From Burkholderiales bacterium (GTDB lineage Bacteria; Pseudomonadota; Gammaproteobacteria; Burkholderiales; SG8-41), in the NCBI GenBank assembly GCA_019751125.1, contig JAIENU010000117.1, positions 1-64,000 of the forward strand: a DNA stretch of 64,000 nt. The letters are read 5' to 3'. The notes beneath the pieces were generated by a model. It made no database searches and was not told the DNA's origin. It saw only the letters and a program-made list of their open reading frames with translations. The translations under genes were made by a program, and so were the position numbers. Shown here one piece after another: positions 1 through 64,000 of the stretch; position 1 is the stretch's first letter; each line of letters starts with the position of its first letter.

Positions 1-224
1 GAGGGGAAACGACCGGTATCAATTCGATATTGACTCAGTGCTTTGTCGAACGCTTCGATCTGAGCCTTCGCAATCTTAGATTCTGATTTGCCGATCTGGG
101 AGAAATACCTAGGGCCGACATAGCCTGCGAGCAGACCGATGATCACCAGAACCACGAGGAGTTCAAGGAGCGTAAAGCCCTTGATAAGGGTATTTATTGA
201 TTGCTTTTTTAGTAGATTTTTCAT
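1..224 (-). CDS. gspG: Type II secretion major pseudopilin GspG, partial (3' end outside window)
   Basis: About 74 N-terminal residues are visible, reading leftwards from an ATG at 224. A short basic leader is followed by the prepilin peptidase motif KGFTLLELLVVLVII, with the cleavage site after the Gly before Phe and Glu at +5 of the mature protein, and then a hydrophobic helix. The sequence after the helix (GPRYFSQIGKSESKIAKAQI, then an ALxxYRxDTGRFP pattern) is the GspG signature rather than that of a minor pseudopilin or type IV pilin. GspG is assembled at the inner membrane into the type II secretion pseudopilus. The rest of the gene, and probably the secretion cluster, lies left of the window. 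Confidence 0.88.
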   Translation of the reverse strand, partial: MKNLLKKQSINTLIKGFTLLELLVVLVIIGLLAGYVGPRYFSQIGKSESKIAKAQIEAFDKALSQYRIDTGRFP

Positions 225-633
225 CGAAGATCGAAGTGATGGTGCGGACCCTTGAAATTCTTATGTTACGGCAAGAAACATAGCCCTCAGCCCATCATTA
301 CCAGCATGAAATTTTGATTCCGAAATCGGTACACAGAATGTTTATGCGCCCTTTATAAGACCACATTTTGTTACTGGCACTTAAGTTGAAAGCGCGTTGA
401 TTAAAAATTGAGCACTTTTTTTCTATATAAATCAGGGTATTAATCCAAACTTATCGGAATGGTAGATTTTTAATGCCTCAATAAATGTTGCATATCCTTG
501 TCACCAACGGTAATTTGTATTTAACAAATTAACCCTAGCCTGAAAATCCCACACAAGCAATTTTGTGTTGAGCCAGCTAAGGGTAAAGGTCGCGCCGCTG
601 CGATTCGTCGAGGTTAAAAAAAGGGGGAGCAAG
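225..633. other. AT-rich intergenic region between gspG and the RHS gene
   Basis: About 410 bp separate two divergent genes. The stretch is much more AT-rich than the window average and has no convincing ORF. Promoters for both gspG (leftwards) and the RHS operon (rightwards) are expected here, but I cannot fix a -35/-10 pair with confidence. A GTG at 565 opens the downstream frame early but lacks a Shine-Dalgarno sequence. Confidence 0.6.
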
Positions 634-3600
634 ATGCAATTCGGCACTCAGTGGCTTGCACACGCACAAAGTTTTTTTCGAGTTAAATCTGTCCCAAGAA
701 GAAATCCCCGAAAAGTAGCAAGCCAGTCGGCACTACTACTCATGCTGCTGTGGTCCCCAATCGCGATATTTACTGCGCAAGCGGAAAACTACAAAGCGCC
801 AATGGGGCATGCGCTTGTAACAAATGCAGAAGCTTCTGTGCAACAGGGCAGATTACCCGCTTCATTATTTACCAGAACGGCCGCCGAATCGCTCGATTCT
901 TGGTGCAGCACTGTAGATCCATCAGGAACATTTTATGTGGGCGGCAAATGGTGTCTTAACTGTAATTCCTCGAGCTCTGATGCTGACAAGCCCAGCAACC
1001 TCGAGCTTCCGATCGATGAATCATCAGGGCTACTAAATCGACAGTTTACGTGCAAAAAAGTTAGCACTGGGAATTGGGAAGCTCAAATCCAACGATTCTA
1101 TAGAAGAGAGCCTATTTGCCCGGGAGGTGGAGTCCTAAATGGGTTCAACATGGGCAACGGCATATGCGTTGGTGCATCACCTTGCGTTAGCGGCCAGGTG
1201 CGAAATGATTTCGGGGTGTGCACCCCTCCAACAGTTGACCCGTTAAGCACAGCCGGAAAGTCGTGCCCGGAATGCGCCAACCCCATAAACCCTGCAATCG
1301 GTAACAAATACCAAGTTGAGACTGACTATATCGGGGCGGGAATATTCCCATTACAGATCACCAGAACCTACAACAGCAACTCGGCATTACTGAATACAGT
1401 ATTTCAGCAAGCCCACCCTATCAATATTAAATACGGAAGACTCTGGAGGGGGTTTTATGACCGCCAGATCAAATATGAGGGATCAGGGGTTTCCGTATAT
1501 CGCCCAGACGGTAAAGTTCTCCAGTTCAAAATTGGAACTGGTGGCTCATGGATTGCCCGAGCTGATAATCCAGACCGACTGACCCAGACCCCCACCAGTG
1601 GAACTGTGACCAGTTGGCAGTTGATCTCAGCCAATGGTGATCACGCCGAAATTTATGATGGCAGTGGGAAACTTGTAACGCTTCGCAACCGAGAAGGTTT
1701 AACCCACACGCTTTCTTACGACACGTTATTTCGTTTAACTACGGTCACGGACAGCTTTGGACGCACACTGACATTTACCTACGATACGTTTAGTCGCGTT
1801 GCAACAATGACTGATCCGAGTGGCGGTGTTTTTACCTACACTTACGGGGCAAATAACAACCTCATTTCAGTTACATACCCAGATCTGAAAGTCCGCACCT
1901 ATCACTATGAGAACGCTTCCTTTGTCAACGCTCTGACTGGTATTACCGATGAGAACGGTGTTCGTTTTGCCACATGGAGCTATGACGCTTCTGGGCGGGC
2001 AATCACCTCTACCCACGCCGGCAACGCTAACCAGACCACGATCAGCTACGGTAGTAATTCCGCAACGGTTACGGACGCGCTAAGTGCTGTCCGCACTTAC
2101 AATTTTGGAATTACGCTGGGGGTGCCCAAGAACAGTGACCTTACTCAGCCCGCTGCCAATGGTTCCGGCAATGTAAGCGATGGTCGCACCTTTGACGTGA
2201 ACGGCAACGTTTCATCGCAGATAGATTGGAACAGCAACCGCACCAACTACACCTACGACCTGGCGCGAAACCTGGAGACCTCGCGCACCGAAGGCCTGAC
2301 TTCTGCCGGTGCTACTACGGCCGCCACCCGCACCATCACCAGCCAGTGGCACCCCACCTTTCGCCTGCCGGCGATTGTGGCCGAGCCACTGCGCAAGACC
2401 ACCTACGTCTACAACGGCGACAGCGGCGCCTCCTGCGGCTTCAAGTCCGATGGTGTGACCTTGGTGCCTGGTGTCCTCTGTAGCAAGACCGTGCAGGCCA
2501 CTACCGACACCACCGGTGCTGCCGGTCTCTCGGCCACCGTCACCGGGACTCCAAGGGTGTGGACCTACGCCTACAACCCGAACGGCTCGGTGCTCACCTT
2601 GGACGGCCCACGCACCGATGTCGCCGACACCACCACTTACACCTACCACGCCAACAACGCCACCTGCGCGGGCGCGAGCCCCCTGGGCTGCCGTGGCCAG
2701 GTCGCTTCCGTGACCAACGCCGCCGGCCATGTTACCCAGATCACCGAGTACAACACCCACAGCCAGCCCCTGACCGTGATCGACCCCAACGGTTTGGTGA
2801 CTACCCTGGCGTATGACGCCCGACAGCGCCTCACTTCGCGCTCGGTGGGCGGTGAAACCACCACCTACCAGTACGACAACGCCGGCCAGCTCACCCGAGT
2901 CACTCTGCCCGATTCGAGCTTCCTACAATACACCTACGACGCTGCGCAGCGCCTGACGCAAATTGCCGACAACCTCGGCAACAAAATGGTCTACACCCTG
3001 GATCTGATGGGTAACCGCACGCAGGAGCAGGTGTTCGACCCCGCCAATACCCTGGCCCAGACCCGCAGCCGGGTCTACAACAGCCTGAACCGCTTAACGC
3101 AGGAGATCGGCGCCGCCGGCCAGACCACCGCCTACACCTATGACAACCAGGGCAACGTGACGCAAATCGACGGCCCGCTCGCCGGCACCGTGGACGTCAC
3201 CATCAACGCCTACGATGCCCTGAACCGCCTGGTGAGCATCACCAACCCCCTCTCGGGCGTGGTGGGCTATGGCTACAACGGCATCGACCAGCTGACCTCG
3301 GTCACCGACCCGCGAAATCTGGTCACGAGCTACAGCTACGACGGGCTGAACAACCTCAACCAGCAGGTCTCGCCCGACACCGGCACCACCGTCAACACCT
3401 ATGACGCCGCCGGCAACATCGCCACCAGCACCGATGCCAAGGGCCAGGTCACGAGTTACACCTACGATGCCTTGAACCGCGTCACCTCGATCACCTACCA
3501 GGGTGGCGTGGTGCATGGTTACGCCTATGACCAGGGCACCAACGGCAAGGGGCGCCTGACCCAGATCACCGAGCCCAATAGCGTCACCGCCTATGCCTAC

Positions 3601-4452
3601 GATATCCAGGGCCGGCTCACCACGGAAACCCGCACCATCAACGGCGTGCCTTACGTCACCGCCTATGCCTACGACAGTGCAGGACGCATGACCGGGATGA
3701 CCTATCCCAGCGGCAGAACGGTGAACTACACCCTCGACGCCTTGGGTCGCGTGCAAAGTGTGGCCACCACCAAGGATTCCGAGACCCAGACGGTCGTCTC
3801 CAACGTGGCCTACCGACCCTTTGGTCCCAGTTCTGGCCACACCTTCGGCAACGGTCAGACCTACACCCGCGGCTTTGACACCGACGGACGGATCGCGAGC
3901 TATACCTTGGCGACCCAGTCCATTGCCGTGGGTTTCGACCCGGCGAGTCGTATCACCAGCCTGACCGACACCGGCAACCCAGCCAACGCCAACACCTATG
4001 GCTATGACACGCTGGACCGTCTCACCAGCTTCGTCGGCCCCAGCGCCAACCAGGCCTTTACCTTCGATCCTGTGGGCAACCGCCTGACCAAGACCACGGG
4101 GGCCAACACCGACACCTATGCTTACAGCGGCACGAGCAACCGGCTCTCGACCATTAGCGGCTCAACGAACCGGACCTATAGCTACGACGCCAACGGCAGC
4201 ACCACAGGTGATACAGCACGTACCTTCGCCTACGACAGCCGCGGGCGTCTGGTGCAGGCCACTGGCAGCGCAGGCAGCACCACCTACCAGGTGAACAGCG
4301 TCGGCCAGCGTATCCGCAAGACCAATGCCCAGGGCGACACCATCTATCACTACGACGCGCAAGGACGGCTCATCTCGGAGACGAGTAGCAGCGGGACCCC
4401 ACAAAGGGAATACATCTACCTTGGCGATGCACCCGTGGCGGTCATTCAGTAA
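634..4452 (+). CDS. Secreted RHS/YD-repeat protein lacking its RHS core and C-terminal toxin
   Basis: About 1272 residues from the ATG at 634, which has a strong GGGGGAG ribosome site just upstream; a GTG at 565 would add 23 residues without one. A long basic N-terminus leads to a hydrophobic signal segment (LLLMLLWSPIAIFTAQA). A Cys-containing linker and a DUF6531-like entry (NPINPAIGNKYQVETDY) follow, then dozens of YD repeats of the type YDxxGRLxxxT. The protein stops at YIYLGDAPVAVIQ. In ordinary RHS proteins the core (HTDHLNTPR to DPIGL) and toxin come directly after this point. Both are missing here but occur in the next gene, and again in the gene at 7016. Base composition changes near 2200, the first part being AT-richer. 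By family knowledge, YD repeats build a hollow shell; the trans arrangement is inference. Confidence 0.88.
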   Translation: MQFGTQWLAHAQSFFRVKSVPRRNPRKVASQSALLLMLLWSPIAIFTAQAENYKAPMGHALVTNAEASVQQGRLPASLFTRTAAESLDSWCSTVDPSGTFYVGGKWCLNCNSSSSDADKPSNLELPIDESSGLLNRQFTCKKVSTGNWEAQIQRFYRREPICPGGGVLNGFNMGNGICVGASPCVSGQVRNDFGVCTPPTVDPLSTAGKSCPECANPINPAIGNKYQVETDYIGAGIFPLQITRTYNSNSALLNTVFQQAHPINIKYGRLWRGFYDRQIKYEGSGVSVYRPDGKVLQFKIGTGGSWIARADNPDRLTQTPTSGTVTSWQLISANGDHAEIYDGSGKLVTLRNREGLTHTLSYDTLFRLTTVTDSFGRTLTFTYDTFSRVATMTDPSGGVFTYTYGANNNLISVTYPDLKVRTYHYENASFVNALTGITDENGVRFATWSYDASGRAITSTHAGNANQTTISYGSNSATVTDALSAVRTYNFGITLGVPKNSDLTQPAANGSGNVSDGRTFDVNGNVSSQIDWNSNRTNYTYDLARNLETSRTEGLTSAGATTAATRTITSQWHPTFRLPAIVAEPLRKTTYVYNGDSGASCGFKSDGVTLVPGVLCSKTVQATTDTTGAAGLSATVTGTPRVWTYAYNPNGSVLTLDGPRTDVADTTTYTYHANNATCAGASPLGCRGQVASVTNAAGHVTQITEYNTHSQPLTVIDPNGLVTTLAYDARQRLTSRSVGGETTTYQYDNAGQLTRVTLPDSSFLQYTYDAAQRLTQIADNLGNKMVYTLDLMGNRTQEQVFDPANTLAQTRSRVYNSLNRLTQEIGAAGQTTAYTYDNQGNVTQIDGPLAGTVDVTINAYDALNRLVSITNPLSGVVGYGYNGIDQLTSVTDPRNLVTSYSYDGLNNLNQQVSPDTGTTVNTYDAAGNIATSTDAKGQVTSYTYDALNRVTSITYQGGVVHGYAYDQGTNGKGRLTQITEPNSVTAYAYDIQGRLTTETRTINGVPYVTAYAYDSAGRMTGMTYPSGRTVNYTLDALGRVQSVATTKDSETQTVVSNVAYRPFGPSSGHTFGNGQTYTRGFDTDGRIASYTLATQSIAVGFDPASRITSLTDTGNPANANTYGYDTLDRLTSFVGPSANQAFTFDPVGNRLTKTTGANTDTYAYSGTSNRLSTISGSTNRTYSYDANGSTTGDTARTFAYDSRGRLVQATGSAGSTTYQVNSVGQRIRKTNAQGDTIYHYDAQGRLISETSSSGTPQREYIYLGDAPVAVIQ

Positions 4453-4466
4453 AGCTGGACGCGGAC

Positions 4467-6440
4467 ATGAAGATCCTCATGGCCACCATTCGCCCCCTGC
4501 TCACAGCCCTGCTGATGGGTACTGCCGTGCTCGCCCAAGCTGCCAGCCCCATCGTGATCGACAATACCGATGCAGGGTTCACGACGACCGGCAACTGGCC
4601 CATCTCCACTGCTATGCCCGGCTTCCAGGGCACGAACTACAGGACACACGCGGCCAACGGCAGCCCGCCCGGTGCCATCGTCATCGATAACACTGATCCG
4701 GGCTTCAGTACCACCGGCACCTGGCCCACCTCCACCTCAGTTGGCGGTTACCTTGGCACCAACTACCAGGTGCGTGCCCCAAATGGCGAAGAACCCACCG
4801 CCATCGTGGTAGACAACCTCGCTGGCAGCTTCACCGGCATCTGGACAACCTCCACTTCAGTCGGCGGCTACTACGGCACCAACTATCAGGCCCGCGCCCC
4901 CGGCTCAGGTGCCAGCACCTTTACTTGGGCGCCAACCATCCCCACCACAGGCAACTACAAGGTATATGCACGCTGGACGGCACACCCCAATCGCAGCACG
5001 CAAGCGGTATATACGGTGAACCATGCAGGCGGCACCACCGCGGTCAGCGTGAACCAGGAAATCAATGGCAGCAGTTGGCAATTGCTGGGCACCTTCAACC
5101 TCAACGCCGGCAGCAACAACACCGTAGTGCTGGCTGATCAGGGCGATGGCTACGTGATCGCCGATGCGATCAAGTTCACTCCAGAGAGCGCATTACCCAA
5201 CACTGCCACCTGGACCCCGACCATACCCGTTGCGGGTACCTACAAAGTCTATGCTCGCTGGACAGCGCATCCGAACCGGGCGACAGACGCACAATACACG
5301 GTCACTCATGCCGGTGGCGATAATGTAGTCACCGCCAACCAAGAACAAAATAACGGGGCTTGGGTGCTGTTGGGCACCTTCGCCATGGCGCCAGGCCAGG
5401 GCCATAAGGTGAGCCTCACCGATCAGGCTAATGGTTATGTGATCGCGGACGCCATCCGGCTGCTGGATGTGGCGTCGCCCGAGTTCAACACCGCAACCTG
5501 GACGCCCAATACCCCTGCCGGGCAATACGAGGTCTATGCGAAGTGGACTGCGAACCCAAACCGGGCCACCAACGCCACCTACACCATCACTCACACCCAA
5601 GGTGCAACGCAGGTGCCGGTCAATCAGCAATTAAACGGCGGCACTTTCAACCTGCTGGGGACATTCAATCTGAACACTAACAGCACGATCACCCTCTCGG
5701 ACCAGGCTAATGGCTTTGTGATTGCTGATGCGATCCAGTTGATTGCGCTGACCACGGTGCCGAAGATGTACTTCGTGCACACGGATCACCTGAACACACC
5801 CAGGCTCATCACCAGCGATACCGGCCAAACGGTATGGCGCTGGGACAACGATGATCCCTACGGGAACAATGCGCCGAATGAGAATCCGGCGGGTGTGGGG
5901 CAGTTCACCTGCAACCTGAGACTGCCGGGGCAATACTTCGATCAGGAACTCAACACCCACTACAACTATTACCGAGATTTCGATCCAGCGACAAATCGAT
6001 ATATTCAGAGCGACCCGATTGGGCTGCGGGGTGGCATCAATACTTACTCTTACACACTCACCCCTCTTACCGAGACAGATACATTTGGACTGATGGGTCA
6101 GGGAGCGCCGCAACCCAAAAAACCATCCCGCGCACCCAAGTCAGTTTGCGGCAGTGGAATCACAGGGCCAGAGTTCAGTTTTAGGGAGTCTTGTATTGAG
6201 CACGATCAATGCTACGAAAATTGCGGCTCAAATAAAACCGATTGCGATATCAAGTTTTGCCAAAATACCAGAGCGAGCTGCATGCCTGGTGATTATGCGT
6301 GCAGAGCAGCCGCGGTGACATATTGTTTTTTTGTATCAGCACTGGGATTTGGCGCATACCAAAATGCTCAAAATACCTATTGCCCACAAGGAGTTTGCAG
6401 GCCCCCTCTTCCTTCAATTTCACTATTACCTGCACCCTAG
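4467..6440 (+). CDS. Secreted golvesin-domain/RHS-core protein with phospholipase A2-like C-terminal toxin domain
   Basis: 657 residues, starting 14 nt after the RHS stop in another reading frame. A signal peptide (MKILMATIRPLLTALLMG, cut near AQA-AS) is followed by three IVIDNT-GF-TTGTWPTSTS half-repeats and three golvesin C-terminal-like domains with the YKVYARWTAHPNR and GYVIADAI signatures. The RHS core begins at HTDHLNTPR (about residue 435) and ends at YIQSDPIGL (about 518). The remaining 140 residues are variable and cysteine-rich. They contain C576-I-E-H579-D580-Q-C582-Y583-E-N-C586, the phospholipase A2 HD-x-CY active-site motif. The region after about 6040 is AT-richer, as expected for an exchanged toxin tip. 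The next gene, one base downstream, is the candidate immunity gene. Enzyme activity is inferred from the motif only. Confidence 0.85.
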   Translation: MKILMATIRPLLTALLMGTAVLAQAASPIVIDNTDAGFTTTGNWPISTAMPGFQGTNYRTHAANGSPPGAIVIDNTDPGFSTTGTWPTSTSVGGYLGTNYQVRAPNGEEPTAIVVDNLAGSFTGIWTTSTSVGGYYGTNYQARAPGSGASTFTWAPTIPTTGNYKVYARWTAHPNRSTQAVYTVNHAGGTTAVSVNQEINGSSWQLLGTFNLNAGSNNTVVLADQGDGYVIADAIKFTPESALPNTATWTPTIPVAGTYKVYARWTAHPNRATDAQYTVTHAGGDNVVTANQEQNNGAWVLLGTFAMAPGQGHKVSLTDQANGYVIADAIRLLDVASPEFNTATWTPNTPAGQYEVYAKWTANPNRATNATYTITHTQGATQVPVNQQLNGGTFNLLGTFNLNTNSTITLSDQANGFVIADAIQLIALTTVPKMYFVHTDHLNTPRLITSDTGQTVWRWDNDDPYGNNAPNENPAGVGQFTCNLRLPGQYFDQELNTHYNYYRDFDPATNRYIQSDPIGLRGGINTYSYTLTPLTETDTFGLMGQGAPQPKKPSRAPKSVCGSGITGPEFSFRESCIEHDQCYENCGSNKTDCDIKFCQNTRASCMPGDYACRAAAVTYCFFVSALGFGAYQNAQNTYCPQGVCRPPLPSISLLPAP

Positions 6441-6441
6441 T

Positions 6442-7005
6442 ATGCGAAAAGATATTCTTGCAATCGTCCTTATTGCATTAGGAATCTTGGCTTCTTGCGC
6501 GCCCGAGCGAGATCTCAACACCCAACTTGTTGTTGCTGCGAGAGGTAATGATATTAAAAAAGTGGAATCGTTATTAACCCAAGGGGCTCTAGTCAACGGT
6601 AAAGAAAAAACTCAAGGTGAAGGACAAACAGCTCTTTTTCACGCAGCCGCTGAAGGTCATATTGAGATTGTTGCTTTGTTAATACTTAGGGGTGCCGATG
6701 TTAATGAGCATCCGCCAGGCCGATCAACAGCGTTAATGATGGCTGCTTATGGAGGTTTTGATAGGGTTGTTGAGATCCTTATTAATGCAGGTGCAAATAT
6801 AAACGCCCGAAATGATAATGGATGGACTGCTTTGCATAACGCTAGCCGACAAGGACATTTAAATGTGGTGAAACTCTTGATCGCCGGTGGAGCAGAAGCA
6901 AATCTACCCTTGCCAGATGGGAATACACCGAAAAGTCTGGCTGAAAGATCGGGGCACCACGCGGTTGTGCAATATTTAGATTCCCTTGAAATTAATAATA
7001 AATAA
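6442..7005 (+). CDS. Ankyrin-repeat lipoprotein, candidate immunity protein for the PLA2-like toxin
   Basis: 187 residues from the ATG at 6442, one base after the toxin stop codon and with no clear Shine-Dalgarno, so translation is probably coupled. The N-terminus is a lipoprotein signal (MRKDILAIVLIALGILAS-C18). About four ankyrin repeats follow, for example GQTALFHAAAEGHIEIVALL, RSTALMMAAYGGFDRVVEIL and GWTALHNASRQGHLNVVKLL. The gene is clearly AT-richer than the window. Ankyrin proteins are known as immunity proteins in polymorphic toxin loci. A periplasmic location would suit neutralisation of a lipase acting on membranes, but pairing rests on position alone. A general ankyrin scaffold is the alternative. 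Confidence 0.8.
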   Translation: MRKDILAIVLIALGILASCAPERDLNTQLVVAARGNDIKKVESLLTQGALVNGKEKTQGEGQTALFHAAAEGHIEIVALLILRGADVNEHPPGRSTALMMAAYGGFDRVVEILINAGANINARNDNGWTALHNASRQGHLNVVKLLIAGGAEANLPLPDGNTPKSLAERSGHHAVVQYLDSLEINNK

Positions 7006-7015
7006 GGTAGGAAAT

Positions 7016-9016
7016 ATGACAATCATTCACCGCTTCCTGAACGGTCTTCTGATTGGAATCCTTCCGGGCTTAATTTCCATTACCCAAGCCGCCACCCCCA
7101 TCGTCGTAGATAACACCGCCTCCAGTTTCACCACCACCGGCACCTGGACCCCCTCAACCGTAGTGCCGGGGTATGAGGGTGCGAACTACCTGACCCACCC
7201 CGCCAACGGCAGTCCGCCCGGCGCCATCGTCGTGGACAACACCGACACTGGCTTTACCGTCACCGGCACCTGGCCCACCTCCACCTCAGTGGGCGGCTAC
7301 CTCGGTAACAACTACCAAGTACGCGCCGCCAACGGCGAAGAGCCTTCCGCCATCATCGTGGACAACACCGCCGGCACCGCGGTGGGTACCTGGGCGACCT
7401 CGACCTCGGTCGGTGGCTACTACGGCGCCAACTACCAGCACCACCCCGCAGGGGCAGGTGCCAACAGCTTCACCTGGACCCCGGCGATCCCCGCGACCGG
7501 CAGTTACAAGGTCTACGCCCGCTGGACCGTACACCCCAACCGCAGCACCCAGGCCACCTATACGGTGAACCACGCCGGGGGCAGCACTGCGGTCACCGTG
7601 AATCAGGAAGTGAACGGCGGCAGCTGGCAACTGCTCGGCACCTTCAGCCTCAATGCGGGCAGTGGCCACTCCGTAGCGCTGGTCGACCAGGGCGATGGCT
7701 ATGTCATCGCCGATGCGATCAAAGTCCTGCCGGAGAACGCCCCACCGGCCACTGCTACCTGGACCCCGGCCGTGCCTGCTGCGGGCAGCTACAAGGTCTA
7801 CGCCCGCTGGACCGCCCACCCGAACCGGGCGACCGATGCCAAATACACCGTGACCCATGCCGGGGGTGACACCCTCGTCACGGTGAATCAGGAACAGAAC
7901 AACGGATCGTGGGTACTCCTGGGCACCTTCAACCTCGCCCCCGGCCAAGGGCACAAGGTGAGTTTGACGGATCAGGCCAACGGCTTCGTGATCGCGGACG
8001 CCATCCGCATCCTGGAGGCCTCAGCCCCCGAGTTCAACACCGCCACATGGGTGCCCGCCGTGCCGGCAGGCCAATACGAGGTCTATGCCAAGTGGACGGC
8101 GAGCGGCAACCGGGCGACCAATGCCGGCTACACCGTGAGCCATGCCCAGGGGCAGACGCAGGTGCCGGTGAACCAGCAAGCCAACGGCGGCACCTTCAAC
8201 CTCTTGGGCACCTTCAACCTGAACTCCAGCAGCACGATCACCCTGACGGACAACGCCAACGGGTTTGTGATTGCAGATGCGATCCAGTTGATTGCGCTGA
8301 CCACGGTGCCGAAGATGTATTTCGTGCACACGGATCACCTGAACACGCCCAGGCTGATCACCAGCGACACCGGCCAACCGGTATGGCGCTGGGATAACGA
8401 TGATCCTTACGGGAATAACGCACCGAATGAGAATCCGGCGGGTGCGGGGCAGTTCATCTGCAACCTGCGGCTGCCGGGGCAATATTTCGACGCTGAACTC
8501 AACACGCACTACAACTATTTCAGGGACTATGACCCGGCAACCGGGCGGTATGTGCAGAGTGATCCGATTGGGCTGACGGGTGGGATCAATACCTACGCAT
8601 ACGTTGGCAATAATCCTCTTTTGTTCTCCGATCCTAGCGGTTTGCTTTGCGTCTATTCGCAAAGTCAGGGCAGCTTAGTCTGCACGAAGAATACGACCGG
8701 GCAACAGTATTTGACTTGCGACAATCTCTACTCTGGCCGGGGTATCGGGCTCAACAATCCCGCCGCTCAAAACGTAAGAAATACGGGGCCGCTGCCGCAA
8801 GGGACTTACACGGTCGGCGCCGCAACGCATCAACGCGGGCCGCAAACCCGACCACTGACGCCCGCGCCGAGCAACACGATGTTTGGTCGCTCCGGGTTTC
8901 TCATCCATGGCGATAACCCTGCTCAGAACTACACGGCGTCTGAGGGTTGCATTATTACTCCCCGCAGCTGTCGAGAAGCGATTCCGACCGGAGAAACTCT
9001 CCAGGTGGTTCCATGA
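7016..9016 (+). CDS. Secreted golvesin-domain/RHS-core protein with L,D-transpeptidase (DUF2778/Tlde1)-like toxin domain
   Basis: 666 residues from the ATG at 7016, preceded by GGTAGGAAAT. It is a close paralogue of the protein at 4467 from the signal peptide through the golvesin-like domains and the RHS core (HTDHLNTPR to DPIGLTGG). The two diverge completely after the DPIGL motif. The tip of about 120 residues contains H631-G, then S642-E-G644-C645-I, the H...SxGC motif of L,D-transpeptidase folds. Together with the preceding GPLPQGTYTVG and FLIHGD it resembles DUF2778/Tlde1 toxins, which attack peptidoglycan tetrapeptides. Such a toxin acts in the periplasm, matching the exported immunity candidate that overlaps this gene by four bases. 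A housekeeping transpeptidase is unlikely because the domain sits at an RHS tip. Confidence 0.85.
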   Translation: MTIIHRFLNGLLIGILPGLISITQAATPIVVDNTASSFTTTGTWTPSTVVPGYEGANYLTHPANGSPPGAIVVDNTDTGFTVTGTWPTSTSVGGYLGNNYQVRAANGEEPSAIIVDNTAGTAVGTWATSTSVGGYYGANYQHHPAGAGANSFTWTPAIPATGSYKVYARWTVHPNRSTQATYTVNHAGGSTAVTVNQEVNGGSWQLLGTFSLNAGSGHSVALVDQGDGYVIADAIKVLPENAPPATATWTPAVPAAGSYKVYARWTAHPNRATDAKYTVTHAGGDTLVTVNQEQNNGSWVLLGTFNLAPGQGHKVSLTDQANGFVIADAIRILEASAPEFNTATWVPAVPAGQYEVYAKWTASGNRATNAGYTVSHAQGQTQVPVNQQANGGTFNLLGTFNLNSSSTITLTDNANGFVIADAIQLIALTTVPKMYFVHTDHLNTPRLITSDTGQPVWRWDNDDPYGNNAPNENPAGAGQFICNLRLPGQYFDAELNTHYNYFRDYDPATGRYVQSDPIGLTGGINTYAYVGNNPLLFSDPSGLLCVYSQSQGSLVCTKNTTGQQYLTCDNLYSGRGIGLNNPAAQNVRNTGPLPQGTYTVGAATHQRGPQTRPLTPAPSNTMFGRSGFLIHGDNPAQNYTASEGCIITPRSCREAIPTGETLQVVP

Positions 9017-9636
9017 ACAGTATCGTTCAGCGGGCTGTCACATTCTTACCGCTAGTCGGCGCTCTCTGTGCCAACCTGTCCTTTGGTGCGGAGCTCCCGA
9101 TCGGAATCTTCTCGATCGACGGTGCGACCGTTGGGGTAACTACCTTGGATGAAGTTCAACAAACCTATGGCAAAGCTAAGGCTTATAGGGTTGGTCGAGA
9201 AGACGGTGCCAATGTAAGAATATGCTATGCACATTCCGCCTCCACGAGGGGCAGCTACTATCTGGCTTTTGAGTCCGGCGTGATGGGAGAATTTTCAACC
9301 ATCACGGGCTTCAGAATTTCCACCATTCGTCCAGCCAAGAATTGCGTATCAACAAAGGTCGATATCGGGACACTGGAGACTCGAAACGGAATCCGCTTGA
9401 AACAGACGCTCCAGGATTTCAGGAGCACTGTTCCCATCGAATTCAAGCGCCGTGGTTTAGAATTTACCTATGAGGCCGTAAACAAAAGGCTTGCAACACC
9501 AGAGGAATTGAACAAGCTGCGCGCCAATTGGCCACAGGAGAAACAGGATTATTTTGACGTCACGATCACGATCAAGGCAAAGTTCAAGGGTGATCATCTC
9601 ATCGATTTCTTCGTTCAGAAGATCGAGTCATACTAA
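9013..9636 (+). CDS. Exported protein, candidate immunity protein for the L,D-transpeptidase-like toxin
   Basis: 207 residues. The ATG overlaps the preceding stop as ATGA, so translation is coupled. An N-terminal signal peptide (VTFLPLVGALCANLSFGA, then ELPIG) sends it to the periplasm, where the upstream toxin would act. The remainder is a soluble domain with two cysteines (C76 and C114 approximately) that I do not recognise as a named family; a TTLDEVQQTYGKAKAYRVG segment resembles the small repeat found in some periplasmic inhibitors. The immunity role is inferred from position, overlap and predicted location, as in Tlde1/Tldi1 pairs. Confidence 0.75.
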   Translation: MNSIVQRAVTFLPLVGALCANLSFGAELPIGIFSIDGATVGVTTLDEVQQTYGKAKAYRVGREDGANVRICYAHSASTRGSYYLAFESGVMGEFSTITGFRISTIRPAKNCVSTKVDIGTLETRNGIRLKQTLQDFRSTVPIEFKRRGLEFTYEAVNKRLATPEELNKLRANWPQEKQDYFDVTITIKAKFKGDHLIDFFVQKIESY

Positions 9637-9823
9637 GCTAAAAGTACCGTAGTAGATTTCCCCGGCGTCCTCGTACGCCGTTGACGCCGCCAGCGTCGAA
9701 CCAAAGGGGCACGCGAATCAAAGGGTCAGTCTAGCAAAGTAGCAAGACTGCTTAGACAGAAACTTGCACACCACTTCAACCGAGGCACACTCCAGTCCTG
9801 CCCCCCAACTCCAATTGCCGGAT

Positions 9824-9854
9824 GTATCCGCCAAATTTCAAAAATAGCGGATAC
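9824..9854. promoter_or_regulatory. 31-bp palindrome (GTATCCG...CGGATAC), copy 1 of 4
   Basis: The site begins GTATCCGCCAAATTT and ends AATAGCGGATAC, with an AT-rich centre. Three more copies of identical length lie at 13843-13873, 13888-13918 and 14166-14196. Constant length and symmetric arms suggest an operator for a dimeric regulator rather than a terminator, because no T-run follows. Confidence 0.6.
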
Positions 9855-9962
9855 AAATATAAATACTTGATTTTATTAAGTATTTTTAGTCACAAAATTA
9901 ACCAAGCCAATAAAAAACGCCACCTCAAGGGTGGCGTATTCATATTCAAAAATAAAAAAACC

Positions 9963-10030
9963 TCAAGCCATCGCCGTCACCGCCCCAATCGCCGAAAACA
10001 GGTTGGCCACGGTTTCCTTGGGAATGCCGC
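9963..10030 (-). pseudogene. 3'-terminal remnant of a COG0523 (CobW-type) GTPase gene
   Basis: Read leftwards, these bases encode the last 22 codons and stop of the GTPase at 14303-15319, ending in AIAVTAMA-like residues with a TGA at the matching place. The upstream 90 percent of the gene is missing: at 10031 the sequence changes to the GACATGGGGTCA array. It is a duplicated fragment, not a gene. Confidence 0.8.
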
Positions 10031-10034
10031 AGTG

Positions 10035-10129
10035 CGACATGGGGTCACGACATGGGGTCAGGTCACGACACGACACGACACGACATGGGGTCACGACACG
10101 ACATGGGGTCAGACACGACATGGGGTCAG
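10035..10129. repeat. Tandem/interspersed array of CGACATGGGGTCA units at the left end of the RAYT element
   Basis: Five copies of the 13-base unit CGACATGGGGTCA begin at 10035, 10048, 10081, 10099 and 10117, separated by ACGACACGACACG-type spacers. The last copy merges into the left terminal inverted repeat of the transposase element. The array looks like repeated copies of the element tip made by slippage or by the transposase. Units and spacers are far too short for a CRISPR array. Confidence 0.85.
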
Positions 10130-11046
10130 GTCTTTCATTATCACATTGATACTGTTACGATTTGAGCCCTCATGGCCAGACCCCTGAGACTTGAACTCGC
10201 CGGCGCGCTGTATCACGTCACCTCCCGCGGAGATGGTCGCGATGACATCTATCGCTCGGACGAAGATCGCCTGGCATGGCTTGAGGTGCTGAAGGAAGTC
10301 TGCCGGCGCTTTAACTGGGTCTGCCATGCCTATTGCCAGATGACCAACCACTACCATATGGTCATCGAAACCCCAGAGGCGAATCTGTCCGAGGGCATGC
10401 GCCAGTTGAACGGCGTTTACACCCAGCGCTTCAACCGTGCGCATGACCGTGTCGGTCATGTATTCCAGGGGCGGTTCAAGGCCATTCTGGTGGACAAGGA
10501 CAGCTACCTGCTGGAATTGGCCCGCTACGTGGTGCTCAACCCCTTGCGTGCCAGGATGGTGCAACGGCTGGAGCAGTGGCCCTGGAGCAGCTACCTCGCC
10601 ACCTGCGGCCAGGCCGGCTGCCCTGACTGGCTGCAGGTGGATTTTGTGTTGTCGCAGTTCTCCGCGCAGCGGGCGCGGGCCATCGCCAAATACGTGGCTT
10701 TTGTGCATGAGGGCAAGAGGCTGCCCAGTGTCTGGGGCCAGTTACAGGGGCAGGTCTATCTCGGTCCGGAAACGTTCGTCAAAAAAATGCAGGCGCTGGT
10801 GGATAAAAAACCCGCACTCATGGAAATCCCCCGCGCGCAACGCCGTGCACTGACGCGGGCGCTGACCGAGTATGCCAAGGCCTACCCGCGCAACAAGGCC
10901 ATTGCCCTGGCCTATTTGTCCGGCCAGCACACGATGGCTGCGATCGCGGATCATTTCGGGGTGCATTACACGACGGTGAGCCGGTTGGTCAAGAATTACG
11001 AGGCTGAGCAGTTGGGTACGATGTGATAATGAAAGACCTGACCCCA
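10121..11046 (+). mobile_element. RAYT mini-transposon bounded by perfect 26-bp inverted repeats
   Basis: The left end 10121-10146 (starting TGGGGTCAGGTC, ending TTATCACAT) is the exact reverse complement of the right end 11021-11046. The right repeat overlaps the stop codon of the transposase gene. The element interrupts or abuts a lipase-like gene on its right and the duplicated GTPase remnant on its left. The two flanks do not belong to one gene, so the region was rearranged as well as inserted into. Confidence 0.8.
10172..11026 (+). CDS. REP-associated tyrosine transposase (RAYT, Y1_Tnp/IS200-like)
   Basis: 284 residues. The N-terminus MARPLRLELAGALYHVTSRG is typical of RAYT proteins. 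The metal-binding HUH pair is H60-Y-H62 in MTNHYHMV, and Y112 and Y119 in the SYLLELARYVVLNP block are the candidates for the catalytic tyrosine. The C-terminal 100 residues add a DnaA/helix-turn-helix-like DNA-binding part (HTMAAIADHFGVHYTTVSRLVKNYE). Such enzymes nick single-stranded DNA at palindromic REP-like sequences. The gene lies wholly inside the 26-bp inverted repeats and appears intact. Confidence 0.92.
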   Translation: MARPLRLELAGALYHVTSRGDGRDDIYRSDEDRLAWLEVLKEVCRRFNWVCHAYCQMTNHYHMVIETPEANLSEGMRQLNGVYTQRFNRAHDRVGHVFQGRFKAILVDKDSYLLELARYVVLNPLRARMVQRLEQWPWSSYLATCGQAGCPDWLQVDFVLSQFSAQRARAIAKYVAFVHEGKRLPSVWGQLQGQVYLGPETFVKKMQALVDKKPALMEIPRAQRRALTRALTEYAKAYPRNKAIALAYLSGQHTMAAIADHFGVHYTTVSRLVKNYEAEQLGTM

Positions 11047-11574
11047 AATGTTGTTTAGATACTCCCCAGTGGCTGGACGAGTGAGACTAGTTTGGAAACG
11101 TATCTGCTGAACATCAGCACTGCTGATTGCCCGCATACGCTCGATCAGGTTTACGGCTGCAATGGCCTGCGTCAATGCAATCCCCAAAAGCCCAATTTGT
11201 CCAAGATCGGAGCTGACTAAATCGGAAGTAATTTCCTTGAAATTAGTGCTCTCGGTGCCAGTAATCGCCAGCACTGTTTCCGCATTTTCGCCACTGCCGC
11301 GCGTGAATAGGATTGCGCCCAGGCCGCTCTTGTCCGCGCTGGCTATAGCGTCGCCAGTTCTATCGTTGCGGTAGTAGTTCAGGATAGTCCAAGCATCAAG
11401 GTTCTCAGCCCCTCCAATAAATAACTTCTCGCCAAGTTTAAGCGGGAGGCGAGCCTGCGTTTCCGATGCCGCCACCTCTGCAAATCGCTGACCAGACAAC
11501 GGCTCGTTCGCCATGCGCACATAAGCAGCAGTCGAAAGGGTGGCGTACTTGTAGTAATCAACCATTGTGGCCAT
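11047..11574 (-). pseudogene. 5' fragment of a lipase-like (alpha/beta hydrolase) gene truncated by the RAYT element
   Basis: About 175 residues read leftwards from an ATG at 11574 that has AGGAG six bases upstream. The segment AILFTRGSGENAETVLAITGTES followed by ITSDL resembles the N-terminal substrate-pocket strand of class 3 lipase-type proteins. The frame enters the transposase inverted repeat at 11046 and then ends in repeat-derived residues. The catalytic GxSxG region is absent from the window. The gene lies ten bases after the membrane-protein gene at 11584 and was probably co-transcribed with it. Confidence 0.6.
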
Positions 11575-11583
11575 ACGCCTCTC

Positions 11584-12366
11584 CTATGGATTCCGGTACG
11601 GGATTAAAGCCAGATTAAAGACTGATCCATGCTTCTCAAGCGGGGACTCACCAGGCGCGGGACATTGCAAAATGGGGCGGCCCAACCCGATGTGGAGCCA
11701 TGGCGCCTCCCTGCCATACTTGGTCTCACGTCCAAGTAATTCCCCGGTTTGGCTATCCGTCACAACGCGCTCGAATTTCGTTAATTTATGCCCCAGCGAA
11801 GCGTTAGTATCTGGTCGTCGATAGTGATACCTCGCCGTCGGCCTCTCGAGCCTAGTTACAAGCCAAGCGTCTACCCCATTTGGTAGTACTGCCAGTGTTT
11901 CTTTGTCATTAATTGGATAGAAAATTGAGCGGTCTTTTGGACGCTCTTTCCCAGGATTCTCCTCGGCATACCACGCCAACGCCCGCGCTCGCTCTTCGTT
12001 GCTCGCAAGCCGCACGCGCTCGATCCCCTTGCGATCCTCTGTCGGTTGCTCAACAAACAGATAGCGACCCTCTTTGGTGATCTCGTAGGCTGAACGCATG
12101 GTTGAGTCATAAAACCCATCCACCTTCACCGTCTTGTTCACAAATATCCCCGCATCCTTCCTGCATAACTGCCCGAAGTTCCACGCAATCCACAGCTCCT
12201 CCGAGATTGGCGCGAGATAAAGCAGCAGAAAGAACGGTGCCATCTTCACCGCCCTGTATTGGTCGTCCGGCCGCCTCCTCCAGATCCTGACCAGAATTAC
12301 TGTGCCGATGATGTAGAACAGCAGCAGAAGGGAAAGGCTGATGAGACTCGGGTAATAAAAGCCCAT
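11584..12366 (-). CDS. Hypothetical membrane-anchored protein, possible partner of the truncated lipase
   Basis: 260 residues. Two hydrophobic segments occupy residues 5-28 (SLISLSLLLLFYIIGTVILV) and about 40-58, followed by a soluble domain of 200 residues. The pattern WNFGQLCRKDAG--V-KTVKVDGFYD looks conserved. I do not recognise a named family. It is the first gene of a two-gene unit with the lipase-like fragment. Exported or membrane partners beside lipases are common in effector-immunity pairs, which makes this a possible immunity protein, but nothing in its sequence proves it. Confidence 0.6.
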   Translation of the reverse strand: MGFYYPSLISLSLLLLFYIIGTVILVRIWRRRPDDQYRAVKMAPFFLLLYLAPISEELWIAWNFGQLCRKDAGIFVNKTVKVDGFYDSTMRSAYEITKEGRYLFVEQPTEDRKGIERVRLASNEERARALAWYAEENPGKERPKDRSIFYPINDKETLAVLPNGVDAWLVTRLERPTARYHYRRPDTNASLGHKLTKFERVVTDSQTGELLGRETKYGREAPWLHIGLGRPILQCPAPGESPLEKHGSVFNLALIPYRNP

Positions 12367-12762
12367 AGCTTAAGTTTCCTTTGGTTTTTATGTGCGCAAA
12401 TCAAAAGGACCAAGTTGGGTTTTCTGGGCTATCACGCAGAAACCCCAACTTGGTCCTTTTGATTTGCGGTGATTTGAAATGTGCGGCATGACTTGCCTGA
12501 AATAGGTACGCGCAACACACAGGTCGCTCAACCTCAACCGCGCACCCAAGTGCACATCGGTTATTACCCAACAACCGAAGCATCTTTACCCCCTGCCTGA
12601 CCCAGCCATTGCAGCTGGGCGAATGGCGCCTTTTATCTGGCGCTGTTGCCGATCACATTACTGCAATCAAGGGGCGAGTCAAATCTACCGAAATGATAAG
12701 TTTGATATCAGATAGTTAATAAAATCAGCATCTTAGAGTGTCCGTAATATGGATTATTATTT
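12367..12762. other. Intergenic region with a long hairpin, no gene seen
   Basis: About 400 bp between two leftward genes. The left third holds the 31-bp-arm inverted repeat described separately. The rest has a short GGCGCC-TTTTATCT-GGCGC repeat near 12625 and an AT-rich stretch after 12680, but no convincing ORF, RNA gene or promoter pair. Confidence 0.55.
12396..12467. repeat. Long near-perfect inverted repeat (31-bp arms, 10-bp loop)
   Basis: The left arm 12396-12426 (starting GCAAATCAAAAGGACCAAGT) pairs with 12437-12467 with a single mismatch, around a 10-base loop GGCTATCACG. The stem is much longer than a normal terminator and no T-run follows on either strand. It may be a miniature mobile element, an inverted duplication, or a cruciform site upstream of the membrane-protein gene. 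Confidence 0.8.
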
Positions 12763-13824
12763 TTACTGATCACTCTTTTTTAGCGATTGCCACACTTCCA
12801 GCGCACGCGGATGTGCCTCCAGCATTTTCTCGATCAACGCCGCCTGCTTGAAAATCTTCGCCCGTGCAGCAGCAGGCAGCTTGCCAGCCGCTTCCAGCAA
12901 AGCCTCACCATCCAGTTCACCCACAACCGCCAGCAATACACAGCCCTGCTCAAAATCCTTGCGTGACTTGGGTGATTGTGTCGCGCGCAATACAGAAACC
13001 AGCAGCTTGTGCCAGGCCATGCGCTCAGGCACAGGCACTCTCACCCGGCAGACTCCTTCACGGGCAATCACTATGGCGAACTGGGTTTCGGCGAGTAGGT
13101 AATCAAGATAGGGCAAGCCGGTGGCGTGCGCTTTCAGTTCAGGAATGCTGACCGGCAGAAAGGGTTTCTGGCTTTTGCGCACCGGCGTCAGCAAATCCAC
13201 CTGAAACGGCGGCGCGCCGGGCTTCATGAACGAGGTCGAAGGTTCGCGCACGTTGAGCCTGGGCGCCTCGACCAAACGCACATCCGATGTGGTCAGCGCA
13301 CCGAGAATGCCTTCCTTCAGTTCTGATTGCAGAACCAATGGATCATTGCGGCCGATATCCACATCCCGGGTTTCATAGACTGCGGCACGCACGCCCAGAT
13401 GGTTCAGCAGCACGCCGTAGGCATGTGAGCCAAGCAACACCGCGCCGGCCGCAAACAATCCGTGGTTGTGCAGTGCGGCCAGCGTGGCGTAGGTTCTGGA
13501 ATCGGCCAGGTAATACCCTTCGCGCACCAGCAGGCGCGCTGATTTCGCCAACTCCTTGCTGGCAGCTACCCTGTCGCGTACATCAGCGGCACGTTGATCG
13601 GCAGCCCGATCACCTATCGGCCCGGCAATGTACCTTTCACGCTTTTTACCTTCCGCGTCGTAGTACTGATGGGCGTAAAAGCGCGTGCCGGTGGCGTTTG
13701 TCCGTTCGAGCACAGAACCTGCCGTGCCCACCGACAGTTCGCCCAGTCCAGCTGCAGACTGGTCGAGCTCGGAATACAGCGTGGTCAACGCCGCTTTGTG
13801 TGCAGTAAAGAGATGTTTTGACAT
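12763..13824 (-). CDS. Nucleotidyltransferase-fold protein (GSU2403-like family)
   Basis: 353 residues from the ATG at 13824, which has GGATGG seven bases upstream. A GTG at 13842 and ATG at 13839 are alternatives but abut the palindrome. The nucleotidyltransferase signature is visible: G132-S133-HAYGVLLNHLG, then ETRDVDIG with the two acidic residues. Members of this family resemble AbiEii-type toxins and related proteins, although a toxin role is not established for this one. Residues 50-75 carry a basic FYAHQYYDAEGKKRERY strip. Two 31-bp palindromes lie directly upstream, so it may be tightly repressed. No antitoxin-like partner gene is adjacent. Confidence 0.7.
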   Translation of the reverse strand: MSKHLFTAHKAALTTLYSELDQSAAGLGELSVGTAGSVLERTNATGTRFYAHQYYDAEGKKRERYIAGPIGDRAADQRAADVRDRVAASKELAKSARLLVREGYYLADSRTYATLAALHNHGLFAAGAVLLGSHAYGVLLNHLGVRAAVYETRDVDIGRNDPLVLQSELKEGILGALTTSDVRLVEAPRLNVREPSTSFMKPGAPPFQVDLLTPVRKSQKPFLPVSIPELKAHATGLPYLDYLLAETQFAIVIAREGVCRVRVPVPERMAWHKLLVSVLRATQSPKSRKDFEQGCVLLAVVGELDGEALLEAAGKLPAAARAKIFKQAALIEKMLEAHPRALEVWQSLKKSDQ

Positions 13825-13842
13825 TGAAGCACCATCCATCAC

Positions 13843-13918
13843 GTATCCGCTAAATTTTACTTTTGACGGATACTAGCGGGGGCTTCCGTATCCGTCAAAT
13901 TTGAAAAATGACGGATAC
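13843..13918 (-). promoter_or_regulatory. Tandem pair of 31-bp palindromes upstream of the nucleotidyltransferase gene
   Basis: Copies occupy 13843-13873 and 13888-13918, 14 bases apart. The outer copy has perfect 10-base arms GTATCCGTCA / TGACGGATAC. The inner copy ends one base before an alternative GTG start of the downstream gene and lies 18 bases from the preferred ATG. The placement is that of an operator covering the promoter and leader. The cognate regulator is not identifiable here. Confidence 0.6.
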
Positions 13919-13980
13919 AAAATGCGATTAACTAGTTGTTTTTATTGATATTTTTAAATCATCGCCTCTGGGCAAACAAC

Positions 13981-14004
13981 AAAAAAGCCGCCTGAACGGC
14001 GGCC
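13981..14004 (-). terminator. Rho-independent terminator-like hairpin
   Basis: Read on the minus strand, a GCCGCC/GGCGGC stem with a five-base loop is followed by six T residues. No intact minus-strand gene ends right beside it: the GTPase gene already has its own terminator at 14252-14277. It may be a leftover of the duplicated or rearranged 3' region, because the CCTAAGCCACCGCCGTCAC sequence just to its right also resembles the GTPase gene end. Confidence 0.5.
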
Positions 14005-14165
14005 TTCTTCTCGCTGCGGCAGTCATGAAAAACCCGGCCTAAGCCACCGCCGTCACGAACCAAAGGGTCAGATCTAGCAAAGTAGCAAGACTACTTAGAC
14101 AGAAACTTGCGCATCACTTCAACCGAAGCACACTGCAGTCCTGCCCCCAACTCCATTCGCCGGAT

Positions 14166-14196
14166 GTATCCGCCAAATTTCCAAAATAGCGGATAC
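14166..14196. promoter_or_regulatory. 31-bp palindrome (GTATCCG...CGGATAC), copy 4 of 4
   Basis: It starts GTATCCGCCAAATTT and ends AATAGCGGATAC, differing from copy 1 at one central base. On the minus strand it stands just upstream of a 21-codon frame beginning MELGAGLQCASVEVM that is not preserved in copy A. It may therefore be the old promoter region of a decayed gene. Confidence 0.55.
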
Positions 14197-14251
14197 AAAC
14201 TATAAATACTTGATTTTATTAAATATTTTTAATCACAAATTAACCAAACCA

Positions 14252-14277
14252 ATAAAAACGCCACCTCAAGGGTGGCG
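14252..14277 (-). terminator. Terminator of the COG0523 GTPase gene
   Basis: On the minus strand the stem CGCCACC-CTTGA-GGTGGCG is followed by TTTTTATT, 26 bases after the GTPase stop codon. An equivalent hairpin exists in the duplicated copy at 9918-9936. Confidence 0.75.
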
Positions 14278-14302
14278 TGTTCATATTCAAAAATAAAAAA
14301 CC

Positions 14303-15319
14303 TCAAGCCACCGCCGTCACCGCCCCAATTGCCGAGAACAGGTTGGCCACGGTTTCCTTGGGAATGCCGCGGGTGATGAACACGATGCGCGTGGAATGAT
14401 CGTTGCTGGGCCAGGCTTGCAGCTCGACCGGCGGATGGAACAGGTGTTGCACGCCCTGCACCACCATCGGCCCCTTATGGCCTTCGACGTTGACCAGGCC
14501 TTTCACACGCAGCATGTCGGAGCCGCGCAGCGCGGAAAGCACTTCCATGGTTTGTGAAAACAGCTGCCAGCTCAGCGGATCGCTGTAGCGCAGCGTGAAG
14601 GACTTGATCTTGGAATCGTGGCTGTGGCGGTGGCCGTGTTCATCGGGCTCGCCCATCCAGCGTTCGATGTCTTCGAGCTTGCCCTTGACGTTGCGCAGGC
14701 CGACGTCGATCAGGAAAGCGAGGTCGATTTCGCCGTTGATCGAGCGTTTGATCGGCGCCAGCGGGTTGAGTATGCGCAGGCGGGCTTCGAGCTTGGCGGT
14801 GGTTGCTTCGTCAGCCAGATCCGACTTGGTGATGACGATGCGGTCGGCCAGCGCCGCCTGCTTCACCGGCTCTTCCATCGTGTCGAGCTGTTCGATGCCG
14901 TTGACGGCATCGGCCAGCGTCACCACGCAATCCAGGCGGTAGTTCTCCTGCAGCAGCTCGTCGGTCATCAGCGTCTGCATCACCGGCGCCGGATCGGCAA
15001 GGCCGGTGGTTTCGATGATGACGCGAGTGAAGTCGATGATGTCGCCGTTGCGCCGCTTGACGTAAAGGTCGCGCAGCGTTTCCTGCAGGTCACCGCGCAG
15101 CACGCAGCACAGGCAGCCGTTGTTGAGCAGCATCATCTGCTCGGACGAGACTTCAACCAGGTCGTTGTCGACAGCCTGTTCGCCAAACTCGTTGACGATG
15201 ACAGCGACCCGGTTCATGTCCGGACGCTTGAGCAGCTTGTTGATCAGCGTCGTCTTGCCGCTTCCGAGGAAGCCGGTGATGACGCTGACCGGGAACTTCC
15301 CGGATAGTGCATCCAGCAT
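14303..15319 (-). CDS. COG0523 family metal-chaperone GTPase (CobW/ZNG1-like)
   Basis: 338 residues. The P-loop G16-FLGSGKT-T24 is followed by the family metal-binding motif C69-L-C71-C72 in NNGCLCC. The guanine-specificity NKxD-type motif is present as TKSD, and a His-rich linker (DEHGHRHSHDSK) precedes the CobW C-terminal domain. These proteins use GTP to load zinc or another metal into client enzymes. The gene is the last of a leftward run that includes the LVIVD protein, a dehydrogenase, a TTT receptor and a bicupin, so the client could be one of those metal proteins. Its 3' end was copied to 9963-10030. Confidence 0.88.
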   Translation of the reverse strand: MLDALSGKFPVSVITGFLGSGKTTLINKLLKRPDMNRVAVIVNEFGEQAVDNDLVEVSSEQMMLLNNGCLCCVLRGDLQETLRDLYVKRRNGDIIDFTRVIIETTGLADPAPVMQTLMTDELLQENYRLDCVVTLADAVNGIEQLDTMEEPVKQAALADRIVITKSDLADEATTAKLEARLRILNPLAPIKRSINGEIDLAFLIDVGLRNVKGKLEDIERWMGEPDEHGHRHSHDSKIKSFTLRYSDPLSWQLFSQTMEVLSALRGSDMLRVKGLVNVEGHKGPMVVQGVQHLFHPPVELQAWPSNDHSTRIVFITRGIPKETVANLFSAIGAVTAVA

Positions 15320-15348
15320 TACAGAGTGACTCCGCTTATGGCTTCAAA

Positions 15349-16593
15349 TCAGGCCGTCGTTTCGATGACGTAGAGGCCGCCACCAAAACGGTCGACTGCA
15401 TACACCAGGCCGTTTTCGTCGACCCACACGTCGTTGATCTGCACCGCGCTCTTCGGCGACATCGCGGGCTTGCCCGGCACGAAGTAGGCAACCTCCTGCG
15501 GCTGGTACGGATTCGAGGTGTCGAACATGCGCACGCCGCCGTTGAAGAAGGTGCCGAACACCAGGGTGTTTGAGCGGAACGACGCCGGGCCCGGCAGGTT
15601 TTCGTGCAGGTTGTGCGCGCCGTAACGGCCGCCGCGCTTGGCGAAGTTCTCCACCGGCGGCAGTGGCAGCGTGGACACCGGCACCAGGTTGGTTTCGACG
15701 CTGGAGTTGACCACGAAGCCGAGTTTCGGCCAGTCGATGCCGTCGTCCTTGGTGCACTCGTCGGTGACGATCATCAGATCGCGGCCGAACAGCGGCATCA
15801 CGGTGTGGCAGAAGCCGTTGAACGGGGGCGAGTAGCGCCAGTTGGTAACCATCTTCGGCTTGCTCTTGTCCGAGATGTCGAGAATCACCGCACCGCCGTC
15901 GAGATAGGCCACATAGGCGCGATCCGGACGCTCGGGATAGACGTTGATGTTGTGCGGACGGTAGCCGCCGTCGAACTTGGGATGGCGCGGGGGCGGCGCT
16001 TCCTTGTCACCCTTGTGCGTGCCGGGGTAGTGCCAGCGGCCCACTTCCACCGGCTTCGACGGGTTGCGCACGTCGATGATGCGGTAGAACTGGAAGTCGT
16101 TCGGGTGGGTCGGTTCGAAATCATCCGAGCCCGAGGTCAGGTGCACGTATTCACCGTCGACAAACCACACGCAGTGCGCGCCGCGCGAGTGCGGGCCTGA
16201 GGCGTCGAAATGCGAAATCAGCTTCGGCTTCTCCGGGGTGCTGATGTCGAAGAGGTCCATGCCCGCCGGTTTGTCGCCGACCTTTTTGGTCTGGTAGGCC
16301 ACCGCCATCATGTCGCCGACCACGTCCAGCGAGTTCGAACGCACACGCTCGTGCGGCAGGTCGGTCTGCACGATCACCTTCGGGTTGCGCACGTCGGTAA
16401 CGTCAACGCCGGTGAAATTTTTGGGTGCCGATTCGTGCGCCAGCCACAGGATGCGGCGACCGTCCTTGGTCACCTGCATGTTGATGCCCTCGCCCACGCC
16501 GCCGAAACCGGTCAGCTCATTCTGGGAAATCAGCTTCATGTTGCGGGAGATGGTCTGTGCAGCCTGGGCCTGCGGTGACATGGTCGGTTTCAT
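15349..16593 (-). CDS. LVIVD-repeat beta-propeller protein
   Basis: 414 residues without an obvious signal peptide. Repeated strands such as GVDVTDVRNPKVI, MDLFDISTPEKPKLI, IIDVRNPSKPVEV, VILDISDKSKPKMV and RMFDTSNPYQPQEV are LVIVD-type blades, predicting a beta-propeller of about six or seven blades. Function is unknown for the family. It sits 30 bases upstream of the COG0523 GTPase gene and downstream of a beta-hydroxyacid dehydrogenase. Several His residues in ASGPHSRGAHCVWFVDGEYVH and YRPHNINVYP could bind a metal, which would fit the neighbouring metal chaperone, but this is speculation. Confidence 0.8.
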   Translation of the reverse strand: MKPTMSPQAQAAQTISRNMKLISQNELTGFGGVGEGINMQVTKDGRRILWLAHESAPKNFTGVDVTDVRNPKVIVQTDLPHERVRSNSLDVVGDMMAVAYQTKKVGDKPAGMDLFDISTPEKPKLISHFDASGPHSRGAHCVWFVDGEYVHLTSGSDDFEPTHPNDFQFYRIIDVRNPSKPVEVGRWHYPGTHKGDKEAPPPRHPKFDGGYRPHNINVYPERPDRAYVAYLDGGAVILDISDKSKPKMVTNWRYSPPFNGFCHTVMPLFGRDLMIVTDECTKDDGIDWPKLGFVVNSSVETNLVPVSTLPLPPVENFAKRGGRYGAHNLHENLPGPASFRSNTLVFGTFFNGGVRMFDTSNPYQPQEVAYFVPGKPAMSPKSAVQINDVWVDENGLVYAVDRFGGGLYVIETTA

Positions 16594-16661
16594 CGGGTCT
16601 TTCTCTTTCGGTTTAAGTTGAATTTATAAGTGCGTTTTTGACTGCGCGTTTTTAACTGCTT

Positions 16662-17594
16662 TTACTTGCGCCGCTTTTTTGTCTGCTTTTTACGATCAAT
16701 ACCCGCCATCTGCTCAAGTACCGCACAGACGGCCGCCGTATCCTCCAGCGCGCGGCCCTGCGCATAGGCCGCGGCGTAAAACGGTTTTGAAGCTTCGAAC
16801 AGCGGCACCGGGCAATGCAGGTCCGCCGCGAACTGTTCAATGATATCAATATCTTTCTTGTAAACGTCCACTTTCATCGTCGCCTGGCTGTAATCGCCGG
16901 CAATCATCAGCGGCCCGCGCACCTCGAACATGCGCGAATTCCCTGCACCATCCTTGATCACCTTGTAGACCAGCTCGAGGTCGAGTCCAGATTTCAGACC
17001 CAGCACCATCGCCTCGGCGGTGGACAGGTTGTGGATGGTCACCAGCAGGTTGGCGACATACTTGAGCTTGGAGCCGTTGCCATACTCGCCGCAGTAATAG
17101 ACGCTGCGCGAAAAGCCCTTAAGCACCGCCTCCGCCCGGTCATAGGCCTTGCGCTCGCCGCTGGCGTAGATGGCGATGTCGCGCTTGGCGGCCTGTGCGC
17201 CGGTGCCGCTGACCGGACAGTCGAGCACAGTGATGCCCTTCGCCGCACAGCGCTCGCGGATCTCCTGCTTCCTGGCCAGCGGCAGCGTGCTGGTTTCGAT
17301 GACCACCGTGCCGCGCTTCGCCGTGGCGACGATGCCGCCGGCGCCGAAAAAAGCGGCATCCACTGCCTTCAGGCTGGGCAGCGATGTCACCAAAATGGGA
17401 CAGTTCCGGGTCACTGCCGCGGCGCTGGCTGCCGGATGACCACCGAGTTTTTTCAGGGCGGCGCGGCGCGCCGGGTCGATGTCATAACCCTGCACCGCAA
17501 AGCCCTCGGACAGCAGATGGCGCGCAAAGGCGCCCCCCATGATGCCGAGGCCGATGCTGCCGACGGACTGCCCCTTGTTGTTCTGCGCTTTGAT
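16662..17594 (-). CDS. NAD(P)-dependent beta-hydroxyacid dehydrogenase (3-hydroxyisobutyrate dehydrogenase family), probable ATC start
   Basis: The first ATG (17540) would begin after the dinucleotide-binding motif. In the same frame the upstream codons read IKAQNNKGQSVGSIGLGIMGG, restoring the GxGxxG Rossmann signature. No ATG, GTG or TTG exists between it and the in-frame TGA of the preceding gene (17622-17624). An AAGGAG box at 17601-17606 is six bases before an ATC codon (17592-17594), which is the best start and gives about 310 residues. The catalytic region DCPVSGTGAQAAK and the GNGSKLKYVANLLV helix with the catalytic Lys are intact. The family oxidises beta-hydroxyacids; the substrate is unknown here. 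The C-terminus is very basic (DRKKQTKKRRK). Confidence 0.82.
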   Translation of the reverse strand: MKAQNNKGQSVGSIGLGIMGGAFARHLLSEGFAVQGYDIDPARRAALKKLGGHPAASAAAVTRNCPILVTSLPSLKAVDAAFFGAGGIVATAKRGTVVIETSTLPLARKQEIRERCAAKGITVLDCPVSGTGAQAAKRDIAIYASGERKAYDRAEAVLKGFSRSVYYCGEYGNGSKLKYVANLLVTIHNLSTAEAMVLGLKSGLDLELVYKVIKDGAGNSRMFEVRGPLMIAGDYSQATMKVDVYKKDIDIIEQFAADLHCPVPLFEASKPFYAAAYAQGRALEDTAAVCAVLEQMAGIDRKKQTKKRRK

Positions 17595-17621
17595 GATCCG
17601 CTCCTTGCTGGTTGGTTGATC

Positions 17622-18623
17622 TCAGGGTTTGCTGCCGGAGAGCCCCAGAAAATCCATCACGCTTTTCAGGTCGGCGTATTCCGTGGCAAAAAACTTCAAT
17701 GTCTCCGCCGAATTCTTGTAGCCCGGCTCCCACTGGTTCTTCTCGGAAAGCTCGCGGAATTCGGCACTGGCCGCAATTTTGCCAAACACGCCATCCCAAT
17801 AGGCAATCTGCTGCGGCGTGATGCCGCGCGCGCCGATGACACCGCGCCAGTTTTCCAGCACGCCTTTGTAACCCTGCTCCGGCCAGGTCGGCGCGGCGGC
17901 CAGCGGCCCCGACAGGCGCTTCGTCGATGACACCGCGAGCAGGCGCATGCGGCCGCTCGCCACATGCGGCGCGATCTGCACCGTGCCGCCGGACAGCACG
18001 TCGACATGGCCGCCGAGCAGTGCGGTCACCCCCTCGCCGGTGGAGGTGAAAGCCACCAGCCGCACCTTGGTCATGTCGACCTTGCCCGACTGCAGCGGCA
18101 GGCCGAAGGAAATATGGTGGGTGCCGCCCACCGCACTCGACAGCGCCAGGCTGTAGCGTGCCGGATCCTTCTGCAGCGCCTCGACCAGGTCACGCCCGGT
18201 CTTCAGCGGCGAATCGGCGCGCACCGCAATGCCGATGTATTCGGTGAGCATCACCGCGAGCGGCGTGAAATCGCGGTACGACAGGTGATGGCGGCCGTTG
18301 ATGTGGCTGGCGTGAAGCGTCGATGAGGTAATGCTCATGAACAGCGGGTTGCCGGCGCGCACATGCAGGAAGTTGTAGGCAATCGCGTGGCCGGCCCCGC
18401 CCATGTTGAGAATGGTGCTGGCGGTGGGCACCAGTTTCTGCGTCTCCCACATTTTCTGCAGCGTGCGCCCGACATGGTCCAGCGAACCGCCGGCAGTGGA
18501 TGGCACGATCAGCGCCACAGTCTGTTGCGGCTGCCAGCCCTGGGCCGCAGCCGGAGCGGTGAAGAAGCCCCCGGCACATGCCGCGATAAATATTAAACCA
18601 TTGTTTTTAAACAAGTATTTCAT
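17622..18623 (-). CDS. Tripartite tricarboxylate transporter (TTT/Bug) periplasmic receptor
   Basis: 333 residues from the ATG at 18623, which has AGGAGGAGCT just upstream. A signal peptide (NNGLIFIAACAGGFFTAPAAAQG) is followed by the Bug fold, with the first loop VALIVPSTAGGSLDHVGRTL and the conserved YKGVLENWRGVIGARGITPQQI region near the end. Such receptors bind carboxylates in the periplasm and deliver them to TctAB-type permeases or sensors; no tctAB is adjacent. It is clustered with a dehydrogenase and a bicupin, which suggests a substrate shared with the local catabolic genes. Confidence 0.88.
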   Translation of the reverse strand: MKYLFKNNGLIFIAACAGGFFTAPAAAQGWQPQQTVALIVPSTAGGSLDHVGRTLQKMWETQKLVPTASTILNMGGAGHAIAYNFLHVRAGNPLFMSITSSTLHASHINGRHHLSYRDFTPLAVMLTEYIGIAVRADSPLKTGRDLVEALQKDPARYSLALSSAVGGTHHISFGLPLQSGKVDMTKVRLVAFTSTGEGVTALLGGHVDVLSGGTVQIAPHVASGRMRLLAVSSTKRLSGPLAAAPTWPEQGYKGVLENWRGVIGARGITPQQIAYWDGVFGKIAASAEFRELSEKNQWEPGYKNSAETLKFFATEYADLKSVMDFLGLSGSKP

Positions 18624-18730
18624 AGCTCCTCCTGGGGTTTCTGGTTGAAACTTGCGGATGTGGCGTATGACTTGCTGCAAACAACAGGACATCGGAAATC
18701 CGGGTGCTGCGGGTGCTGCCGGCCTGGGAC

Positions 18731-19573
18731 TCAGTTCGGCTTCATGTGGATACGCGCCTGCTCGGCCTCCTCGGGACTCATGTTGTCGAGGCGGTCTTCC
18801 AGCCAGGTCGTGGAACTCACCGTGGCGTAACGCGCGTGTTCGCGCACCTGCAGGCGGTAACGGCTGCCACGCGGCACATGAACAATGTCGCCGGGGCCGA
18901 TGCGCTTGTGCTCGTCGCCGGACTGGGCATCCAGGCTGCCGCTCAGCACATAGACAAACACCTCGTGGGCACTGGCCACCTCCGGCTCCCTGTAGCCGGC
19001 CGGCACCTCATAAAAGCCGAACGACAGGCGTTCACCTTCGATCTGGTTTACGCAGCGGCCGGAACGCGGCGGCGCCTCGAGATCATCGAGAATGGGATGG
19101 AAGCAAACCGGCAGGCCTTCGATGATCGCCTGCGACTTGCCCTGGGTTTTCTGGTGCTTGTCCTTGTCGCCAACCTGATACTTCTGGTTGACCTCGGCCA
19201 CCGTCATCGCCTTGTCCGGCACCGCCTCGTCTTCGGCCAGCCCGACCACGGTCCAGGTCTTGTCCTTGATGTAGAGGTACTGCAGGTTGCCGTCCTCGGT
19301 GGCCTTCATCGAGTGCCGCGCATAGGCCGGCGCATGGACAAAGGTGCCGGGCTTCACCACGCGCCGGTCCTTGCCGACGATGGCGTTGATCTTGCCGCGC
19401 ACCGGAAAAATCAGCAGCTCGTTGGGGTGGTAGTGCAGCTCCGAGCCGGTGCCCGCATTCTTGTGCAGCAGGCAGAAATACATGTACTGCCCGTCGATCA
19501 CCGGCGCCTTGCCGGTGGACAGGTGCGGCGTCAGGTAATTGCTCTCGAAATCCTCGAAGCGATGAAATGGCAT
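18731..19573 (-). CDS. Bicupin (cupin-domain) protein
   Basis: 280 residues from the ATG at 19573; a longer frame reaching 19681 looks non-coding in composition. Two cupin domains are visible. The first has GSELHYHPNELLIFPVRGK and PGTFVHAPAYARHSM, the second PEVASAHEVFVYVLSGSLD and PGDIVHVPRGSRYRLQV. Both keep His/Glu metal ligands. Such proteins are often dioxygenases or isomerases acting on aromatic or keto-acid substrates. It is the first gene of the leftward run ending in the COG0523 GTPase. Confidence 0.8.
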   Translation of the reverse strand: MPFHRFEDFESNYLTPHLSTGKAPVIDGQYMYFCLLHKNAGTGSELHYHPNELLIFPVRGKINAIVGKDRRVVKPGTFVHAPAYARHSMKATEDGNLQYLYIKDKTWTVVGLAEDEAVPDKAMTVAEVNQKYQVGDKDKHQKTQGKSQAIIEGLPVCFHPILDDLEAPPRSGRCVNQIEGERLSFGFYEVPAGYREPEVASAHEVFVYVLSGSLDAQSGDEHKRIGPGDIVHVPRGSRYRLQVREHARYATVSSTTWLEDRLDNMSPEEAEQARIHMKPN

Positions 19574-19723
19574 GGCGTGGCCCCGCTGGTGGATGATGAA
19601 ACGATGATCATGGGGTCTGGCGGGCGCCGCATTAAATCCGGGCGCCACGTGCCTAACCTCCTCCTGCGGGCATCCTAGCATGCAGCCGCAGCCGGATCAG
19701 CCGCAAAAAATCAGGCTGAGAAA

Positions 19724-20563
19724 TCAGCGGCGCATCCGCGCCAGCGTGTCATCGATCAGTTGCCGCGAGATGTGCACCGGCTCCGGCAGGTCGGGCAGCG
19801 CGTCGATCGGGAACCAGCGCGCGTCCTCCAGCTCGCCGGGATCCGGCACCACGTCGCCGCCGGTCCACTCGGCGCTGAACGCGAGCACCAGGGAATTCGG
19901 GAAAGGCCAGGGCTGGCTGCCGAAATAACGCGGATTGCGGATATCGACGCCGACCTCCTCCTTCACCTCGCGTGCGAGGCACTGCTCCACCGATTCACCG
20001 GCTTCGACAAAGCCGGCGACCACGGTGTAGCGCCCCGGGGCATAACCGGCCTTGCGTGTCAGCAGCAGCTCACCGGAGCCGCCGTTTCCGCGGTACACCA
20101 GCGCCATCATCACCGGCGCGATGCGCGGGTAATAGACGATGCGGCAGTCCGGGCATTCCACCGCGCGGTCCGCCGCATGCGCCTGCGTCGGCGCGCCGCA
20201 GGCACCGCAGTGGCGGTGGGTGCGCGCCCATTCGAGGATCTGGAAAGCCTGCCCGGCCAGCGCTGAAGCCGTCTCGTTGCCTTCAAGGATCAGCGCGCGC
20301 ATGCCCAGCAGTTCCAGTCCGGGCGGCGGCGCCATGTCCTGCGGCAGGTGCAGGCCATAGCAGTGGCTGCCGTCGAGCCGCCCCAGATAATGGGCGTCTT
20401 TCAGCGGCAGGCCACCGCGCCGCGCCTCCAGGCGCGGCAGCTGCGGCAGGCCACTGCCATCGCGGGCGACAAAAATGCGGTTGCCGTGGAATACGCAGCA
20501 AACCACTTCCTCATCGACAAACGCCGGGCCGCGGTGGTCCGGCATGAACACGCCCTGCACCAT
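19724..20563 (-). CDS. nudC: NAD(+) diphosphatase NudC (Nudix hydrolase)
   Basis: 279 residues. The four-cysteine zinc ribbon is C119-GA-C122 ... C137-PD-C140. The Nudix box spans residues 184-206 with the GX5EX7REUXEEXGU pattern (GFVEAGES, REVKEEVGV). The SQPWPFPNS motif specific to NudC follows it. The enzyme cleaves NAD(H) to NMN(H) and AMP and removes NAD caps from RNA. Its start lies five bases after the amidohydrolase stop, so it is the third gene of a LysR-amidohydrolase-nudC unit. Confidence 0.93.
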   Translation of the reverse strand: MVQGVFMPDHRGPAFVDEEVVCCVFHGNRIFVARDGSGLPQLPRLEARRGGLPLKDAHYLGRLDGSHCYGLHLPQDMAPPPGLELLGMRALILEGNETASALAGQAFQILEWARTHRHCGACGAPTQAHAADRAVECPDCRIVYYPRIAPVMMALVYRGNGGSGELLLTRKAGYAPGRYTVVAGFVEAGESVEQCLAREVKEEVGVDIRNPRYFGSQPWPFPNSLVLAFSAEWTGGDVVPDPGELEDARWFPIDALPDLPEPVHISRQLIDDTLARMRR

Positions 20564-20568
20564 TTGCT

Positions 20569-21558
20569 TCAGATCTTGCCGTTGAACAGTGCCGTGGCGG
20601 CATTGCAGAAAATGTTTTCGCGTTCCTTCGGGGTGAGGCCCGGCGTCATCTCGACGCGGTCCACCGGCGCCATCTCGCCCATGTCGAAGGGGGCATCGGT
20701 GCCGAGCACGACACGCTCGGAACCCACGGTGTCGATCAGGTGGCGCACAGCCTGGGGGCTGTGGGTCAGCGCGTCAAACCAGAAGCGCTTGAGCATCTCG
20801 TGGGGGTCGGATTTGGTCACCGCCGCGGTATCGGGGCGCACCTTGTGGCCGTGCACGAAGCGGCCGATCTGGTACGGCAGGAAGCCGCCGCCGTGGGCGA
20901 GCAGGATCTTCAGGTCCTTCAATTCGTCAAGCACGCCGCTGAACATCAGCTTGCCGACCATGATCGTGGTGTCGAGCGGATTGCCGATCAGGTTGGTCAG
21001 GTAGTAGCAGTCGAGCCGCCCCGCCGAACCCTGGGTGTTGGGGTGGGCGAAGATCATCACCTTCAGTTCCTCGATGCGCTTGAGCACCGGGCGGAATTTC
21101 GGGTCGGCCAGCTCCTCCTCGCCGATCGCGGTGCCCAGTTCGACGCCCTTGAAACCGTATTCCTTGACCACGCGCTCCAGCTCGGCGATGGCCGCTTCCG
21201 GATGCTGCATCGGCAGCGTTGCCATGCCGCGCAGGCGGTCGGGTTTCGCCGCGGCCATCTGCGCGATGCCGTCATTGACCAGGCGCGCGGTGTTGATCGC
21301 CAGCTCGTCCTTCAGGTTGTAGAAAAAACACTGCGGGCCGGGCGAGATGAAAGCGATGTCGATCTTCTTGCGGTCCATCGACTCGAGCTTGGCATCCACG
21401 TTGTAGAACTCGGCGGCAAACGGAAAACGCACCTTGCCGCGGATGAACACGCGGTTCGCGCCCTCGCCCTCGATCCTGGTGTTGTAGACCGGGTCGGCCT
21501 GCATCGCCTTGACCAGGTTTTCGGGGATGACGTGGTTGTGGACGTCGATGCGCTTCAT
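20569..21558 (-). CDS. Amidohydrolase of the ACMSD/LigW-like decarboxylase family
   Basis: 329 residues. The metal site is recognisable: N-terminal D5-V-H7-N-H9, a middle MIFAHPNTQG His, LLAHGGGFLPYQIGRF, and the C-terminal GTDAPFD Asp. These proteins are zinc- or manganese-dependent non-oxidative decarboxylases or hydrolases in aromatic catabolism, such as aminocarboxymuconate-semialdehyde, resorcylate or carboxyvanillate decarboxylases. The start overlaps the LysR stop by four bases. Substrate cannot be read from sequence. Confidence 0.85.
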   Translation of the reverse strand: MKRIDVHNHVIPENLVKAMQADPVYNTRIEGEGANRVFIRGKVRFPFAAEFYNVDAKLESMDRKKIDIAFISPGPQCFFYNLKDELAINTARLVNDGIAQMAAAKPDRLRGMATLPMQHPEAAIAELERVVKEYGFKGVELGTAIGEEELADPKFRPVLKRIEELKVMIFAHPNTQGSAGRLDCYYLTNLIGNPLDTTIMVGKLMFSGVLDELKDLKILLAHGGGFLPYQIGRFVHGHKVRPDTAAVTKSDPHEMLKRFWFDALTHSPQAVRHLIDTVGSERVVLGTDAPFDMGEMAPVDRVEMTPGLTPKERENIFCNAATALFNGKI

Positions 21559-22550
21559 GTTTCCTGCCTCTCCTGTTTACGGTTTTTTGTGCTGCGGGGC
21601 CTGGGCGCCGCGGTTTTATTCCGGTCATTTCCCGCGTCGTTGCCGCTGCCGCGCAGACCGAACACACCCTGTTCCGCCAGCGCGCGCACTTCGGCGGCCA
21701 TGATCTGCGCCACTTCATCGATCGCCGCGGAAGGCCGACGCTCGGCCTGCTGGCCGAGCGTGAGTATACGATGGATGTTTGCATCGACAATCGGCAGCGC
21801 CTGCAATCTTCCGGCTGCAACATCCTCATGAAAAGTCGATACCGGCATCAGCGCCAGGCTGGTGCCGCGCAGCACCAGCCGGCGGATCGCCTCCACCGCA
21901 TCGATCTCGGCCTCGACCCGCACCCGGATTCTGTGGCGCTGCAATTGTTCGTCGGCAATGATGCGTATCGCCTCGGTGCTGACCAGCGGCGTGCGTGCCA
22001 GCTCCGCCACCGTCAGAAAACGCTGTGGCCGCTGATCGGCGGGCATGAACACCACCACCGGCTCCGAAATCAGTGGCGTCACTTTGACCGTGCGCGAATT
22101 CACCGGGTTGGTCAGCACCGCGACATCGGCGCGGCCCGCCTGCAGCCAGTCGTAGAGCTGGTTGCTGAAGCCGTCGACCACCTTCAGGCTGATCTGCGGG
22201 CACTGCCGGCGCATGCGTTCGACCACGCCCGGCAACAGCAGAGGCCCGGTGGTCGGCGACACCCCGAGGATCACCCGCCCCTGCGCGCTCGCCGCACCAC
22301 TGCGCAGCTCGTCCTGGGCGCGGTTCAGTTCACGCAGGATGCGCTGGCAGTGTTCAAGGAATTGCCGGCCCGCCGTGGTCAGGCGTACGCCGCGCGGCAG
22401 TCGTACCAGCAGAGAAACGCCCAATTCCTGCTCCAGCGCGTGGATGTGCCGCGACAGTGCCGGCTGCGCCACGCGCAGGTGCTGCGCGGCGCGGGTAATG
22501 CTGCCGAGTTCGGCGATCTGCACGAAATACCGGATGCCTTTGAGATCCAT
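21555..22550 (-). CDS. LysR-family transcriptional regulator
   Basis: 331 residues with an N-terminal winged helix-turn-helix (MDLKGIRYFVQIAELGSITRAAQHLRVAQPALSRHIHALEQELG) and a periplasmic-binding-fold effector domain from about residue 90. It heads the leftward unit with the amidohydrolase and nudC and is divergent from the first Gfo/Idh oxidoreductase gene. A perfect 17-bp palindrome of LysR type lies in between (22716-22732). It therefore probably controls both directions in response to a pathway carboxylate. Confidence 0.92.
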   Translation of the reverse strand: MDLKGIRYFVQIAELGSITRAAQHLRVAQPALSRHIHALEQELGVSLLVRLPRGVRLTTAGRQFLEHCQRILRELNRAQDELRSGAASAQGRVILGVSPTTGPLLLPGVVERMRRQCPQISLKVVDGFSNQLYDWLQAGRADVAVLTNPVNSRTVKVTPLISEPVVVFMPADQRPQRFLTVAELARTPLVSTEAIRIIADEQLQRHRIRVRVEAEIDAVEAIRRLVLRGTSLALMPVSTFHEDVAAGRLQALPIVDANIHRILTLGQQAERRPSAAIDEVAQIMAAEVRALAEQGVFGLRGSGNDAGNDRNKTAAPRPRSTKNRKQERQET

Positions 22551-22715
22551 GGTTGGGGTTCAGTGTTGAGGATTGAGATAACAAAGCGGCATGTTTCCGG
22601 GGCTGAAGCCCGACTCCGGCTCCAGGCCGGGGGCTAATGCTGAATTTCATAGCAAAAACAGCCCATCAAAATGCTGCGATGCCACATAAACAATGATCCT
22701 GCAATACAGTTTATC

Positions 22716-22732
22716 CATGCCAAATTGGCATG
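22716..22732. promoter_or_regulatory. LysR-type binding palindrome
   Basis: CATGCCAAATTGGCATG is a perfect palindrome around a central A and contains the T-N11-A LysR box. It lies 166 bases from the LysR start and 124 bases from the GTG start of the divergent oxidoreductase gene. Confidence 0.6.
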
Positions 22733-22855
22733 TCACGGCTTGCGTTTCGGTATTTGTCCGCACCCAGCCCGCTGGCTACCATTGCACGGCTGAAAATTTC
22801 GCATCCGGCTTGTCCGGCCGTCTCCACCAGAGACGCTTTCAAGGAGAACACCGCA

Positions 22856-23926
22856 GTGAAACCGATCAACATGGGCATCATCGGCACCGGCTGGTGCGGC
22901 GGCATCCGCGCCGAAACCTGCGCCATCAACCCGGCCGTCAAGGATCTGCACATCGTCGAAACCCGCGCCGAGCGCCGCGAAGAAATCGCCAGATCGTGCA
23001 ACGTCAAATCGGCCAGCGATGATTACCACAAGCTGCTCGAGGTCAAGGACCTCGACGCGGTGATGATTTCGGCAACCCCGGAAAAACTGCACTACCCGAT
23101 GGCGCGCGACTGCCTCGAGCGCGGCCTGCATGTATTCATGGAAAAACCGATCGCGGTCGAACTGCACGAAGCGGACGAGCTGATCGCCATAGCCAAGCGC
23201 AAGGGCGTCAAGTTCACCATCGGCTACTCGCAGCGCTTCAATCCGAAATACGCCTACGTCAAGAAATGCATCGATACCGGCGCCATCGGCAAGCCGGTCA
23301 GCGCGATGGTTTCGCGCCACATCCAGAGGAGCCTCGGCGCCAAGATCACCGGCCGCAGCAAGCTCTCGCCGGCCGCGATGGAAGCCACCCACGACCTCGA
23401 CTTCATCCTGTGGTGCCTGGCCCCGGCCAAGCCGATCCGCGTCTATTCGCAGCTCAACTTCGGCGTGATGAAGGCCAACAGCGGCGCCGAAGTCCCGGAC
23501 ACGCAGTGGATCACCGTGACCATGGACAGCGGCATGTCCTTCGTCATCGGCGCCGGCTGGAGCCTGCCGCCCGGCTACCCCAACGCCTGCTCGACCTGGA
23601 TCGAGATGATCGGCACCGACGGCGCGCTGATGGTCGATGACACCCACCGCGACGTGATGCTCAACACCATGAAAAGCGGCATGCAGATGCCGATGTCATC
23701 GATGCCCGGCGAGCGTGTCGACCACGCCTTCGCCGGCCCGATGCATGCCGAGACCGTGCACTTCATCGAGGCGGTGTGCTGCGACCGTCCGGTGCTGGTC
23801 ACTGGCGAGGAAGCACGCCAGGTGATGGAGCTCTACATCGCCGCCGACCTCTCCGCCGAGCGCAACGAGCCGGTGATGCTGCCGCTGCCCGAATCGCGTC
23901 CGGCTGTGGCTGCGGTTGGCCGCTGA
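22856..23926 (+). CDS. Gfo/Idh/MocA-family oxidoreductase (paralogue 1)
   Basis: About 356 residues from a GTG at 22856 with AAGGAG nine bases upstream; an ATG at 22730 would sit on the LysR palindrome. The N-terminal Rossmann motif MGIIGTGWCGG is followed by the family EKP motif (VFMEKPIAVE) and the EATHDLDFILW active-site helix. The family uses NAD(P) to oxidise or reduce polyols, inositols or hydroxylated cyclic acids. It is the first of four paralogues between here and 31763. Their sequences differ enough to suggest different steps or substrates. Confidence 0.9.
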   Translation: MKPINMGIIGTGWCGGIRAETCAINPAVKDLHIVETRAERREEIARSCNVKSASDDYHKLLEVKDLDAVMISATPEKLHYPMARDCLERGLHVFMEKPIAVELHEADELIAIAKRKGVKFTIGYSQRFNPKYAYVKKCIDTGAIGKPVSAMVSRHIQRSLGAKITGRSKLSPAAMEATHDLDFILWCLAPAKPIRVYSQLNFGVMKANSGAEVPDTQWITVTMDSGMSFVIGAGWSLPPGYPNACSTWIEMIGTDGALMVDDTHRDVMLNTMKSGMQMPMSSMPGERVDHAFAGPMHAETVHFIEAVCCDRPVLVTGEEARQVMELYIAADLSAERNEPVMLPLPESRPAVAAVGR

Positions 23927-23939
23927 AAAAACCGAATTA

Positions 23940-24008
23940 ACAGGATGGACAGGATAGTCAGGATAAAAACCAGCCGGGTTTCATCCTGTACATCCTGCCC
24001 ATCCTGTA
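23940..24008. repeat. CAGGATGGACAGGAT-type inverted repeat
   Basis: Direct CAGGAT-like units on the left (ACAGGATGGACAGGATAG) are mirrored on the right by ATCCTGTACATCCTGCCCAT. They form a long imperfect hairpin between two genes of the same strand. Similar elements are common intergenic repeats in proteobacteria. It may weaken read-through from the upstream oxidoreductase gene. Confidence 0.65.
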
Positions 24009-24032
24009 AATTATTTTTAAACTGGATTTGAA

Positions 24033-25142
24033 ATGAAAAAAGACCCGAAAAAAATCGGCCTTGCCATCATCGGTGCCGGTCGTGTCGGCCTGATCCGCGC
24101 TGAACTCGCGGCCCGGCATCCTTCCGTGGGCTGGATCGGCATCGCCGAGAAAAACCCCGAGCGCGGCGAGATCGTCCGCGAAAAATGCGGCGGCGATTTC
24201 CTGACCACCGATTTCCGCGAGCTGCTGTCCCGCCCCGAAGTCAACGCGGTGGCGGTGTGCACCGACGAACACCTGCACGTCGACCCGGTGATCTTCGCCG
24301 CCGAGCGCAAGCTGCCGATGCTGATTGAAAAGCCGCTCGCCACCGACCTCGGCGAATCCGCCGAGACGCTGGCCGCGATCGAGAAACACGGCGTCGACGC
24401 GGTGATCGGCTACACCCAGCGCTTCCGCCGCCGCTGGCTGGTGGCCAAGGAAAAGGTGCGCACCGGCTCGCTCGGCGACGTGACGATGGTCACCTCGCGC
24501 GCTTTCATGAACCGCCTGGTCGCGATCGACAACTACAAGCGCAGTGACAACCGTGCCGAGGTGACGCCGATGGTGATCTCCGGCACCCACGCGCTGGATG
24601 TGGTGATGTGGCTGATGGAAGCCAAGAAGCCGGTCGAAGTCTACGCGCGCTCGGTGAACAAGGCGCTGGGCCCGACCTGGCAAGGGGTTGACGGCACCGG
24701 CTACACCATCACCTTCGACGACGGCGCGATCTACCACGGGGTCATTTCCTGGGCACTGCCCGAAATCTGGCCCGGTGCGGTATACAGCCTGGAAGTCGGC
24801 GCGGTTGGCACCGAGGGTGTGCTCACCATCGATGACACCCACCGCGACATCGTGCTGGCCACCAACCTGATCCAGGCCGAAGGTTATGCACCGGACAAGC
24901 GCCGCCACGTCGATTTCCTGACCAGTTACCCGGTCGGCGACATGGCACTGGGTGAACTGCGCGGCCCGATGCGCGAGGAAACCAACTCCTGGCTGAACCG
25001 CGTATCGCTGGGCGTGCCGACACAACACGCCACCGCCGCCGAAGGCCATAATCGCCTGATGCTGACCAAGGCCATCGACCTGTCGGCCAAACTGAAGCGC
25101 CCGGTGTCGCTGCCGATCGCGCCCGGTGACGAAAAGATCTAG
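24033..25142 (+). CDS. Gfo/Idh/MocA-family oxidoreductase (paralogue 2)
   Basis: 369 residues. The N-terminal dinucleotide-binding motif IGLAIIGAGRVGLIRAEL and the LIEKPLATD motif place it in the family. The ISGTHALDVVMWLMEAKKP segment carries the active-site His. DDTHRDIVLATN matches the equivalent DDTHRDVMLNT of paralogue 1, so these two are closer to each other than to the others. An inositol- or cyclic-polyol-type dehydrogenase role is possible. Confidence 0.9.
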   Translation: MKKDPKKIGLAIIGAGRVGLIRAELAARHPSVGWIGIAEKNPERGEIVREKCGGDFLTTDFRELLSRPEVNAVAVCTDEHLHVDPVIFAAERKLPMLIEKPLATDLGESAETLAAIEKHGVDAVIGYTQRFRRRWLVAKEKVRTGSLGDVTMVTSRAFMNRLVAIDNYKRSDNRAEVTPMVISGTHALDVVMWLMEAKKPVEVYARSVNKALGPTWQGVDGTGYTITFDDGAIYHGVISWALPEIWPGAVYSLEVGAVGTEGVLTIDDTHRDIVLATNLIQAEGYAPDKRRHVDFLTSYPVGDMALGELRGPMREETNSWLNRVSLGVPTQHATAAEGHNRLMLTKAIDLSAKLKRPVSLPIAPGDEKI

Positions 25143-25201
25143 TTCCAGACGCGCAGCGCACGATCAGAAACAGTCAATAATTATCAATAAAATCAACGGC
25201 T

Positions 25202-25207
25202 TATAAT
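25202..25207 (+). promoter_or_regulatory. Possible -10 box (TATAAT) upstream of the TTT receptor gene
   Basis: A perfect TATAAT lies 34 bases before the ATG at 25241, in an AT-rich stretch of an otherwise GC-rich region. No good -35 is apparent at 16-18 bases spacing, so the assignment is tentative. Confidence 0.35.
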
Positions 25208-25240
25208 AATTCACCGTTCCATCCCGAGGAGGAAGCACCG

Positions 25241-26239
25241 ATGAACGCCAAAACCGCAGTGCTGCTTGCCGCATCCCTGAGCCTGATTGCCCCTGCTCTC
25301 GCCTGGTCGCAGGCAAAAGGTGCGCAGACAAAAACCGACTACCCGAACCGGCCGGTGCGGATGATCGTGCCCTTTGCGCCGGGCGGCGCATCCGACTTTG
25401 TCGGCCGCATCATCCAGGCGCCGCTGGTTGAAATCCTCGGCCAGCAGGTGGTCATCGAAAACCGCTCGGGTGCTGCCGGCAACATCGGCGTCGAGTATGC
25501 GGTGCGCGCAAGCCCCGATGGCTACACCTTCCTGCTCGGCAACGTGGGTTCGATCGCGATCAACCCGAACTACTACACCAAGTTCCCGTACCGGCCGCTG
25601 AAGGATCTGGTCGCGGTGTCGCAGGTGGTCGATGTCCCGGGCAGTCTGGTCGTGCACCCCACGGTTCCGGCAAAGAACGTGAAGGAGCTCATCGGCCACT
25701 TGAAGGCCAATCCGGGCAAGCTCAACTTCGGCTCGCCCGCGCCGAGCAGCGCCAACTCCCTGGAAGCCAAGATGTTCCTGATGCTGACGGGCACCAACGC
25801 CACCGAAGTGCCCTACAAAGGCGGCGCCGGCCCGGCCACCGTCGGCCTGCTTGCCAACGAGGTGCAGTTCATGTTTGCCACGTTCAGCTCGACGGTGAAC
25901 TTCTCCAAGCAGGGCCGGCTGCGCATGCTCGGCATCATCGCGCCCGAACGTAATGCCGCCTACCCGGAGGCACCCACGATGAAGGAACAGGGCTTCGACA
26001 TGGTGGTCGGCTCCTGGCAGGGCGTGTTCGTCCCCGCCGGCACGCCCCGCCCCGTGGTGAACCGGCTGTTTGAAGCCACCCAAAAGGCGATGAAGGACCA
26101 GGGCGCCATCAAGCGGCTCAACGACGGCGGCGTGCCGGCCATCGTCAGCGCCTCGCCTGAGGACTTCAACAAATTCGTCAAGTCGGAAACCGAGCGTTTC
26201 GGCAAGGTCATCCGCGAAGCCAAGATTCAGACCGAATAA
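25241..26239 (+). CDS. Tripartite tricarboxylate transporter (TTT/Bug) periplasmic receptor
   Basis: 332 residues with a strong GAGGAGGAAG ribosome site. The signal peptide (AVLLAASLSLIAPALAWSQA) is followed by YPNRPVRMIVPFAPGGASDFVGR, the classic Bug receptor N-terminal strand and loop, and VEVPYKGGAGPATVGLLANEVQ in the second half. It binds a carboxylate in the periplasm. It is followed by an LLM oxidoreductase and a two-component monooxygenase, which probably use the same imported substrate or its products. Confidence 0.92.
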   Translation: MNAKTAVLLAASLSLIAPALAWSQAKGAQTKTDYPNRPVRMIVPFAPGGASDFVGRIIQAPLVEILGQQVVIENRSGAAGNIGVEYAVRASPDGYTFLLGNVGSIAINPNYYTKFPYRPLKDLVAVSQVVDVPGSLVVHPTVPAKNVKELIGHLKANPGKLNFGSPAPSSANSLEAKMFLMLTGTNATEVPYKGGAGPATVGLLANEVQFMFATFSSTVNFSKQGRLRMLGIIAPERNAAYPEAPTMKEQGFDMVVGSWQGVFVPAGTPRPVVNRLFEATQKAMKDQGAIKRLNDGGVPAIVSASPEDFNKFVKSETERFGKVIREAKIQTE

Positions 26240-26283
26240 CCCTCCACCAACCCGCATAACGATCAGCAAGCAAGGACGCCAGG

Positions 26284-27378
26284 ATGAAACTCGCCAGCTT
26301 CATGATGCCGCTGCACCCGCCCGGCAAAAACTACCCGCAATCACTGCGTGAGGACCGCGAGGCCATCATCCTCGCCGACCAGCTCGGTTACGAGGAAGCC
26401 TTTGTCGGCGAGCATGTCACGGATGTCGCGGAGACCGTCACGCACTGCATGACCTTCCTGGCGAGCCTGGCGCCGGTGACCAAGCGCATCAAGCTCGGCA
26501 CCGGCACCATCAACGTGCCGAACTCCCACCCCGCCGCGATCGCGGCGCAGGTGGCGATGCTCGACAACATGCTTGAGGGCCGATTCATCATGGGCATCAG
26601 CCCCGGCGGCCTGATGTCGGACGCCGAGGTCTTCGGCAACCTCGGCAACGACCGCAACGCGATGTTCGTCGAGGGCATCAACATGGTGCTGAAAATCTGG
26701 GAATCCGAACCGCCGTACAACCTCGAAGGCAAGTTCTGGAAGGTCACCACCGAAAAAACCATGATCCCGGAAATCGGCCAGGGCATCATCCTCAAGCCCT
26801 TCCAGAAACCGCATCCGCTGATCGTCGGCACCGTGGTCGCCCCGTTCTCCAAGGGCGTCACCGCAATGGCCGAGCGCGGCTGGCAGCCGATCTCCGCGAA
26901 CTTCCTGCTGCCGGACTGGGTGAGGACACACTGGCCCAACTATGCCGAAGGCAAGAAGAACATCGGCCAGGTCGCCAACACCGCCGACTGGCGTGTCGCC
27001 AAAAGCATCTTCGTCGCCGATGATGAAGCCACCGCGCAGCGCTACGGCAAGTCTGCCGAAGGCCCCTATCACTTCTACTTCAAGCAGCTGGTGCGCAAGC
27101 TGGTCGGCTTCGGCAACCGCGGCAACCTGTTCAAGTCGGACCAGAGCATGCCGGATGCGATGATCACGCCCGAATACGTCACCGACAAGCTGGTCATCGC
27201 CGGCACCGTCAACAATGTGGTGGAGCAGATCCTCGCCTTCCGCGAGCAGGTCGGTGATTTCGGCACCCTGGTCTATGCCATGCACGACTGGATGGACCCG
27301 GCGCTGGCCAGGCGCTCGATGCAACTGATGGCCGAACAGGTGATGCCGAAAGTCAACGCCGCCCTCGGCAAATCCTGA
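26284..27378 (+). CDS. LLM-class flavin-dependent oxidoreductase (luciferase-like monooxygenase)
   Basis: 364 residues. The bacterial luciferase-like TIM barrel is recognisable from AIILADQLGYEEAFVGEHVTD, KLGTGTINVPNSHPAAIAA, MLDNMLEGRFIMGISPGG and the C-terminal VIAGTVNNVVEQILAFREQ. The family uses reduced FMN and oxygen for Baeyer-Villiger-like or hydroxylation reactions. The flavin reductase encoded at 29607 could supply it as well as the acyl-CoA dehydrogenase-like monooxygenase. It lies in a tight rightward run with short gaps. Confidence 0.9.
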   Translation: MKLASFMMPLHPPGKNYPQSLREDREAIILADQLGYEEAFVGEHVTDVAETVTHCMTFLASLAPVTKRIKLGTGTINVPNSHPAAIAAQVAMLDNMLEGRFIMGISPGGLMSDAEVFGNLGNDRNAMFVEGINMVLKIWESEPPYNLEGKFWKVTTEKTMIPEIGQGIILKPFQKPHPLIVGTVVAPFSKGVTAMAERGWQPISANFLLPDWVRTHWPNYAEGKKNIGQVANTADWRVAKSIFVADDEATAQRYGKSAEGPYHFYFKQLVRKLVGFGNRGNLFKSDQSMPDAMITPEYVTDKLVIAGTVNNVVEQILAFREQVGDFGTLVYAMHDWMDPALARRSMQLMAEQVMPKVNAALGKS

Positions 27379-27403
27379 AACTTTCAACATAAGGGAATAC
27401 CGA

Positions 27404-28417
27404 GTGTTCAACGTCGCCGTAGTCGGCATGGGCTGGTGGGGCAAGATCATCGTCCCGCTGCTCAAGACCAGCCAGAAAATCACCGTCAGCACCGTCGTCG
27501 AAATCAATGCCGCGGGCATCGCCGATTTCGCCAGGCAGCATGGCGTCAAGGTCGTCACCAGCCTTGACGAGGTGCTGAAGGATCCATCGATCCAGGGCGT
27601 GGTGCTGTGCACGCCGCACACCCAGCACACCGAGCAGATCATCGCAGTGGCCAATGCCGGCAAACATGTGTTCTGCGAAAAACCGCTGTCGATGACCCGC
27701 GCCGACGTGCTGCGCGCGATCAAGGCCGTCAACGACAACAAGGTCGCCCTTGCCGTCGGCCACGAGCGCCGCTTCGAGCCGCCGATCATCGACCTGATGA
27801 AGGTGGTGAAGTCCGGCGAAATCGGCACGCCGCTGCAGGTTGAAGCCAATTTCAGCCAGGACAAATTCCTGACGCTGACCGCCGACAACTGGCGTCTCTC
27901 CGGCAAGGAAGCCCCGGCCGGCCCGATGACCGCCACCGGCATCCACCTGCTCGATCTTTCCGTCGGCGTGTTCGGTGAAGCCGAACGCGTGCTGGCGAGT
28001 GTCAAGCAGCTCGGCAGCCAACTGGTCAACGGCGACACGCTGGCGATCATGGTGTCGTTCAGGAACGGCGGCCATGCGCTGATCAGCGCCATCCTCGCCA
28101 CGCCTTTCGACGGCCGCTTCGCGGTGTACGGCAGCAAGGGCTGGGTTGAAGTGCGCGACAAGACCCATCCGGAAAAACCGACTGGCTGGACCTTCACCAA
28201 GGTCGTGCGCGGTGCCAATGGCGCACCCGAAAGTCGCGAGACCAGGGCCTACGAACCCGCACCCAATGTGCTGGCCAACCTTGAAGCCTTCGCCGATGCC
28301 GCCGAAGGCCGCGCGCCGTACCCGGTGCCGCAGTCGCAGATGATCGCCAACATCTCCGCGCTGGAGGCGATTTTCAAATCCGCGGCGACGCAGCAGATCG
28401 TCCCGGTCGAGTCCTGA
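27404..28417 (+). CDS. Gfo/Idh/MocA-family oxidoreductase (paralogue 3)
   Basis: 337 residues from a GTG start at 27404, 25 bases after the preceding stop; AAGGGAAT is the ribosome site. FNVAVVGMGWWGKIIVPLL is the NAD(P)-binding motif, followed by CTPHTQHTEQI, VFCEKPLSMT and GPMTATGIHLLDL. It shares the rare GWWGK sequence with paralogue 4 at 30792, indicating a recent common origin. Its stop codon overlaps the next start by one base (TGATG). Confidence 0.9.
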   Translation: MFNVAVVGMGWWGKIIVPLLKTSQKITVSTVVEINAAGIADFARQHGVKVVTSLDEVLKDPSIQGVVLCTPHTQHTEQIIAVANAGKHVFCEKPLSMTRADVLRAIKAVNDNKVALAVGHERRFEPPIIDLMKVVKSGEIGTPLQVEANFSQDKFLTLTADNWRLSGKEAPAGPMTATGIHLLDLSVGVFGEAERVLASVKQLGSQLVNGDTLAIMVSFRNGGHALISAILATPFDGRFAVYGSKGWVEVRDKTHPEKPTGWTFTKVVRGANGAPESRETRAYEPAPNVLANLEAFADAAEGRAPYPVPQSQMIANISALEAIFKSAATQQIVPVES

Positions 28418-29592
28418 TGGCCGTCGCCGCGCCCACGCATGCCGAGCTGGTCCAGCGCGCGCTGGCGCTGGTGCCCAGGCTGCGCGAGCGCGCGCCGCGC
28501 GCGGAGGAACTGCGCCGCATCCCCGACGACACGCTGGCCGACCTCCATGCCAGCGGCCTGTTCCGCATGCTGCAACCCAAACGGGTCGGCGGCAGCGAGC
28601 TGTCCTATGAAGCCATCGTCGAGCTGTGCGCGATCATCGGCCGCGGCTGCGGCTCCACCGCCTGGGTGCTGGCCAACCTTGCCAACCACCACTGGATGCT
28701 CGCGCTGTGGCCGCGCCGGGCGCAGGATGAAATCTGGGGTCCCTCGCCCGACACGCTGGTCGGTTCGGCCCTGATGTTTCCCGCCGGCCATGCCGAGCGC
28801 AGCGAGGGCGGTTACCGCCTCTCCGGCCACTGGAAGTTCTCCAGCGGCATCGACGCCTGCGGCTGGTGCATGCTCGGCGGCATCGCCCACAGCAGCGAAG
28901 GTGAACTGCCCGAATACCAGGTGTTCCTGGTGCCGCAATCCGATTACCGCATCATCGACACCTGGCATGTCGCCGGCCTGCGCGGCACCGGCAGCAAGGA
29001 TGTTGAAGTCAGCAACGTCTTCGTGCCGGCGCACCGCGCGCTGGCGGTGAAGGACATGAAAGGCGGCATCGCACCCGGCGGAGAAACCGCGGCGCTGTAC
29101 CGGCTGCCGGTGTTCGACCTGTTTCCGTACGTGGTGGCCGGCGCCGCGCTGGGCATCGCGCAGGGCGCGCTCGAAGCCTTCAGCGAGGACATCCGCCATC
29201 GCATCACCGCCTACTCGACCACGCTGCTCGCCGACTACGCCACCACGCAGTCGCGGCTGGGCCATGCCGCGGCCGCGGTCTCCGCCGCCGAGCGCATCCT
29301 GACCGGCAACTGCCGCGAAGCCATGGCCCTGGCCGCGAACGGCGTGCCCTCGCGCGACCACAAGATCCGCCTGCGCCGCGACGGCGCCTATGCCGCCCAC
29401 CTCTGCACCACCGCGGTGGACCTGCTGTTTGGCGCCGGCGGCGGTGAATTCCTCTACAACCAGCAGGTCATCCAGCGCTCGTTCCGCGATGTCCATGCCG
29501 CGAACAGCCATTACGCCCTGGCCTGGGACATCGCAACGACGATGGCCGGCAAGGACCTGCTGGGCATTGCCGCCGATTTGCCGACCCTGTAG
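28417..29592 (+). CDS. Acyl-CoA dehydrogenase-fold flavin monooxygenase (HpaH/HsaA-like, group D)
   Basis: 391 residues. The N-terminal helical domain (HASGLFRMLQPKRVGGSELSYEAIVEL), the middle beta domain with FSSGIDACGWCMLGG, and the C-terminal helices ending LLFGAGGGEFLYNQQVIQRSFRDVHAANSH match oxygenase components that accept reduced flavin rather than true acyl-CoA dehydrogenases. The next gene encodes a flavin reductase, completing a two-component system. Such enzymes hydroxylate phenolic or heterocyclic substrates or desulfurise thiophenes; which applies here is unknown. Confidence 0.87.
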   Translation: MAVAAPTHAELVQRALALVPRLRERAPRAEELRRIPDDTLADLHASGLFRMLQPKRVGGSELSYEAIVELCAIIGRGCGSTAWVLANLANHHWMLALWPRRAQDEIWGPSPDTLVGSALMFPAGHAERSEGGYRLSGHWKFSSGIDACGWCMLGGIAHSSEGELPEYQVFLVPQSDYRIIDTWHVAGLRGTGSKDVEVSNVFVPAHRALAVKDMKGGIAPGGETAALYRLPVFDLFPYVVAGAALGIAQGALEAFSEDIRHRITAYSTTLLADYATTQSRLGHAAAAVSAAERILTGNCREAMALAANGVPSRDHKIRLRRDGAYAAHLCTTAVDLLFGAGGGEFLYNQQVIQRSFRDVHAANSHYALAWDIATTMAGKDLLGIAADLPTL

Positions 29593-29606
29593 CAAAAGAC
29601 GATACG

Positions 29607-30122
29607 ATGGCCGACCACAACACACCGGCCGCGCCGGACTTCGATCCGCGCGACTTCCGCAACGCGCTGGGCCTGTTTGCCACCGGTGTGACCATCGTCA
29701 CCACGCGCACCGCCGCCGGGGATCCGATCGGCCTCACCGCCAATTCCTTCAGCTCGGTATCGCTGGCCCCGCCGCTGGTGCTGTGGAGCCTGTCGCTGCG
29801 CTCGCCCAACCTGCCCAACTTCCTGCAGGCCACGCATTTCGCGATCAACGTGCTCGCGCGCGACCAGATCGCGCTGTCGCAGCGCTTCTCGAAGCCGATC
29901 CCGAACAAGTTTGAAGGCATCGCCTGCACCGACGGCCTGGAACGGTTGCCCCTGCTTGATGGTGCCGCGGCGCAGTTCCAGTGCCGCACCGAGGCCCGCC
30001 ACTATGCCGGCGACCATGTCATTTTTATCGGCCAGGTGCTGCAGTACCGCCAAACTGAACGCGAAGCATTGGGCTATTTCCGCGGCCGTTATGCCGCAAT
30101 GAGCACGATTGATCCCACCTGA
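29607..30122 (+). CDS. Flavin reductase (two-component monooxygenase partner)
   Basis: 171 residues. FRNALGLFATGVTIVTTRTAAGDPIGLTANSFSSVSLAPPLVLW is the conserved N-terminal part of the HpaC/flavin-reductase-like FMN-binding split barrel, and the C-terminal GDHVIFIGQVLQY completes it. It reduces FMN or FAD with NAD(P)H and hands it to the oxygenase encoded immediately upstream, 14 bases away. Confidence 0.93.
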   Translation: MADHNTPAAPDFDPRDFRNALGLFATGVTIVTTRTAAGDPIGLTANSFSSVSLAPPLVLWSLSLRSPNLPNFLQATHFAINVLARDQIALSQRFSKPIPNKFEGIACTDGLERLPLLDGAAAQFQCRTEARHYAGDHVIFIGQVLQYRQTEREALGYFRGRYAAMSTIDPT

Positions 30123-30132
30123 GAGGACAGCC

Positions 30133-30762
30133 ATGACCCAGCGTATCCGCGGTATCAGCGATGAAGAAGCCACCGGCCCGGCGAAAGACCTGTTCGAAGC
30201 CTCGAACCGGATGCTCGGCCGCACCGCCAACCTGATGCGCATCATGGCGCACAGCCCCTACCTCGCGCGCTGGATGCTGCCGTTCATTGCCGCGGTGCGC
30301 CAGCCCAATGCCGGCGCGGTGTCGGATGTGCGCCTGCGCAACCTCGCGGTGCTGAAAACCTCGACGCTGAACGGCTGCAAGTATTGAACGGAACACAACT
30401 ACGTGCTTGGTCAAGCACTGGGACTGAAGGACACCGAGTTCGACGCGCTGCAGGGTGACTATCGCTCAAGCCCCCTGTTCAGCGAACGTGAAAAGGCGGT
30501 GATCGCGTGGGCGGAAGCGATGACACTGAACACGGCCAAACGCGACAACGCGGTGTGGGACGAATTGAAGCGCCATTTCAGCGATGCCGAGATTGTCGAG
30601 ATCTCGCTGATCACCGGCATGTTCAACATGATCAACCGCCTCAACGATTCCTTCCGCACCGAGCTCGAAAGCGAGGAATACAACCGGCGACAGCACGGGG
30701 CTGTAGGCGTCACCCGCGCCACGCTGGAAGAGTATGCCTGCCGCATCTGCGCGCAGAAATAA
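30133..30762 (+). CDS. CMD/AhpD-like protein with in-frame TGA at the second redox-active Cys position: candidate CxxU selenoprotein
   Basis: A single frame of 210 codons from an ATG with GAGAGG upstream, interrupted only by TGA at 30385-30387 (codon 85). The sequence around it is LKTSTLNGC82-K-Y-U85-TEHN, exactly where AhpD-like carboxymuconolactone decarboxylase-family proteins carry CxYC-TxHN. After the TGA the frame stays conserved for 124 residues (YVLGQALGLKDTEFDAL, SPLFSEREKAVIAWAEAMT, HFSDAEIVEISLITGMFNMI). A hairpin with GTGCTT/AAGCAC arms and a GGTC loop begins 15 bases after the TGA, matching the bacterial SECIS pattern. Two separate genes, or a nonsense mutation or sequencing error, are the alternatives. 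The role is likely peroxide or disulfide redox chemistry beside a flavin monooxygenase. Confidence 0.75.
30385..30418 (+). promoter_or_regulatory. TGA codon plus SECIS-like stem-loop
   Basis: TGA at 30385-30387 is followed after 15 bases by GTGCTT (30403-30408), loop GGTC (30409-30412) and AAGCAC (30413-30418): a perfect six-base-pair stem with a G and U exposed at the apex. In E. coli fdhF the SelB-binding hairpin likewise presents GGUC at a comparable distance from UGA. No fold energy was calculated. Confidence 0.65.
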
Positions 30763-30791
30763 CATAACCTTTTGATTTAATTGATAAAATA

Positions 30792-31763
30792 ATGATCAAT
30801 GCAGCCATAGTCGGTCTCGGCTGGTGGGGCAAGAACATTGCCGACGCCGTGCAGGGCAAAAGCAAAAAACTGCGCTTTGTGCACGGTGTGACGCAGGAAC
30901 TCGACGCCACCCGCGACTACGCCCAGGCCAAGGGCTTCCGCCTCTCCGCCACACTCGATGAAGCACTGGCCGATCCCCAGGTGCAGGCCGTGGTGCTGGC
31001 CACACCGCATTCGCTGCATTGCCGGCAGGTGCAGCAGGTCGCAGCCGCGGGCAAGGCCGTGTTCTGCGAAAAGCCGCTGTCGCTGACCCGCGCTGATGCA
31101 CAACGCGCCGTGGATGCCTGCAAAAAGGCCGGCGTGCCGCTGGGCGTGGGCCAGAACAAGCGCTTCTGGCCGTCGTGCACCGAGCTGCGCCGCGTCGTCG
31201 CCAGCGGCGCGCTGGGCCGCATCATGCATGTCGAGGGCCACTACTCCAACGAGCATTCGAGCAAGTTTTTCGCGCCCTGGCGCGACCTGCCCTCGGAGAC
31301 GCCGGGCGCGGGCATGACCGGCACCGGCATCCACATCCTCGACGCCTTCGCCAACATCGCCGGACCCGCCGAAAAAGTCACTGCGCAGTTCATCAGCCAC
31401 CGCGAAGGCGGCGACCCGCGCGACACGGTGTCCGTCCTCTTTAAATTCAACAACAACATCAGCGGTTTCCTCGGCGCGGTGCGCGCCTCGCCGCTGTATT
31501 TTCGCTTGCATGTCTTCGGCGACGAAGGTTCGGTCGAGGCACTGGACGAAACACGTGTCATCGTGCGGCTGAAGGGCAGCCAGACCGAAGTGAAGGATTT
31601 CCCGAAGATTGATTCAGTACTGGCGGAAATCGACGCCTTCGCAGACGCCGTGGCCGGTGTTTCGCCCTACCCGATCACGATGAACGAGATGGTCGACACC
31701 ATTGCATCCTTCGACGCGGTGATCCGCTCGATCAAGGCGGACGGCGCGCCGGTCACGCCCTGA
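30792..31763 (+). CDS. Gfo/Idh/MocA-family oxidoreductase (paralogue 4)
   Basis: 323 residues. INAAIVGLGWWGKNIADAV is the NAD(P) motif, followed by LATPHSLHCRQVQQV, VFCEKPLSLTRADAQRAV and GAGMTGTGIHILDAFANIAG. It is close to paralogue 3 across these motifs. It is the last gene of the rightward catabolic run and lies 29 bases after the candidate selenoprotein gene. The two may act in consecutive steps. Confidence 0.9.
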   Translation: MINAAIVGLGWWGKNIADAVQGKSKKLRFVHGVTQELDATRDYAQAKGFRLSATLDEALADPQVQAVVLATPHSLHCRQVQQVAAAGKAVFCEKPLSLTRADAQRAVDACKKAGVPLGVGQNKRFWPSCTELRRVVASGALGRIMHVEGHYSNEHSSKFFAPWRDLPSETPGAGMTGTGIHILDAFANIAGPAEKVTAQFISHREGGDPRDTVSVLFKFNNNISGFLGAVRASPLYFRLHVFGDEGSVEALDETRVIVRLKGSQTEVKDFPKIDSVLAEIDAFADAVAGVSPYPITMNEMVDTIASFDAVIRSIKADGAPVTP

Positions 31764-31787
31764 CCCTGGCGCCCCTCGCTGGCAGGC

Positions 31788-32096
31788 TTACAGCACCTTG
31801 CCGGACTTTTTGCGCAGGGCTTCGGGCATTTCCAGGGTATCCGGATTCCAGCCCTCGATGCGCAGGATCTCGCTGAGGCAATCCTCCATCAGCGTGTGCG
31901 CCTGCTCCGCGGCACGGGCAATGGCCTGGTGCACCTTGACATCGTTGGCGGTGTCGTTGGCGCAACCCATCTGGTATTCGTGCAATTCCCGCAGTTCAAA
32001 AATGGCGCGACAGACCTGGGCCGGGCAGGCACACTGGTAGACCAGCGCCTGGTCAATCACCTTGCTGATCTGGCCGGGTTCGAATTTCTGTTTCAT
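31788..32096 (-). CDS. Small conserved cysteine-containing protein, unknown function
   Basis: 102 residues from the ATG at 32096, which overlaps the stop of the cyclase gene as ATGA. Five cysteines occur in QCACPAQVCRAI, YQMGCAND and MEDCLSEI, a spacing that could bind a metal or Fe-S cluster. The rest is helical and acidic/basic mixed. No signal peptide. The overlap says it is made together with the signalling protein upstream, perhaps as its partner. I do not recognise the family. Confidence 0.65.
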   Translation of the reverse strand: MKQKFEPGQISKVIDQALVYQCACPAQVCRAIFELRELHEYQMGCANDTANDVKVHQAIARAAEQAHTLMEDCLSEILRIEGWNPDTLEMPEALRKKSGKVL

Positions 32097-33175
32097 CGCT
32101 GATTCTCCGTGGCGCCACCTCCCGGCGGCGCAAAAAAGGACACACATTCAATCTTGCCGCTGAAACCGCGAAGCTCGACGCCGCCAATGCTGCGCGGCGC
32201 CGGATCGTGCATTCGCGACACCACATTCATGCTTTTCGGCGCAATCACCTCACCGCTGGCGGCCATTGCGCACAGCCGCGATGCAAGATGGACAGTGGCA
32301 CCGATCACATCGTACTGCTGGCGCTGGCCGGAGCTGCGGGAATCGCCGATCAGGCCGCCCATCACCAGCCCCTCGGCGACGCCGACGCCGAAAGGCAGGG
32401 GATAATCACCCACTCGCCCCGCCATGCTGATCGCGCAACGCAGGGCAAGGTAGGCGCGTCCCATGCCGCGATACACGGCGAGCAGGCCGTCGCCGGTGTA
32501 TTTGATCACGCTGCCCTCGTGGCGCACGATTTCAGCCGACTGCAGGCTCAGCACCTCGTTGAGGTCCTGGAAAAAATTCTGCACCGGCTTGGTGCGGATC
32601 AGGTGGGACGAACCCCGGATGTCGGTGAAGAGCACTGCCGCCTCGAACAATTGTGCGCCGCTCGCTGAGCTGCACTCGAGTGTGGACAACGCAGGTTCCG
32701 TGACCAGCCGCTCCAGGCTGCTCGAACGGCGCTCGAGTTGCCGCAAGCGTTCCCGTGACTTCACCAGGTGATCAATCACCGGGAAAAACCGCTCGCCGGA
32801 CAACGGTTTTTCAAGGATGGTGTCGATGCAGCCCGATTGCCGCGCCCATTCTCGCACCGACTTCAACACCGGTCCGGGGGACACAATCGCGACGATGGCA
32901 GCAGACGCTGCACGCCGGCGAAGGATACGGCAGGCCTCAAGCTGGCCCGGCTGTTCGGCGTGATGGTTGAAAATCACCACATCGGGCGGATTCCGCTCGA
33001 GATCACCGGGCAGCCGCTCACCACCGGAGATCCTGACCACATCGGCGTAGCCACGAAGCGCGAGATCACCCGCCAGCACGGATGCGGTGTAGTCATTGTG
33101 GTCGATCAGCAGAAAACGGGCGGGCATCGGCAACTGAAATACGGGGTTATCGGTCAGGCGTAACGTGCCGCGCAT
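32093..33175 (-). CDS. Pseudo-receiver domain fused to a class III adenylate/guanylate cyclase domain
   Basis: 360 residues from the ATG at 33175 with GGAGG six bases upstream. Residues 18-140 form a CheY-like fold: acidic pocket D25/D28 and Lys in LEKPL (K123). The phospho-acceptor position in DVVIFN70 is Asn, so it is probably not phosphorylated. A coiled linker (RERLRQLERRSSSLERL) leads to the cyclase domain with LFTDIRGSS (D186) and IKYTGDGLLAVY (D230), the two metal-binding aspartates. It would make cAMP or cGMP in the cytoplasm; nucleotide choice cannot be judged reliably. Confidence 0.85.
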   Translation of the reverse strand: MRGTLRLTDNPVFQLPMPARFLLIDHNDYTASVLAGDLALRGYADVVRISGGERLPGDLERNPPDVVIFNHHAEQPGQLEACRILRRRAASAAIVAIVSPGPVLKSVREWARQSGCIDTILEKPLSGERFFPVIDHLVKSRERLRQLERRSSSLERLVTEPALSTLECSSASGAQLFEAAVLFTDIRGSSHLIRTKPVQNFFQDLNEVLSLQSAEIVRHEGSVIKYTGDGLLAVYRGMGRAYLALRCAISMAGRVGDYPLPFGVGVAEGLVMGGLIGDSRSSGQRQQYDVIGATVHLASRLCAMAASGEVIAPKSMNVVSRMHDPAPRSIGGVELRGFSGKIECVSFFAPPGGGATENQR

Positions 33176-33253
33176 TCTAGCCTCCGGCGGACTGACGTCA
33201 CCGGTGACTGGCGGATAACGTGGCGCTGTCCCGGTGCCGAACAGGACGATGGT

Positions 33254-34129
33254 TCAGGCGGCGAGCAAGGTCTTGATCAGCGGATGCATGAAACGGCGCT
33301 GGCCGGTGATGGCGTAGAAACGCTCACGGATCTGCGGTATCGAACAGCGCTCCACCAGCAGGCCGCTGCGCAGTTCATCGCGAACCACCACCGGAGGCAC
33401 CAGCGTCAGCACCCCGCTTTCCCGGGCCATCAGCCGCAGCATGGCCATATCGTCGATTTCGGCCACCACCAGCGGTTGCACGCCGGCCAGGTCCAGCGCG
33501 GCATCAAAGCTGGTGCGCAGAGCGCTGCCGTTGCCCGGCAGCACCATCGGCAGCCCGTGCAGATCCTGCGGGAACCGCAGGCGCAGGACACGGCTGCGGG
33601 GCCGTCGCGAAACCAGCGTCACCGCCTGCTCGTCGATCAACCGGCTGTAGAGCCCAGAGACCCGGACCTGCGGCGCCGGTTCGTTGGACAACACCACGTC
33701 CAGTGCATGGCTTTCCAGCGCGGCAGTAAGCACGGGCAGACTGCCGGACTGCAGCCGGATCTGCAGATCGCGGCGTAACAACAGCGGCTGTAGCCATTGC
33801 AGCTGGAAATTGCGCGACAGCGTCGCTGCCGCGCCCACCCGCAGCAGCGCCTGGCGCCCGCGCGGACGCCCCTTCAGCGTGCCGACCAGCTCCTCGCCGG
33901 TGCTGAAAATGGCCTCCGCATGGTCCATCGCAATGCGCCCGGCCTCGGTCAGCAGCAGCTGGCGGCCGCGGCGCTCAAACAGTGGCTGGCCAAGGCGGTC
34001 TTCCAGCTGCCGCAGCTGTATCGACAGCGCGGATTGCGACACGTGCAGCTTTTGCGCGGCCCGGGTCAGGCTGCGCTCGCGCGCGATCTCGAGAAAGTAG
34101 CGCAGGTGGTGGTAATTGAGTTCGGCCAT
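33254..34129 (-). CDS. LysR-family regulator divergent from the SbtA-like transporter
   Basis: 291 residues from the ATG at 34129 (GGAG box upstream). The helix-turn-helix MAELNYHHLRYFLEIARERSLTRAAQKLHVSQSALSIQLRQLEDRLG is typical. The gene is divergent from a bicarbonate transporter gene with 120 bases between, as CmpR/CbbR-type regulators of carbon uptake often are. The spacer has several AT-rich symmetric elements, for example CAATT...AATTG near 34170-34195, that could be its sites. Confidence 0.88.
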   Translation of the reverse strand: MAELNYHHLRYFLEIARERSLTRAAQKLHVSQSALSIQLRQLEDRLGQPLFERRGRQLLLTEAGRIAMDHAEAIFSTGEELVGTLKGRPRGRQALLRVGAAATLSRNFQLQWLQPLLLRRDLQIRLQSGSLPVLTAALESHALDVVLSNEPAPQVRVSGLYSRLIDEQAVTLVSRRPRSRVLRLRFPQDLHGLPMVLPGNGSALRTSFDAALDLAGVQPLVVAEIDDMAMLRLMARESGVLTLVPPVVVRDELRSGLLVERCSIPQIRERFYAITGQRRFMHPLIKTLLAA

Positions 34130-34249
34130 GGTGGTGCTCCGGCGGCTGGATGGTTCTATTTTATAAAACAATTTATTTTAATCAATGAATTGGATAAAAC
34201 AACAGTGGAGCCCTAACATCGCCGCCGTCAAAACACCGGAGGCCCTGTA

Positions 34250-35224
34250 ATGCCTGGTTCCGAACTGCTGCTGAACAACCTGCTGCAACCGATCGTGCTC
34301 GCTTTCCTGCTTGGCATCATCGCCGGTCTGGTGAAAAGCGAACTGGAGCTGCCCGAGGCAGTGATCAAACTGTTGGCGATATACCTGCTGTTTTCGCTGG
34401 GGATCACCGGCGGCCGTGAACTGGCCCGAGCCGATTTGCACAGCCTGCTGCCACTGCTCGGCATCACCCTGCTGATGACCTTCGCCATCCCCAGCGCGGT
34501 CTACCTGATCACGCGCCGGCTGGGCCGCTTCGACATCGCCAATGCCGCCGCGCTCGCCGCGCACTACGGCTCGGTGTCCACCGCCACCTTTTTCGCCTCG
34601 ATGACCTTCGCCAGGGCGATGAACCAACCAGCCGAGGGCTACATGGCGGCGATGGTGGCACTGATGGAATTCGGCGTGATCTATTCGCTGGCCATCGCCC
34701 GTTACGCGATGGGCCGGCGCGAAGGCGGTGCCAGGATCGGCGAGCTGGTGATGGGCGTGATCCGCGGCCGCGGCATACTGCTGCTGCTTGGCGGGATGAC
34801 CATCGGCAGTGTCGCCAGCGACGCGCAATGGATGCAGATCCAGCCCTTCTACGAAGGCCTGTTCCGCGGCATGCTGATGCTGTTCCTGCTCGAGATGGGC
34901 ATCACCGCGGCGCGCCAGCTCGGCGCCTTCCGCAGCGCCGGCGCCTTCATGCTCGGATTCGGCATGCTGATGCCGCTCGCCAACGGGGTGATCGGAGTGA
35001 CCCTTGCGCACTGGGCAGGGCTTGGCATCGGCGGCAGCTTCGTGTTCGGGGCGATCTGCGCCAGCGCCTCGTTCATCGATGCCCCCGCCGCGTGCAGGGC
35101 CTCGCTACCGGAGGCCAATCCGGGGATCTACCTGACCTCCTCCCTCGGCATCACGCTGCCCTTCAACCTGCTGGCCGGAATCCCTGTGTATTTCCAGTAC
35201 GCGACCTGGCTGACCACCCGCTAA
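34250..35224 (+). CDS. SbtA-like sodium-dependent bicarbonate transporter
   Basis: 324 residues, almost entirely hydrophobic, with about ten membrane helices. The SbtA-family markers NNLLQPIVLAFLLGIIAGLVKSELELPEAVIK, LAIYLLFSLGITGGREL, AAHYGSVSTATFFASM and the C-terminal SLGITLPFNLLAGIPVYFQ are present. It would import bicarbonate with sodium across the inner membrane. No small PII-like SbtB gene follows: the next gene is convergent and shares the CTAA stop overlap. It is probably controlled by the divergent LysR protein. Confidence 0.9.
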   Translation: MPGSELLLNNLLQPIVLAFLLGIIAGLVKSELELPEAVIKLLAIYLLFSLGITGGRELARADLHSLLPLLGITLLMTFAIPSAVYLITRRLGRFDIANAAALAAHYGSVSTATFFASMTFARAMNQPAEGYMAAMVALMEFGVIYSLAIARYAMGRREGGARIGELVMGVIRGRGILLLLGGMTIGSVASDAQWMQIQPFYEGLFRGMLMLFLLEMGITAARQLGAFRSAGAFMLGFGMLMPLANGVIGVTLAHWAGLGIGGSFVFGAICASASFIDAPAACRASLPEANPGIYLTSSLGITLPFNLLAGIPVYFQYATWLTTR

Positions 35225-36840
35225 CGCTGTCCCGCCTGCGCGTCACGCACCGCACCGGGTTTGCGGCCGAGACTGTCGAGATCGGCATCCAGCCGCAGTT
35301 GCAGCGTGGCGGGTGCTGTCTGCGGCACACTGATGGCCGCCACTTCGGGCCGTGAAGGCGTGCTGGCGGAATACCAGCGCCCCAGACCAAAACCCGCGGC
35401 CAGCAGCACGGCTGCGGCTGCAACAACCGCAAACGGCGGGCGCATATCGCTGCCGGCAACTCTTCCCGGCGCTCCAGGCCGGGTCGCGGCCGCAGTTGCA
35501 GCCTTTACGGCGGCTGCCTGCTCGCGGGCGATCATTTCCAGCGCAGCACGCTGCCCGGCTTCGGCCGCTTCAGCCCTGGCGCGGGCCTGAGTGGCTGCAT
35601 TGAGGTCCCGCTCCTGCTGCAGCCGTGACTGTTCGGCTTCGGCCTGCTGCACCAGCGCGGCAGCCCGTTTCGCCGCAGCCTGTTCCAGCGCCTGTTCCGC
35701 TGCACTGCGCCGGCGCGCGGCACTGGCGGCCTCTTGCTCGGCTGCAGAACGTGCGGCGGCCAGGTCCGCAGCCTGTTGCTCAAGCTCGGCGAGCCGCAGC
35801 GCTTCTTCGGAAGCAAGGGCATCCGCAGCCGCCCGCTCCCGCATCTGCCGACCGGCTTCAGCAAGCACCTCGGCCTCCAGCGCCATGCGCCGGCGTGCCG
35901 CCGACTGGGTTGCAGCACGCGCCAGTTCGAGTTCGCGGCGGCGCTGGTCTTCGGCATTTTCCGCAGCCAGACGTGCCCCAGCAGCAGCCTCCGCTTCGGC
36001 TTCGGCACGGGCACGCAGCTGTTCAGCCTCGAGCTGCAGCGCAAGTTCACGGTCACGCGCGGCGGCAGCCTGCTCCAGCGCCCGTTCGGCTTCCATCCGC
36101 GCCTGTGCAGCCTCCATGGCGGATTGCTCGGCGGCAATTTTTTGTGCCGCAGCGCCACGCGCAGCTTCATTGTCCTGCTGCGCCCGTTCCGCATGCTGCA
36201 GCGCCAATTGCTCGGCCTGCGCTTCGGCAAGCGCTCGCCGGGTGGCAGCATCAACAGCCGCTCGGCGATCCGCATCCAGCGCCGCCGCTTCGGCGGCAGC
36301 CTCTGCTTCGGCTTTAGCACGGGCCTCGCTCGCCACGGTGGCTGCAATATCCGCTTCGCGGCGCTGCTGCTCGGCTTCGCGCTGCAGTGCCAGTGCACGC
36401 ACCTGGTGCTGGGCAGCAGCAGCCGCCTGCTGCTCTGCAGCCGCCAGCGCCTCCGCCAGTTCGATCGCTTCCCGCTCGGCGGCAATACGCAAGGCGGCCT
36501 GCTGGCTCCCGGCCCGTTCGGCCTGTTCACGCTGCACGGCAGCCATCCGCGCCGCATCGAGTGCTTCGGCATGTGCACGTGCTGCGGCTACCGCTTCCGC
36601 ATCAACAGCAGCACGGGCCAAAGCCGCGCGTTCTGCATCATACCCGGCAGCCGCCGTTTCAAGCTGTTGTTTTTCAAGGGATTTTTTCTCAGCTTGGGCA
36701 ATGGCATTACGCCGCGCCTGCGCTGCAGCGGCTTCGAGCAGGCTGCCGGAACCGAAACCCTGTTCCGCATTGGCGTCTTCCTTCGCAAGTCCCAGACGCT
36801 GGCGCGCGGCATCTCGCAGCTGATCGAGCAGCCGGCTCAA
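35221..36840 (-). CDS. Alanine-rich coiled-coil protein with C-terminal membrane segment
   Basis: 539 residues. Residues 40 to about 430 are a continuous Ala/Glu/Arg/Gln-rich heptad pattern (for example AEREAIELAEALAAAEQQ), predicting a very long coiled coil. One hydrophobic helix (FAVVAAAAVLLAAGFGLG) lies near residue 470, followed by a short tail. The layout resembles TolA- or FimV-like scaffold proteins, but no specific family is recognised. The stop codon overlaps that of the convergent SbtA gene. Large open frames on the other strand here arise from the GCN-rich codons and are not believed. Confidence 0.7.
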   Translation of the reverse strand: MSRLLDQLRDAARQRLGLAKEDANAEQGFGSGSLLEAAAAQARRNAIAQAEKKSLEKQQLETAAAGYDAERAALARAAVDAEAVAAARAHAEALDAARMAAVQREQAERAGSQQAALRIAAEREAIELAEALAAAEQQAAAAAQHQVRALALQREAEQQRREADIAATVASEARAKAEAEAAAEAAALDADRRAAVDAATRRALAEAQAEQLALQHAERAQQDNEAARGAAAQKIAAEQSAMEAAQARMEAERALEQAAAARDRELALQLEAEQLRARAEAEAEAAAGARLAAENAEDQRRRELELARAATQSAARRRMALEAEVLAEAGRQMRERAAADALASEEALRLAELEQQAADLAAARSAAEQEAASAARRRSAAEQALEQAAAKRAAALVQQAEAEQSRLQQERDLNAATQARARAEAAEAGQRAALEMIAREQAAAVKAATAAATRPGAPGRVAGSDMRPPFAVVAAAAVLLAAGFGLGRWYSASTPSRPEVAAISVPQTAPATLQLRLDADLDSLGRKPGAVRDAQAGQR

Positions 36841-36908
36841 CGGAGCGGGTATTTCTGAAGGATGCGCATCTGCGGCGGATTATACGAGAGCCGGCGCTGC
36901 AGCCTGAA

Positions 36909-37382
36909 TCAGCGCCGATCCTGCTGCCAGCGTTCCAGTGCGGAGTCGTCGCTGGAGCGTGCATCGACCCAGCGCGCGCCCTTGGGAGTGACTTCCTTTT
37001 TCCAGAACGGCGCCTGGGTCTTCAGGTAGTCCATGATGAATTCGCAGGCGTCGAAGGCGTCACCGCGATGGCCGCTGGCAACGATCACCAGCACGATCTG
37101 GTCGGTCGGTTTCAGCGTGCCGACGCGATGGATCACCTGCACGTCAAGAACCTCCCAGCGCCCGCGCGCCTGGTCGATGATCGCGCCGATCGATTTCTCG
37201 GTCATGCCCGGATAATGCTCCAGCGTCATCGTCGACACCGCATCGCCGTCGTTGATGTCGCGCACCACGCCAACAAAGCTGGCGATGGCACCGATTTTCG
37301 GATTGCCGCGGCGCATTGCGGCGATTTCCGCGCCGATGTCGAAATCGGCATCCTGCACGCGCACCTTGCTGGTTGCGTCCAT
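36909..37382 (-). CDS. moaE: Molybdopterin synthase catalytic subunit MoaE
   Basis: 157 residues. GAIASFVGVVRDIN, LEHYPGMTEKSI, VIHRVGTLKPTDQIVLVIVASGHR and AFWKKE (the K-K-E near the active site) are MoaE signatures. It joins sulfur from the MoaD C-terminus to precursor Z to make molybdopterin. It is encoded directly after moaD with three bases between, in a moaE-moaD-mobB-mod run. Confidence 0.95.
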   Translation of the reverse strand: MDATSKVRVQDADFDIGAEIAAMRRGNPKIGAIASFVGVVRDINDGDAVSTMTLEHYPGMTEKSIGAIIDQARGRWEVLDVQVIHRVGTLKPTDQIVLVIVASGHRGDAFDACEFIMDYLKTQAPFWKKEVTPKGARWVDARSSDDSALERWQQDRR

Positions 37383-37385
37383 AGC

Positions 37386-37652
37386 TCAGCCTCCGGTGAC
37401 CGGCGGGAAAAAGGCCACTTCGTCACCGGCCTTCAGTGGCGCGTCACCCTGCACCAGCGTCTGATTCACGGCCGCACGCAACTTGCGGCCGGTCGCCATT
37501 TCCTCCGCCCAGGCACCGCCGCGCGCTGCAAGATGGTTGCGCAGTGTTGCCAGCGTATTCACACCGGCGGGCAGAACCAGTTCTTCACGCGCGCTGCCGA
37601 GGGACTCGCGCAGCCGCGCAAAATACAGCAGGGTGATGCTGGCAGCACTCAT
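37386..37652 (-). CDS. moaD: Molybdopterin synthase sulfur-carrier subunit MoaD
   Basis: 88 residues with the ubiquitin-like pattern SITLLYFARLRESLG ... KAGDEVAFFPPVTGG. The terminal Gly-Gly is the thiocarboxylation site. The start overlaps the mobB stop as ATGA. It acts with MoaE in the cytoplasm. Confidence 0.95.
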   Translation of the reverse strand: MSAASITLLYFARLRESLGSAREELVLPAGVNTLATLRNHLAARGGAWAEEMATGRKLRAAVNQTLVQGDAPLKAGDEVAFFPPVTGG

Positions 37653-38143
37653 GCGAGCCCCAGATGGCGCAGGATGAAATCGGCAATCGGCGCCGGCGCA
37701 TTGAGGTCGAGGCGCGGCAGCCTGGTATCAACCGGCGCATCACTGGCCACCGCAACGACATTCGGATCATGGGGATGGATCAGGGCCTCACCCGTTTCGG
37801 CGCGCCAGACCTCCAGCTTGGGAATAGCCTCGCGCTTGAAACCCTCGACCAGCAGCAGGTCGCAGGGCGACAGGCGTCCGATCTGCTCCTTCAGGTCAGG
37901 CTCCGCAGCACCGCGCAGCTCGTGCATCAGCGCCCAGCGCCGCGACGAAGTCACCAGCACCTCGGTGCAACCGGCATGGCGGTGGCGGTACGAGTCCTTG
38001 CCCGGCTGATCGATATCGAAAGCATGGTGGGCATGCTTGATCAGGGACACGGTCAGGCCGCGCGCAGTGAACAACGGAATCAGCTGCTCGATCAGCGTGG
38101 TCTTGCCGCTGCCGGAATAGCCGGCGAATCCGAAAATTTTCAT
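37649..38143 (-). CDS. mobB: Molybdopterin-guanine dinucleotide biosynthesis adapter MobB
   Basis: 164 residues from the ATG at 38143 (MKIFGFAGYSGSGKTTLIEQLI). P-loop at residues 8-15, SLIKHAHHAFDIDQPGKDSYRHRHAG and LLLVEGFKRE are MobB features. It is a GTP-binding helper for MobA in making the guanine dinucleotide form of the cofactor needed by formate dehydrogenase. MobA itself is encoded far away at 63042. Confidence 0.93.
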   Translation of the reverse strand: MKIFGFAGYSGSGKTTLIEQLIPLFTARGLTVSLIKHAHHAFDIDQPGKDSYRHRHAGCTEVLVTSSRRWALMHELRGAAEPDLKEQIGRLSPCDLLLVEGFKREAIPKLEVWRAETGEALIHPHDPNVVAVASDAPVDTRLPRLDLNAPAPIADFILRHLGLA

Positions 38144-38156
38144 GCCTGGACCATGG

Positions 38157-39332
38157 TTAAAGTGTCGCAAGTTTACCAGCGGCAGCCCCCTGCCCGCGCG
38201 GTCGCGGCGGGGTGCGCGTTTCGTCGCGGGGCATCAGATGTATGCCTTCAGCCAGCAGTGAGACACCAATCTCCACGCCGGTGGTGATGTCATTGCGTCT
38301 TGCAACATGGGTCGGCACGCTGAGGAACAGCGGTGGCCGCTGCGAGCCATTGATGGCCACGGTCAACGCCACCTGCTCTCCGAGAACGAGGCATTCCACC
38401 ACCGGCCCCCGCAGCGGATTCTCGCGCTCACCACGTGAAGGCCGGTCGCGGCGATGCAGCACGACATGCCCCTGGGGAATCACCCAGTTGACCTGCTCGC
38501 CCGGCGCATGGGCTGTCTGCAGCCGCGCCTCCAGGCGATGGCCGCGCCATTCAATACGCGTGATGCCCTGCTCAAGGTCATGACCAATCACGCCGGCACG
38601 AAACACGTTGCGCAAGCCGACCAGCTGCGCGACTTCAACACTGTCCGGGCGGGTCATGACTGCATAGGGTTCGCCGGCCTGCAGGCTGCGCCCCTGATGC
38701 AACACGCACAGGCGGTCGGCCAGCATCAGCGCCTCATCAAGGTCGTGGGTGACCAGGATCACCGGCATCGCCAGTTCCCGGCGCAGTTCGGCCAGTTCGC
38801 GATACAGGCGCTGGCGGGTGGCGCGGTCAACCGCCGAAAACGGCTCATCGAGCAGCAGTACTTTGGGTTCGCGCGCCAGTGCGCGGGCAACGGCCACGCG
38901 CTGTTGCTGGCCACCGGACAATGCGGCCGGCAGGCGCTCCTCCAGCCCCGTCAGCCGCACCCGCGCCAGCCAGTCACGCGCTTTCGCCTCACGCTCCGCG
39001 GGCGGCAACTCGAGCATGGCCTCCATCACGTTATGCAGGGCCGAAAGATGCGGAAACAATGCGTAATTCTGGAACACATAGCCAACGCGGCGCTGCCTGG
39101 CCGGGACAAACAGCCGGCGCGCGGCATCGAACCAGCATTCGCCGTTGCAGGCGATCTCGCCCCCGGCAACCTGCAGCAGTCCGGCGATGGCGCGAAGGAT
39201 GGTGGTCTTGCCGCTGCCCGAAGGACCGACCAAGGCCAGCACCTCACCCGGCGCGCAGTCCAGGGTGGCATCTAGCGGTATCGGGCCCGCCTGCCTGAGC
39301 CGGATGCGAATGCCCTCAGTCATGACCATCAT
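38157..39332 (-). CDS. modC: Molybdate ABC transporter ATP-binding protein ModC
   Basis: 391 residues. Walker A GPSGSGKTT, signature ALSGGQQQRVAVARAL, Walker B VLLLDEPFSAVD and switch VTHDLDEALMLADR are all present. The C-terminal 120 residues contain a TOBE/Mop-like domain that binds oxyanion. The ATG overlaps the modB stop (ATGA); an internal ATG at 39323 is an alternative start. ModC powers import through ModB. Confidence 0.93.
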   Translation of the reverse strand: MMVMTEGIRIRLRQAGPIPLDATLDCAPGEVLALVGPSGSGKTTILRAIAGLLQVAGGEIACNGECWFDAARRLFVPARQRRVGYVFQNYALFPHLSALHNVMEAMLELPPAEREAKARDWLARVRLTGLEERLPAALSGGQQQRVAVARALAREPKVLLLDEPFSAVDRATRQRLYRELAELRRELAMPVILVTHDLDEALMLADRLCVLHQGRSLQAGEPYAVMTRPDSVEVAQLVGLRNVFRAGVIGHDLEQGITRIEWRGHRLEARLQTAHAPGEQVNWVIPQGHVVLHRRDRPSRGERENPLRGPVVECLVLGEQVALTVAINGSQRPPLFLSVPTHVARRNDITTGVEIGVSLLAEGIHLMPRDETRTPPRPRGQGAAAGKLATL

Positions 39333-40000
39333 CCATGGCGTCGCGGACGCAGCCTTGCGCTGGTGTAATAGGCGGCGCCGATCGCAAGCAGCGAGATCAG
39401 CAGCAGCGCGGCCGACATGACCCCCGCGCCGGCATTGTCAAACGCCTGGACACGGTCATAAATCGCGATGGCAATGGTCTTGGTTTCACCCGGAATACTG
39501 CCGCCGACCATCAGCACCACGCCGAATTCGCCCAGCGTGTGCGCAAAGGTCAACACCATCGCCGAAAGCAGTCCCGGCCAGGCGAGAGGCAGCTCGATGC
39601 GCCACAAGGTGCGCCAGAACGACAATCCGCAGCAGGCTGCGGCATCACGCACTTCGGGCGCGATGGCTTCGAAGCCGCGCTGGACCGGCTGGATGGCAAA
39701 CGGCAGGTTGAAAATGACCGAGGCCACCAGCAAACCCTCGAAGTTGAACACCAGCGGCCTGCCGGTCAGCGATTCATAAAACTGCCCGACCGGTGAAGCA
39801 CCGCCCATCACCACCAGCAGGTAATAGCCGAGCACCGTGGGCGGCAGCACCAGAGGCAGCGCAAGCAGGGCCTCGACCCAGGCCTTGCCGCCGAATTGCC
39901 GGTAGGCGAGCACCCGCCCTGCTGCGATACCGACCGGCAGCAGGATCAGCACGGTCCATGCCGCCAGTTCCAGCGAGAGCTTGAGTGCAGGCCAATCCAT
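39329..40000 (-). CDS. modB: Molybdate ABC transporter permease ModB
   Basis: 223 residues with about five membrane helices and the permease loop EAIAPEVRDAAACCGLSFWRTLWRIELPLAWPGLL, which contacts the ATPase. It forms the inner-membrane channel for molybdate with ModC, downstream of modA by six bases. Confidence 0.95.
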   Translation of the reverse strand: MDWPALKLSLELAAWTVLILLPVGIAAGRVLAYRQFGGKAWVEALLALPLVLPPTVLGYYLLVVMGGASPVGQFYESLTGRPLVFNFEGLLVASVIFNLPFAIQPVQRGFEAIAPEVRDAAACCGLSFWRTLWRIELPLAWPGLLSAMVLTFAHTLGEFGVVLMVGGSIPGETKTIAIAIYDRVQAFDNAGAGVMSAALLLISLLAIGAAYYTSARLRPRRHG

Positions 40001-40006
40001 GGTCGT

Positions 40007-40795
40007 TTACTGGATACGGGATGGAAATTGTGGAAGAACAAACCCGTAACGCTCGAACACCGCGCGTGCTGCCGGCTGCTGCAGATAGGCGTAAAACGCC
40101 CGCGCCGTTTCGCCGGCACCTTTCAGCAATACCATGCGCTGCCGCAGCGGCTGATGCAGTTCTTCCGGCAGCAGCACGTAGCGGCCGAGTTTGGAAACCT
40201 GGGGCGCCAGCGCCAGCGAGTAGGCAAAAATTCCGCCCTGGGTCGAACCGCTGGCAGCAAACTGCGCGGCCTGGGATACGTTCTCGCCGAGAACCATCCG
40301 GTCCCGCAAACCTTGCCAAAGCCCGAGCTTGCGCAGGGCCTGTTCCGCGGCACGGCCATAGGGGGCGTGCTCGGGATTGGCGATCGCAAAACGGCGGATT
40401 TGTCCGGCATTCATCGCCGATTTCAATCCGGCCATCTGCGCATCGACCTGCAGCGGCGAATCATGAGGCGCGAACAGCACAATACGCCCCGTGGCGTACA
40501 GCCGTCCCTGGTCCTCGGTCCTGCCCGCCGCATGCAGCCTGTGCACAAAATCCTCGTCAGCCGACATAAACACCTGGAATGGCGCGCCCTGCGAGATCTG
40601 CTGGTAATAATTACCCGAAGAGCCGAAGGAGAGACGCACCTCCTGTTTCAGCTCAGCCCGGAAACGGGCGGCAACTTCCTCCACTGCGAACTTCAGATCC
40701 GACGCCGCGGCAATCGCCGGCGCTTCGGGCTGTGCCGATGCTGGCGGCGCAATTAAAAAAATAATCAATAAAAACAATTGCTTATATGAATACAT
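40007..40795 (-). CDS. modA: Molybdate-binding periplasmic protein ModA
   Basis: 262 residues from the ATG at 40795; a GTG at 40807 is the other option. The signal peptide (YKQLFLLIIFLIAPPASAQ) is followed by the ModA N-terminal AIAAASDLKFAVEEVAARF and the ligand region LSFGSSGNYYQQI, with the Ser residues that bind the oxyanion. A ModE-type operator lies 13 bases upstream, so the operon is probably repressed when molybdate is abundant. Confidence 0.92.
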   Translation of the reverse strand: MYSYKQLFLLIIFLIAPPASAQPEAPAIAAASDLKFAVEEVAARFRAELKQEVRLSFGSSGNYYQQISQGAPFQVFMSADEDFVHRLHAAGRTEDQGRLYATGRIVLFAPHDSPLQVDAQMAGLKSAMNAGQIRRFAIANPEHAPYGRAAEQALRKLGLWQGLRDRMVLGENVSQAAQFAASGSTQGGIFAYSLALAPQVSKLGRYVLLPEELHQPLRQRMVLLKGAGETARAFYAYLQQPAARAVFERYGFVLPQFPSRIQ

Positions 40796-40807
40796 CGCGA
40801 CATCCAC

Positions 40808-40833
40808 TCGTTATGTTCAATGGAATATAACGA
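40808..40833 (-). promoter_or_regulatory. ModE-type operator upstream of modA
   Basis: TCGTTATGTT, six bases, then AATATAACGA: a nearly perfect inverted repeat that matches the known ModE binding pattern. It lies between the modE stop and the modA start and would cover the modABC promoter. Confidence 0.75.
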
Positions 40834-40867
40834 AGCGCCACGACCCCGGCAATCGAAAGTCCGCTCA

Positions 40868-41239
40868 TTATTTGCGCCGGGTTGAACGTGGCGGCTTGCG
40901 CATCTGCCGTTGCAGATGTTCGAGGTCGGCGGCTATGGCCGCCGAGGCCTTGTCCTCCATCGCGCGAAACTGCGCCACCAGCGTGCGGCCGAATTCGGTG
41001 ACCACCGCACCGCCGCCGCGCTTGCCGCCGACCGCGGTCATCACCACCGGTTCGATAAAGCTCGCATTCAGCGCTTCGACCAGTTGCCAGGCGCGGCGGT
41101 AGGACATGCCCATTTCACGCGCGGCCGCCGAGATTGAACCCGTGGAATCGATCAGTGCCACCAGCTGCGCCTTGCCCGGCCCGATCGCCGGATGGTCGCT
41201 CGCCAGCACGCGCAGCATCAGTCCGGGATAACGTGCCAT
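40868..41239 (-). CDS. modE: ModE-type winged helix-turn-helix regulator without molybdate-binding domain
   Basis: 123 residues. AQLVALIDSTGSISAAAREMGMSYRRAWQLVEALNASFIEPVV and GKRGGGAVVTEFGRTLVAQFRAM are the ModE N-terminal DNA-binding domain. The C-terminal Mop/TOBE domains that sense molybdate in E. coli ModE are absent; the protein ends with a basic tail. It probably binds the site before modA; how it would sense metal is open. The upstream ABC ATPase gene ends two bases away. Confidence 0.85.
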   Translation of the reverse strand: MARYPGLMLRVLASDHPAIGPGKAQLVALIDSTGSISAAAREMGMSYRRAWQLVEALNASFIEPVVMTAVGGKRGGGAVVTEFGRTLVAQFRAMEDKASAAIAADLEHLQRQMRKPPRSTRRK

Positions 41240-41241
41240 GT

Positions 41242-42030
41242 TCAGTGTCCTTCGCCAAACAACGGCAGGCAGACCTGGCGCTCACCATGCCCCGCCATCA
41301 CCGTGGCCACCGCCACATCCACGCCATACAGTTCGCGCAGGCTGGCATCCGACATCACCTCGCGCGGCGTACCACAGGCCAGCAGCTTTCCGCCGCGCAG
41401 CAATGCCACACGGCTGGCGCAAAGAAAAACCTGGTCGGGATCGTGGGTGGACAACAACACGCCAATCCCGTCCGCAGCCAGGGCACGGATACGCTCAAGC
41501 ACGCGCAACTGGTTGCCGAAGTCGAGATTCGCTGTCGGCTCATCCATCACCATCAGCGTCGCTGCCTGCGCCAGCGCGCGTGCAATCAGCACCAGCTGGC
41601 GTTCGCCACCGGAAATCCGCGTATAGGCGGCATCGGCAAGTTGCGTGAGACCCATACGCGCGATGGCCTCATCGGCCAGTTCGCGGTCATGCCGCGACGG
41701 CATCGCGAACAGGCCGAGGTGCGCGGTGCGTCCCATCAGTACCACCTCACGCACGCTGTACGGGAAAAAAGTGCCATGGGCCTGCGGCACATAACTGACA
41801 CGCTGCGCCACCACTTCGCGCGGCAATGTCTCGAGCTCGATGCCATCAAGCAGCAGGCGGCCACCCTGCTTCGGCAGCAGGCCGAGCAGGGTCTTGAACA
41901 GCGTGGTCTTGCCACTGCCATTGGGTCCGAGCAGGGCCAGAACCTCGCCCGCGGCCAGTTGCAGCGAGACGCCGCGACCGACGCTGCGGCCGGGATAACC
42001 AAAATCGAGGGCTTCGGCAGTGAGGGTCAT
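41242..42030 (-). CDS. BtuD/FecE-type ABC ATPase, candidate molybdate/tungstate uptake (MolC-like)
   Basis: 262 residues from the ATG at 42030. Walker A GPNGSGKTT, signature ISGGERQLVLIARALAQ and Walker B LMVMDEPTANLD are of the type serving iron-siderophore, cobalamin and also MolABC transporters. It lies between modE and the FecCD-type permease, in the middle of a molybdenum/tungsten island. A molybdate or tungstate role as in Haemophilus MolBC is therefore attractive but unproven. Confidence 0.85.
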   Translation of the reverse strand: MTLTAEALDFGYPGRSVGRGVSLQLAAGEVLALLGPNGSGKTTLFKTLLGLLPKQGGRLLLDGIELETLPREVVAQRVSYVPQAHGTFFPYSVREVVLMGRTAHLGLFAMPSRHDRELADEAIARMGLTQLADAAYTRISGGERQLVLIARALAQAATLMVMDEPTANLDFGNQLRVLERIRALAADGIGVLLSTHDPDQVFLCASRVALLRGGKLLACGTPREVMSDASLRELYGVDVAVATVMAGHGERQVCLPLFGEGH

Positions 42031-42040
42031 GGTCAGGAAC

Positions 42041-43102
42041 CTATTGCCAGACTCTTCTTGCCGTGGCGAGCTGCCACAGGAACAGCGGCGTGCCGACAAA
42101 GGCCGTCAACACACCGAGCGGAATCTCGACATCGGCGAGCACCCGCGCCAGCGTGTCCACCGCCACCAGGAAACCGGCGCCGAGCAGCACCGACAGCGGC
42201 AGCAGGCGCGAGAAATCGGGACCACTCAGCAGCCGCGCAAAATGCGGGATCACCAGCCCGATCCAGCCCACCACCCCGGCAATCGCCACCGCCGCCGAAG
42301 TCATCAGCGTCGCGCAGACAATCACCGCAAGGCGGACGCGGCCGGTGGCAACCCCCAGCGCCCGCGCCTCTTCGTCATCCAGCGCCAGCACGTTGATGCG
42401 CCAGCGCAGCAACCACAACGGAATCAGGCCGATGATGATCAGCGGCGCGGCCAGACGCAGGTCGGCCGGGTTCACCGAAGCCAGGCTGCCGAGCAGCCAG
42501 AAAGTGATCGCCGGCAACTGGTTATAGGGATCGGCTAGGTATTTCAGCAGCGCCACGCAGGCGCCCAGCAGCGAACCGAGCACCACGCCGGCGAGTACCA
42601 GCACCAGCAGCGGATCGTGGCCGCGCACCGCACACGCGGTGACATACACCAGAGCCACCGCGAGCAGTCCGCCGGCGAAGGCCATGCCCTGGATCAGCAC
42701 CACGCCCAGCGACAGGAAAATACCAAGCACCGCGCCCACCGCGGCGCCGGCGGATACACCGAGGATGTCCGGCGATACCAGCGGATTGCGGAACAGGTTC
42801 TGGTAGGCCGCGCCGGCCGCGGCCAAGGCCGCGCCAACCAGCAGCGCCGACAACACACGCGGTCCGCGGATCTGCAGCACCACGGTTTCGACCGCGGGAT
42901 CCAGCCCGTGCGGCGCGCCGCCCAGCCAGGACCACAACACGCGCAGCACGTCGCCGGCCGCCACCGGGTAACGCCCGGCGGCAAAAGCCAGCGCAGACAG
43001 CAGCGCCACTGTGATGACGCCGAGTCCGACAAGCAGGGAAATGCGGCCGCGACTGGCTTCTGAAAATGACACCGGGAGTTTCCGCGCTCTGAAAGCGCGC
43101 AA
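42041..43102 (-). CDS. BtuC/FecCD-type ABC permease, candidate MolB-like
   Basis: 353 residues with about ten membrane helices. VLQIRGPRVLSALLVGAALAAAGAAYQNLFRNPLVSPDILGVSAGAAVGA and GWIGLVIPHFARLLSGPDFSRLLPLSVLLGAGFLV are FecCD permease signatures. It pairs with the ATPase downstream, ten bases away. No matching binding protein of the BtuF/MolA type is in the window: the next gene upstream is tupA, a different fold. Confidence 0.87.
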   Translation of the reverse strand: MRAFRARKLPVSFSEASRGRISLLVGLGVITVALLSALAFAAGRYPVAAGDVLRVLWSWLGGAPHGLDPAVETVVLQIRGPRVLSALLVGAALAAAGAAYQNLFRNPLVSPDILGVSAGAAVGAVLGIFLSLGVVLIQGMAFAGGLLAVALVYVTACAVRGHDPLLVLVLAGVVLGSLLGACVALLKYLADPYNQLPAITFWLLGSLASVNPADLRLAAPLIIIGLIPLWLLRWRINVLALDDEEARALGVATGRVRLAVIVCATLMTSAAVAIAGVVGWIGLVIPHFARLLSGPDFSRLLPLSVLLGAGFLVAVDTLARVLADVEIPLGVLTAFVGTPLFLWQLATARRVWQ

Positions 43103-43122
43103 GCATACCGCAGCCGGCCTGC

Positions 43123-43941
43123 TCAGCGTTTGGCGTTGGGAAAGAACAGTTGATCGGCGCCTATCTTGTACGACGCAATCGTCGCCTGGCCTTCAGGCGA
43201 CACCACCCAGTCGACAAAAGCCTGGCCCTGCTCACGTTTGACGTGGGGATGTTTCGCCGGATTGACCAGCATCACGCCATACTGGTTGAACAGGCGCTGG
43301 TCGCCCTCGACCACAATCACCAGGTCGCCGCGGTTCCTGAACGACAGCCAGGTGCCGCGGTCGGTGAAGGCGTAGGCGTTCATCGCCGAGGCGGTGTTCA
43401 GCGTCGGGCCCATGCCGGAACCGGTTTCGCGATACCAGCTGCCCTTGCCGCCTTGCGGATCGACACCCGCGGTTTTCCACAGGCGCAGCTCGGCGGCATG
43501 GGTGCCACTCTTGTCGCCACGCGAGGCAAAGGGAGCACCGGCCGCGGCAATCTTTTTACAGGCATCAACGATGTCGCGGCTGCCGAGGACTTTGGCCGGA
43601 TCGGATTTCGGGCCGACCAGCACGAAGTCGTTGTACATCACTTCCCGGCGGCGCAAGCCGAAACCCTCGGCGACAAACTTCTCCTCCGCCGCCGGGTCAT
43701 GCACAAACACCACGTCGGCGTCGCCGCGGCGTGCCATGTCCAGTGCCTGGCCGGTGCCCAGTGCCACCACCCGCACCTGGATGCCGGTCTTTTTCTCGAA
43801 CACCGGCAGCAGGTGCCTGAACAACCCGGACTGCTCGGTCGATGTGGTCGAAGCCACCGTGATGAAATTCTGCTGGGCCTGCACGCCGGTGACGGACAAC
43901 ACAAGCACCAGTGACAGCAACAATCTGCGGAATCGGTTCAC
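43123..43941 (-). CDS. tupA: Tungstate-binding periplasmic protein TupA
   Basis: 272 residues. Signal peptide FRRLLLSLVLVLSVTGVQAQ, then FITVASTTSTEQSGLFRHLLPVFEKKTG, the TupA ligand loop. The C-terminal NAYAFTDRGTWLSF and VNPAKHPHVK agree. It captures tungstate (or molybdate) with high affinity for TupBC. The start overlaps the tupC stop by four bases, so the order on this strand is tupB-tupC-tupA. Confidence 0.9.
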   Translation of the reverse strand: MNRFRRLLLSLVLVLSVTGVQAQQNFITVASTTSTEQSGLFRHLLPVFEKKTGIQVRVVALGTGQALDMARRGDADVVFVHDPAAEEKFVAEGFGLRRREVMYNDFVLVGPKSDPAKVLGSRDIVDACKKIAAAGAPFASRGDKSGTHAAELRLWKTAGVDPQGGKGSWYRETGSGMGPTLNTASAMNAYAFTDRGTWLSFRNRGDLVIVVEGDQRLFNQYGVMLVNPAKHPHVKREQGQAFVDWVVSPEGQATIASYKIGADQLFFPNAKR

Positions 43942-44642
43942 GGCAGTTCCCCTCGGATGAAAGTCTCCGCCTCGCTTGAAGCGGGTTTGCTGAAAAAACG
44001 TTCAATCGGCGTCTGCTCCTTGAGCAGCCCGCGGTCGATGAACAACACCTCGTCACCGAGGCGCCGCGCCTGGCCGAGGTTGTGTGTGGTCATGACGATC
44101 TTGGTGCCGGCGGCATGGATCATGTTGATCAGCGACTCGATCTCCTGCGTTGCCGCGGGGTCGAGATTGGCCGTCGGTTCGTCGAGGAACAGCACATCCG
44201 GCCCCAGCGCCCAGGCCCTTGCCAGCGCCAGCCGCTGCTGCTCGCCCCCGGACAGCACCCGCGCCGGCCGCGAAGCCTGCTGCGCCAGCCCGACCACCTC
44301 GAGCACATCCTGTGCGCGCAACTCGCACTCGCGCGGCGACTTGCCGGCAAGCTTCAGGCCGTAGATCACGTTGGCCAGTGCCGAACGGCGCAGCATCACC
44401 GGACGCTGGAACACCATGGCTTGGCGGCGGCGCGGATCACCGCCTTTGGCACCATGCCAGATGACTTCGCCGCCGGAAGGCACGAGCAGGCCGTGGCACA
44501 GCCGCATCAGCACGCTTTTGCCGGCGCCATTGGGGCCGAGGATGATGCTGCGCGGCCCGGCCTCGAGCCGCGCCGAGATGCCGCGGATGATCGGATGACC
44601 GCCGGCGGAAAACCTCAGGTTGTGCAGTTCCAGCGGCAGCAT
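43938..44642 (-). CDS. tupC: Tungstate ABC transporter ATP-binding protein TupC
   Basis: 234 residues. Walker A GPNGAGKSV, signature LSGGEQQRLALARAWALGPDVLFLDEPTANLD and the TTHNLGQARRLGDEV switch region are intact. It energises the TupB permease. No TOBE domain is present, as usual for TupC. Confidence 0.9.
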   Translation of the reverse strand: MLPLELHNLRFSAGGHPIIRGISARLEAGPRSIILGPNGAGKSVLMRLCHGLLVPSGGEVIWHGAKGGDPRRRQAMVFQRPVMLRRSALANVIYGLKLAGKSPRECELRAQDVLEVVGLAQQASRPARVLSGGEQQRLALARAWALGPDVLFLDEPTANLDPAATQEIESLINMIHAAGTKIVMTTHNLGQARRLGDEVLFIDRGLLKEQTPIERFFSKPASSEAETFIRGELP

Positions 44643-44644
44643 GA

Positions 44645-45349
44645 TCAGCCGTACCTCCGCGTCGCCAGCTCGCGGATTAGCGCCGCCAGCGCGTTGAGCA
44701 GCAGCACCAGTGCCAGCAGCACCAGCCCCAAGCCCAGCGCCAGAGGCAGATCGCCCTTGCTGGTTTCGAGTGCGATCGCAGTGGTCATCACCCGCGTCAC
44801 GCCATCGATGTTGCCGCCGACGATCATCACCGCGCCGACCTCGGCGGCGGCCCGGCCGAAACCGGCAAGCACGATGGTGACCAGCGAAAAGCGGGTATCC
44901 CAGATCAGCGTCAGCGCCGCGGACGGTCTGCTGGCGCCCAGCGAACGCAGCTGTTCGTCGTATTCACGCCAGGCATCCTCGATCACCTGCCGCGACAGCG
45001 CGGCAATGATCGGCACCACCAGCACGGTCTGCGCCACCACCATCGCCGAGGGGGTGAACAGGATGCCGAGGCTGCCGAGGGGGCCGGCACGCGACAGCAG
45101 CAGATAGACCAGCAGGCCAACCACCACCGGCGGCAGGCCCATCAGCGCGTTGAGCAGCACGATCAGCAACTGGCGGCCGGGAAAACGGCCGACCGCAATG
45201 GCTGCACCCAGCGGTAGCGCGATTGCGCTGGCGATCAGCACCGCCGACAGGCTGACCTGCAGGCTGAGCAGGACGATACTGACCAATCCCGGTTCGACGC
45301 CGGCGATCAGCGCCCACGCTGCGGCAAAAGCCTCCCCCAATCCGCTCAT
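44645..45349 (-). CDS. tupB: Tungstate ABC transporter permease TupB
   Basis: 234 residues with five or six membrane helices and the EAA-like loop REYDEQLRSLGASRPSAALTLIWDTRFSLV. The GFGRAAAEVGAVMIVGGNIDGVTRVMTTAI segment is characteristic of TupB/WtpB-like permeases. It is the first gene of the tup operon and faces the divergent ModE-PBP regulator gene. Confidence 0.9.
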   Translation of the reverse strand: MSGLGEAFAAAWALIAGVEPGLVSIVLLSLQVSLSAVLIASAIALPLGAAIAVGRFPGRQLLIVLLNALMGLPPVVVGLLVYLLLSRAGPLGSLGILFTPSAMVVAQTVLVVPIIAALSRQVIEDAWREYDEQLRSLGASRPSAALTLIWDTRFSLVTIVLAGFGRAAAEVGAVMIVGGNIDGVTRVMTTAIALETSKGDLPLALGLGLVLLALVLLLNALAALIRELATRRYG

Positions 45350-45472
45350 GAAATATCCGGCATCAATTATTTGCCCGGATATTCCCGCATAATCGGGGCA
45401 GCCTTAATATGCAATTATTTGCCGATATAGCCCCTTAACCCCCCCATAACTCCCTCTTAAACCACCCCAACC
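45350..45472. promoter_or_regulatory. Divergent control region between tupB and the ModE-PBP regulator
   Basis: A 9-base inverted repeat AATATCCGG (45352-45360) / CCGGATATT (45375-45383) sits right upstream of tupB. In addition CAATTATTTGCCCGGATAT (45365-45383) recurs imperfectly as CAATTATTTGCCGATAT (45412-45428). These are the best candidate binding sites for the adjacent regulator. Confidence 0.55.
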
Positions 45473-46546
45473 ATGCCCCTTTCCCCGCGCATCAGTGCCC
45501 AGATCCGCTGGACCCTCGGCCCCCTGGAAATCGAACCCCGGCTGGTGGCCCTGCTCGAATCGGTGGCCCGCAACGGCAACCTGCAGGCTGCCGCCAAAAG
45601 CGCCGGCCTGTCCTACCGCCATGCCTGGGGCCTGCTCGAGGCCGCCGGCAACTCCCTCGGTGACCAGCTGGTAATCCGCCACCAGGGCCGCGGCACCGCG
45701 CTGTCACCGCTGGGTACCAAGCTGCTGGAGGGCATGGTTGATGTAAACGGCTCGCTTGCCGCCGCACTGCGCGAAGGTGAGGCCCGGATGGCGGCCCATA
45801 TCGCCGAGGCACCTGCCACGCCGGTGGCCTCGACTGGTGTGGTGCTGCATGCCAGCCACGATCTGGCGCTGGCGCAGATGCGCGGGGTGTTCGCGCGAGC
45901 CACCGGCATCGGCCTCGAACTGCAGTTCCACGGCAGCCTTGACTGCCTCGCCGCCTTGCGCCGCAAGCAATGCGATCTGGCGGGTTTTCATCTGCCGGCG
46001 ATACCGGGCACGCGCACGCTGGCCGCGCAGTTCCTGCCCTATCTCGGCCTCAGGGGCTGGCAGGCCACCCATTTGCTCGACCGCACCCAGGGCCTGATGG
46101 TGCGCGCCGGCAATCCCAAACAGCTGCAGCGCCTGGCCGATCTCGCGAAATCCGGCGTACGTTTCGTCAACCGCCAGCCGGGATCGGGCACGCGGCTGTG
46201 CCTGGATTTCCTGCTCTCGCAGCAAGGTGTCTCGCCGGCCGACATCCACGGCTACACCCATGAGGAATTCACCCACGCCGCGGTCGCCGCCGCCGTGGCC
46301 AGCGGCATGGCCGATGCGGCCTTCGGCATCGAGGCCGCGGCACGCGAACATGCGCTGGATTTTGTGCCGGTGGTCAATGAACACTATTACCTGGCCGCAC
46401 GCCCGGCCTCGCTGGCGCGGCCCGGCGTTCGCGCCCTGCTCGCCCACCTCGACAGCCGTGCCTTCCGCCGTCTGGTCAACAGCCTGGCCGGCTATCGCTC
46501 CACTGCCGCCCTGCAATGGCAGCCCGCGGCACAGATCATCCGGTAG
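45473..46546 (+). CDS. ModE-type helix-turn-helix fused to a periplasmic-binding-like sensor domain
   Basis: 357 residues. Residues 1-110 match the ModE DNA-binding domain (LQAAAKSAGLSYRHAWGLLEAAGNSLGDQLVIRHQGRGTALSPLG). Residues 125-350 are a PBP-like domain similar to oxyanion receptors (DLALAQMRGVFARATGIGLELQFHGSLDCLAALRRKQCDLAGFHLP, FVNRQPGSGTRLCLDFLL). Having no signal peptide, it acts in the cytoplasm as a one-component sensor, presumably of tungstate or molybdate, controlling the divergent tup operon and possibly moeA, 48 bases downstream. Confidence 0.87.
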   Translation: MPLSPRISAQIRWTLGPLEIEPRLVALLESVARNGNLQAAAKSAGLSYRHAWGLLEAAGNSLGDQLVIRHQGRGTALSPLGTKLLEGMVDVNGSLAAALREGEARMAAHIAEAPATPVASTGVVLHASHDLALAQMRGVFARATGIGLELQFHGSLDCLAALRRKQCDLAGFHLPAIPGTRTLAAQFLPYLGLRGWQATHLLDRTQGLMVRAGNPKQLQRLADLAKSGVRFVNRQPGSGTRLCLDFLLSQQGVSPADIHGYTHEEFTHAAVAAAVASGMADAAFGIEAAAREHALDFVPVVNEHYYLAARPASLARPGVRALLAHLDSRAFRRLVNSLAGYRSTAALQWQPAAQIIR

Positions 46547-46594
46547 TGCTGAAAGCCCCTGATAAAATCATCGCCCCACCTTGAGGATGCCGCG

Positions 46595-47878
46595 ATGACT
46601 GAAGCCAATTCCACACCGAGCATGCTGCGCGAATTGTCCTGCGCGGACGACTACGATCCGAATTCGATGCCGGTGCCGAAAGCGCGTGAAGTGATCGCGC
46701 GTTACCTGACGCCGGTGGGCACCCACGAGCGCGTGGCGGTACGCGCCGCGCTGGGCCGCGTGCTTGCCGCCGATGTGATATCGCCGCTGGATGTGCCTTC
46801 GCATGACAACTCGGCGATGGATGGTTATGCGCTGCGCATCGGCGACCTCAAAACCGATACCAAAGTCACATTGAAAGTCACCGGCAGTTCCTTTGCCGGC
46901 GTGCCGTTCAAGGGCAAGGTCGGAGCCGGCGAGGCGGTGCGCATCATGACCGGCGGCGTGGTGCCGGAAGGTGCGGACACCATCGTCATGCAGGAGCACA
47001 CCGAATCCGGCGACGGCACGGTGACCATCGGCGGCGGCCACAAAAAAGGCCAGAACCTGCGCAAGGCCGGTGAAGACCTGCAGCAGGGCCAGCCTGCGCT
47101 GCGCCGAGGCCAGCCGCTGCGCAGTGCCGAGATCGGCCTGATCGCTTCGCTGGGCATCGCCGAGGTTTCGGTGTACCGCAGGCTGCGCGTGGCCTTCTTT
47201 TCCACCGGCGACGAACTGGTGTCGATCGGCTCACCGCTGGGCGAAGGCCAGATCTATGACAGCAACCGCTACACCATCCACGGCATGCTCACCCGCATGG
47301 GCTGCGACGTCATCGACATGGGCGTGGTGCGCGACGACCCGCAACTGCTCGAGGCGGCGTTCCGTGAAGCCGCCGCGGTCGCCGATGTGGTGATCACCAG
47401 CGGCGGCGTGTCGGTGGGTGAAGCCGATTTCGTCAAGGTGCTGCTGAACAAGCTGGGCGAAGTGGTGTTCTGGAAAATCGCGATGAAACCCGGCCGGCCG
47501 CTGGCCTACGGCAAGATCGGCAACGCGCATTTCTTCGGCCTGCCCGGCAATCCGGTATCGGTGATGGTGACCTTCTACCAGTTTGTGCGCGATGCGCTGC
47601 TCAAGCTGTCCGGCCGTGATCCGGTCGAAGAACTGCCGACCTTCAAGGTGCCCTGCACCTCCACGCTGAAAAAGGCGCCGGGGCGCACCGAATTCCAGCG
47701 CGGCATCCTCAGCCGCGATGCTGCGGGCACACTGACCGTGCGGGTCACCGGCGAACAGGGTTCGGGGATACTGCGCTCGATGTCCGAAGCCAACTGCTTC
47801 ATTATCCTGCCCACCGAACAGGGCAACGTCACGCCGGGCATGATGGTGGAGGTGCAGGTAATGGAAGGTGTTGTCTAA
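46595..47878 (+). CDS. moeA: Molybdopterin molybdotransferase MoeA
   Basis: 427 residues. DVPSHDNSAMDGYALR, VRIMTGGVVPEGADTIVMQEH, FFSTGDELVSIG, IYDSNRYTIHGMLTRMG, VITSGGVSVGEADF and FFGLPGNPVSVMVTF are diagnostic. The enzyme inserts molybdate (or tungstate) into adenylylated molybdopterin. It follows the ModE-PBP regulator and serves the formate dehydrogenase encoded further right. Confidence 0.96.
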   Translation: MTEANSTPSMLRELSCADDYDPNSMPVPKAREVIARYLTPVGTHERVAVRAALGRVLAADVISPLDVPSHDNSAMDGYALRIGDLKTDTKVTLKVTGSSFAGVPFKGKVGAGEAVRIMTGGVVPEGADTIVMQEHTESGDGTVTIGGGHKKGQNLRKAGEDLQQGQPALRRGQPLRSAEIGLIASLGIAEVSVYRRLRVAFFSTGDELVSIGSPLGEGQIYDSNRYTIHGMLTRMGCDVIDMGVVRDDPQLLEAAFREAAAVADVVITSGGVSVGEADFVKVLLNKLGEVVFWKIAMKPGRPLAYGKIGNAHFFGLPGNPVSVMVTFYQFVRDALLKLSGRDPVEELPTFKVPCTSTLKKAPGRTEFQRGILSRDAAGTLTVRVTGEQGSGILRSMSEANCFIILPTEQGNVTPGMMVEVQVMEGVV

Positions 47879-47938
47879 AAAGAACTGCAAGATCAATGGC
47901 CAGGTGAGCACATCACCACCATTTGGAGGAAACATAAC

Positions 47939-48943
47939 TTGAGCAGCATCGGAAAACCCCTCCGCTGGGGCATCATCGGCACCGGCTGGGTCGCCAGCGA
48001 TTACGTCACACCCGGCATCATCAAGAGCCCTGGTTCGCGACTCACCGCCTGCCTCGGCAGCTCGCCGGAAAAATCGCGGGCCTTCGCCGAAAAATTCAAG
48101 GCCCCGCATGCCCATGACGATCTTGCCGGCCTGCTCGCCAATCCCGAAGTGGATGCCGTCTATATCGCGCTGCCCAATGCCATGCACCATGCCGCGGTGC
48201 TCGCCGCCGCGCGTGCCGGCAAACACATCCTCTGCGAGAAACCCTTCGCGATGAAGACGGCCGAAGCGCGCGAGATGGTTGAGGCCTGCAACAAGGCCGG
48301 CGTAGTGCTGCGTATCGCGCACCAGATCCGCCTCGATGCGGCGGTGGTGCGGGCGCGTGAAATCGTGCGCTCGGGCCGTCTCGGACGGCTCGCCGAAGTC
48401 TCACTGGAACGCGCCTCGGGGCTAGGCTCGCGGCTGTCCTGGCGCAACGACTTTGCGCAAAGCGGCGTGATGTATGACGTCGGCGTGCACCTGCTCGACC
48501 TGATCCAGTACGTGACCGGGCAGCGTTTCGTTGAAGTCTCCGCATTCACCCATCCCGACCGCCGCGCCGGCAAGCCTGATGACACGATGACCGTGCTCGG
48601 CCGGCTCGAAGGCGACTGCCATGCGCTGGCCCGTGCCACGCGCGAGGTCGGCAATGCCGAAAACAACCTGATCGTCGAGGGCGCAGACGCCACGCTGGTC
48701 ACCTCGCCGCTGCGTTTTGCCAAGGAACATGTCATCACCATCCGCGATGCCAAGGGTGGCGTCGAGCAGGAGAGCTTTGCAGTCAGCCCCGCCTACGACC
48801 TGCAGGTGACGGCTTTCGAGGCCGACGTCCGCGGCGAGCGCAGCCTGCTGCCTGATGGCGAGGATGCGGCATATACGGTAGCGGTGACCAATGCCGTGCT
48901 TGCCGCCATCGACGAACGGCGAATCGTCACTGTAAGCCCCTGA
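47939..48943 (+). CDS. Gfo/Idh/MocA-family oxidoreductase (paralogue 5)
   Basis: 334 residues from a TTG start at 47939, with TTTGGAGGAAA nine bases upstream. LRWGIIGTGWVASDYVTPGI, VYIALPNAMHHAAVLAAARAGKHILCEKPFAMK and GVMYDVGVHLLDLIQYVTG are family motifs. It is more divergent from the other four. It heads a second small cluster with a TTT receptor, a VOC protein and a TRAP receptor-like protein. Confidence 0.9.
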   Translation: MSSIGKPLRWGIIGTGWVASDYVTPGIIKSPGSRLTACLGSSPEKSRAFAEKFKAPHAHDDLAGLLANPEVDAVYIALPNAMHHAAVLAAARAGKHILCEKPFAMKTAEAREMVEACNKAGVVLRIAHQIRLDAAVVRAREIVRSGRLGRLAEVSLERASGLGSRLSWRNDFAQSGVMYDVGVHLLDLIQYVTGQRFVEVSAFTHPDRRAGKPDDTMTVLGRLEGDCHALARATREVGNAENNLIVEGADATLVTSPLRFAKEHVITIRDAKGGVEQESFAVSPAYDLQVTAFEADVRGERSLLPDGEDAAYTVAVTNAVLAAIDERRIVTVSP

Positions 48944-49029
48944 CCGGCCGGCTTGCAGCCGCAGGCGGCACCCTGCACAATCTTCAACGCATAGCCATAA
49001 CGAATAACAACACGTTCCGGAGGAGCACC

Positions 49030-49995
49030 ATGTCCCGCACCGCCCTCGCCGTCAGCGTCATGCTCGTAGCATCCAGTTTTACGGCTACAGCCCAGAACTA
49101 CCCGGCCAAGCCGGTGCGCATCATCAATCCGCTGGCTGCCGGCGGTAATGTCGATATCGTTGCCCGCGGCGTGGCCGAACAGATGAGCAAATCGCTGGGC
49201 CAGCAGGTGCTGGTGGAAAACCGGCCCGGTGCCAGCGCCCTGGTCGGCACCCGCTACGTCAAGGGCCAGCCCGCAGATGGCTACACCTTTCTCGCCATCG
49301 CCAACACCTTTGCCCGCGTGCCGGCGATAATCAAGGAGCCCGGCTACGACCCGCTGAAGGATTTCACCGGGGTTTCGCAGACCTGCGACATTCCGATGGT
49401 GCTGGTGGTCAACCCGGCGCTGCCGGTGAAAAACCTCAAGGAGTTCATCGCGCTCGCAAAACGACGGCCCGGCGAACTCACCTACGGCACCGCCGGCAGC
49501 GGCGGCACCGGACATGTCGCCGGCGAGATGTTCAGCCAGCAGGCCGGCATCAAGCTGATGCATGTGCCGTACAAGGGCAATGCCCCCGCGACCACCGACC
49601 TGGTGGGCGGCCAGATCATGCTGATGTTCGACCAGGTCAGCACTTCGGCAAACTATGTGCAGGCAGGACGCCTGCGTGCCATTGCGGTCACCACCAAAAA
49701 ACGCTCGCCGGTGTTCCCTGACGTGCCGACCATCGACGAAGCCGGCGTCAAGGGTTTCGAGGACAGCACCTTCAACGGCATCGTCGCTCCGGCCGGCACG
49801 CCCCGCGACATCCCTGAAAAAATCCGCGCCGAAACCGCCAAAGCCGTTGCTGTACCGGCGCTGAAGGAACGCTTCGACAAGATCGGCATCCCGCTGATCG
49901 CCAGCAACTCGCTGGACGAATTCAACGCCTACCTGCGCCGCCACGTCGAGGACTTCGCCAAACTCGCCAAGACCGCGGGCATCACGGCAAACTGA
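49030..49995 (+). CDS. Tripartite tricarboxylate transporter (TTT/Bug) periplasmic receptor
   Basis: 321 residues. Signal peptide (LAVSVMLVASSFTATAQ), then YPAKPVRIINPLAAGGNVDIVARG, the Bug loop, and LMHVPYKGNAPATTDLVGGQIMLMFDQ. A GGAGGAG ribosome site precedes the ATG. It is the third such receptor in the window, in line with the large Bug families of Burkholderiales. Confidence 0.92.
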   Translation: MSRTALAVSVMLVASSFTATAQNYPAKPVRIINPLAAGGNVDIVARGVAEQMSKSLGQQVLVENRPGASALVGTRYVKGQPADGYTFLAIANTFARVPAIIKEPGYDPLKDFTGVSQTCDIPMVLVVNPALPVKNLKEFIALAKRRPGELTYGTAGSGGTGHVAGEMFSQQAGIKLMHVPYKGNAPATTDLVGGQIMLMFDQVSTSANYVQAGRLRAIAVTTKKRSPVFPDVPTIDEAGVKGFEDSTFNGIVAPAGTPRDIPEKIRAETAKAVAVPALKERFDKIGIPLIASNSLDEFNAYLRRHVEDFAKLAKTAGITAN

Positions 49996-50024
49996 TACCA
50001 CCTACCAAGCACGGAATCCGACAC

Positions 50025-50483
50025 ATGCCGATCAGCCACATTGAACATTTCCTGATCCAGACCACCGACCTCGAAGCCACACGCGACTGGTACGTGCAGG
50101 TGCTGGGTTTCCGCGAAGGCCCGCACCCGGATTTCAAGTTCCCGGTGGTCTGGCTCTATCTTGGGGACACCGATGTCGTGCACCTGACCCAGGGTGGCAA
50201 AAACGTCAGCGAAAACCGCAAGGCCTATCTCGGCCAGCAGTCGGAGGCCACCACCGGCAGCGGTGTTGTCGATCACATCGCCTTCCGCTGCACTGGCCTC
50301 ACCGAGATGATGGAGCGCCTGAGTCGCAGCAAGGTCGAGTTCCGCAAGCGCATGGTCGACGATCAGGGCCTGTTCCAGCTCTTCCTGTTGGATCCCAATG
50401 GCGTCAAGATCGAGCTCAATTTCTCCAATGCCGAAGCCAAAGGCGTCACACCGGAGCTGATGGCCTCGGCGCTGCCGGCATGA
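50025..50483 (+). CDS. VOC-family (glyoxalase/extradiol dioxygenase-like) protein
   Basis: 152 residues. ISHIEHFLIQTTDLEATRDWYVQVLGFREGPHPDF and GVVDHIAFRCTGLTEM and LFLLDPNGVKIELNF are the two beta-alpha-beta-beta-beta modules with likely metal ligands H7, H84 and E130 (positions approximate). Possible activities are dioxygenase, epimerase or glyoxalase. Its stop overlaps the next start by four bases. Confidence 0.88.
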   Translation: MPISHIEHFLIQTTDLEATRDWYVQVLGFREGPHPDFKFPVVWLYLGDTDVVHLTQGGKNVSENRKAYLGQQSEATTGSGVVDHIAFRCTGLTEMMERLSRSKVEFRKRMVDDQGLFQLFLLDPNGVKIELNFSNAEAKGVTPELMASALPA

Positions 50484-51439
50484 GCGCGCCGCAGTCGGGT
50501 TCCCGCCCGTACAAGATCCGCCAATACCACTACCTTTCCGAAAACAGCCACGTTCATCCCTTCCTGGTCGACCTCTGGCGCGAGGTTGAAGAGGCCACCG
50601 CCGGCCGCGTCGCTGCCACAGTCACCGCCAGCAACCAGGGACTGCCCGGCTCGCATCTGGCCATCGTCGACCTGATGGTTGCCGGCGAGATCGAGGCCTA
50701 TGTGCTGATGGGCGGCATCCTCGGCGGCAAGGTGCCCAGCCTGGAGATCCAGGGCCTGCCCTTCGCCTTCCGCGACCACGCCCAGGTGCATGAGGTGCTC
50801 GACGGCCCGCTGGGCGACTACCTGCAGGCGGAACTCAGAGCCAAGGGCATCCACGCCCTGCCCGGCGGCCTGCTCGAGAACGGCTTCCGCCACATCTCCA
50901 CCACCACGCGGCCAATCCGCGGCGTTGCCGACCTCGAGGGCCTGCGCATCCGCATCCCCGAAGGCCGCATGTTTGCCGATGCCTTCCACAGCCTCGGTGC
51001 AGTGCCGGTCGAAGTCAATGTGCTGAAGCTCTACGATGCACTGAAACACAACGAGATCGATGCCCAGGAAAATCCGCTGTCGATCACCGAGGCACTGAAG
51101 CTGCACGAAGTGACACGCCATGTCGCTCTGACCTCGCACATGTGGTCGGGCTTCAACATGATGATCGGCCTGAAGTTCTGGAACTCGCTGCCGGAAGACA
51201 TCCGGCAGATCATCGAGCGTGTCGCACGCAAGCATGTCGCGCGTCAGCGCGCGCATACCGATGCACTGAATCGCGCACTTGAAGGCAGGATCGGCAGCTG
51301 GGGCATGCAGGCCAGCACGGTCAACCGCGACGAATTCCGCGGGCGCCTGCGTGAAGCCGGCTTCTACCGCCGCTGGCGCGAGATCACCGGAGACATGGCC
51401 TGGCGCCTGCTCGAGGACCGACTGGGTGTATTGACCTGA
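50480..51439 (+). CDS. TRAP-transporter DctP-like solute-binding protein without signal peptide
   Basis: 319 residues. HPFLVDLWREVEEATAGRV, GGKVPSLEIQGLPFAFRDHAQVHEVL, ADLEGLRIRIPEGRMFADAFHSLGAVPVEVN and KLYDALKHNEIDAQENPLSI fit the DctP family. The N-terminus MSAPQSGSRPYKIRQYHYL has no hydrophobic stretch, so it should stay in the cytoplasm unless it starts elsewhere. ATGA overlap with the VOC gene leaves no room for a leader. It may have been adapted as a cytoplasmic binding protein or enzyme; no TRAP permease genes are adjacent. Confidence 0.82.
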   Translation: MSAPQSGSRPYKIRQYHYLSENSHVHPFLVDLWREVEEATAGRVAATVTASNQGLPGSHLAIVDLMVAGEIEAYVLMGGILGGKVPSLEIQGLPFAFRDHAQVHEVLDGPLGDYLQAELRAKGIHALPGGLLENGFRHISTTTRPIRGVADLEGLRIRIPEGRMFADAFHSLGAVPVEVNVLKLYDALKHNEIDAQENPLSITEALKLHEVTRHVALTSHMWSGFNMMIGLKFWNSLPEDIRQIIERVARKHVARQRAHTDALNRALEGRIGSWGMQASTVNRDEFRGRLREAGFYRRWREITGDMAWRLLEDRLGVLT

Positions 51440-51495
51440 TCAACGAATAAATTATAAGTCATTGTTTTTATTGATATTTTTATAATTCCACAGTC

Positions 51496-51529
51496 ACAAA
51501 AAACCCGGCGAAAACCGGGTTTTTTGTTG
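51496..51529. terminator. Bidirectional Rho-independent terminator
   Basis: AACCCGG / CCGGGTT stem around GCGAAAA-type loop, with an A-run on the left and TTTTTTGTTG on the right. It lies between the convergent TRAP receptor-like gene and the formate dehydrogenase operon and can serve both. Confidence 0.85.
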
Positions 51530-51553
51530 TCCAGCCGAAGCCGGGGGAACGAA

Positions 51554-51802
51554 TTACTTTTTGCTCGAAGCCACCGTAGCCGGTTTGGATTTCTGCTGTT
51601 TCTTGTAACGGTCGGCCACCCGGTCCTGGGACTTGGCGAGACTTTCAGCATCCTTTTTCGCGGCTTCATCCGCCTTGGCCTTGGCTTCAGCGGCCTTGGC
51701 CTTGGCCTCCTCTGAAGGCGGCGGCAGTTTCGCCGAAGCCGCACCAATCGCAAAACCCAGCACCAAGGCCGAGCCCCACTTCGCCAGATCACGCAGCTTC
51801 AT
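51554..51802 (-). CDS. Small exported or anchored Ala/Lys-rich protein of the formate dehydrogenase operon
   Basis: 82 residues from the ATG at 51802, overlapping the gamma-subunit stop as ATGA. A hydrophobic N-terminal segment (WGSALVLGFAIGAASAKL) is followed by a charged helical repeat (EEAKAKAAEAKAKADEAAKK). It may be a periplasmic coiled-coil peptide. No known family is recognised; being last in the operon, it is presumably an accessory. Confidence 0.65.
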   Translation of the reverse strand: MKLRDLAKWGSALVLGFAIGAASAKLPPPSEEAKAKAAEAKAKADEAAKKDAESLAKSQDRVADRYKKQQKSKPATVASSKK

Positions 51803-52851
51803 TGTTTCCACCCCTCCTTCATCGCCGAGGCCGCAGCAGGGTTCGCCGCGCCGCCACCGCTCTTGTTGTCACCCGCAACGGCGTCGCGGTACCAGTATTC
51901 GTGGTGTTCTTTGGCCCAGATCTCATCGACATAGCCGGTGCGCATAGAGTCATAGGCCCCCTCGACACCGACAGTACCCATGTAGATATGGCCCAGCGAC
52001 ATGGTCACGAACAGCAGCGCTGCAATCGCATGGATCACGTTGGCCTGCTGCATCAGTTCACGGCCCTGCTCGAAATTGGGGAAGTTGAGCACAAAGCCGG
52101 TGATGCTGACCACCACGCCGAGGCCGGTCACTCCCATCCAGAACCAGGCTTTCTCGCCGGCATTAAAACGGCCTGAAGGCACGTGGCTGCCGGACAGCAG
52201 TCCGCCGCCTTTGGCCAGCCACTGCAGGTCGTGCGCCTTGGGCAGATTGTCCTTCACGTAAGTCAGGAACATCAGCACCGTGCACACCGCAAACACCGGA
52301 CCTACGAAGTTATGGACCAGCTTCGACAACTGAGCGATCAGGCTGAACAGCGTGTAACCGATGATCGGCAACAGCACATGCTTGCCGAACATGATGATCA
52401 CACCGGTGATCGCGAGCAGCACAAAGCTGATTGCCGCGCCCCAGTGCACCGTGCGCTCCCAGTAGGCGAAACGCAGCAGCTTGCGGCCGGTCGGTTGCTC
52501 GTGCAGCTTGATCGGCCCCTTCCAGTAATAGAAGGCACCGATCACCAGAGCCATCAGCACCAGCAGCCAGCCGCCATAGACGGTCACCACGCGGTTGCGC
52601 AGCTGCCGCCAGGTTTCCCCCTCGGTCTGCACCAGCACAGCGGTCTCGACACCGCGCACCTGTGTGGTCTGGTACGGGTTGTCTCCGCCGCGCACGTCAC
52701 GCCACACCGGCGAATTGTTGCCGGGCTGCGCCTGCTGCCGCGCCGCCTGTTCCTGTGCCGACGACGTATCGGCGGCGATCACCGGTGCAGTGAGTCCCAG
52801 CACCAATGCCGCCAGCCCTGCCCCAAGCCACTGCTTCAAGCCGAACCGCAT
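51799..52851 (-). CDS. fdoI: Formate dehydrogenase cytochrome b556 (gamma) subunit
   Basis: 350 residues from the ATG at 52851, with AAGGAGGAGG upstream. A signal peptide (LAALVLGLTAPVIAA) and a soluble stretch of about 80 residues precede the membrane domain. Four or five membrane helices carry the haem-ligand candidates HWGAA, KLVHNFVGPVF and VIHAIAALLFVTMSLGHIYMG. It anchors the enzyme in the inner membrane and passes electrons to quinone. The extended N-terminus is normal in beta- and gammaproteobacterial versions but absent from E. coli FdnI. Confidence 0.88.
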   Translation of the reverse strand: MRFGLKQWLGAGLAALVLGLTAPVIAADTSSAQEQAARQQAQPGNNSPVWRDVRGGDNPYQTTQVRGVETAVLVQTEGETWRQLRNRVVTVYGGWLLVLMALVIGAFYYWKGPIKLHEQPTGRKLLRFAYWERTVHWGAAISFVLLAITGVIIMFGKHVLLPIIGYTLFSLIAQLSKLVHNFVGPVFAVCTVLMFLTYVKDNLPKAHDLQWLAKGGGLLSGSHVPSGRFNAGEKAWFWMGVTGLGVVVSITGFVLNFPNFEQGRELMQQANVIHAIAALLFVTMSLGHIYMGTVGVEGAYDSMRTGYVDEIWAKEHHEYWYRDAVAGDNKSGGGAANPAAASAMKEGWKQ

Positions 52852-52909
52852 GGCCTCCTCCTTTATTACTTGTTTCGCCAGTTCCGCGAATATGATCCCG
52901 GGAAAATGC

Positions 52910-53134
52910 TTACTGCGCCGACTTGGCGTATTCGTTCTGGCCGCCGTTGCGCGCCTTGATCGCTTTTTCCCAGGCCACCTGATCATTCTTGAACTGGGCG
53001 TTCTCCCAGGGCCGGGCGTCGGGCTTGCCCTGATACTGGCCCTGTTTGTAAACGGTCACCGGTTGCTTCTCGCCGCAGCCGGCAGCCAGCACCGCCACTG
53101 CAACTGCGGCAGCCGCAACAAGCAGCTTGTTCAT
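52910..53134 (-). CDS. Small formate dehydrogenase-operon lipoprotein
   Basis: 74 residues from the ATG at 53134; a TTG at 53149 overlapping the beta-subunit stop is an alternative. The N-terminus is a lipoprotein signal ending LAAG-C20, followed by a short charged domain (QYQGKPDARPWENAQF). It sits between the beta- and gamma-subunit genes and is probably tethered near the membrane complex. Confidence 0.7.
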   Translation of the reverse strand: MNKLLVAAAAVAVAVLAAGCGEKQPVTVYKQGQYQGKPDARPWENAQFKNDQVAWEKAIKARNGGQNEYAKSAQ

Positions 53135-53145
53135 GGGCAGTTTGC

Positions 53146-53769
53146 TCAAGATTTTGCTCCCGCCGGCGGTGTCGCGCCTTTTTCAGGCTTGCCGTAAGCC
53201 GTGCCCCAGCCCCAGACCTCGGAACCCTTGCCGCGCTTGAGCACCCGCGTCCGGTAAATGTCAGCGATGACATCGGCATCACCGCCAAGCAGCGCCTTGG
53301 TCGAGCACATCTCGGCGCAGGCCGGCAGCTTGCCTTCGGACAGGCGGTTGCGGCCGTATTTCTTGAACTCGGCGGCCGACTGGTCCTGCTCCGGGCCACC
53401 GGCACAGAACGTGCACTTGTCCATCTTGCCGCGCAGGCCGAAGGCGCCGTCCTGCGGAAACTGCGGCGCGCCGAAGGGACAGGCATAGAAGCAGTAGCCG
53501 CAGCCGATGCACAGGTCCTTGTCGTGGAGCACCACGCCTTCGGAGGTCTTGTAGAAGCAGTCCACCGGGCACACCGCCATACACGGCGCGTCCGAGCAGT
53601 GCATGCAGGCGACCGAGATCGACTTCTCGCCCGGCAGACCGTCGTTCAGCGTCACCACGCGGCGGCGGTTAACACCCCAGGGCACCTCGTGCTCGTTCTT
53701 GCACGCGGTCACGCAGCCGTTGCACTCGATGCAGCGCTCGGCGTCACACAGGAATTTCATTCTGGCCAT
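53146..53769 (-). CDS. fdoH: Formate dehydrogenase iron-sulfur (beta) subunit
   Basis: 207 residues. Four cysteine groups are visible: CIECNGCVTAC, CMHCSDAPCMAVCP, CIGCGYCFYACP and CTFCAG...CAEMC. They bind four 4Fe-4S clusters that link the active site to the cytochrome. There is no C-terminal membrane helix as in E. coli FdnH, which is 80 residues longer; anchoring must rely on the gamma subunit. Confidence 0.92.
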   Translation of the reverse strand: MARMKFLCDAERCIECNGCVTACKNEHEVPWGVNRRRVVTLNDGLPGEKSISVACMHCSDAPCMAVCPVDCFYKTSEGVVLHDKDLCIGCGYCFYACPFGAPQFPQDGAFGLRGKMDKCTFCAGGPEQDQSAAEFKKYGRNRLSEGKLPACAEMCSTKALLGGDADVIADIYRTRVLKRGKGSEVWGWGTAYGKPEKGATPPAGAKS

Positions 53770-53793
53770 GTTGTTCTCCTGGTTTTCTCGTCG

Positions 53794-56727
53794 TTATGCC
53801 TTGGCGACCTGGCACAGCGTGGTCTTGGTTTCCTGCATCATGGTCACGATGTCGTAGCCATAAGTGGTTGCCGTATTGACCGCTTCGCCGCGCACCACCG
53901 GGGCAGCACCGTCCGGGTATTGCTTCTTCATGTCCTCGCCCTCAAACCAGCCCGCGAAGTGGAAGGGCAGGAACACCGTGCCGGGAGCAACCCGCTCGGT
54001 GACCAGCGTCTTCACCTTCAGCTTCGGCTTGCTCGGCGCCGGCGTGGTGACCCACACATATTCGTTGTTGCGCACGCCGCGGTCGTTGGCGTCCTTCGGA
54101 TTGATCTCGACGAACATTTCCTGCTGCAGCTCGGCAAGCCACGGATTCGACCGCGTCTCGTCGCCGCCGCCCTCGTATTCCACCAGGCGGCCGCTGGTCA
54201 TGATCAGCGGGAACTGCTTGCCGGCATCCTTGTTCGCGTCCTGCACCGTCTTGAACAGCACCGGCAGGCGCCAGCGGTTCTTCTGGTCGGCGTGGGTCGG
54301 ATATTTCTCGATCAGGTCCGGGCGCGGGCTGTACAGCGGCTCGCGGTGCAGCGGCACCGGGTCCGGGAAATTCCACACCATTGCGCGCGCCTTGGCGTTG
54401 CCGAAGGGATGGCAACCATGCTCCTTCATGAACACGCGGATCATGCCGCCCGAAGGATCGGTTTTCCAGTTCTTGCCCTCGGCCGCCTTCTTCTCGTCCT
54501 CGGTGAGTTCATCCCACCAGCCGAGTTTTTTCAGCAGCACATGGTCGAGTTCCGGATAACCCGTGGTCAGGTCGGCGCCCTTCGAGTGCGAGCCGTCTTC
54601 CGCCAGCAGATTGACGCCATCCTTCTCGACACCAAAGTTGGCGCGGAAGTTGCCGCCACCATCCATGATGTGGCGATCGGTCTGGTAGAGGTTCGGCGAA
54701 CCCGGATGCTTCAGCGAAGCATTGCCGTAGCAGGGCCACGGCAGGCCGAAATAATCACCGTCGAGGTCGTATCCGGTCTTTGCGTCCTTGCCGCCCTTGG
54801 CGCGCAGCGTCTTCACGTCGAAGACATGCATGTTGCGCATGTGGGCCTGCAGGCGCTCCGGCGACTGGCCGGTGTAACCGATGGTCCACACGCCCCGGTT
54901 GATCTCGCGCAGCGTGTCCTCCATGTCCGGCTCGTCCATGCCGCCCTTGCCCTTGGCGAGCTTGATCTTGGCGGTGAACTCCTTGGCGAAGCCGAATTTC
55001 TGCGCCAGCTGATACATGATCATGTGATCAGTGCGCGACTCGAACATCGGATCGATCACTTTCTCGCGCCACTGGATGGAACGGTTCGATGCCGTGCAGG
55101 AACCCGCGCATTCGAGCTGGGTGGCTGCAGGCAGCAGGTAGACGCCGTCCTTGCGCGCCATTGCCGCCATCGCCGCAGTGGCCGAGGGGTACGGATCAAT
55201 GACGACCAGCGTGTCAAGTTTCTTGATCGCCTCGATCATTTCCTTGCCGCGGTTCTGGCTGTTCGGCGCATGGCCCCAGAACACCACCGCCTTCAGGTTG
55301 CTGTCCTGATCGATCAGTTCGTTCTTTTCCATCACCGCGTCGATCCAGCGCGACACCGTGATGCCGGGCTTGGACATCATGCCCGGTGCGAATTGTTTCT
55401 TGATCCACTCGAAATCAACGCCCCAGACGTTCGCGAAGTGCTTCCACGAACCTTCGGCGATGCCGTAGTAACCCGGCAGCGAGTCCGGATTAGGGCCGAC
55501 GTCGGTCGCACCCTGCACGTTGTCATGCCCGCGGTAGATGTTGGTGCCGCCGCCCGACACCCCGACATTGCCAAGCGCGAGCTGCAGGATGCAGGACGCG
55601 CGCACGATGGCGTTGCCGTTGGTGTGCTGGGTCTGGCCCATCGCCCAGACGATGGTGCTGGGCCGGTTCTTGGCCATCTTTTCGGCAACGTCGCGGACTT
55701 CCGCTTCCTTCATGCCGGTGACCTTCTCGACCTCCTCGGGCGTCCACTTGGCCGCCTCCTCCTTGACCTTGTCCATGCCGTAGACACGGGCCTTGATGTA
55801 GTCCTTGTCTTCCCAGCCGTTCTTGAAGATGTGGTGCAGCATGCCCATCAGGAAGGCCACGTCGGTTCCCGAGCGGATGCGGTAGAAGGTGTCGGCCTTG
55901 GCCGCGGTGCGCGTGAAGCGCGGATCCACCACGATCACCTTGGCGCCGTTTTCCTTGGCGTGCAGGGTGTGCAGCATCGACACCGGATGCGCCTCGGCCG
56001 CATTGGAACCGAAGAACAGGATGCACTTTGAATTCTGTTCATCGTTGTACGAGTTGGTCATCGCGCCATAACCCCAGGTATTCGCCACACCCGCTACCGT
56101 GGTCGAGTGGCAAATGCGCGCCTGGTGATCCATGTTGTTGGTGCCGAAGAACGACACGAACTTGCGCAGCAGGTAGGACTGCTCGTTGTTGTGCTTGCTG
56201 GAACCGATCCAGAAGGTGGCATCAGGACCTGACTCCTTGCGGATTTTGAGCAGCCGCTCGCTGACCTCGTTGAGGGCGACATCCCAGGAAATCTTCTCCC
56301 ACTTGCCGTCCTTCAGCTTCATCGGCGTGCGCAGGCGGTGCGAAATTTCGTGCATGCCGTGCTCGCGGATCGAAGCCCCCTTCGCGCAGTGCGCGCCGAG
56401 GTTGATCGGCGAATCGAACACCGGCTCCTGACGGATCCACACGCCGTTCTGCACCACCGCATCGATCGCGCAGCCCACCGAACAGTGGGTGCAGATCGTG
56501 CGTTTGACTTCGATCTTGCCGTCAGCGGCCTTGTCGGCGGCCTCGGCCTTTTTCATCACCGGGAACGGCAGCTGCGACAGCGCCGCGGCGCCGCCGGCGG
56601 CCATGCCGCTGCGCTTGAGGAAAGTGCGGCGGTCGATGGTGTTGCCGAGAAAGGCCGAGGCATTGCGCACCATGCGCTGCTGGCCTGCGGTTGCGCCGGA
56701 CTGCGTGGATTTGCGAGTGAGCAACAT
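53794..56727 (-). CDS. fdoG: Formate dehydrogenase catalytic (alpha) subunit, Mo/W-bis-MGD, Cys form
   Basis: 977 residues. A Tat signal (DRRTFLKRSGMAAGG, residues 33-46) exports the folded protein to the periplasm. The N-terminal 4Fe-4S motif is CTHCSVGCAID, with a fourth Cys in GAHCAKG. The active-site residue equivalent to the selenocysteine of E. coli FdnG is Cys206 in ARICHSTTVAGVANTWGYGAMTN, encoded by TGC. His207 follows as expected. The cofactor-binding NAAEAHPVS and DPRFTRTAAKAD stretches and the C-terminal molydopterin dinucleotide domain are complete. It oxidises formate to CO2; the neighbouring tup and mod genes allow either tungsten or molybdenum. Confidence 0.95.
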   Translation of the reverse strand: MLLTRKSTQSGATAGQQRMVRNASAFLGNTIDRRTFLKRSGMAAGGAAALSQLPFPVMKKAEAADKAADGKIEVKRTICTHCSVGCAIDAVVQNGVWIRQEPVFDSPINLGAHCAKGASIREHGMHEISHRLRTPMKLKDGKWEKISWDVALNEVSERLLKIRKESGPDATFWIGSSKHNNEQSYLLRKFVSFFGTNNMDHQARICHSTTVAGVANTWGYGAMTNSYNDEQNSKCILFFGSNAAEAHPVSMLHTLHAKENGAKVIVVDPRFTRTAAKADTFYRIRSGTDVAFLMGMLHHIFKNGWEDKDYIKARVYGMDKVKEEAAKWTPEEVEKVTGMKEAEVRDVAEKMAKNRPSTIVWAMGQTQHTNGNAIVRASCILQLALGNVGVSGGGTNIYRGHDNVQGATDVGPNPDSLPGYYGIAEGSWKHFANVWGVDFEWIKKQFAPGMMSKPGITVSRWIDAVMEKNELIDQDSNLKAVVFWGHAPNSQNRGKEMIEAIKKLDTLVVIDPYPSATAAMAAMARKDGVYLLPAATQLECAGSCTASNRSIQWREKVIDPMFESRTDHMIMYQLAQKFGFAKEFTAKIKLAKGKGGMDEPDMEDTLREINRGVWTIGYTGQSPERLQAHMRNMHVFDVKTLRAKGGKDAKTGYDLDGDYFGLPWPCYGNASLKHPGSPNLYQTDRHIMDGGGNFRANFGVEKDGVNLLAEDGSHSKGADLTTGYPELDHVLLKKLGWWDELTEDEKKAAEGKNWKTDPSGGMIRVFMKEHGCHPFGNAKARAMVWNFPDPVPLHREPLYSPRPDLIEKYPTHADQKNRWRLPVLFKTVQDANKDAGKQFPLIMTSGRLVEYEGGGDETRSNPWLAELQQEMFVEINPKDANDRGVRNNEYVWVTTPAPSKPKLKVKTLVTERVAPGTVFLPFHFAGWFEGEDMKKQYPDGAAPVVRGEAVNTATTYGYDIVTMMQETKTTLCQVAKA

Positions 56728-56737
56728 GATGTTCTCC

Positions 56738-56929
56738 TCAGACCTTGGTGGTTTCGTAGTAGCGGCGCACGTGTTCGGTCACCTGGTAGCCCCGCCCGTC
56801 ACGCACTTTCTGCCCGGCTTCGGCGCTGCGTTCGCGCTCGCCCCCGACCTGGGTCACTGCGGCGGCAGCAGCTGCGCCCCCAACACCGACAGCGGCAAGA
56901 AACTTGCGGCGGTTCATTTTGCTGTTCAT
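56738..56929 (-). CDS. Small Tat-signal protein of the formate dehydrogenase operon
   Basis: 63 residues from the ATG at 56929, with GAGGAGGAC upstream. MNRRKFLAAVGVGGAAAAAA is a twin-arginine signal; the rest (QKVRDGRGYQVTEHVRRYYETTKV) is a short tail. Such small Tat proteins are regularly encoded before the alpha subunit in this type of operon and are thought to help maturation or export. Confidence 0.8.
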   Translation of the reverse strand: MNSKMNRRKFLAAVGVGGAAAAAAVTQVGGERERSAEAGQKVRDGRGYQVTEHVRRYYETTKV

Positions 56930-56939
56930 GACGTCCTCC

Positions 56940-57581
56940 TCAGGCGAGATCGAAATACTGCGTTTCGTGGGTAATGAATGCGTCGGCAAAACCGGCGGCG
57001 CAGCGATACAGCTCCGCATCAGCGGAAGCTGCGGCCACTTTCTCGAACAGGCGCGATGTCCACGGCGCGACATAGGCCAGAAAAAATTCACGTTGCCGGG
57101 CGAAGGCTTCAGGATCCTGCGCCTCGTCGGCAATCAGCCCGCGCATCACGTCAAACAGCGCGGCCAGATGATCTTCGTATTCAGTGCTTTCTGCAGCGCG
57201 GGCATAACCCAGCGAAGTGAGGTCATCGCGCAGTTCGGCCAGCAGCTGGCCGCGGCGGCGGCCCGACATGTAGCTCGAGGCATACAGCGACACCGCAGGC
57301 TGGCCCGGGCTGACAAACAGCGCATCAAACTGGGCCGCGGCAGCCTGGGCGTCCGTGCTGCGAGCGGCGGCGCACAGTGCGCGCCAGGCCACACCCAGCG
57401 TACCGGCTTCGTCTTCGATCAGCGATTCGGCTGCCGCCAGTTGCCGCAGCAATTGCACATCGGGACGTGCATGAAACAGATGGGACAAGACGGCATAGAG
57501 CCCGGCTCTTGCGCCGTTCTCCTCCGGGCTGCCTGTCTGCGGAGCTGCGCTCCTGACAGTTTCTGTGGTTGCCGTCATCAT
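56940..57581 (-). CDS. TorD-family molybdoenzyme chaperone
   Basis: 213 residues, all helical. GLYAVLSHLFHARPDVQLLRQLAAAES, YASSYMSGRRRGQLLAELRDDL and EYEDHLAALFDVMRGLI are TorD/DmsD-like motifs (the E-x2-DH region). It should bind the Tat signal of the alpha subunit until cofactor is inserted. It lies between the large ferredoxin gene and the small Tat protein gene. Confidence 0.88.
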   Translation of the reverse strand: MMTATTETVRSAAPQTGSPEENGARAGLYAVLSHLFHARPDVQLLRQLAAAESLIEDEAGTLGVAWRALCAAARSTDAQAAAAQFDALFVSPGQPAVSLYASSYMSGRRRGQLLAELRDDLTSLGYARAAESTEYEDHLAALFDVMRGLIADEAQDPEAFARQREFFLAYVAPWTSRLFEKVAAASADAELYRCAAGFADAFITHETQYFDLA

Positions 57582-57692
57582 GTGAAATCCTACCTATCTT
57601 ATGACCGCTTCAAGCAAATTTCCACAAGAAAACTTTCCCTAAACGATAGTAATTCTCATCTGAAACGGGCCGGTCAAATACTGACGACATCC

Positions 57693-59774
57693 TTACGTAT
57701 CCAGGATGTTGCCGTGCTGCGAGTTCTGCAGCAGATCGACCACCCTGCAGTCCGCACACATCTTGATGCGGTCCAGCGCACCGGGCTGGGAGAACATCGA
57801 ATGCTGCCCCAGCTTGCTGATCATTCCATCAACCATCTGTTTGGTTCCAAAGGGTTTTCCGCATTTGATGCAGGCAAAAGGCACAGTCTCGTTAAGGGTT
57901 ATCGGCTGCTTGGCCGCCGCCCCCGGCGTAAGCCGCGGCAACAGTGAAATCGCCTGTTCTGGACAAGTACTGGCACATAAGCCGCACTGCACGCAGTTGC
58001 GCTCGATGAAGCGCAGCGCCGGTGATTCCTTGGAATCGAGCAGCGCCCCTTCCGGGCAGCTGCCAACGCAGGCCAGGCACAAGGTGCACTTGTCCTTGTT
58101 AATAGCCAGCCCGCCGAACGGCGCCCCGCCCTTCAGCGCAATCGCCGCAGGTTTCGCGACCGAGATCTCCGCGAAATGGTCGAACACAAAATCCAGCGTC
58201 GTGCGTTTCTCGTTGCCGAGGTTGAAACCCGCCGCCTTCAGCGCGTTCACGGCCGGCAGTGCCGCAATGCGCGCCGCCGCTGTGGCCGCGTCATCCGCGG
58301 CCAGCAAATGCAAACGCCCCGCCCCCAGGCCGAAGCCCGCGAGGATCTCCTCGCCCAATGCCATCTGCGCCGTCAGCGCCGCAGCGTATTCGTCAGCCTC
58401 GGAACCTGCAGCCAGCACCACCACCTGTGCCGCGCCCAGCGCCACCGCACCGAGCATCAGGTCGAGCCCGACCGCCGCGACATGCAGCACCTCCACCGGA
58501 ATCAGGTCCGCCGGCAGTCCTTTGCCGCTGCGCGCCATGTTTGCGATCAGTGCCCGCCCGTCCTCGCCGTTATGGAACAGCAGCCGCGGATTTTTGCCGC
58601 CGGCCGCGGCATAGGCCTTGAGCATCGCCTTGATGCGCAGGCCGACATCGGCCACCCGCGGATAGGCATAGGTCATCGCGCCTGAGGGACAGACCGTGGC
58701 GCAGCCGCCGCAGCCCATGCACAGATGCGGATCAACCACCACGCGGTTTTCCTTCAGCATGCTGCTGATCGCGCCGGTGGAACAGACATCGATGCAGCGC
58801 GTGCAGCCGGTGATGCCCGAGCGCGCATGGGCGCAGAGGCTTTCCTTGTAGTTGAAGAATTTCGGCTTTTCGAAGCTGCCGGTGAGCTGGGGCAGCTTCG
58901 CCGCGGCCAGCGCCTGCTCCAGCGGATCGCGCCCCGGCGCCAGATAACCCTGGGGCGGCTGCGAGCGGCGGATCAGCGGCGGATCGGACAGATCAAACAC
59001 CAGATCAAAACGCTCGTGGCGTGTCGCATCGCCGCGGTTGAAATCGATGGCCTTCACCTCACCGCAGGCGGCAACGCAACTGCGGTGCGACTTGCAGCGC
59101 GTCATGTCAATCTGCAGCGCCGCGGTGATTGCCTGCTCCGGACAGGCGCGCACACAGGCGCCGCAGCGTGTGCAGGCTTCGAGATCGATCGGATTGCGCT
59201 GGGTCCAGTTCACCTCGAAGGCACCGAGGTGGCCGTCGAGTTTTTCCACCGCGCCGGACATCACTGCATAACGGCGATCGACCGGAAGTTCGGCACCACG
59301 AGCCTCGTCGGTGAGCAGCACCGTCACCGACAGCGTCGCCGCAAGGCGCTCGGCCCAGGGCAGCGCCGCCGCACCGGGGCCGACGATCAGCAGCTCCGAG
59401 CCCGCCTCGTAATCCACCGTCGGCACCGGCTCCGGATCAGGCAGGTCGGCCGCCGCCAGCAGGGCCGCCATTTTCGGCGCGGCCTGCTTGCCCTGCGCCG
59501 ACCAGCCGGCGTTTTCACGGATGTTGGCGAAGCGGATCGTGCCCTTGCCGCCCAACTCCTCATGCAGCACGCCAAACAGCGGCGCCTCCTGGGTACAGGC
59601 CACCAGCAGGTCATCACCAGTCTTCACCGCCGCTTCAAAGGCGGCGAGATGCTGGCGGCACAGCGCATCCTGCACTTTCGGCGGCGCGCCCCCTTCGCCC
59701 AGCGCGGCGGCAATGGCCTTGCCGTCGACACTCATCGTACGGTTGCAGTTGCAGAGCAGGGTCTTGTGGCGCAT
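57693..59774 (-). CDS. Large multi-cluster 4Fe-4S ferredoxin protein of the formate dehydrogenase cluster
   Basis: 693 residues with no signal peptide. Five ferredoxin-type motifs are visible: CTRCGACVRACPEQAI, CTRCIDVCSTGAI, CMGCGGCATVCPSGAM, CTLCLACVGSCPEGAL and CVQCGLCASTCPEQAI. Extra cysteines occur at the N-terminus (CNCNR) and the C-terminus (CIKCGKPF, CADC). A Rossmann-like stretch around LLIVGPGAAALPWAERLAATL is present. It probably moves electrons in the cytoplasm during maturation or between formate oxidation and another acceptor. Related proteins are usual in betaproteobacterial formate dehydrogenase operons. Confidence 0.87.
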   Translation of the reverse strand: MRHKTLLCNCNRTMSVDGKAIAAALGEGGAPPKVQDALCRQHLAAFEAAVKTGDDLLVACTQEAPLFGVLHEELGGKGTIRFANIRENAGWSAQGKQAAPKMAALLAAADLPDPEPVPTVDYEAGSELLIVGPGAAALPWAERLAATLSVTVLLTDEARGAELPVDRRYAVMSGAVEKLDGHLGAFEVNWTQRNPIDLEACTRCGACVRACPEQAITAALQIDMTRCKSHRSCVAACGEVKAIDFNRGDATRHERFDLVFDLSDPPLIRRSQPPQGYLAPGRDPLEQALAAAKLPQLTGSFEKPKFFNYKESLCAHARSGITGCTRCIDVCSTGAISSMLKENRVVVDPHLCMGCGGCATVCPSGAMTYAYPRVADVGLRIKAMLKAYAAAGGKNPRLLFHNGEDGRALIANMARSGKGLPADLIPVEVLHVAAVGLDLMLGAVALGAAQVVVLAAGSEADEYAAALTAQMALGEEILAGFGLGAGRLHLLAADDAATAAARIAALPAVNALKAAGFNLGNEKRTTLDFVFDHFAEISVAKPAAIALKGGAPFGGLAINKDKCTLCLACVGSCPEGALLDSKESPALRFIERNCVQCGLCASTCPEQAISLLPRLTPGAAAKQPITLNETVPFACIKCGKPFGTKQMVDGMISKLGQHSMFSQPGALDRIKMCADCRVVDLLQNSQHGNILDT

Positions 59775-59803
59775 GGGCTTTCCGTTTCGGATGGCTGCGC
59801 GGT

Positions 59804-60403
59804 TCAGGCGCGTTTTACAGGATTGGTTTCGGGTTCTGACTCAGCCGGCAAAGGCACACCGGCATCGGGTACCGCTTCAGTCAGCACTGGAGGTGGTTCT
59901 TCCGGAGAATCAACCGGCAGCGCATCGGCCTGCGCAGTCTCCCCGTCTTCCGGCGGCAATCCGGCCTCACGCAATCGCTGCGCTTCACGCTCAGTTTCCC
60001 GTCGCGCTTCTTCTTCACGCCGCTCGCGCGAGGCCCTGAGGATATCCTGCGCATGGCGCAGCTCCTTCATCATCGCCTCGGGAATCGGGTCATCCTTCGA
60101 ATAGTCATCAATATAGATGTCCAGCCCGTCCATCACATTGAAGTGCGGATCGCTGAACAGCTTTTTCAGTGCAGCCCGGCGCAGGCCCTCGTCCACCTTC
60201 GGGTGCAGGAAAGCGGTGAAATCCGAATCCTTGGTCAATGACTCCAGCGGCGGCAGCACCGGCGGTGCATCAGCCGCCGCCGGGCGTGCCGGGGCCGCTG
60301 CGGGTGGCTCTGCGCGCGCCTCGCTCTTGCGCCGCGACCAGCGCGACAGGAATTCCTCGGCGTTTTCCTTGCGGTCCTTGCTATCCGGTGGCTTGGTCAT
60401 CAC
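59804..60403 (-). CDS. DUF3306-family protein
   Basis: 199 residues. KENAEEFLSRWSRRKSEA is the typical N-terminus, and the middle DFTAFLHPKVDEGLRRAALKKLFSDPHFNVMDGLDIYIDDYSKDDPIP is the DUF3306 core. The C-terminal half is Glu/Arg-rich, then Pro-rich. The function is unknown, but the gene always travels with DUF3305 and formate dehydrogenase genes. Confidence 0.88.
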   Translation of the reverse strand: MMTKPPDSKDRKENAEEFLSRWSRRKSEARAEPPAAAPARPAAADAPPVLPPLESLTKDSDFTAFLHPKVDEGLRRAALKKLFSDPHFNVMDGLDIYIDDYSKDDPIPEAMMKELRHAQDILRASRERREEEARRETEREAQRLREAGLPPEDGETAQADALPVDSPEEPPPVLTEAVPDAGVPLPAESEPETNPVKRA

Positions 60404-60418
60404 CGGTTCTCCTCGGCG

Positions 60419-60931
60419 TCAGTCAGGACGCCAGTTGCCCATGCGGCCTTTGTCTTTATTGGTCGCGTATTTCGGTTTTTTCCGGGGTTCAGGTTTGTAA
60501 TGCTGCTCGCAATACGCGGCCAGCCACGGCACCAGCTCCACCGGCAACGGCACGCCATCCACCGACTCGCCGCTGTCGAGCCAGCGCGAGCCCTCGTGAT
60601 AACTCACCGTCAATCCGGCCGGCACAGCCTGTTCTTCTTCCATCCGCCACATCACAAACACCTTGGGCTGCGGCGAAGTGATGTTCATGTAATAACCCTC
60701 GGCCTCGTCGCGCTGCAGCGTCACCTGCAATCCGCTGTGCAGCACCTGGCGGCGTTCCGGCGTATCGACAATCACCTGCGGCGCGGCACCGGGCTTGATG
60801 TCGGGCACCACGCCTTTCGCCTCCCAGCGCTCGCTGGCCCAGCGGTTCTCCAGCGGCACGCGCTCCATGATCACGGCGGCGGCCCAGCGCGTGGAAAGTG
60901 GCACGGCATTCGGTTCGGCAGCATTCGACAT
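60419..60931 (-). CDS. DUF3305-family protein
   Basis: 170 residues from the ATG at 60931. [48 protein letters not shown] and [21 protein letters not shown] are DUF3305 features. It is the first gene of the leftward operon that runs DUF3305, DUF3306, ferredoxin, TorD, Tat protein, alpha, beta, lipoprotein, gamma and small protein. It is divergent from moaA. Confidence 0.88.
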
Positions 60932-61019
60932 GGCTGCATTCTGCGCCAGCGCTTCCGCAGGTTCAACAAGGCATTGCGCTAAATACCTGATTTGCAAGTG
61001 TTGTCTTCCCGGGGCTTGG

Positions 61020-61049
61020 TTGCACCGGCGGAATGCGAACTGCCATAAT
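61020..61049 (+). promoter_or_regulatory. Possible moaA promoter
   Basis: TTGCAC (61020-61025) and CATAAT (61044-61049) are 18 bases apart. The -10 box is only 12 bases before the ATG at 61062, so either that mRNA is almost leaderless or translation starts at the ATG at 61077. Confidence 0.4.
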
Positions 61050-61061
61050 CGGGCGCTCAGC

Positions 61062-62117
61062 ATGCACACACCCGCAATGAACGCACCGCTCACCGCAGCC
61101 CCCGCCCCCTCCGTGGCACAACGCGACCGCCTCGGCCGGCCGCTGCGCGACCTGCGCATTTCGGTCACCGACCGCTGCAACTTCCGCTGCGTCTACTGCA
61201 TGCCCAAGGAAATCTTCGGCAAGGACTACCAGTTCCTCGAACGCTCGGCACTGCTGTCCTTCGAGGAAATCACCCGCATCGCGCGGCTGTTCACCCGCCT
61301 CGGTGTCGAAAAAATCCGCCTCACCGGCGGCGAGCCGCTGGTGCGCCGTAATCTCGAACAGCTGATCGAACAGCTCGCGCTGATCCCCGGCCTCGACCTG
61401 ACGCTGACCACCAACGGCTCGCTGCTCGCCAAAAAAGCCGAAGCCCTGCACGCTGCCGGCCTGAAACGCATCACCGTCAGCCTCGATTCACTGGACGACG
61501 CGGTGTTCAAGGCGATGAACGACGTCGATTTCCCGGTGGCGAAAGTCATCGAAGGCATCGATGCCGCAGCCGCAGCCGGCTTCGCGCCGATCAAGGTGAA
61601 CATGGTCGTCAAGCGCGGCCTCAACGAACACAGCATCCTGCCGATGGCGCGCTTTTTCCGCGAGCGCGGCCACATCCTGCGCTTCATCGAATACATGGAC
61701 GTCGGCGCCACCAACGGCTGGCGCATGGATGACGTGGTCAGCGCGCGCGAAATCGTCGACATCATCAGCCGCGAAATGCCGCTGGAGCCCGCCGTCGCCA
61801 ACTACAGCGGCGAAGTCGCCGAACGCTGGCGCTACAAGGATGGCGGCGGCGAAATCGGCGTCATCGCCTCGGTCACCCAGGCTTTCTGCCGCGACTGCAC
61901 CCGCGCCCGTATCTCCACCGAGGGCCAGCTCTACACCTGCCTCTTCGCCACCAGCGGCCACGACCTGCGCGGCCTGATCCGCGGCGGCGCCAACGATGAC
62001 GAAATCCTCGAACGCATCGGCAGCGTGTGGTCCGCGCGCGAAGACCGCTATTCCGAAATCCGCGGCCTCAACACCGTGCCGCTGAAAAAAATCGAGATGT
62101 CCTACATCGGCGGTTGA
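61062..62117 (+). CDS. moaA: GTP 3',8-cyclase MoaA
   Basis: 351 residues from 61062 (or 346 from 61077). The radical SAM cluster is C39-NFR-C43-VY-C46 with residues counted from 61062. The second cluster ligands are in [19 protein letters not shown], and the C-terminus ends in the catalytic Gly-Gly (SYIGG). It starts molybdopterin synthesis by converting GTP to the cyclic precursor. It heads a moaA-fdhD-mobA set divergent from the formate dehydrogenase operon. Confidence 0.95.
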
Positions 62118-62205
62118 TCGCAGCGCTTGATTGAAGAACAGCGTACTTCCATCTGGATTCCTTCCCCCTCAGGGGGAAGGCCAGGATGGGGGTGGTAAAA
62201 ATCCA

Positions 62206-63045
62206 ATGCCAAAACCCGAAATCACCCGCGCCACCCGCCCGCTCACCATCGAAGTCGAATCGATCAACGAGCACGGCGAAGCCGAATCGACACCCATCGC
62301 CGGCGAACACCCGCTGACGATCTACCTCGACAAGCGCGAGATCGTCACGCTGATGACGCTGGGCCAGAACCCCGAAGCGCTGGTGCTGGGCTATCTGCGC
62401 AACCAGCGTCTGGTGCCCTCGGTGGACCACATTGCCGCGGTGCAGGTCGACTGGGAAACCGATTCCGCCGCAGTCACCACGCGCAAGCGCGTAAAAAACC
62501 TGACGCAGAAAATGAGCAAGCGCACCGTCACCACCGGCTGCGGCCAGGGCACGGTATTTGGCGACCTGATGGAAGAAATCGACAGCATCAAACTGCGCGA
62601 TGACGTGCAGCTTTCAGAGGCCGGCCTGCACGCCCTGCTCGACGCCGTGCGCCGCCACGAAACCATCTACAAAAGCGCCGGCGCCGTGCATGGCTGCGCA
62701 CTGGCCGCGGTCAACGGTGATACCGCTGAAATCCTGCACTTCGTTGAAGACGTCGGTCGCCACAACGCGGTGGATGCCATCGCCGGCCTGATGTGGCTGG
62801 AAGACATCGACGGCTCGGACAAGGTCTTCTACACCACCGGCCGCCTGACCTCGGAAATGGTGATCAAGGCCGCGCAGATGCGCATTCCCTTTCTGGTGTC
62901 GCGCTCCGGCCTCACGCAGATGGGCCACGATGTCGCGATGCGCACCGGCATCACCATGATCGGCCGCGCCGTCAACAAGCACTATCTGCTGTTCACCGGC
63001 CGCGAGCGTTTTGTGAAGCCGGTGACGCGCACGCTGATCGCATGA
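62206..63045 (+). CDS. fdhD: Formate dehydrogenase sulfurtransferase FdhD
   Basis: 279 residues from the ATG at 62206. LTIYLDKREIVTLMTLGQNPEALVLGYLRNQRLV, TTGCGQGTVFGDLME (single Cys112 at the loop that is CxxC in E. coli), VHGCALAAV and FVEDVGRHNAVDAIAGLMWL are FdhD signatures. It transfers sulfur from a cysteine desulfurase to the Mo/W cofactor before insertion into the alpha subunit. The stop overlaps mobA (ATGA). Confidence 0.95.
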   Translation: MPKPEITRATRPLTIEVESINEHGEAESTPIAGEHPLTIYLDKREIVTLMTLGQNPEALVLGYLRNQRLVPSVDHIAAVQVDWETDSAAVTTRKRVKNLTQKMSKRTVTTGCGQGTVFGDLMEEIDSIKLRDDVQLSEAGLHALLDAVRRHETIYKSAGAVHGCALAAVNGDTAEILHFVEDVGRHNAVDAIAGLMWLEDIDGSDKVFYTTGRLTSEMVIKAAQMRIPFLVSRSGLTQMGHDVAMRTGITMIGRAVNKHYLLFTGRERFVKPVTRTLIA

Positions 63046-63635
63046 CCATGACGGGGACGACAGCCGGAATCACCGGCGTATTACTCGCCGGCGGCCAGGG
63101 CCGGCGCATGGGCGGCGTCGACAAAGGGCTGCAGCTGCTGCGTGGCAAGGCCATGGCGCAGCACGTCATCGACCGCTTCGCCCCGCAGGTCGATGAACTG
63201 CTGATCAACGCCAATCAAAATATTGAACAATATCAAGCACTTGGGTACAGGGTCATCCCCGACACCATCGGCGGCTTCGCCGGCCCGCTCGCCGGCCTGC
63301 ACCGGGGCCTGAGCGAAGCCGCGCACCCGCTGGTGGTCACCGCGCCCTGCGACTCCCCGTTCCTGCCGCTGGATCTGGTCGCGCAACTCAAGGCCGCGAT
63401 GGATGCGAACAACGCTGAACTCGCCGTCGCCAAAACCGGCGACCAGCCGCATCCGGTGTTCAGCCTGTGCAGGACAACCGTGCTGCCGAGCCTGACCGCC
63501 TTTCTCGAAAGCGGTGGCCGCAAGATCGACCTGTGGTATTCGCAGCTGAAAGTGGTGGAAGTGCAGTTTGCGGATGAAGCGGCGTTCCGCAATATCAATA
63601 CGCGGGAAGAGCTGGCTGCGAACAGCGGCGGTTAG
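63042..63635 (+). CDS. mobA: Molybdenum cofactor guanylyltransferase MobA
   Basis: 197 residues. GVLLAGGQGRRMGGVDKGLQ is the nucleotide-binding loop, and APCDSPFLPLDLV contains the metal-binding Asp. It attaches GMP to Mo-molybdopterin, giving the guanine dinucleotide form used by the formate dehydrogenase encoded nearby. Its partner MobB is encoded at 37649-38143. Confidence 0.95.
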   Translation: MTMTGTTAGITGVLLAGGQGRRMGGVDKGLQLLRGKAMAQHVIDRFAPQVDELLINANQNIEQYQALGYRVIPDTIGGFAGPLAGLHRGLSEAAHPLVVTAPCDSPFLPLDLVAQLKAAMDANNAELAVAKTGDQPHPVFSLCRTTVLPSLTAFLESGGRKIDLWYSQLKVVEVQFADEAAFRNINTREELAANSGG

Positions 63636-63641
63636 ATACCC

Positions 63642-63744
63642 CGTAGGGCGGATGAGGCGCACAGCGCCGTTATCCGCCGCTGCAGTTCATCACGCAAACA
63701 AGCACATCCATGCGGCGCATTACGCTCCGCTAATGCGCCCTACG
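63642..63744. repeat. Intergenic repeat with CGTAGGGCG / CGCCCTACG ends
   Basis: Perfect 9-base inverted ends enclose two imperfect palindromic halves (GGCGCACAGCGCCGTTATCCGCC and GGCGCATTACGCTCCGCTAATGCGCC regions). Elements of this kind are common intergenic repeats in proteobacteria. It begins six bases after the mobA stop. Confidence 0.7.
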
Positions 63745-63766
63745 TGCTGCGCTTTTAACAGCCATT

Positions 63767-64000
63767 TCAAAAGTATTGAATACTCCCAAACACCTTATAC
63801 ATGCCGTAAACATAACACCCACTCCAAATTGCTGTAACGAATAGCCGACCGACATAGTTTTCCGGCTTTGCATCAAAACATAAAGCTGGTCCTAGACCGA
63901 CAACTTGGCCAAAAACAAAAGCACTCAGCATTGCGATCCCAAACCAGATCGGAATGCAATACAAAATGTTGTCACGAAAAACAGCCTCTGGTCCGGCGAA
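63767..64000 (-). CDS. Small membrane protein, partial (5' end outside window)
   Basis: The frame is open from the right edge of the window to a stop at 63767, giving 77 visible residues. Two hydrophobic segments (CIPIWFGIAMLSAFVFGQVVGLG and LFVTAIWSGCYVYGMYKV) predict an inner-membrane protein. A TTG at 63964 could be a start, but the reading frame before it (FAGPEAVFRDNI) looks coding and continues out of view. No family is recognised. The composition is AT-richer than the mob genes. Confidence 0.5.
   Translation of the reverse strand, partial: FAGPEAVFRDNILYCIPIWFGIAMLSAFVFGQVVGLGPALCFDAKPENYVGRLFVTAIWSGCYVYGMYKVFGSIQYF

Follow-up and report, generated by a model that had tools for sequence, protein, structure and literature searches.

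A predicted AhpD/CMD-fold selenoprotein with a CxxU motif, a covarying SECIS hairpin and a C-terminal CxxC tail in an uncultured relative of Burkholderiales

The window, that is, the whole 64,000-nucleotide stretch of DNA analysed here, carries on its plus strand, at 30133-30762, a reading frame whose sole interruption over 209 codons is a TGA at codon 85, within the residue context L-N-G-C-K-Y-(TGA)-T-E-H-N. Another 124 residues follow 3' of the TGA, up to a TAA at 30760-30762, and translation bears out what the first-pass annotation had described, a single frame broken by TGA in which coding continues. That annotation also expected standard gene calling to split the gene, and the standard genetic code does yield two ORFs (92 aa and 119 aa) in place of one. 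The genes and elements of the locus are as follows.

25241..26239, plus strand: TctC/Bug-type solute-binding receptor (PF03401)
26284..27378, plus strand: luciferase-like (LLM) flavin oxidoreductase (PF00296)
27404..28417, plus strand: Gfo/Idh/MocA oxidoreductase
28417..29592, plus strand: oxygenase component of an HsaA-type flavin-dependent monooxygenase (PF08028; NF045629 at 339 bits, short of the cut-off of 450)
29607..30122, plus strand: flavin reductase (HpaC/HsaB-like), 10 bp upstream of the selenoprotein gene
30123..30127, plus strand: putative Shine-Dalgarno-like GAGGA ahead of the ATG at 30133, read from the sequence
30133..30762, plus strand: predicted AhpD/CMD-like selenoprotein gene, 209 residues with Sec85 when the TGA is read through, TAA stop
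30376..30387, plus strand: CxxU redox motif Cys82-Lys-Tyr-Sec85, aligned to C48-A-Y-C51 of PA0269
30385..30387, plus strand: TGA codon 85, predicted to be read as selenocysteine
30403-30408 and 30413-30418, plus strand: arms of the putative bacterial SECIS hairpin, with the GGTC loop at 30409-30412, identified by conservation, covariation and published criteria
30739..30750, plus strand: C-terminal CxxC, Cys203-Arg-Ile-Cys206
30792..31763, plus strand: second Gfo/Idh/MocA oxidoreductase, 29 bp downstream of the selenoprotein gene

TGA is also the ordinary stop codon of the flavin reductase gene upstream and of several other neighbours, so that it is not reassigned in the source genome, and a general reassignment was ruled out on these grounds. 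In 27 of 29 orthologous loci from other species, this codon is again TGA; the remaining two, Acidiferrobacteraceae L035 and Rhodospirillales L036, have a Cys codon aligned with residue 85. The frame behind the TGA is open to the same end in all full-length members, an internal deletion being found in one orthologue (L038), and the median dN/dS is 0.146 before the TGA and 0.141 after it. Since purifying selection is thus equal on both sides, the part downstream of the TGA is selected as protein; decayed downstream frames, which the first-pass annotation had named as grounds for abandoning its reading, did not occur among the homologues. A pseudogene or a sequencing error, be it a decaying frame or a true TGC or TGT Cys codon misread, might be suspected where a single base separates TGA from TGC in a fragmented MAG, but the independent assemblies of the 27 other species read TGA and not TGC, the downstream frame and the hairpin are conserved, and SelB is present throughout; together with the equal dN/dS, these observations make such an explanation extremely improbable. 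At the thresholds used, class-wide (369 genomes) and phylum-wide (398 genomes) draws added nothing to the set of orthologues, and the family is therefore either narrow or thinly sampled. The subfamily is distributed across uncultured relatives of Burkholderiales. Two MAG records titled Bordetella parapertussis (L029 and L030) hold this environmental gene family, and their titles look misassigned.

A perfect 6-bp stem with a GGTC loop had been reported 15 bases past the TGA, and we find it there (GTGCTT-GGTC-AAGCAC), the stem starting 15 nt after the TGA and the loop at +22. Its proposed likeness to bacterial SECIS elements is well founded: the 4-nt GGTC loop, 6 bp, 21 nt and predicted folding energy of -8.4 kcal/mol agree with the bacterial SECIS model, whose criteria cover loop, stem, spacing and energy (PMC13188914), and E. 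coli fdhF has an identical GGTC loop, at +19. Folding of the region, which had been suggested as a check, gave the hairpin as the predicted fold, but the energy of the single sequence is by itself unremarkable (z -0.55 over 46 nt, not significant; z -2.19 over 27 nt), and the case for the hairpin therefore rests on comparison among genes. A search of Rfam over 29800-31000 returned zero matches even at E 10, so that no Rfam family supports the hairpin. The 27 Sec genes compared agree completely at codons 91-94, which overlie the hairpin and show no synonymous change; at codons 95-96, 26 of the 27 agree. The excess of synonymous conservation reaches its maximum for the gene at codons 90-97, with 0.52 (gene median 0.10, sd 0.08). 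Because the hairpin is nearly invariant within the window's own family, covariation was drawn from related AhpD-like TGA genes, in a sample of 20 distinct sequences that includes related AhpD-like TGA subfamilies. The stem was paired in 98.3% of cells versus 84.2% in shuffles, and the covariation score was 0.486 versus 0.196 (0 of 500 shuffles in each case), while slid controls for pairing reached at most 50%. Three of the six stem pairs show compensatory change on both sides, and the GGTC loop is invariant; its different codon register in other AhpD-like subfamilies argues that the RNA, and not the protein sequence, is what is conserved.

The source genome is a fragmented MAG of 3.46 Mb in 275 contigs, estimated as 94% complete. 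The search for selA, selB, selC and selD proposed by the first-pass annotation recovered all four by computation: selA (575.7 bits), selB, selC (75.9 bits, anticodon tca) and selD (203 bits), the last being partial, cut off where the contig that holds the window ends. ARAGORN likewise identified the tRNA on contig C246 as tRNA-Sec with the anticodon tca (UCA). On that contig, selA-selB, a gene that we take from its sequence to be thioredoxin-reductase-like, a 178-aa ORF and selC are grouped at L039:5350-10538. A close TGA orthologue was found in 22 of 61 genomes, and SelB in 22 of those 22, one of which (G025) has an extra TAG in its orthologue. The SelB-bearing genome G802 has a Cys form, and Sec is thus no strict requirement for the function of the fold. 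The first-pass annotation had also read the formate dehydrogenase of the window as a Cys enzyme, which agrees with our alignment: a formate-dehydrogenase-like protein on the minus strand, at about 54976-56499, has Cys where fdhF has Sec140. An in-frame TGA would also fit two events without selenium, readthrough that inserts a different residue (Trp, or through a near-cognate tRNA) and regulated truncation, the identity of an inserted amino acid being beyond the reach of sequence analysis; nevertheless, Cys is the residue found in the Cys orthologues, the hairpin fits a SelB-type SECIS model, SelB co-occurs and TGA terminates neighbouring genes, which leaves readthrough of this kind highly improbable, if slightly less so than a pseudogene or error. 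We therefore hold with near certainty that the locus is one gene for a full redox protein with Sec inserted at the TGA, the insertion itself being something that we infer with equally high confidence from comparative sequence data, and the selenoprotein interpretation of the first-pass annotation is supported.

The assignment to the AhpD/CMD group, also made at first sight, is upheld by sequence and by the predicted fold. Profile scores lie below threshold throughout: the match to TIGR01926 (E 7e-19) reaches 68.3 bits against a cut-off of 81.8, Pfam CMD 20.9 bits where the gathering score is 23, and NF041238 38.6 bits against 175, with only the C-terminal part of its 357-position model matched; NF053654, the best NCBIfam match, covers nearly the whole length at 73.6 bits against 310. 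The sequence matches PDB entry 2gmy with E 5e-15, and the predicted structure, with a mean pLDDT of 83.8, gives Foldseek TM values of up to 0.69 by query length, the nearest structures being 2gmy, PA0269, an AhpD-like protein of D. radiodurans and the debrominase Bmp8. On this sequence and model evidence, the protein is predicted to have the AhpD/CMD fold and to belong to that superfamily. The redox Cys pair of PA0269 has its aligned counterparts in Cys82 and Sec85, Sec85 lying on C51, so that the TGA stands, as had been proposed, at the second redox Cys of the family. PA0269 and M. tuberculosis AhpD share the helical fold and the two-Cys active site with the window protein, which by contrast would have Sec for the second Cys, has Asn for the relay Glu and His, and adds a C-terminal dithiol. 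Of the five residues of the proton relay Glu-Cys-(Tyr/His)-Cys-His of AhpD and PA0269 (PMC3141380), three are kept (Cys82, Tyr84 and Sec85), relay Glu36 corresponding to Asn70 and relay His55 to Asn89, with His88 one residue earlier, and in this relay the protein departs from the classical AhpD peroxidase. It is most likely, by these alignments, a thiol redox enzyme of AhpD fold in which the classical peroxidase relay is incomplete.

AhpD-like selenoproteins with a CxxU motif have been published since 2005, when they were reported from the Sargasso Sea (PMC1088965); they are abundant in the GOS metagenomes (PMC2398784), and a 2026 review lists several AhpD selenoprotein families (PMC13188914). 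Their prior existence, which the first-pass annotation had noted, makes the window gene a new subfamily of a kind already known. The AhpD-like selenoproteins of COG2128/TIGR01926 have the same fold, Sec at the second redox position, a bacterial SECIS a short way downstream and related Cys forms; the window protein differs from them in scoring below the cut-off, in its C-terminal CxxC and in its restriction, within our searches, to one lineage. NF053654, the YciW-related (seleno)protein family (GroundWater_YciW), is also a (seleno)protein family, and the distance between 73.6 bits and its cut-off marks the window protein as a separate subfamily. With NF041238, the AhpD-related CFYUT (seleno)protein (hypothetical protein 1, Sargasso Sea), the C-x-Y-U-T motif is in common. 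By its profile scores the protein thus represents a predicted, unnamed subfamily outside the current NCBIfam models TIGR01926, NF053654 and NF041238, and four representatives of other AhpD-like TGA subfamilies also score below the cut-offs of these three models. Some of those other subfamilies may already be included in a groundwater-MAG study that the 2026 review cites.

Several further genes of this kind came to light. In the source genome, at L064:8609 (C264:23108), lies a second AhpD-like TGA gene, with the motif CHYUMAHT, followed directly at L064:9455 (C264:23954) by a PrdB/GrdB-like gene that has a TGA in SPV-U-PNC (UxxC) and a hairpin at +19 and scores 101 bits with TIGR04483, whose cut-off is 300; from their sequences, both of these neighbouring genes are candidates for selenoproteins. 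Among relatives of G802, the Rhodospirillales genome (e.g. G807, G860 and G885; L093-L108), there are several AhpD-like TGA genes per genome, with GGTC-loop hairpins, some of them close together on one contig. At L072 and L074, a second AhpD-like domain, from which the CxxC/CxxU motif has been lost, continues the reading frame of an AhpD-like TGA domain.

All 28 Sec proteins, including that of the window, end in a CxxC (mostly YACRIC), a feature missing from the first-pass annotation. The tail is present in none of the three distinct Cys forms (L035, L036 and L090), and it was not seen in the other Sec subfamilies of the AhpD fold that we examined. In a tree of 73 sequences the Sec forms are strongly clustered and the Cys form L102 lies inside a Sec clade, a placement that fits a replacement of Sec by Cys, in a tree in which several deep branches are weak. 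The Cys forms that lack the tail make up one clade, and the association of tail and Sec may therefore be a single event. We tentatively propose, as one possibility among others, that the tail is an intramolecular resolving dithiol for a Cys82-Sec85 selenenylsulfide, which would make the protein a self-contained selenoenzyme of AhpD fold. No description of such a built-in CxxC resolving arrangement on this fold was found in the literature searched.

The nearest relatives keep the gene order TctC - LLM - Gfo - HsaA-type monooxygenase - flavin reductase - Sec gene - Gfo. Other Sec orthologues stand beside genes that we read from sequence as an M24-like peptidase, a PEP-synthase-like gene and 2-hydroxyacid dehydrogenases, and in still others the Sec gene is alone next to what is presumably a CBS-domain gene. 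Of the idea that the protein works next to a flavin monooxygenase, one part stands, in that the neighbour is present and conserved in the nearest relatives, and the other does not, since other Sec orthologues are found elsewhere. A general role in guarding the flavin monooxygenase was ruled out because other Sec orthologues lack that neighbour; with its restriction to the closest relatives, the monooxygenase is a local partner that does not define the function.

Our explanation as a whole, which we consider probable, is that of a SECIS-driven selenoprotein of AhpD/CMD fold that performs redox chemistry at Sec85, with a proposed recycling by thiols. For the redox reaction, its substrate and the role of the tail, we infer the following scheme. 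SelB with selenocysteyl-tRNA (selC) would bind the GGUC-loop hairpin 15 nt past the UGA and place Sec at residue 85, where it would carry out the chemistry of the redox pair C82-x-Y-U85. The substrate attacked by Sec85 would be in oxidised form, with a hydroperoxide or a disulfide-type oxidant most likely, and a selenenylsulfide between Sec85 and Cys82 would follow. A thiol donor would then reduce this bond, the C-terminal CxxC dithiol of the protein itself plausibly acting before a thioredoxin-like or low-molecular-weight thiol. That the chemistry is thiol/selenol redox of a peroxide or disulfide kind is suggested by the sequence and is, on balance, the reading that we favour.

The protein may instead be a selenoprotein but no peroxidase, namely, a reductase that is specific for its substrate and serves the catabolic pathway of the cluster, acting for example through selenolate-driven removal of a leaving group. 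The gene does share operon-like runs with a transport gene (TctC) and catabolic oxidoreductases, the relay Glu and His of AhpD are not conserved, and Bmp8, which acts on bromopyrroles and removes bromine, is among the nearest solved relatives (6ohi, 6ohj), with the fold and the CxYC-x-x-H spacing in common. Yet the genomic contexts vary between orthologues, which speaks against one fixed pathway, and Bmp8 is a Cys enzyme of just ~21% identity; with a candidate substrate that is conjectural, we judge a dedicated reductase unlikely.

The SECIS-directed redox selenoprotein that we prefer adds a well-supported subfamily, uncaptured by current NCBIfam models and halved by gene callers, and means that an uncultured Burkholderiales-related lineage employs its Sec machinery outside formate dehydrogenase, the one in the window being a Cys enzyme. 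SECIS models could usefully be trained on the GGTC hairpins that covary across AhpD-like subfamilies. If the tail is indeed a resolving dithiol, the protein would be one of a larger set of AhpD-like selenoproteins than known so far, borne by uncultured beta- and alphaproteobacteria, and its Sec-linked CxxC tail offers a concrete, testable idea of how such enzymes are recycled.
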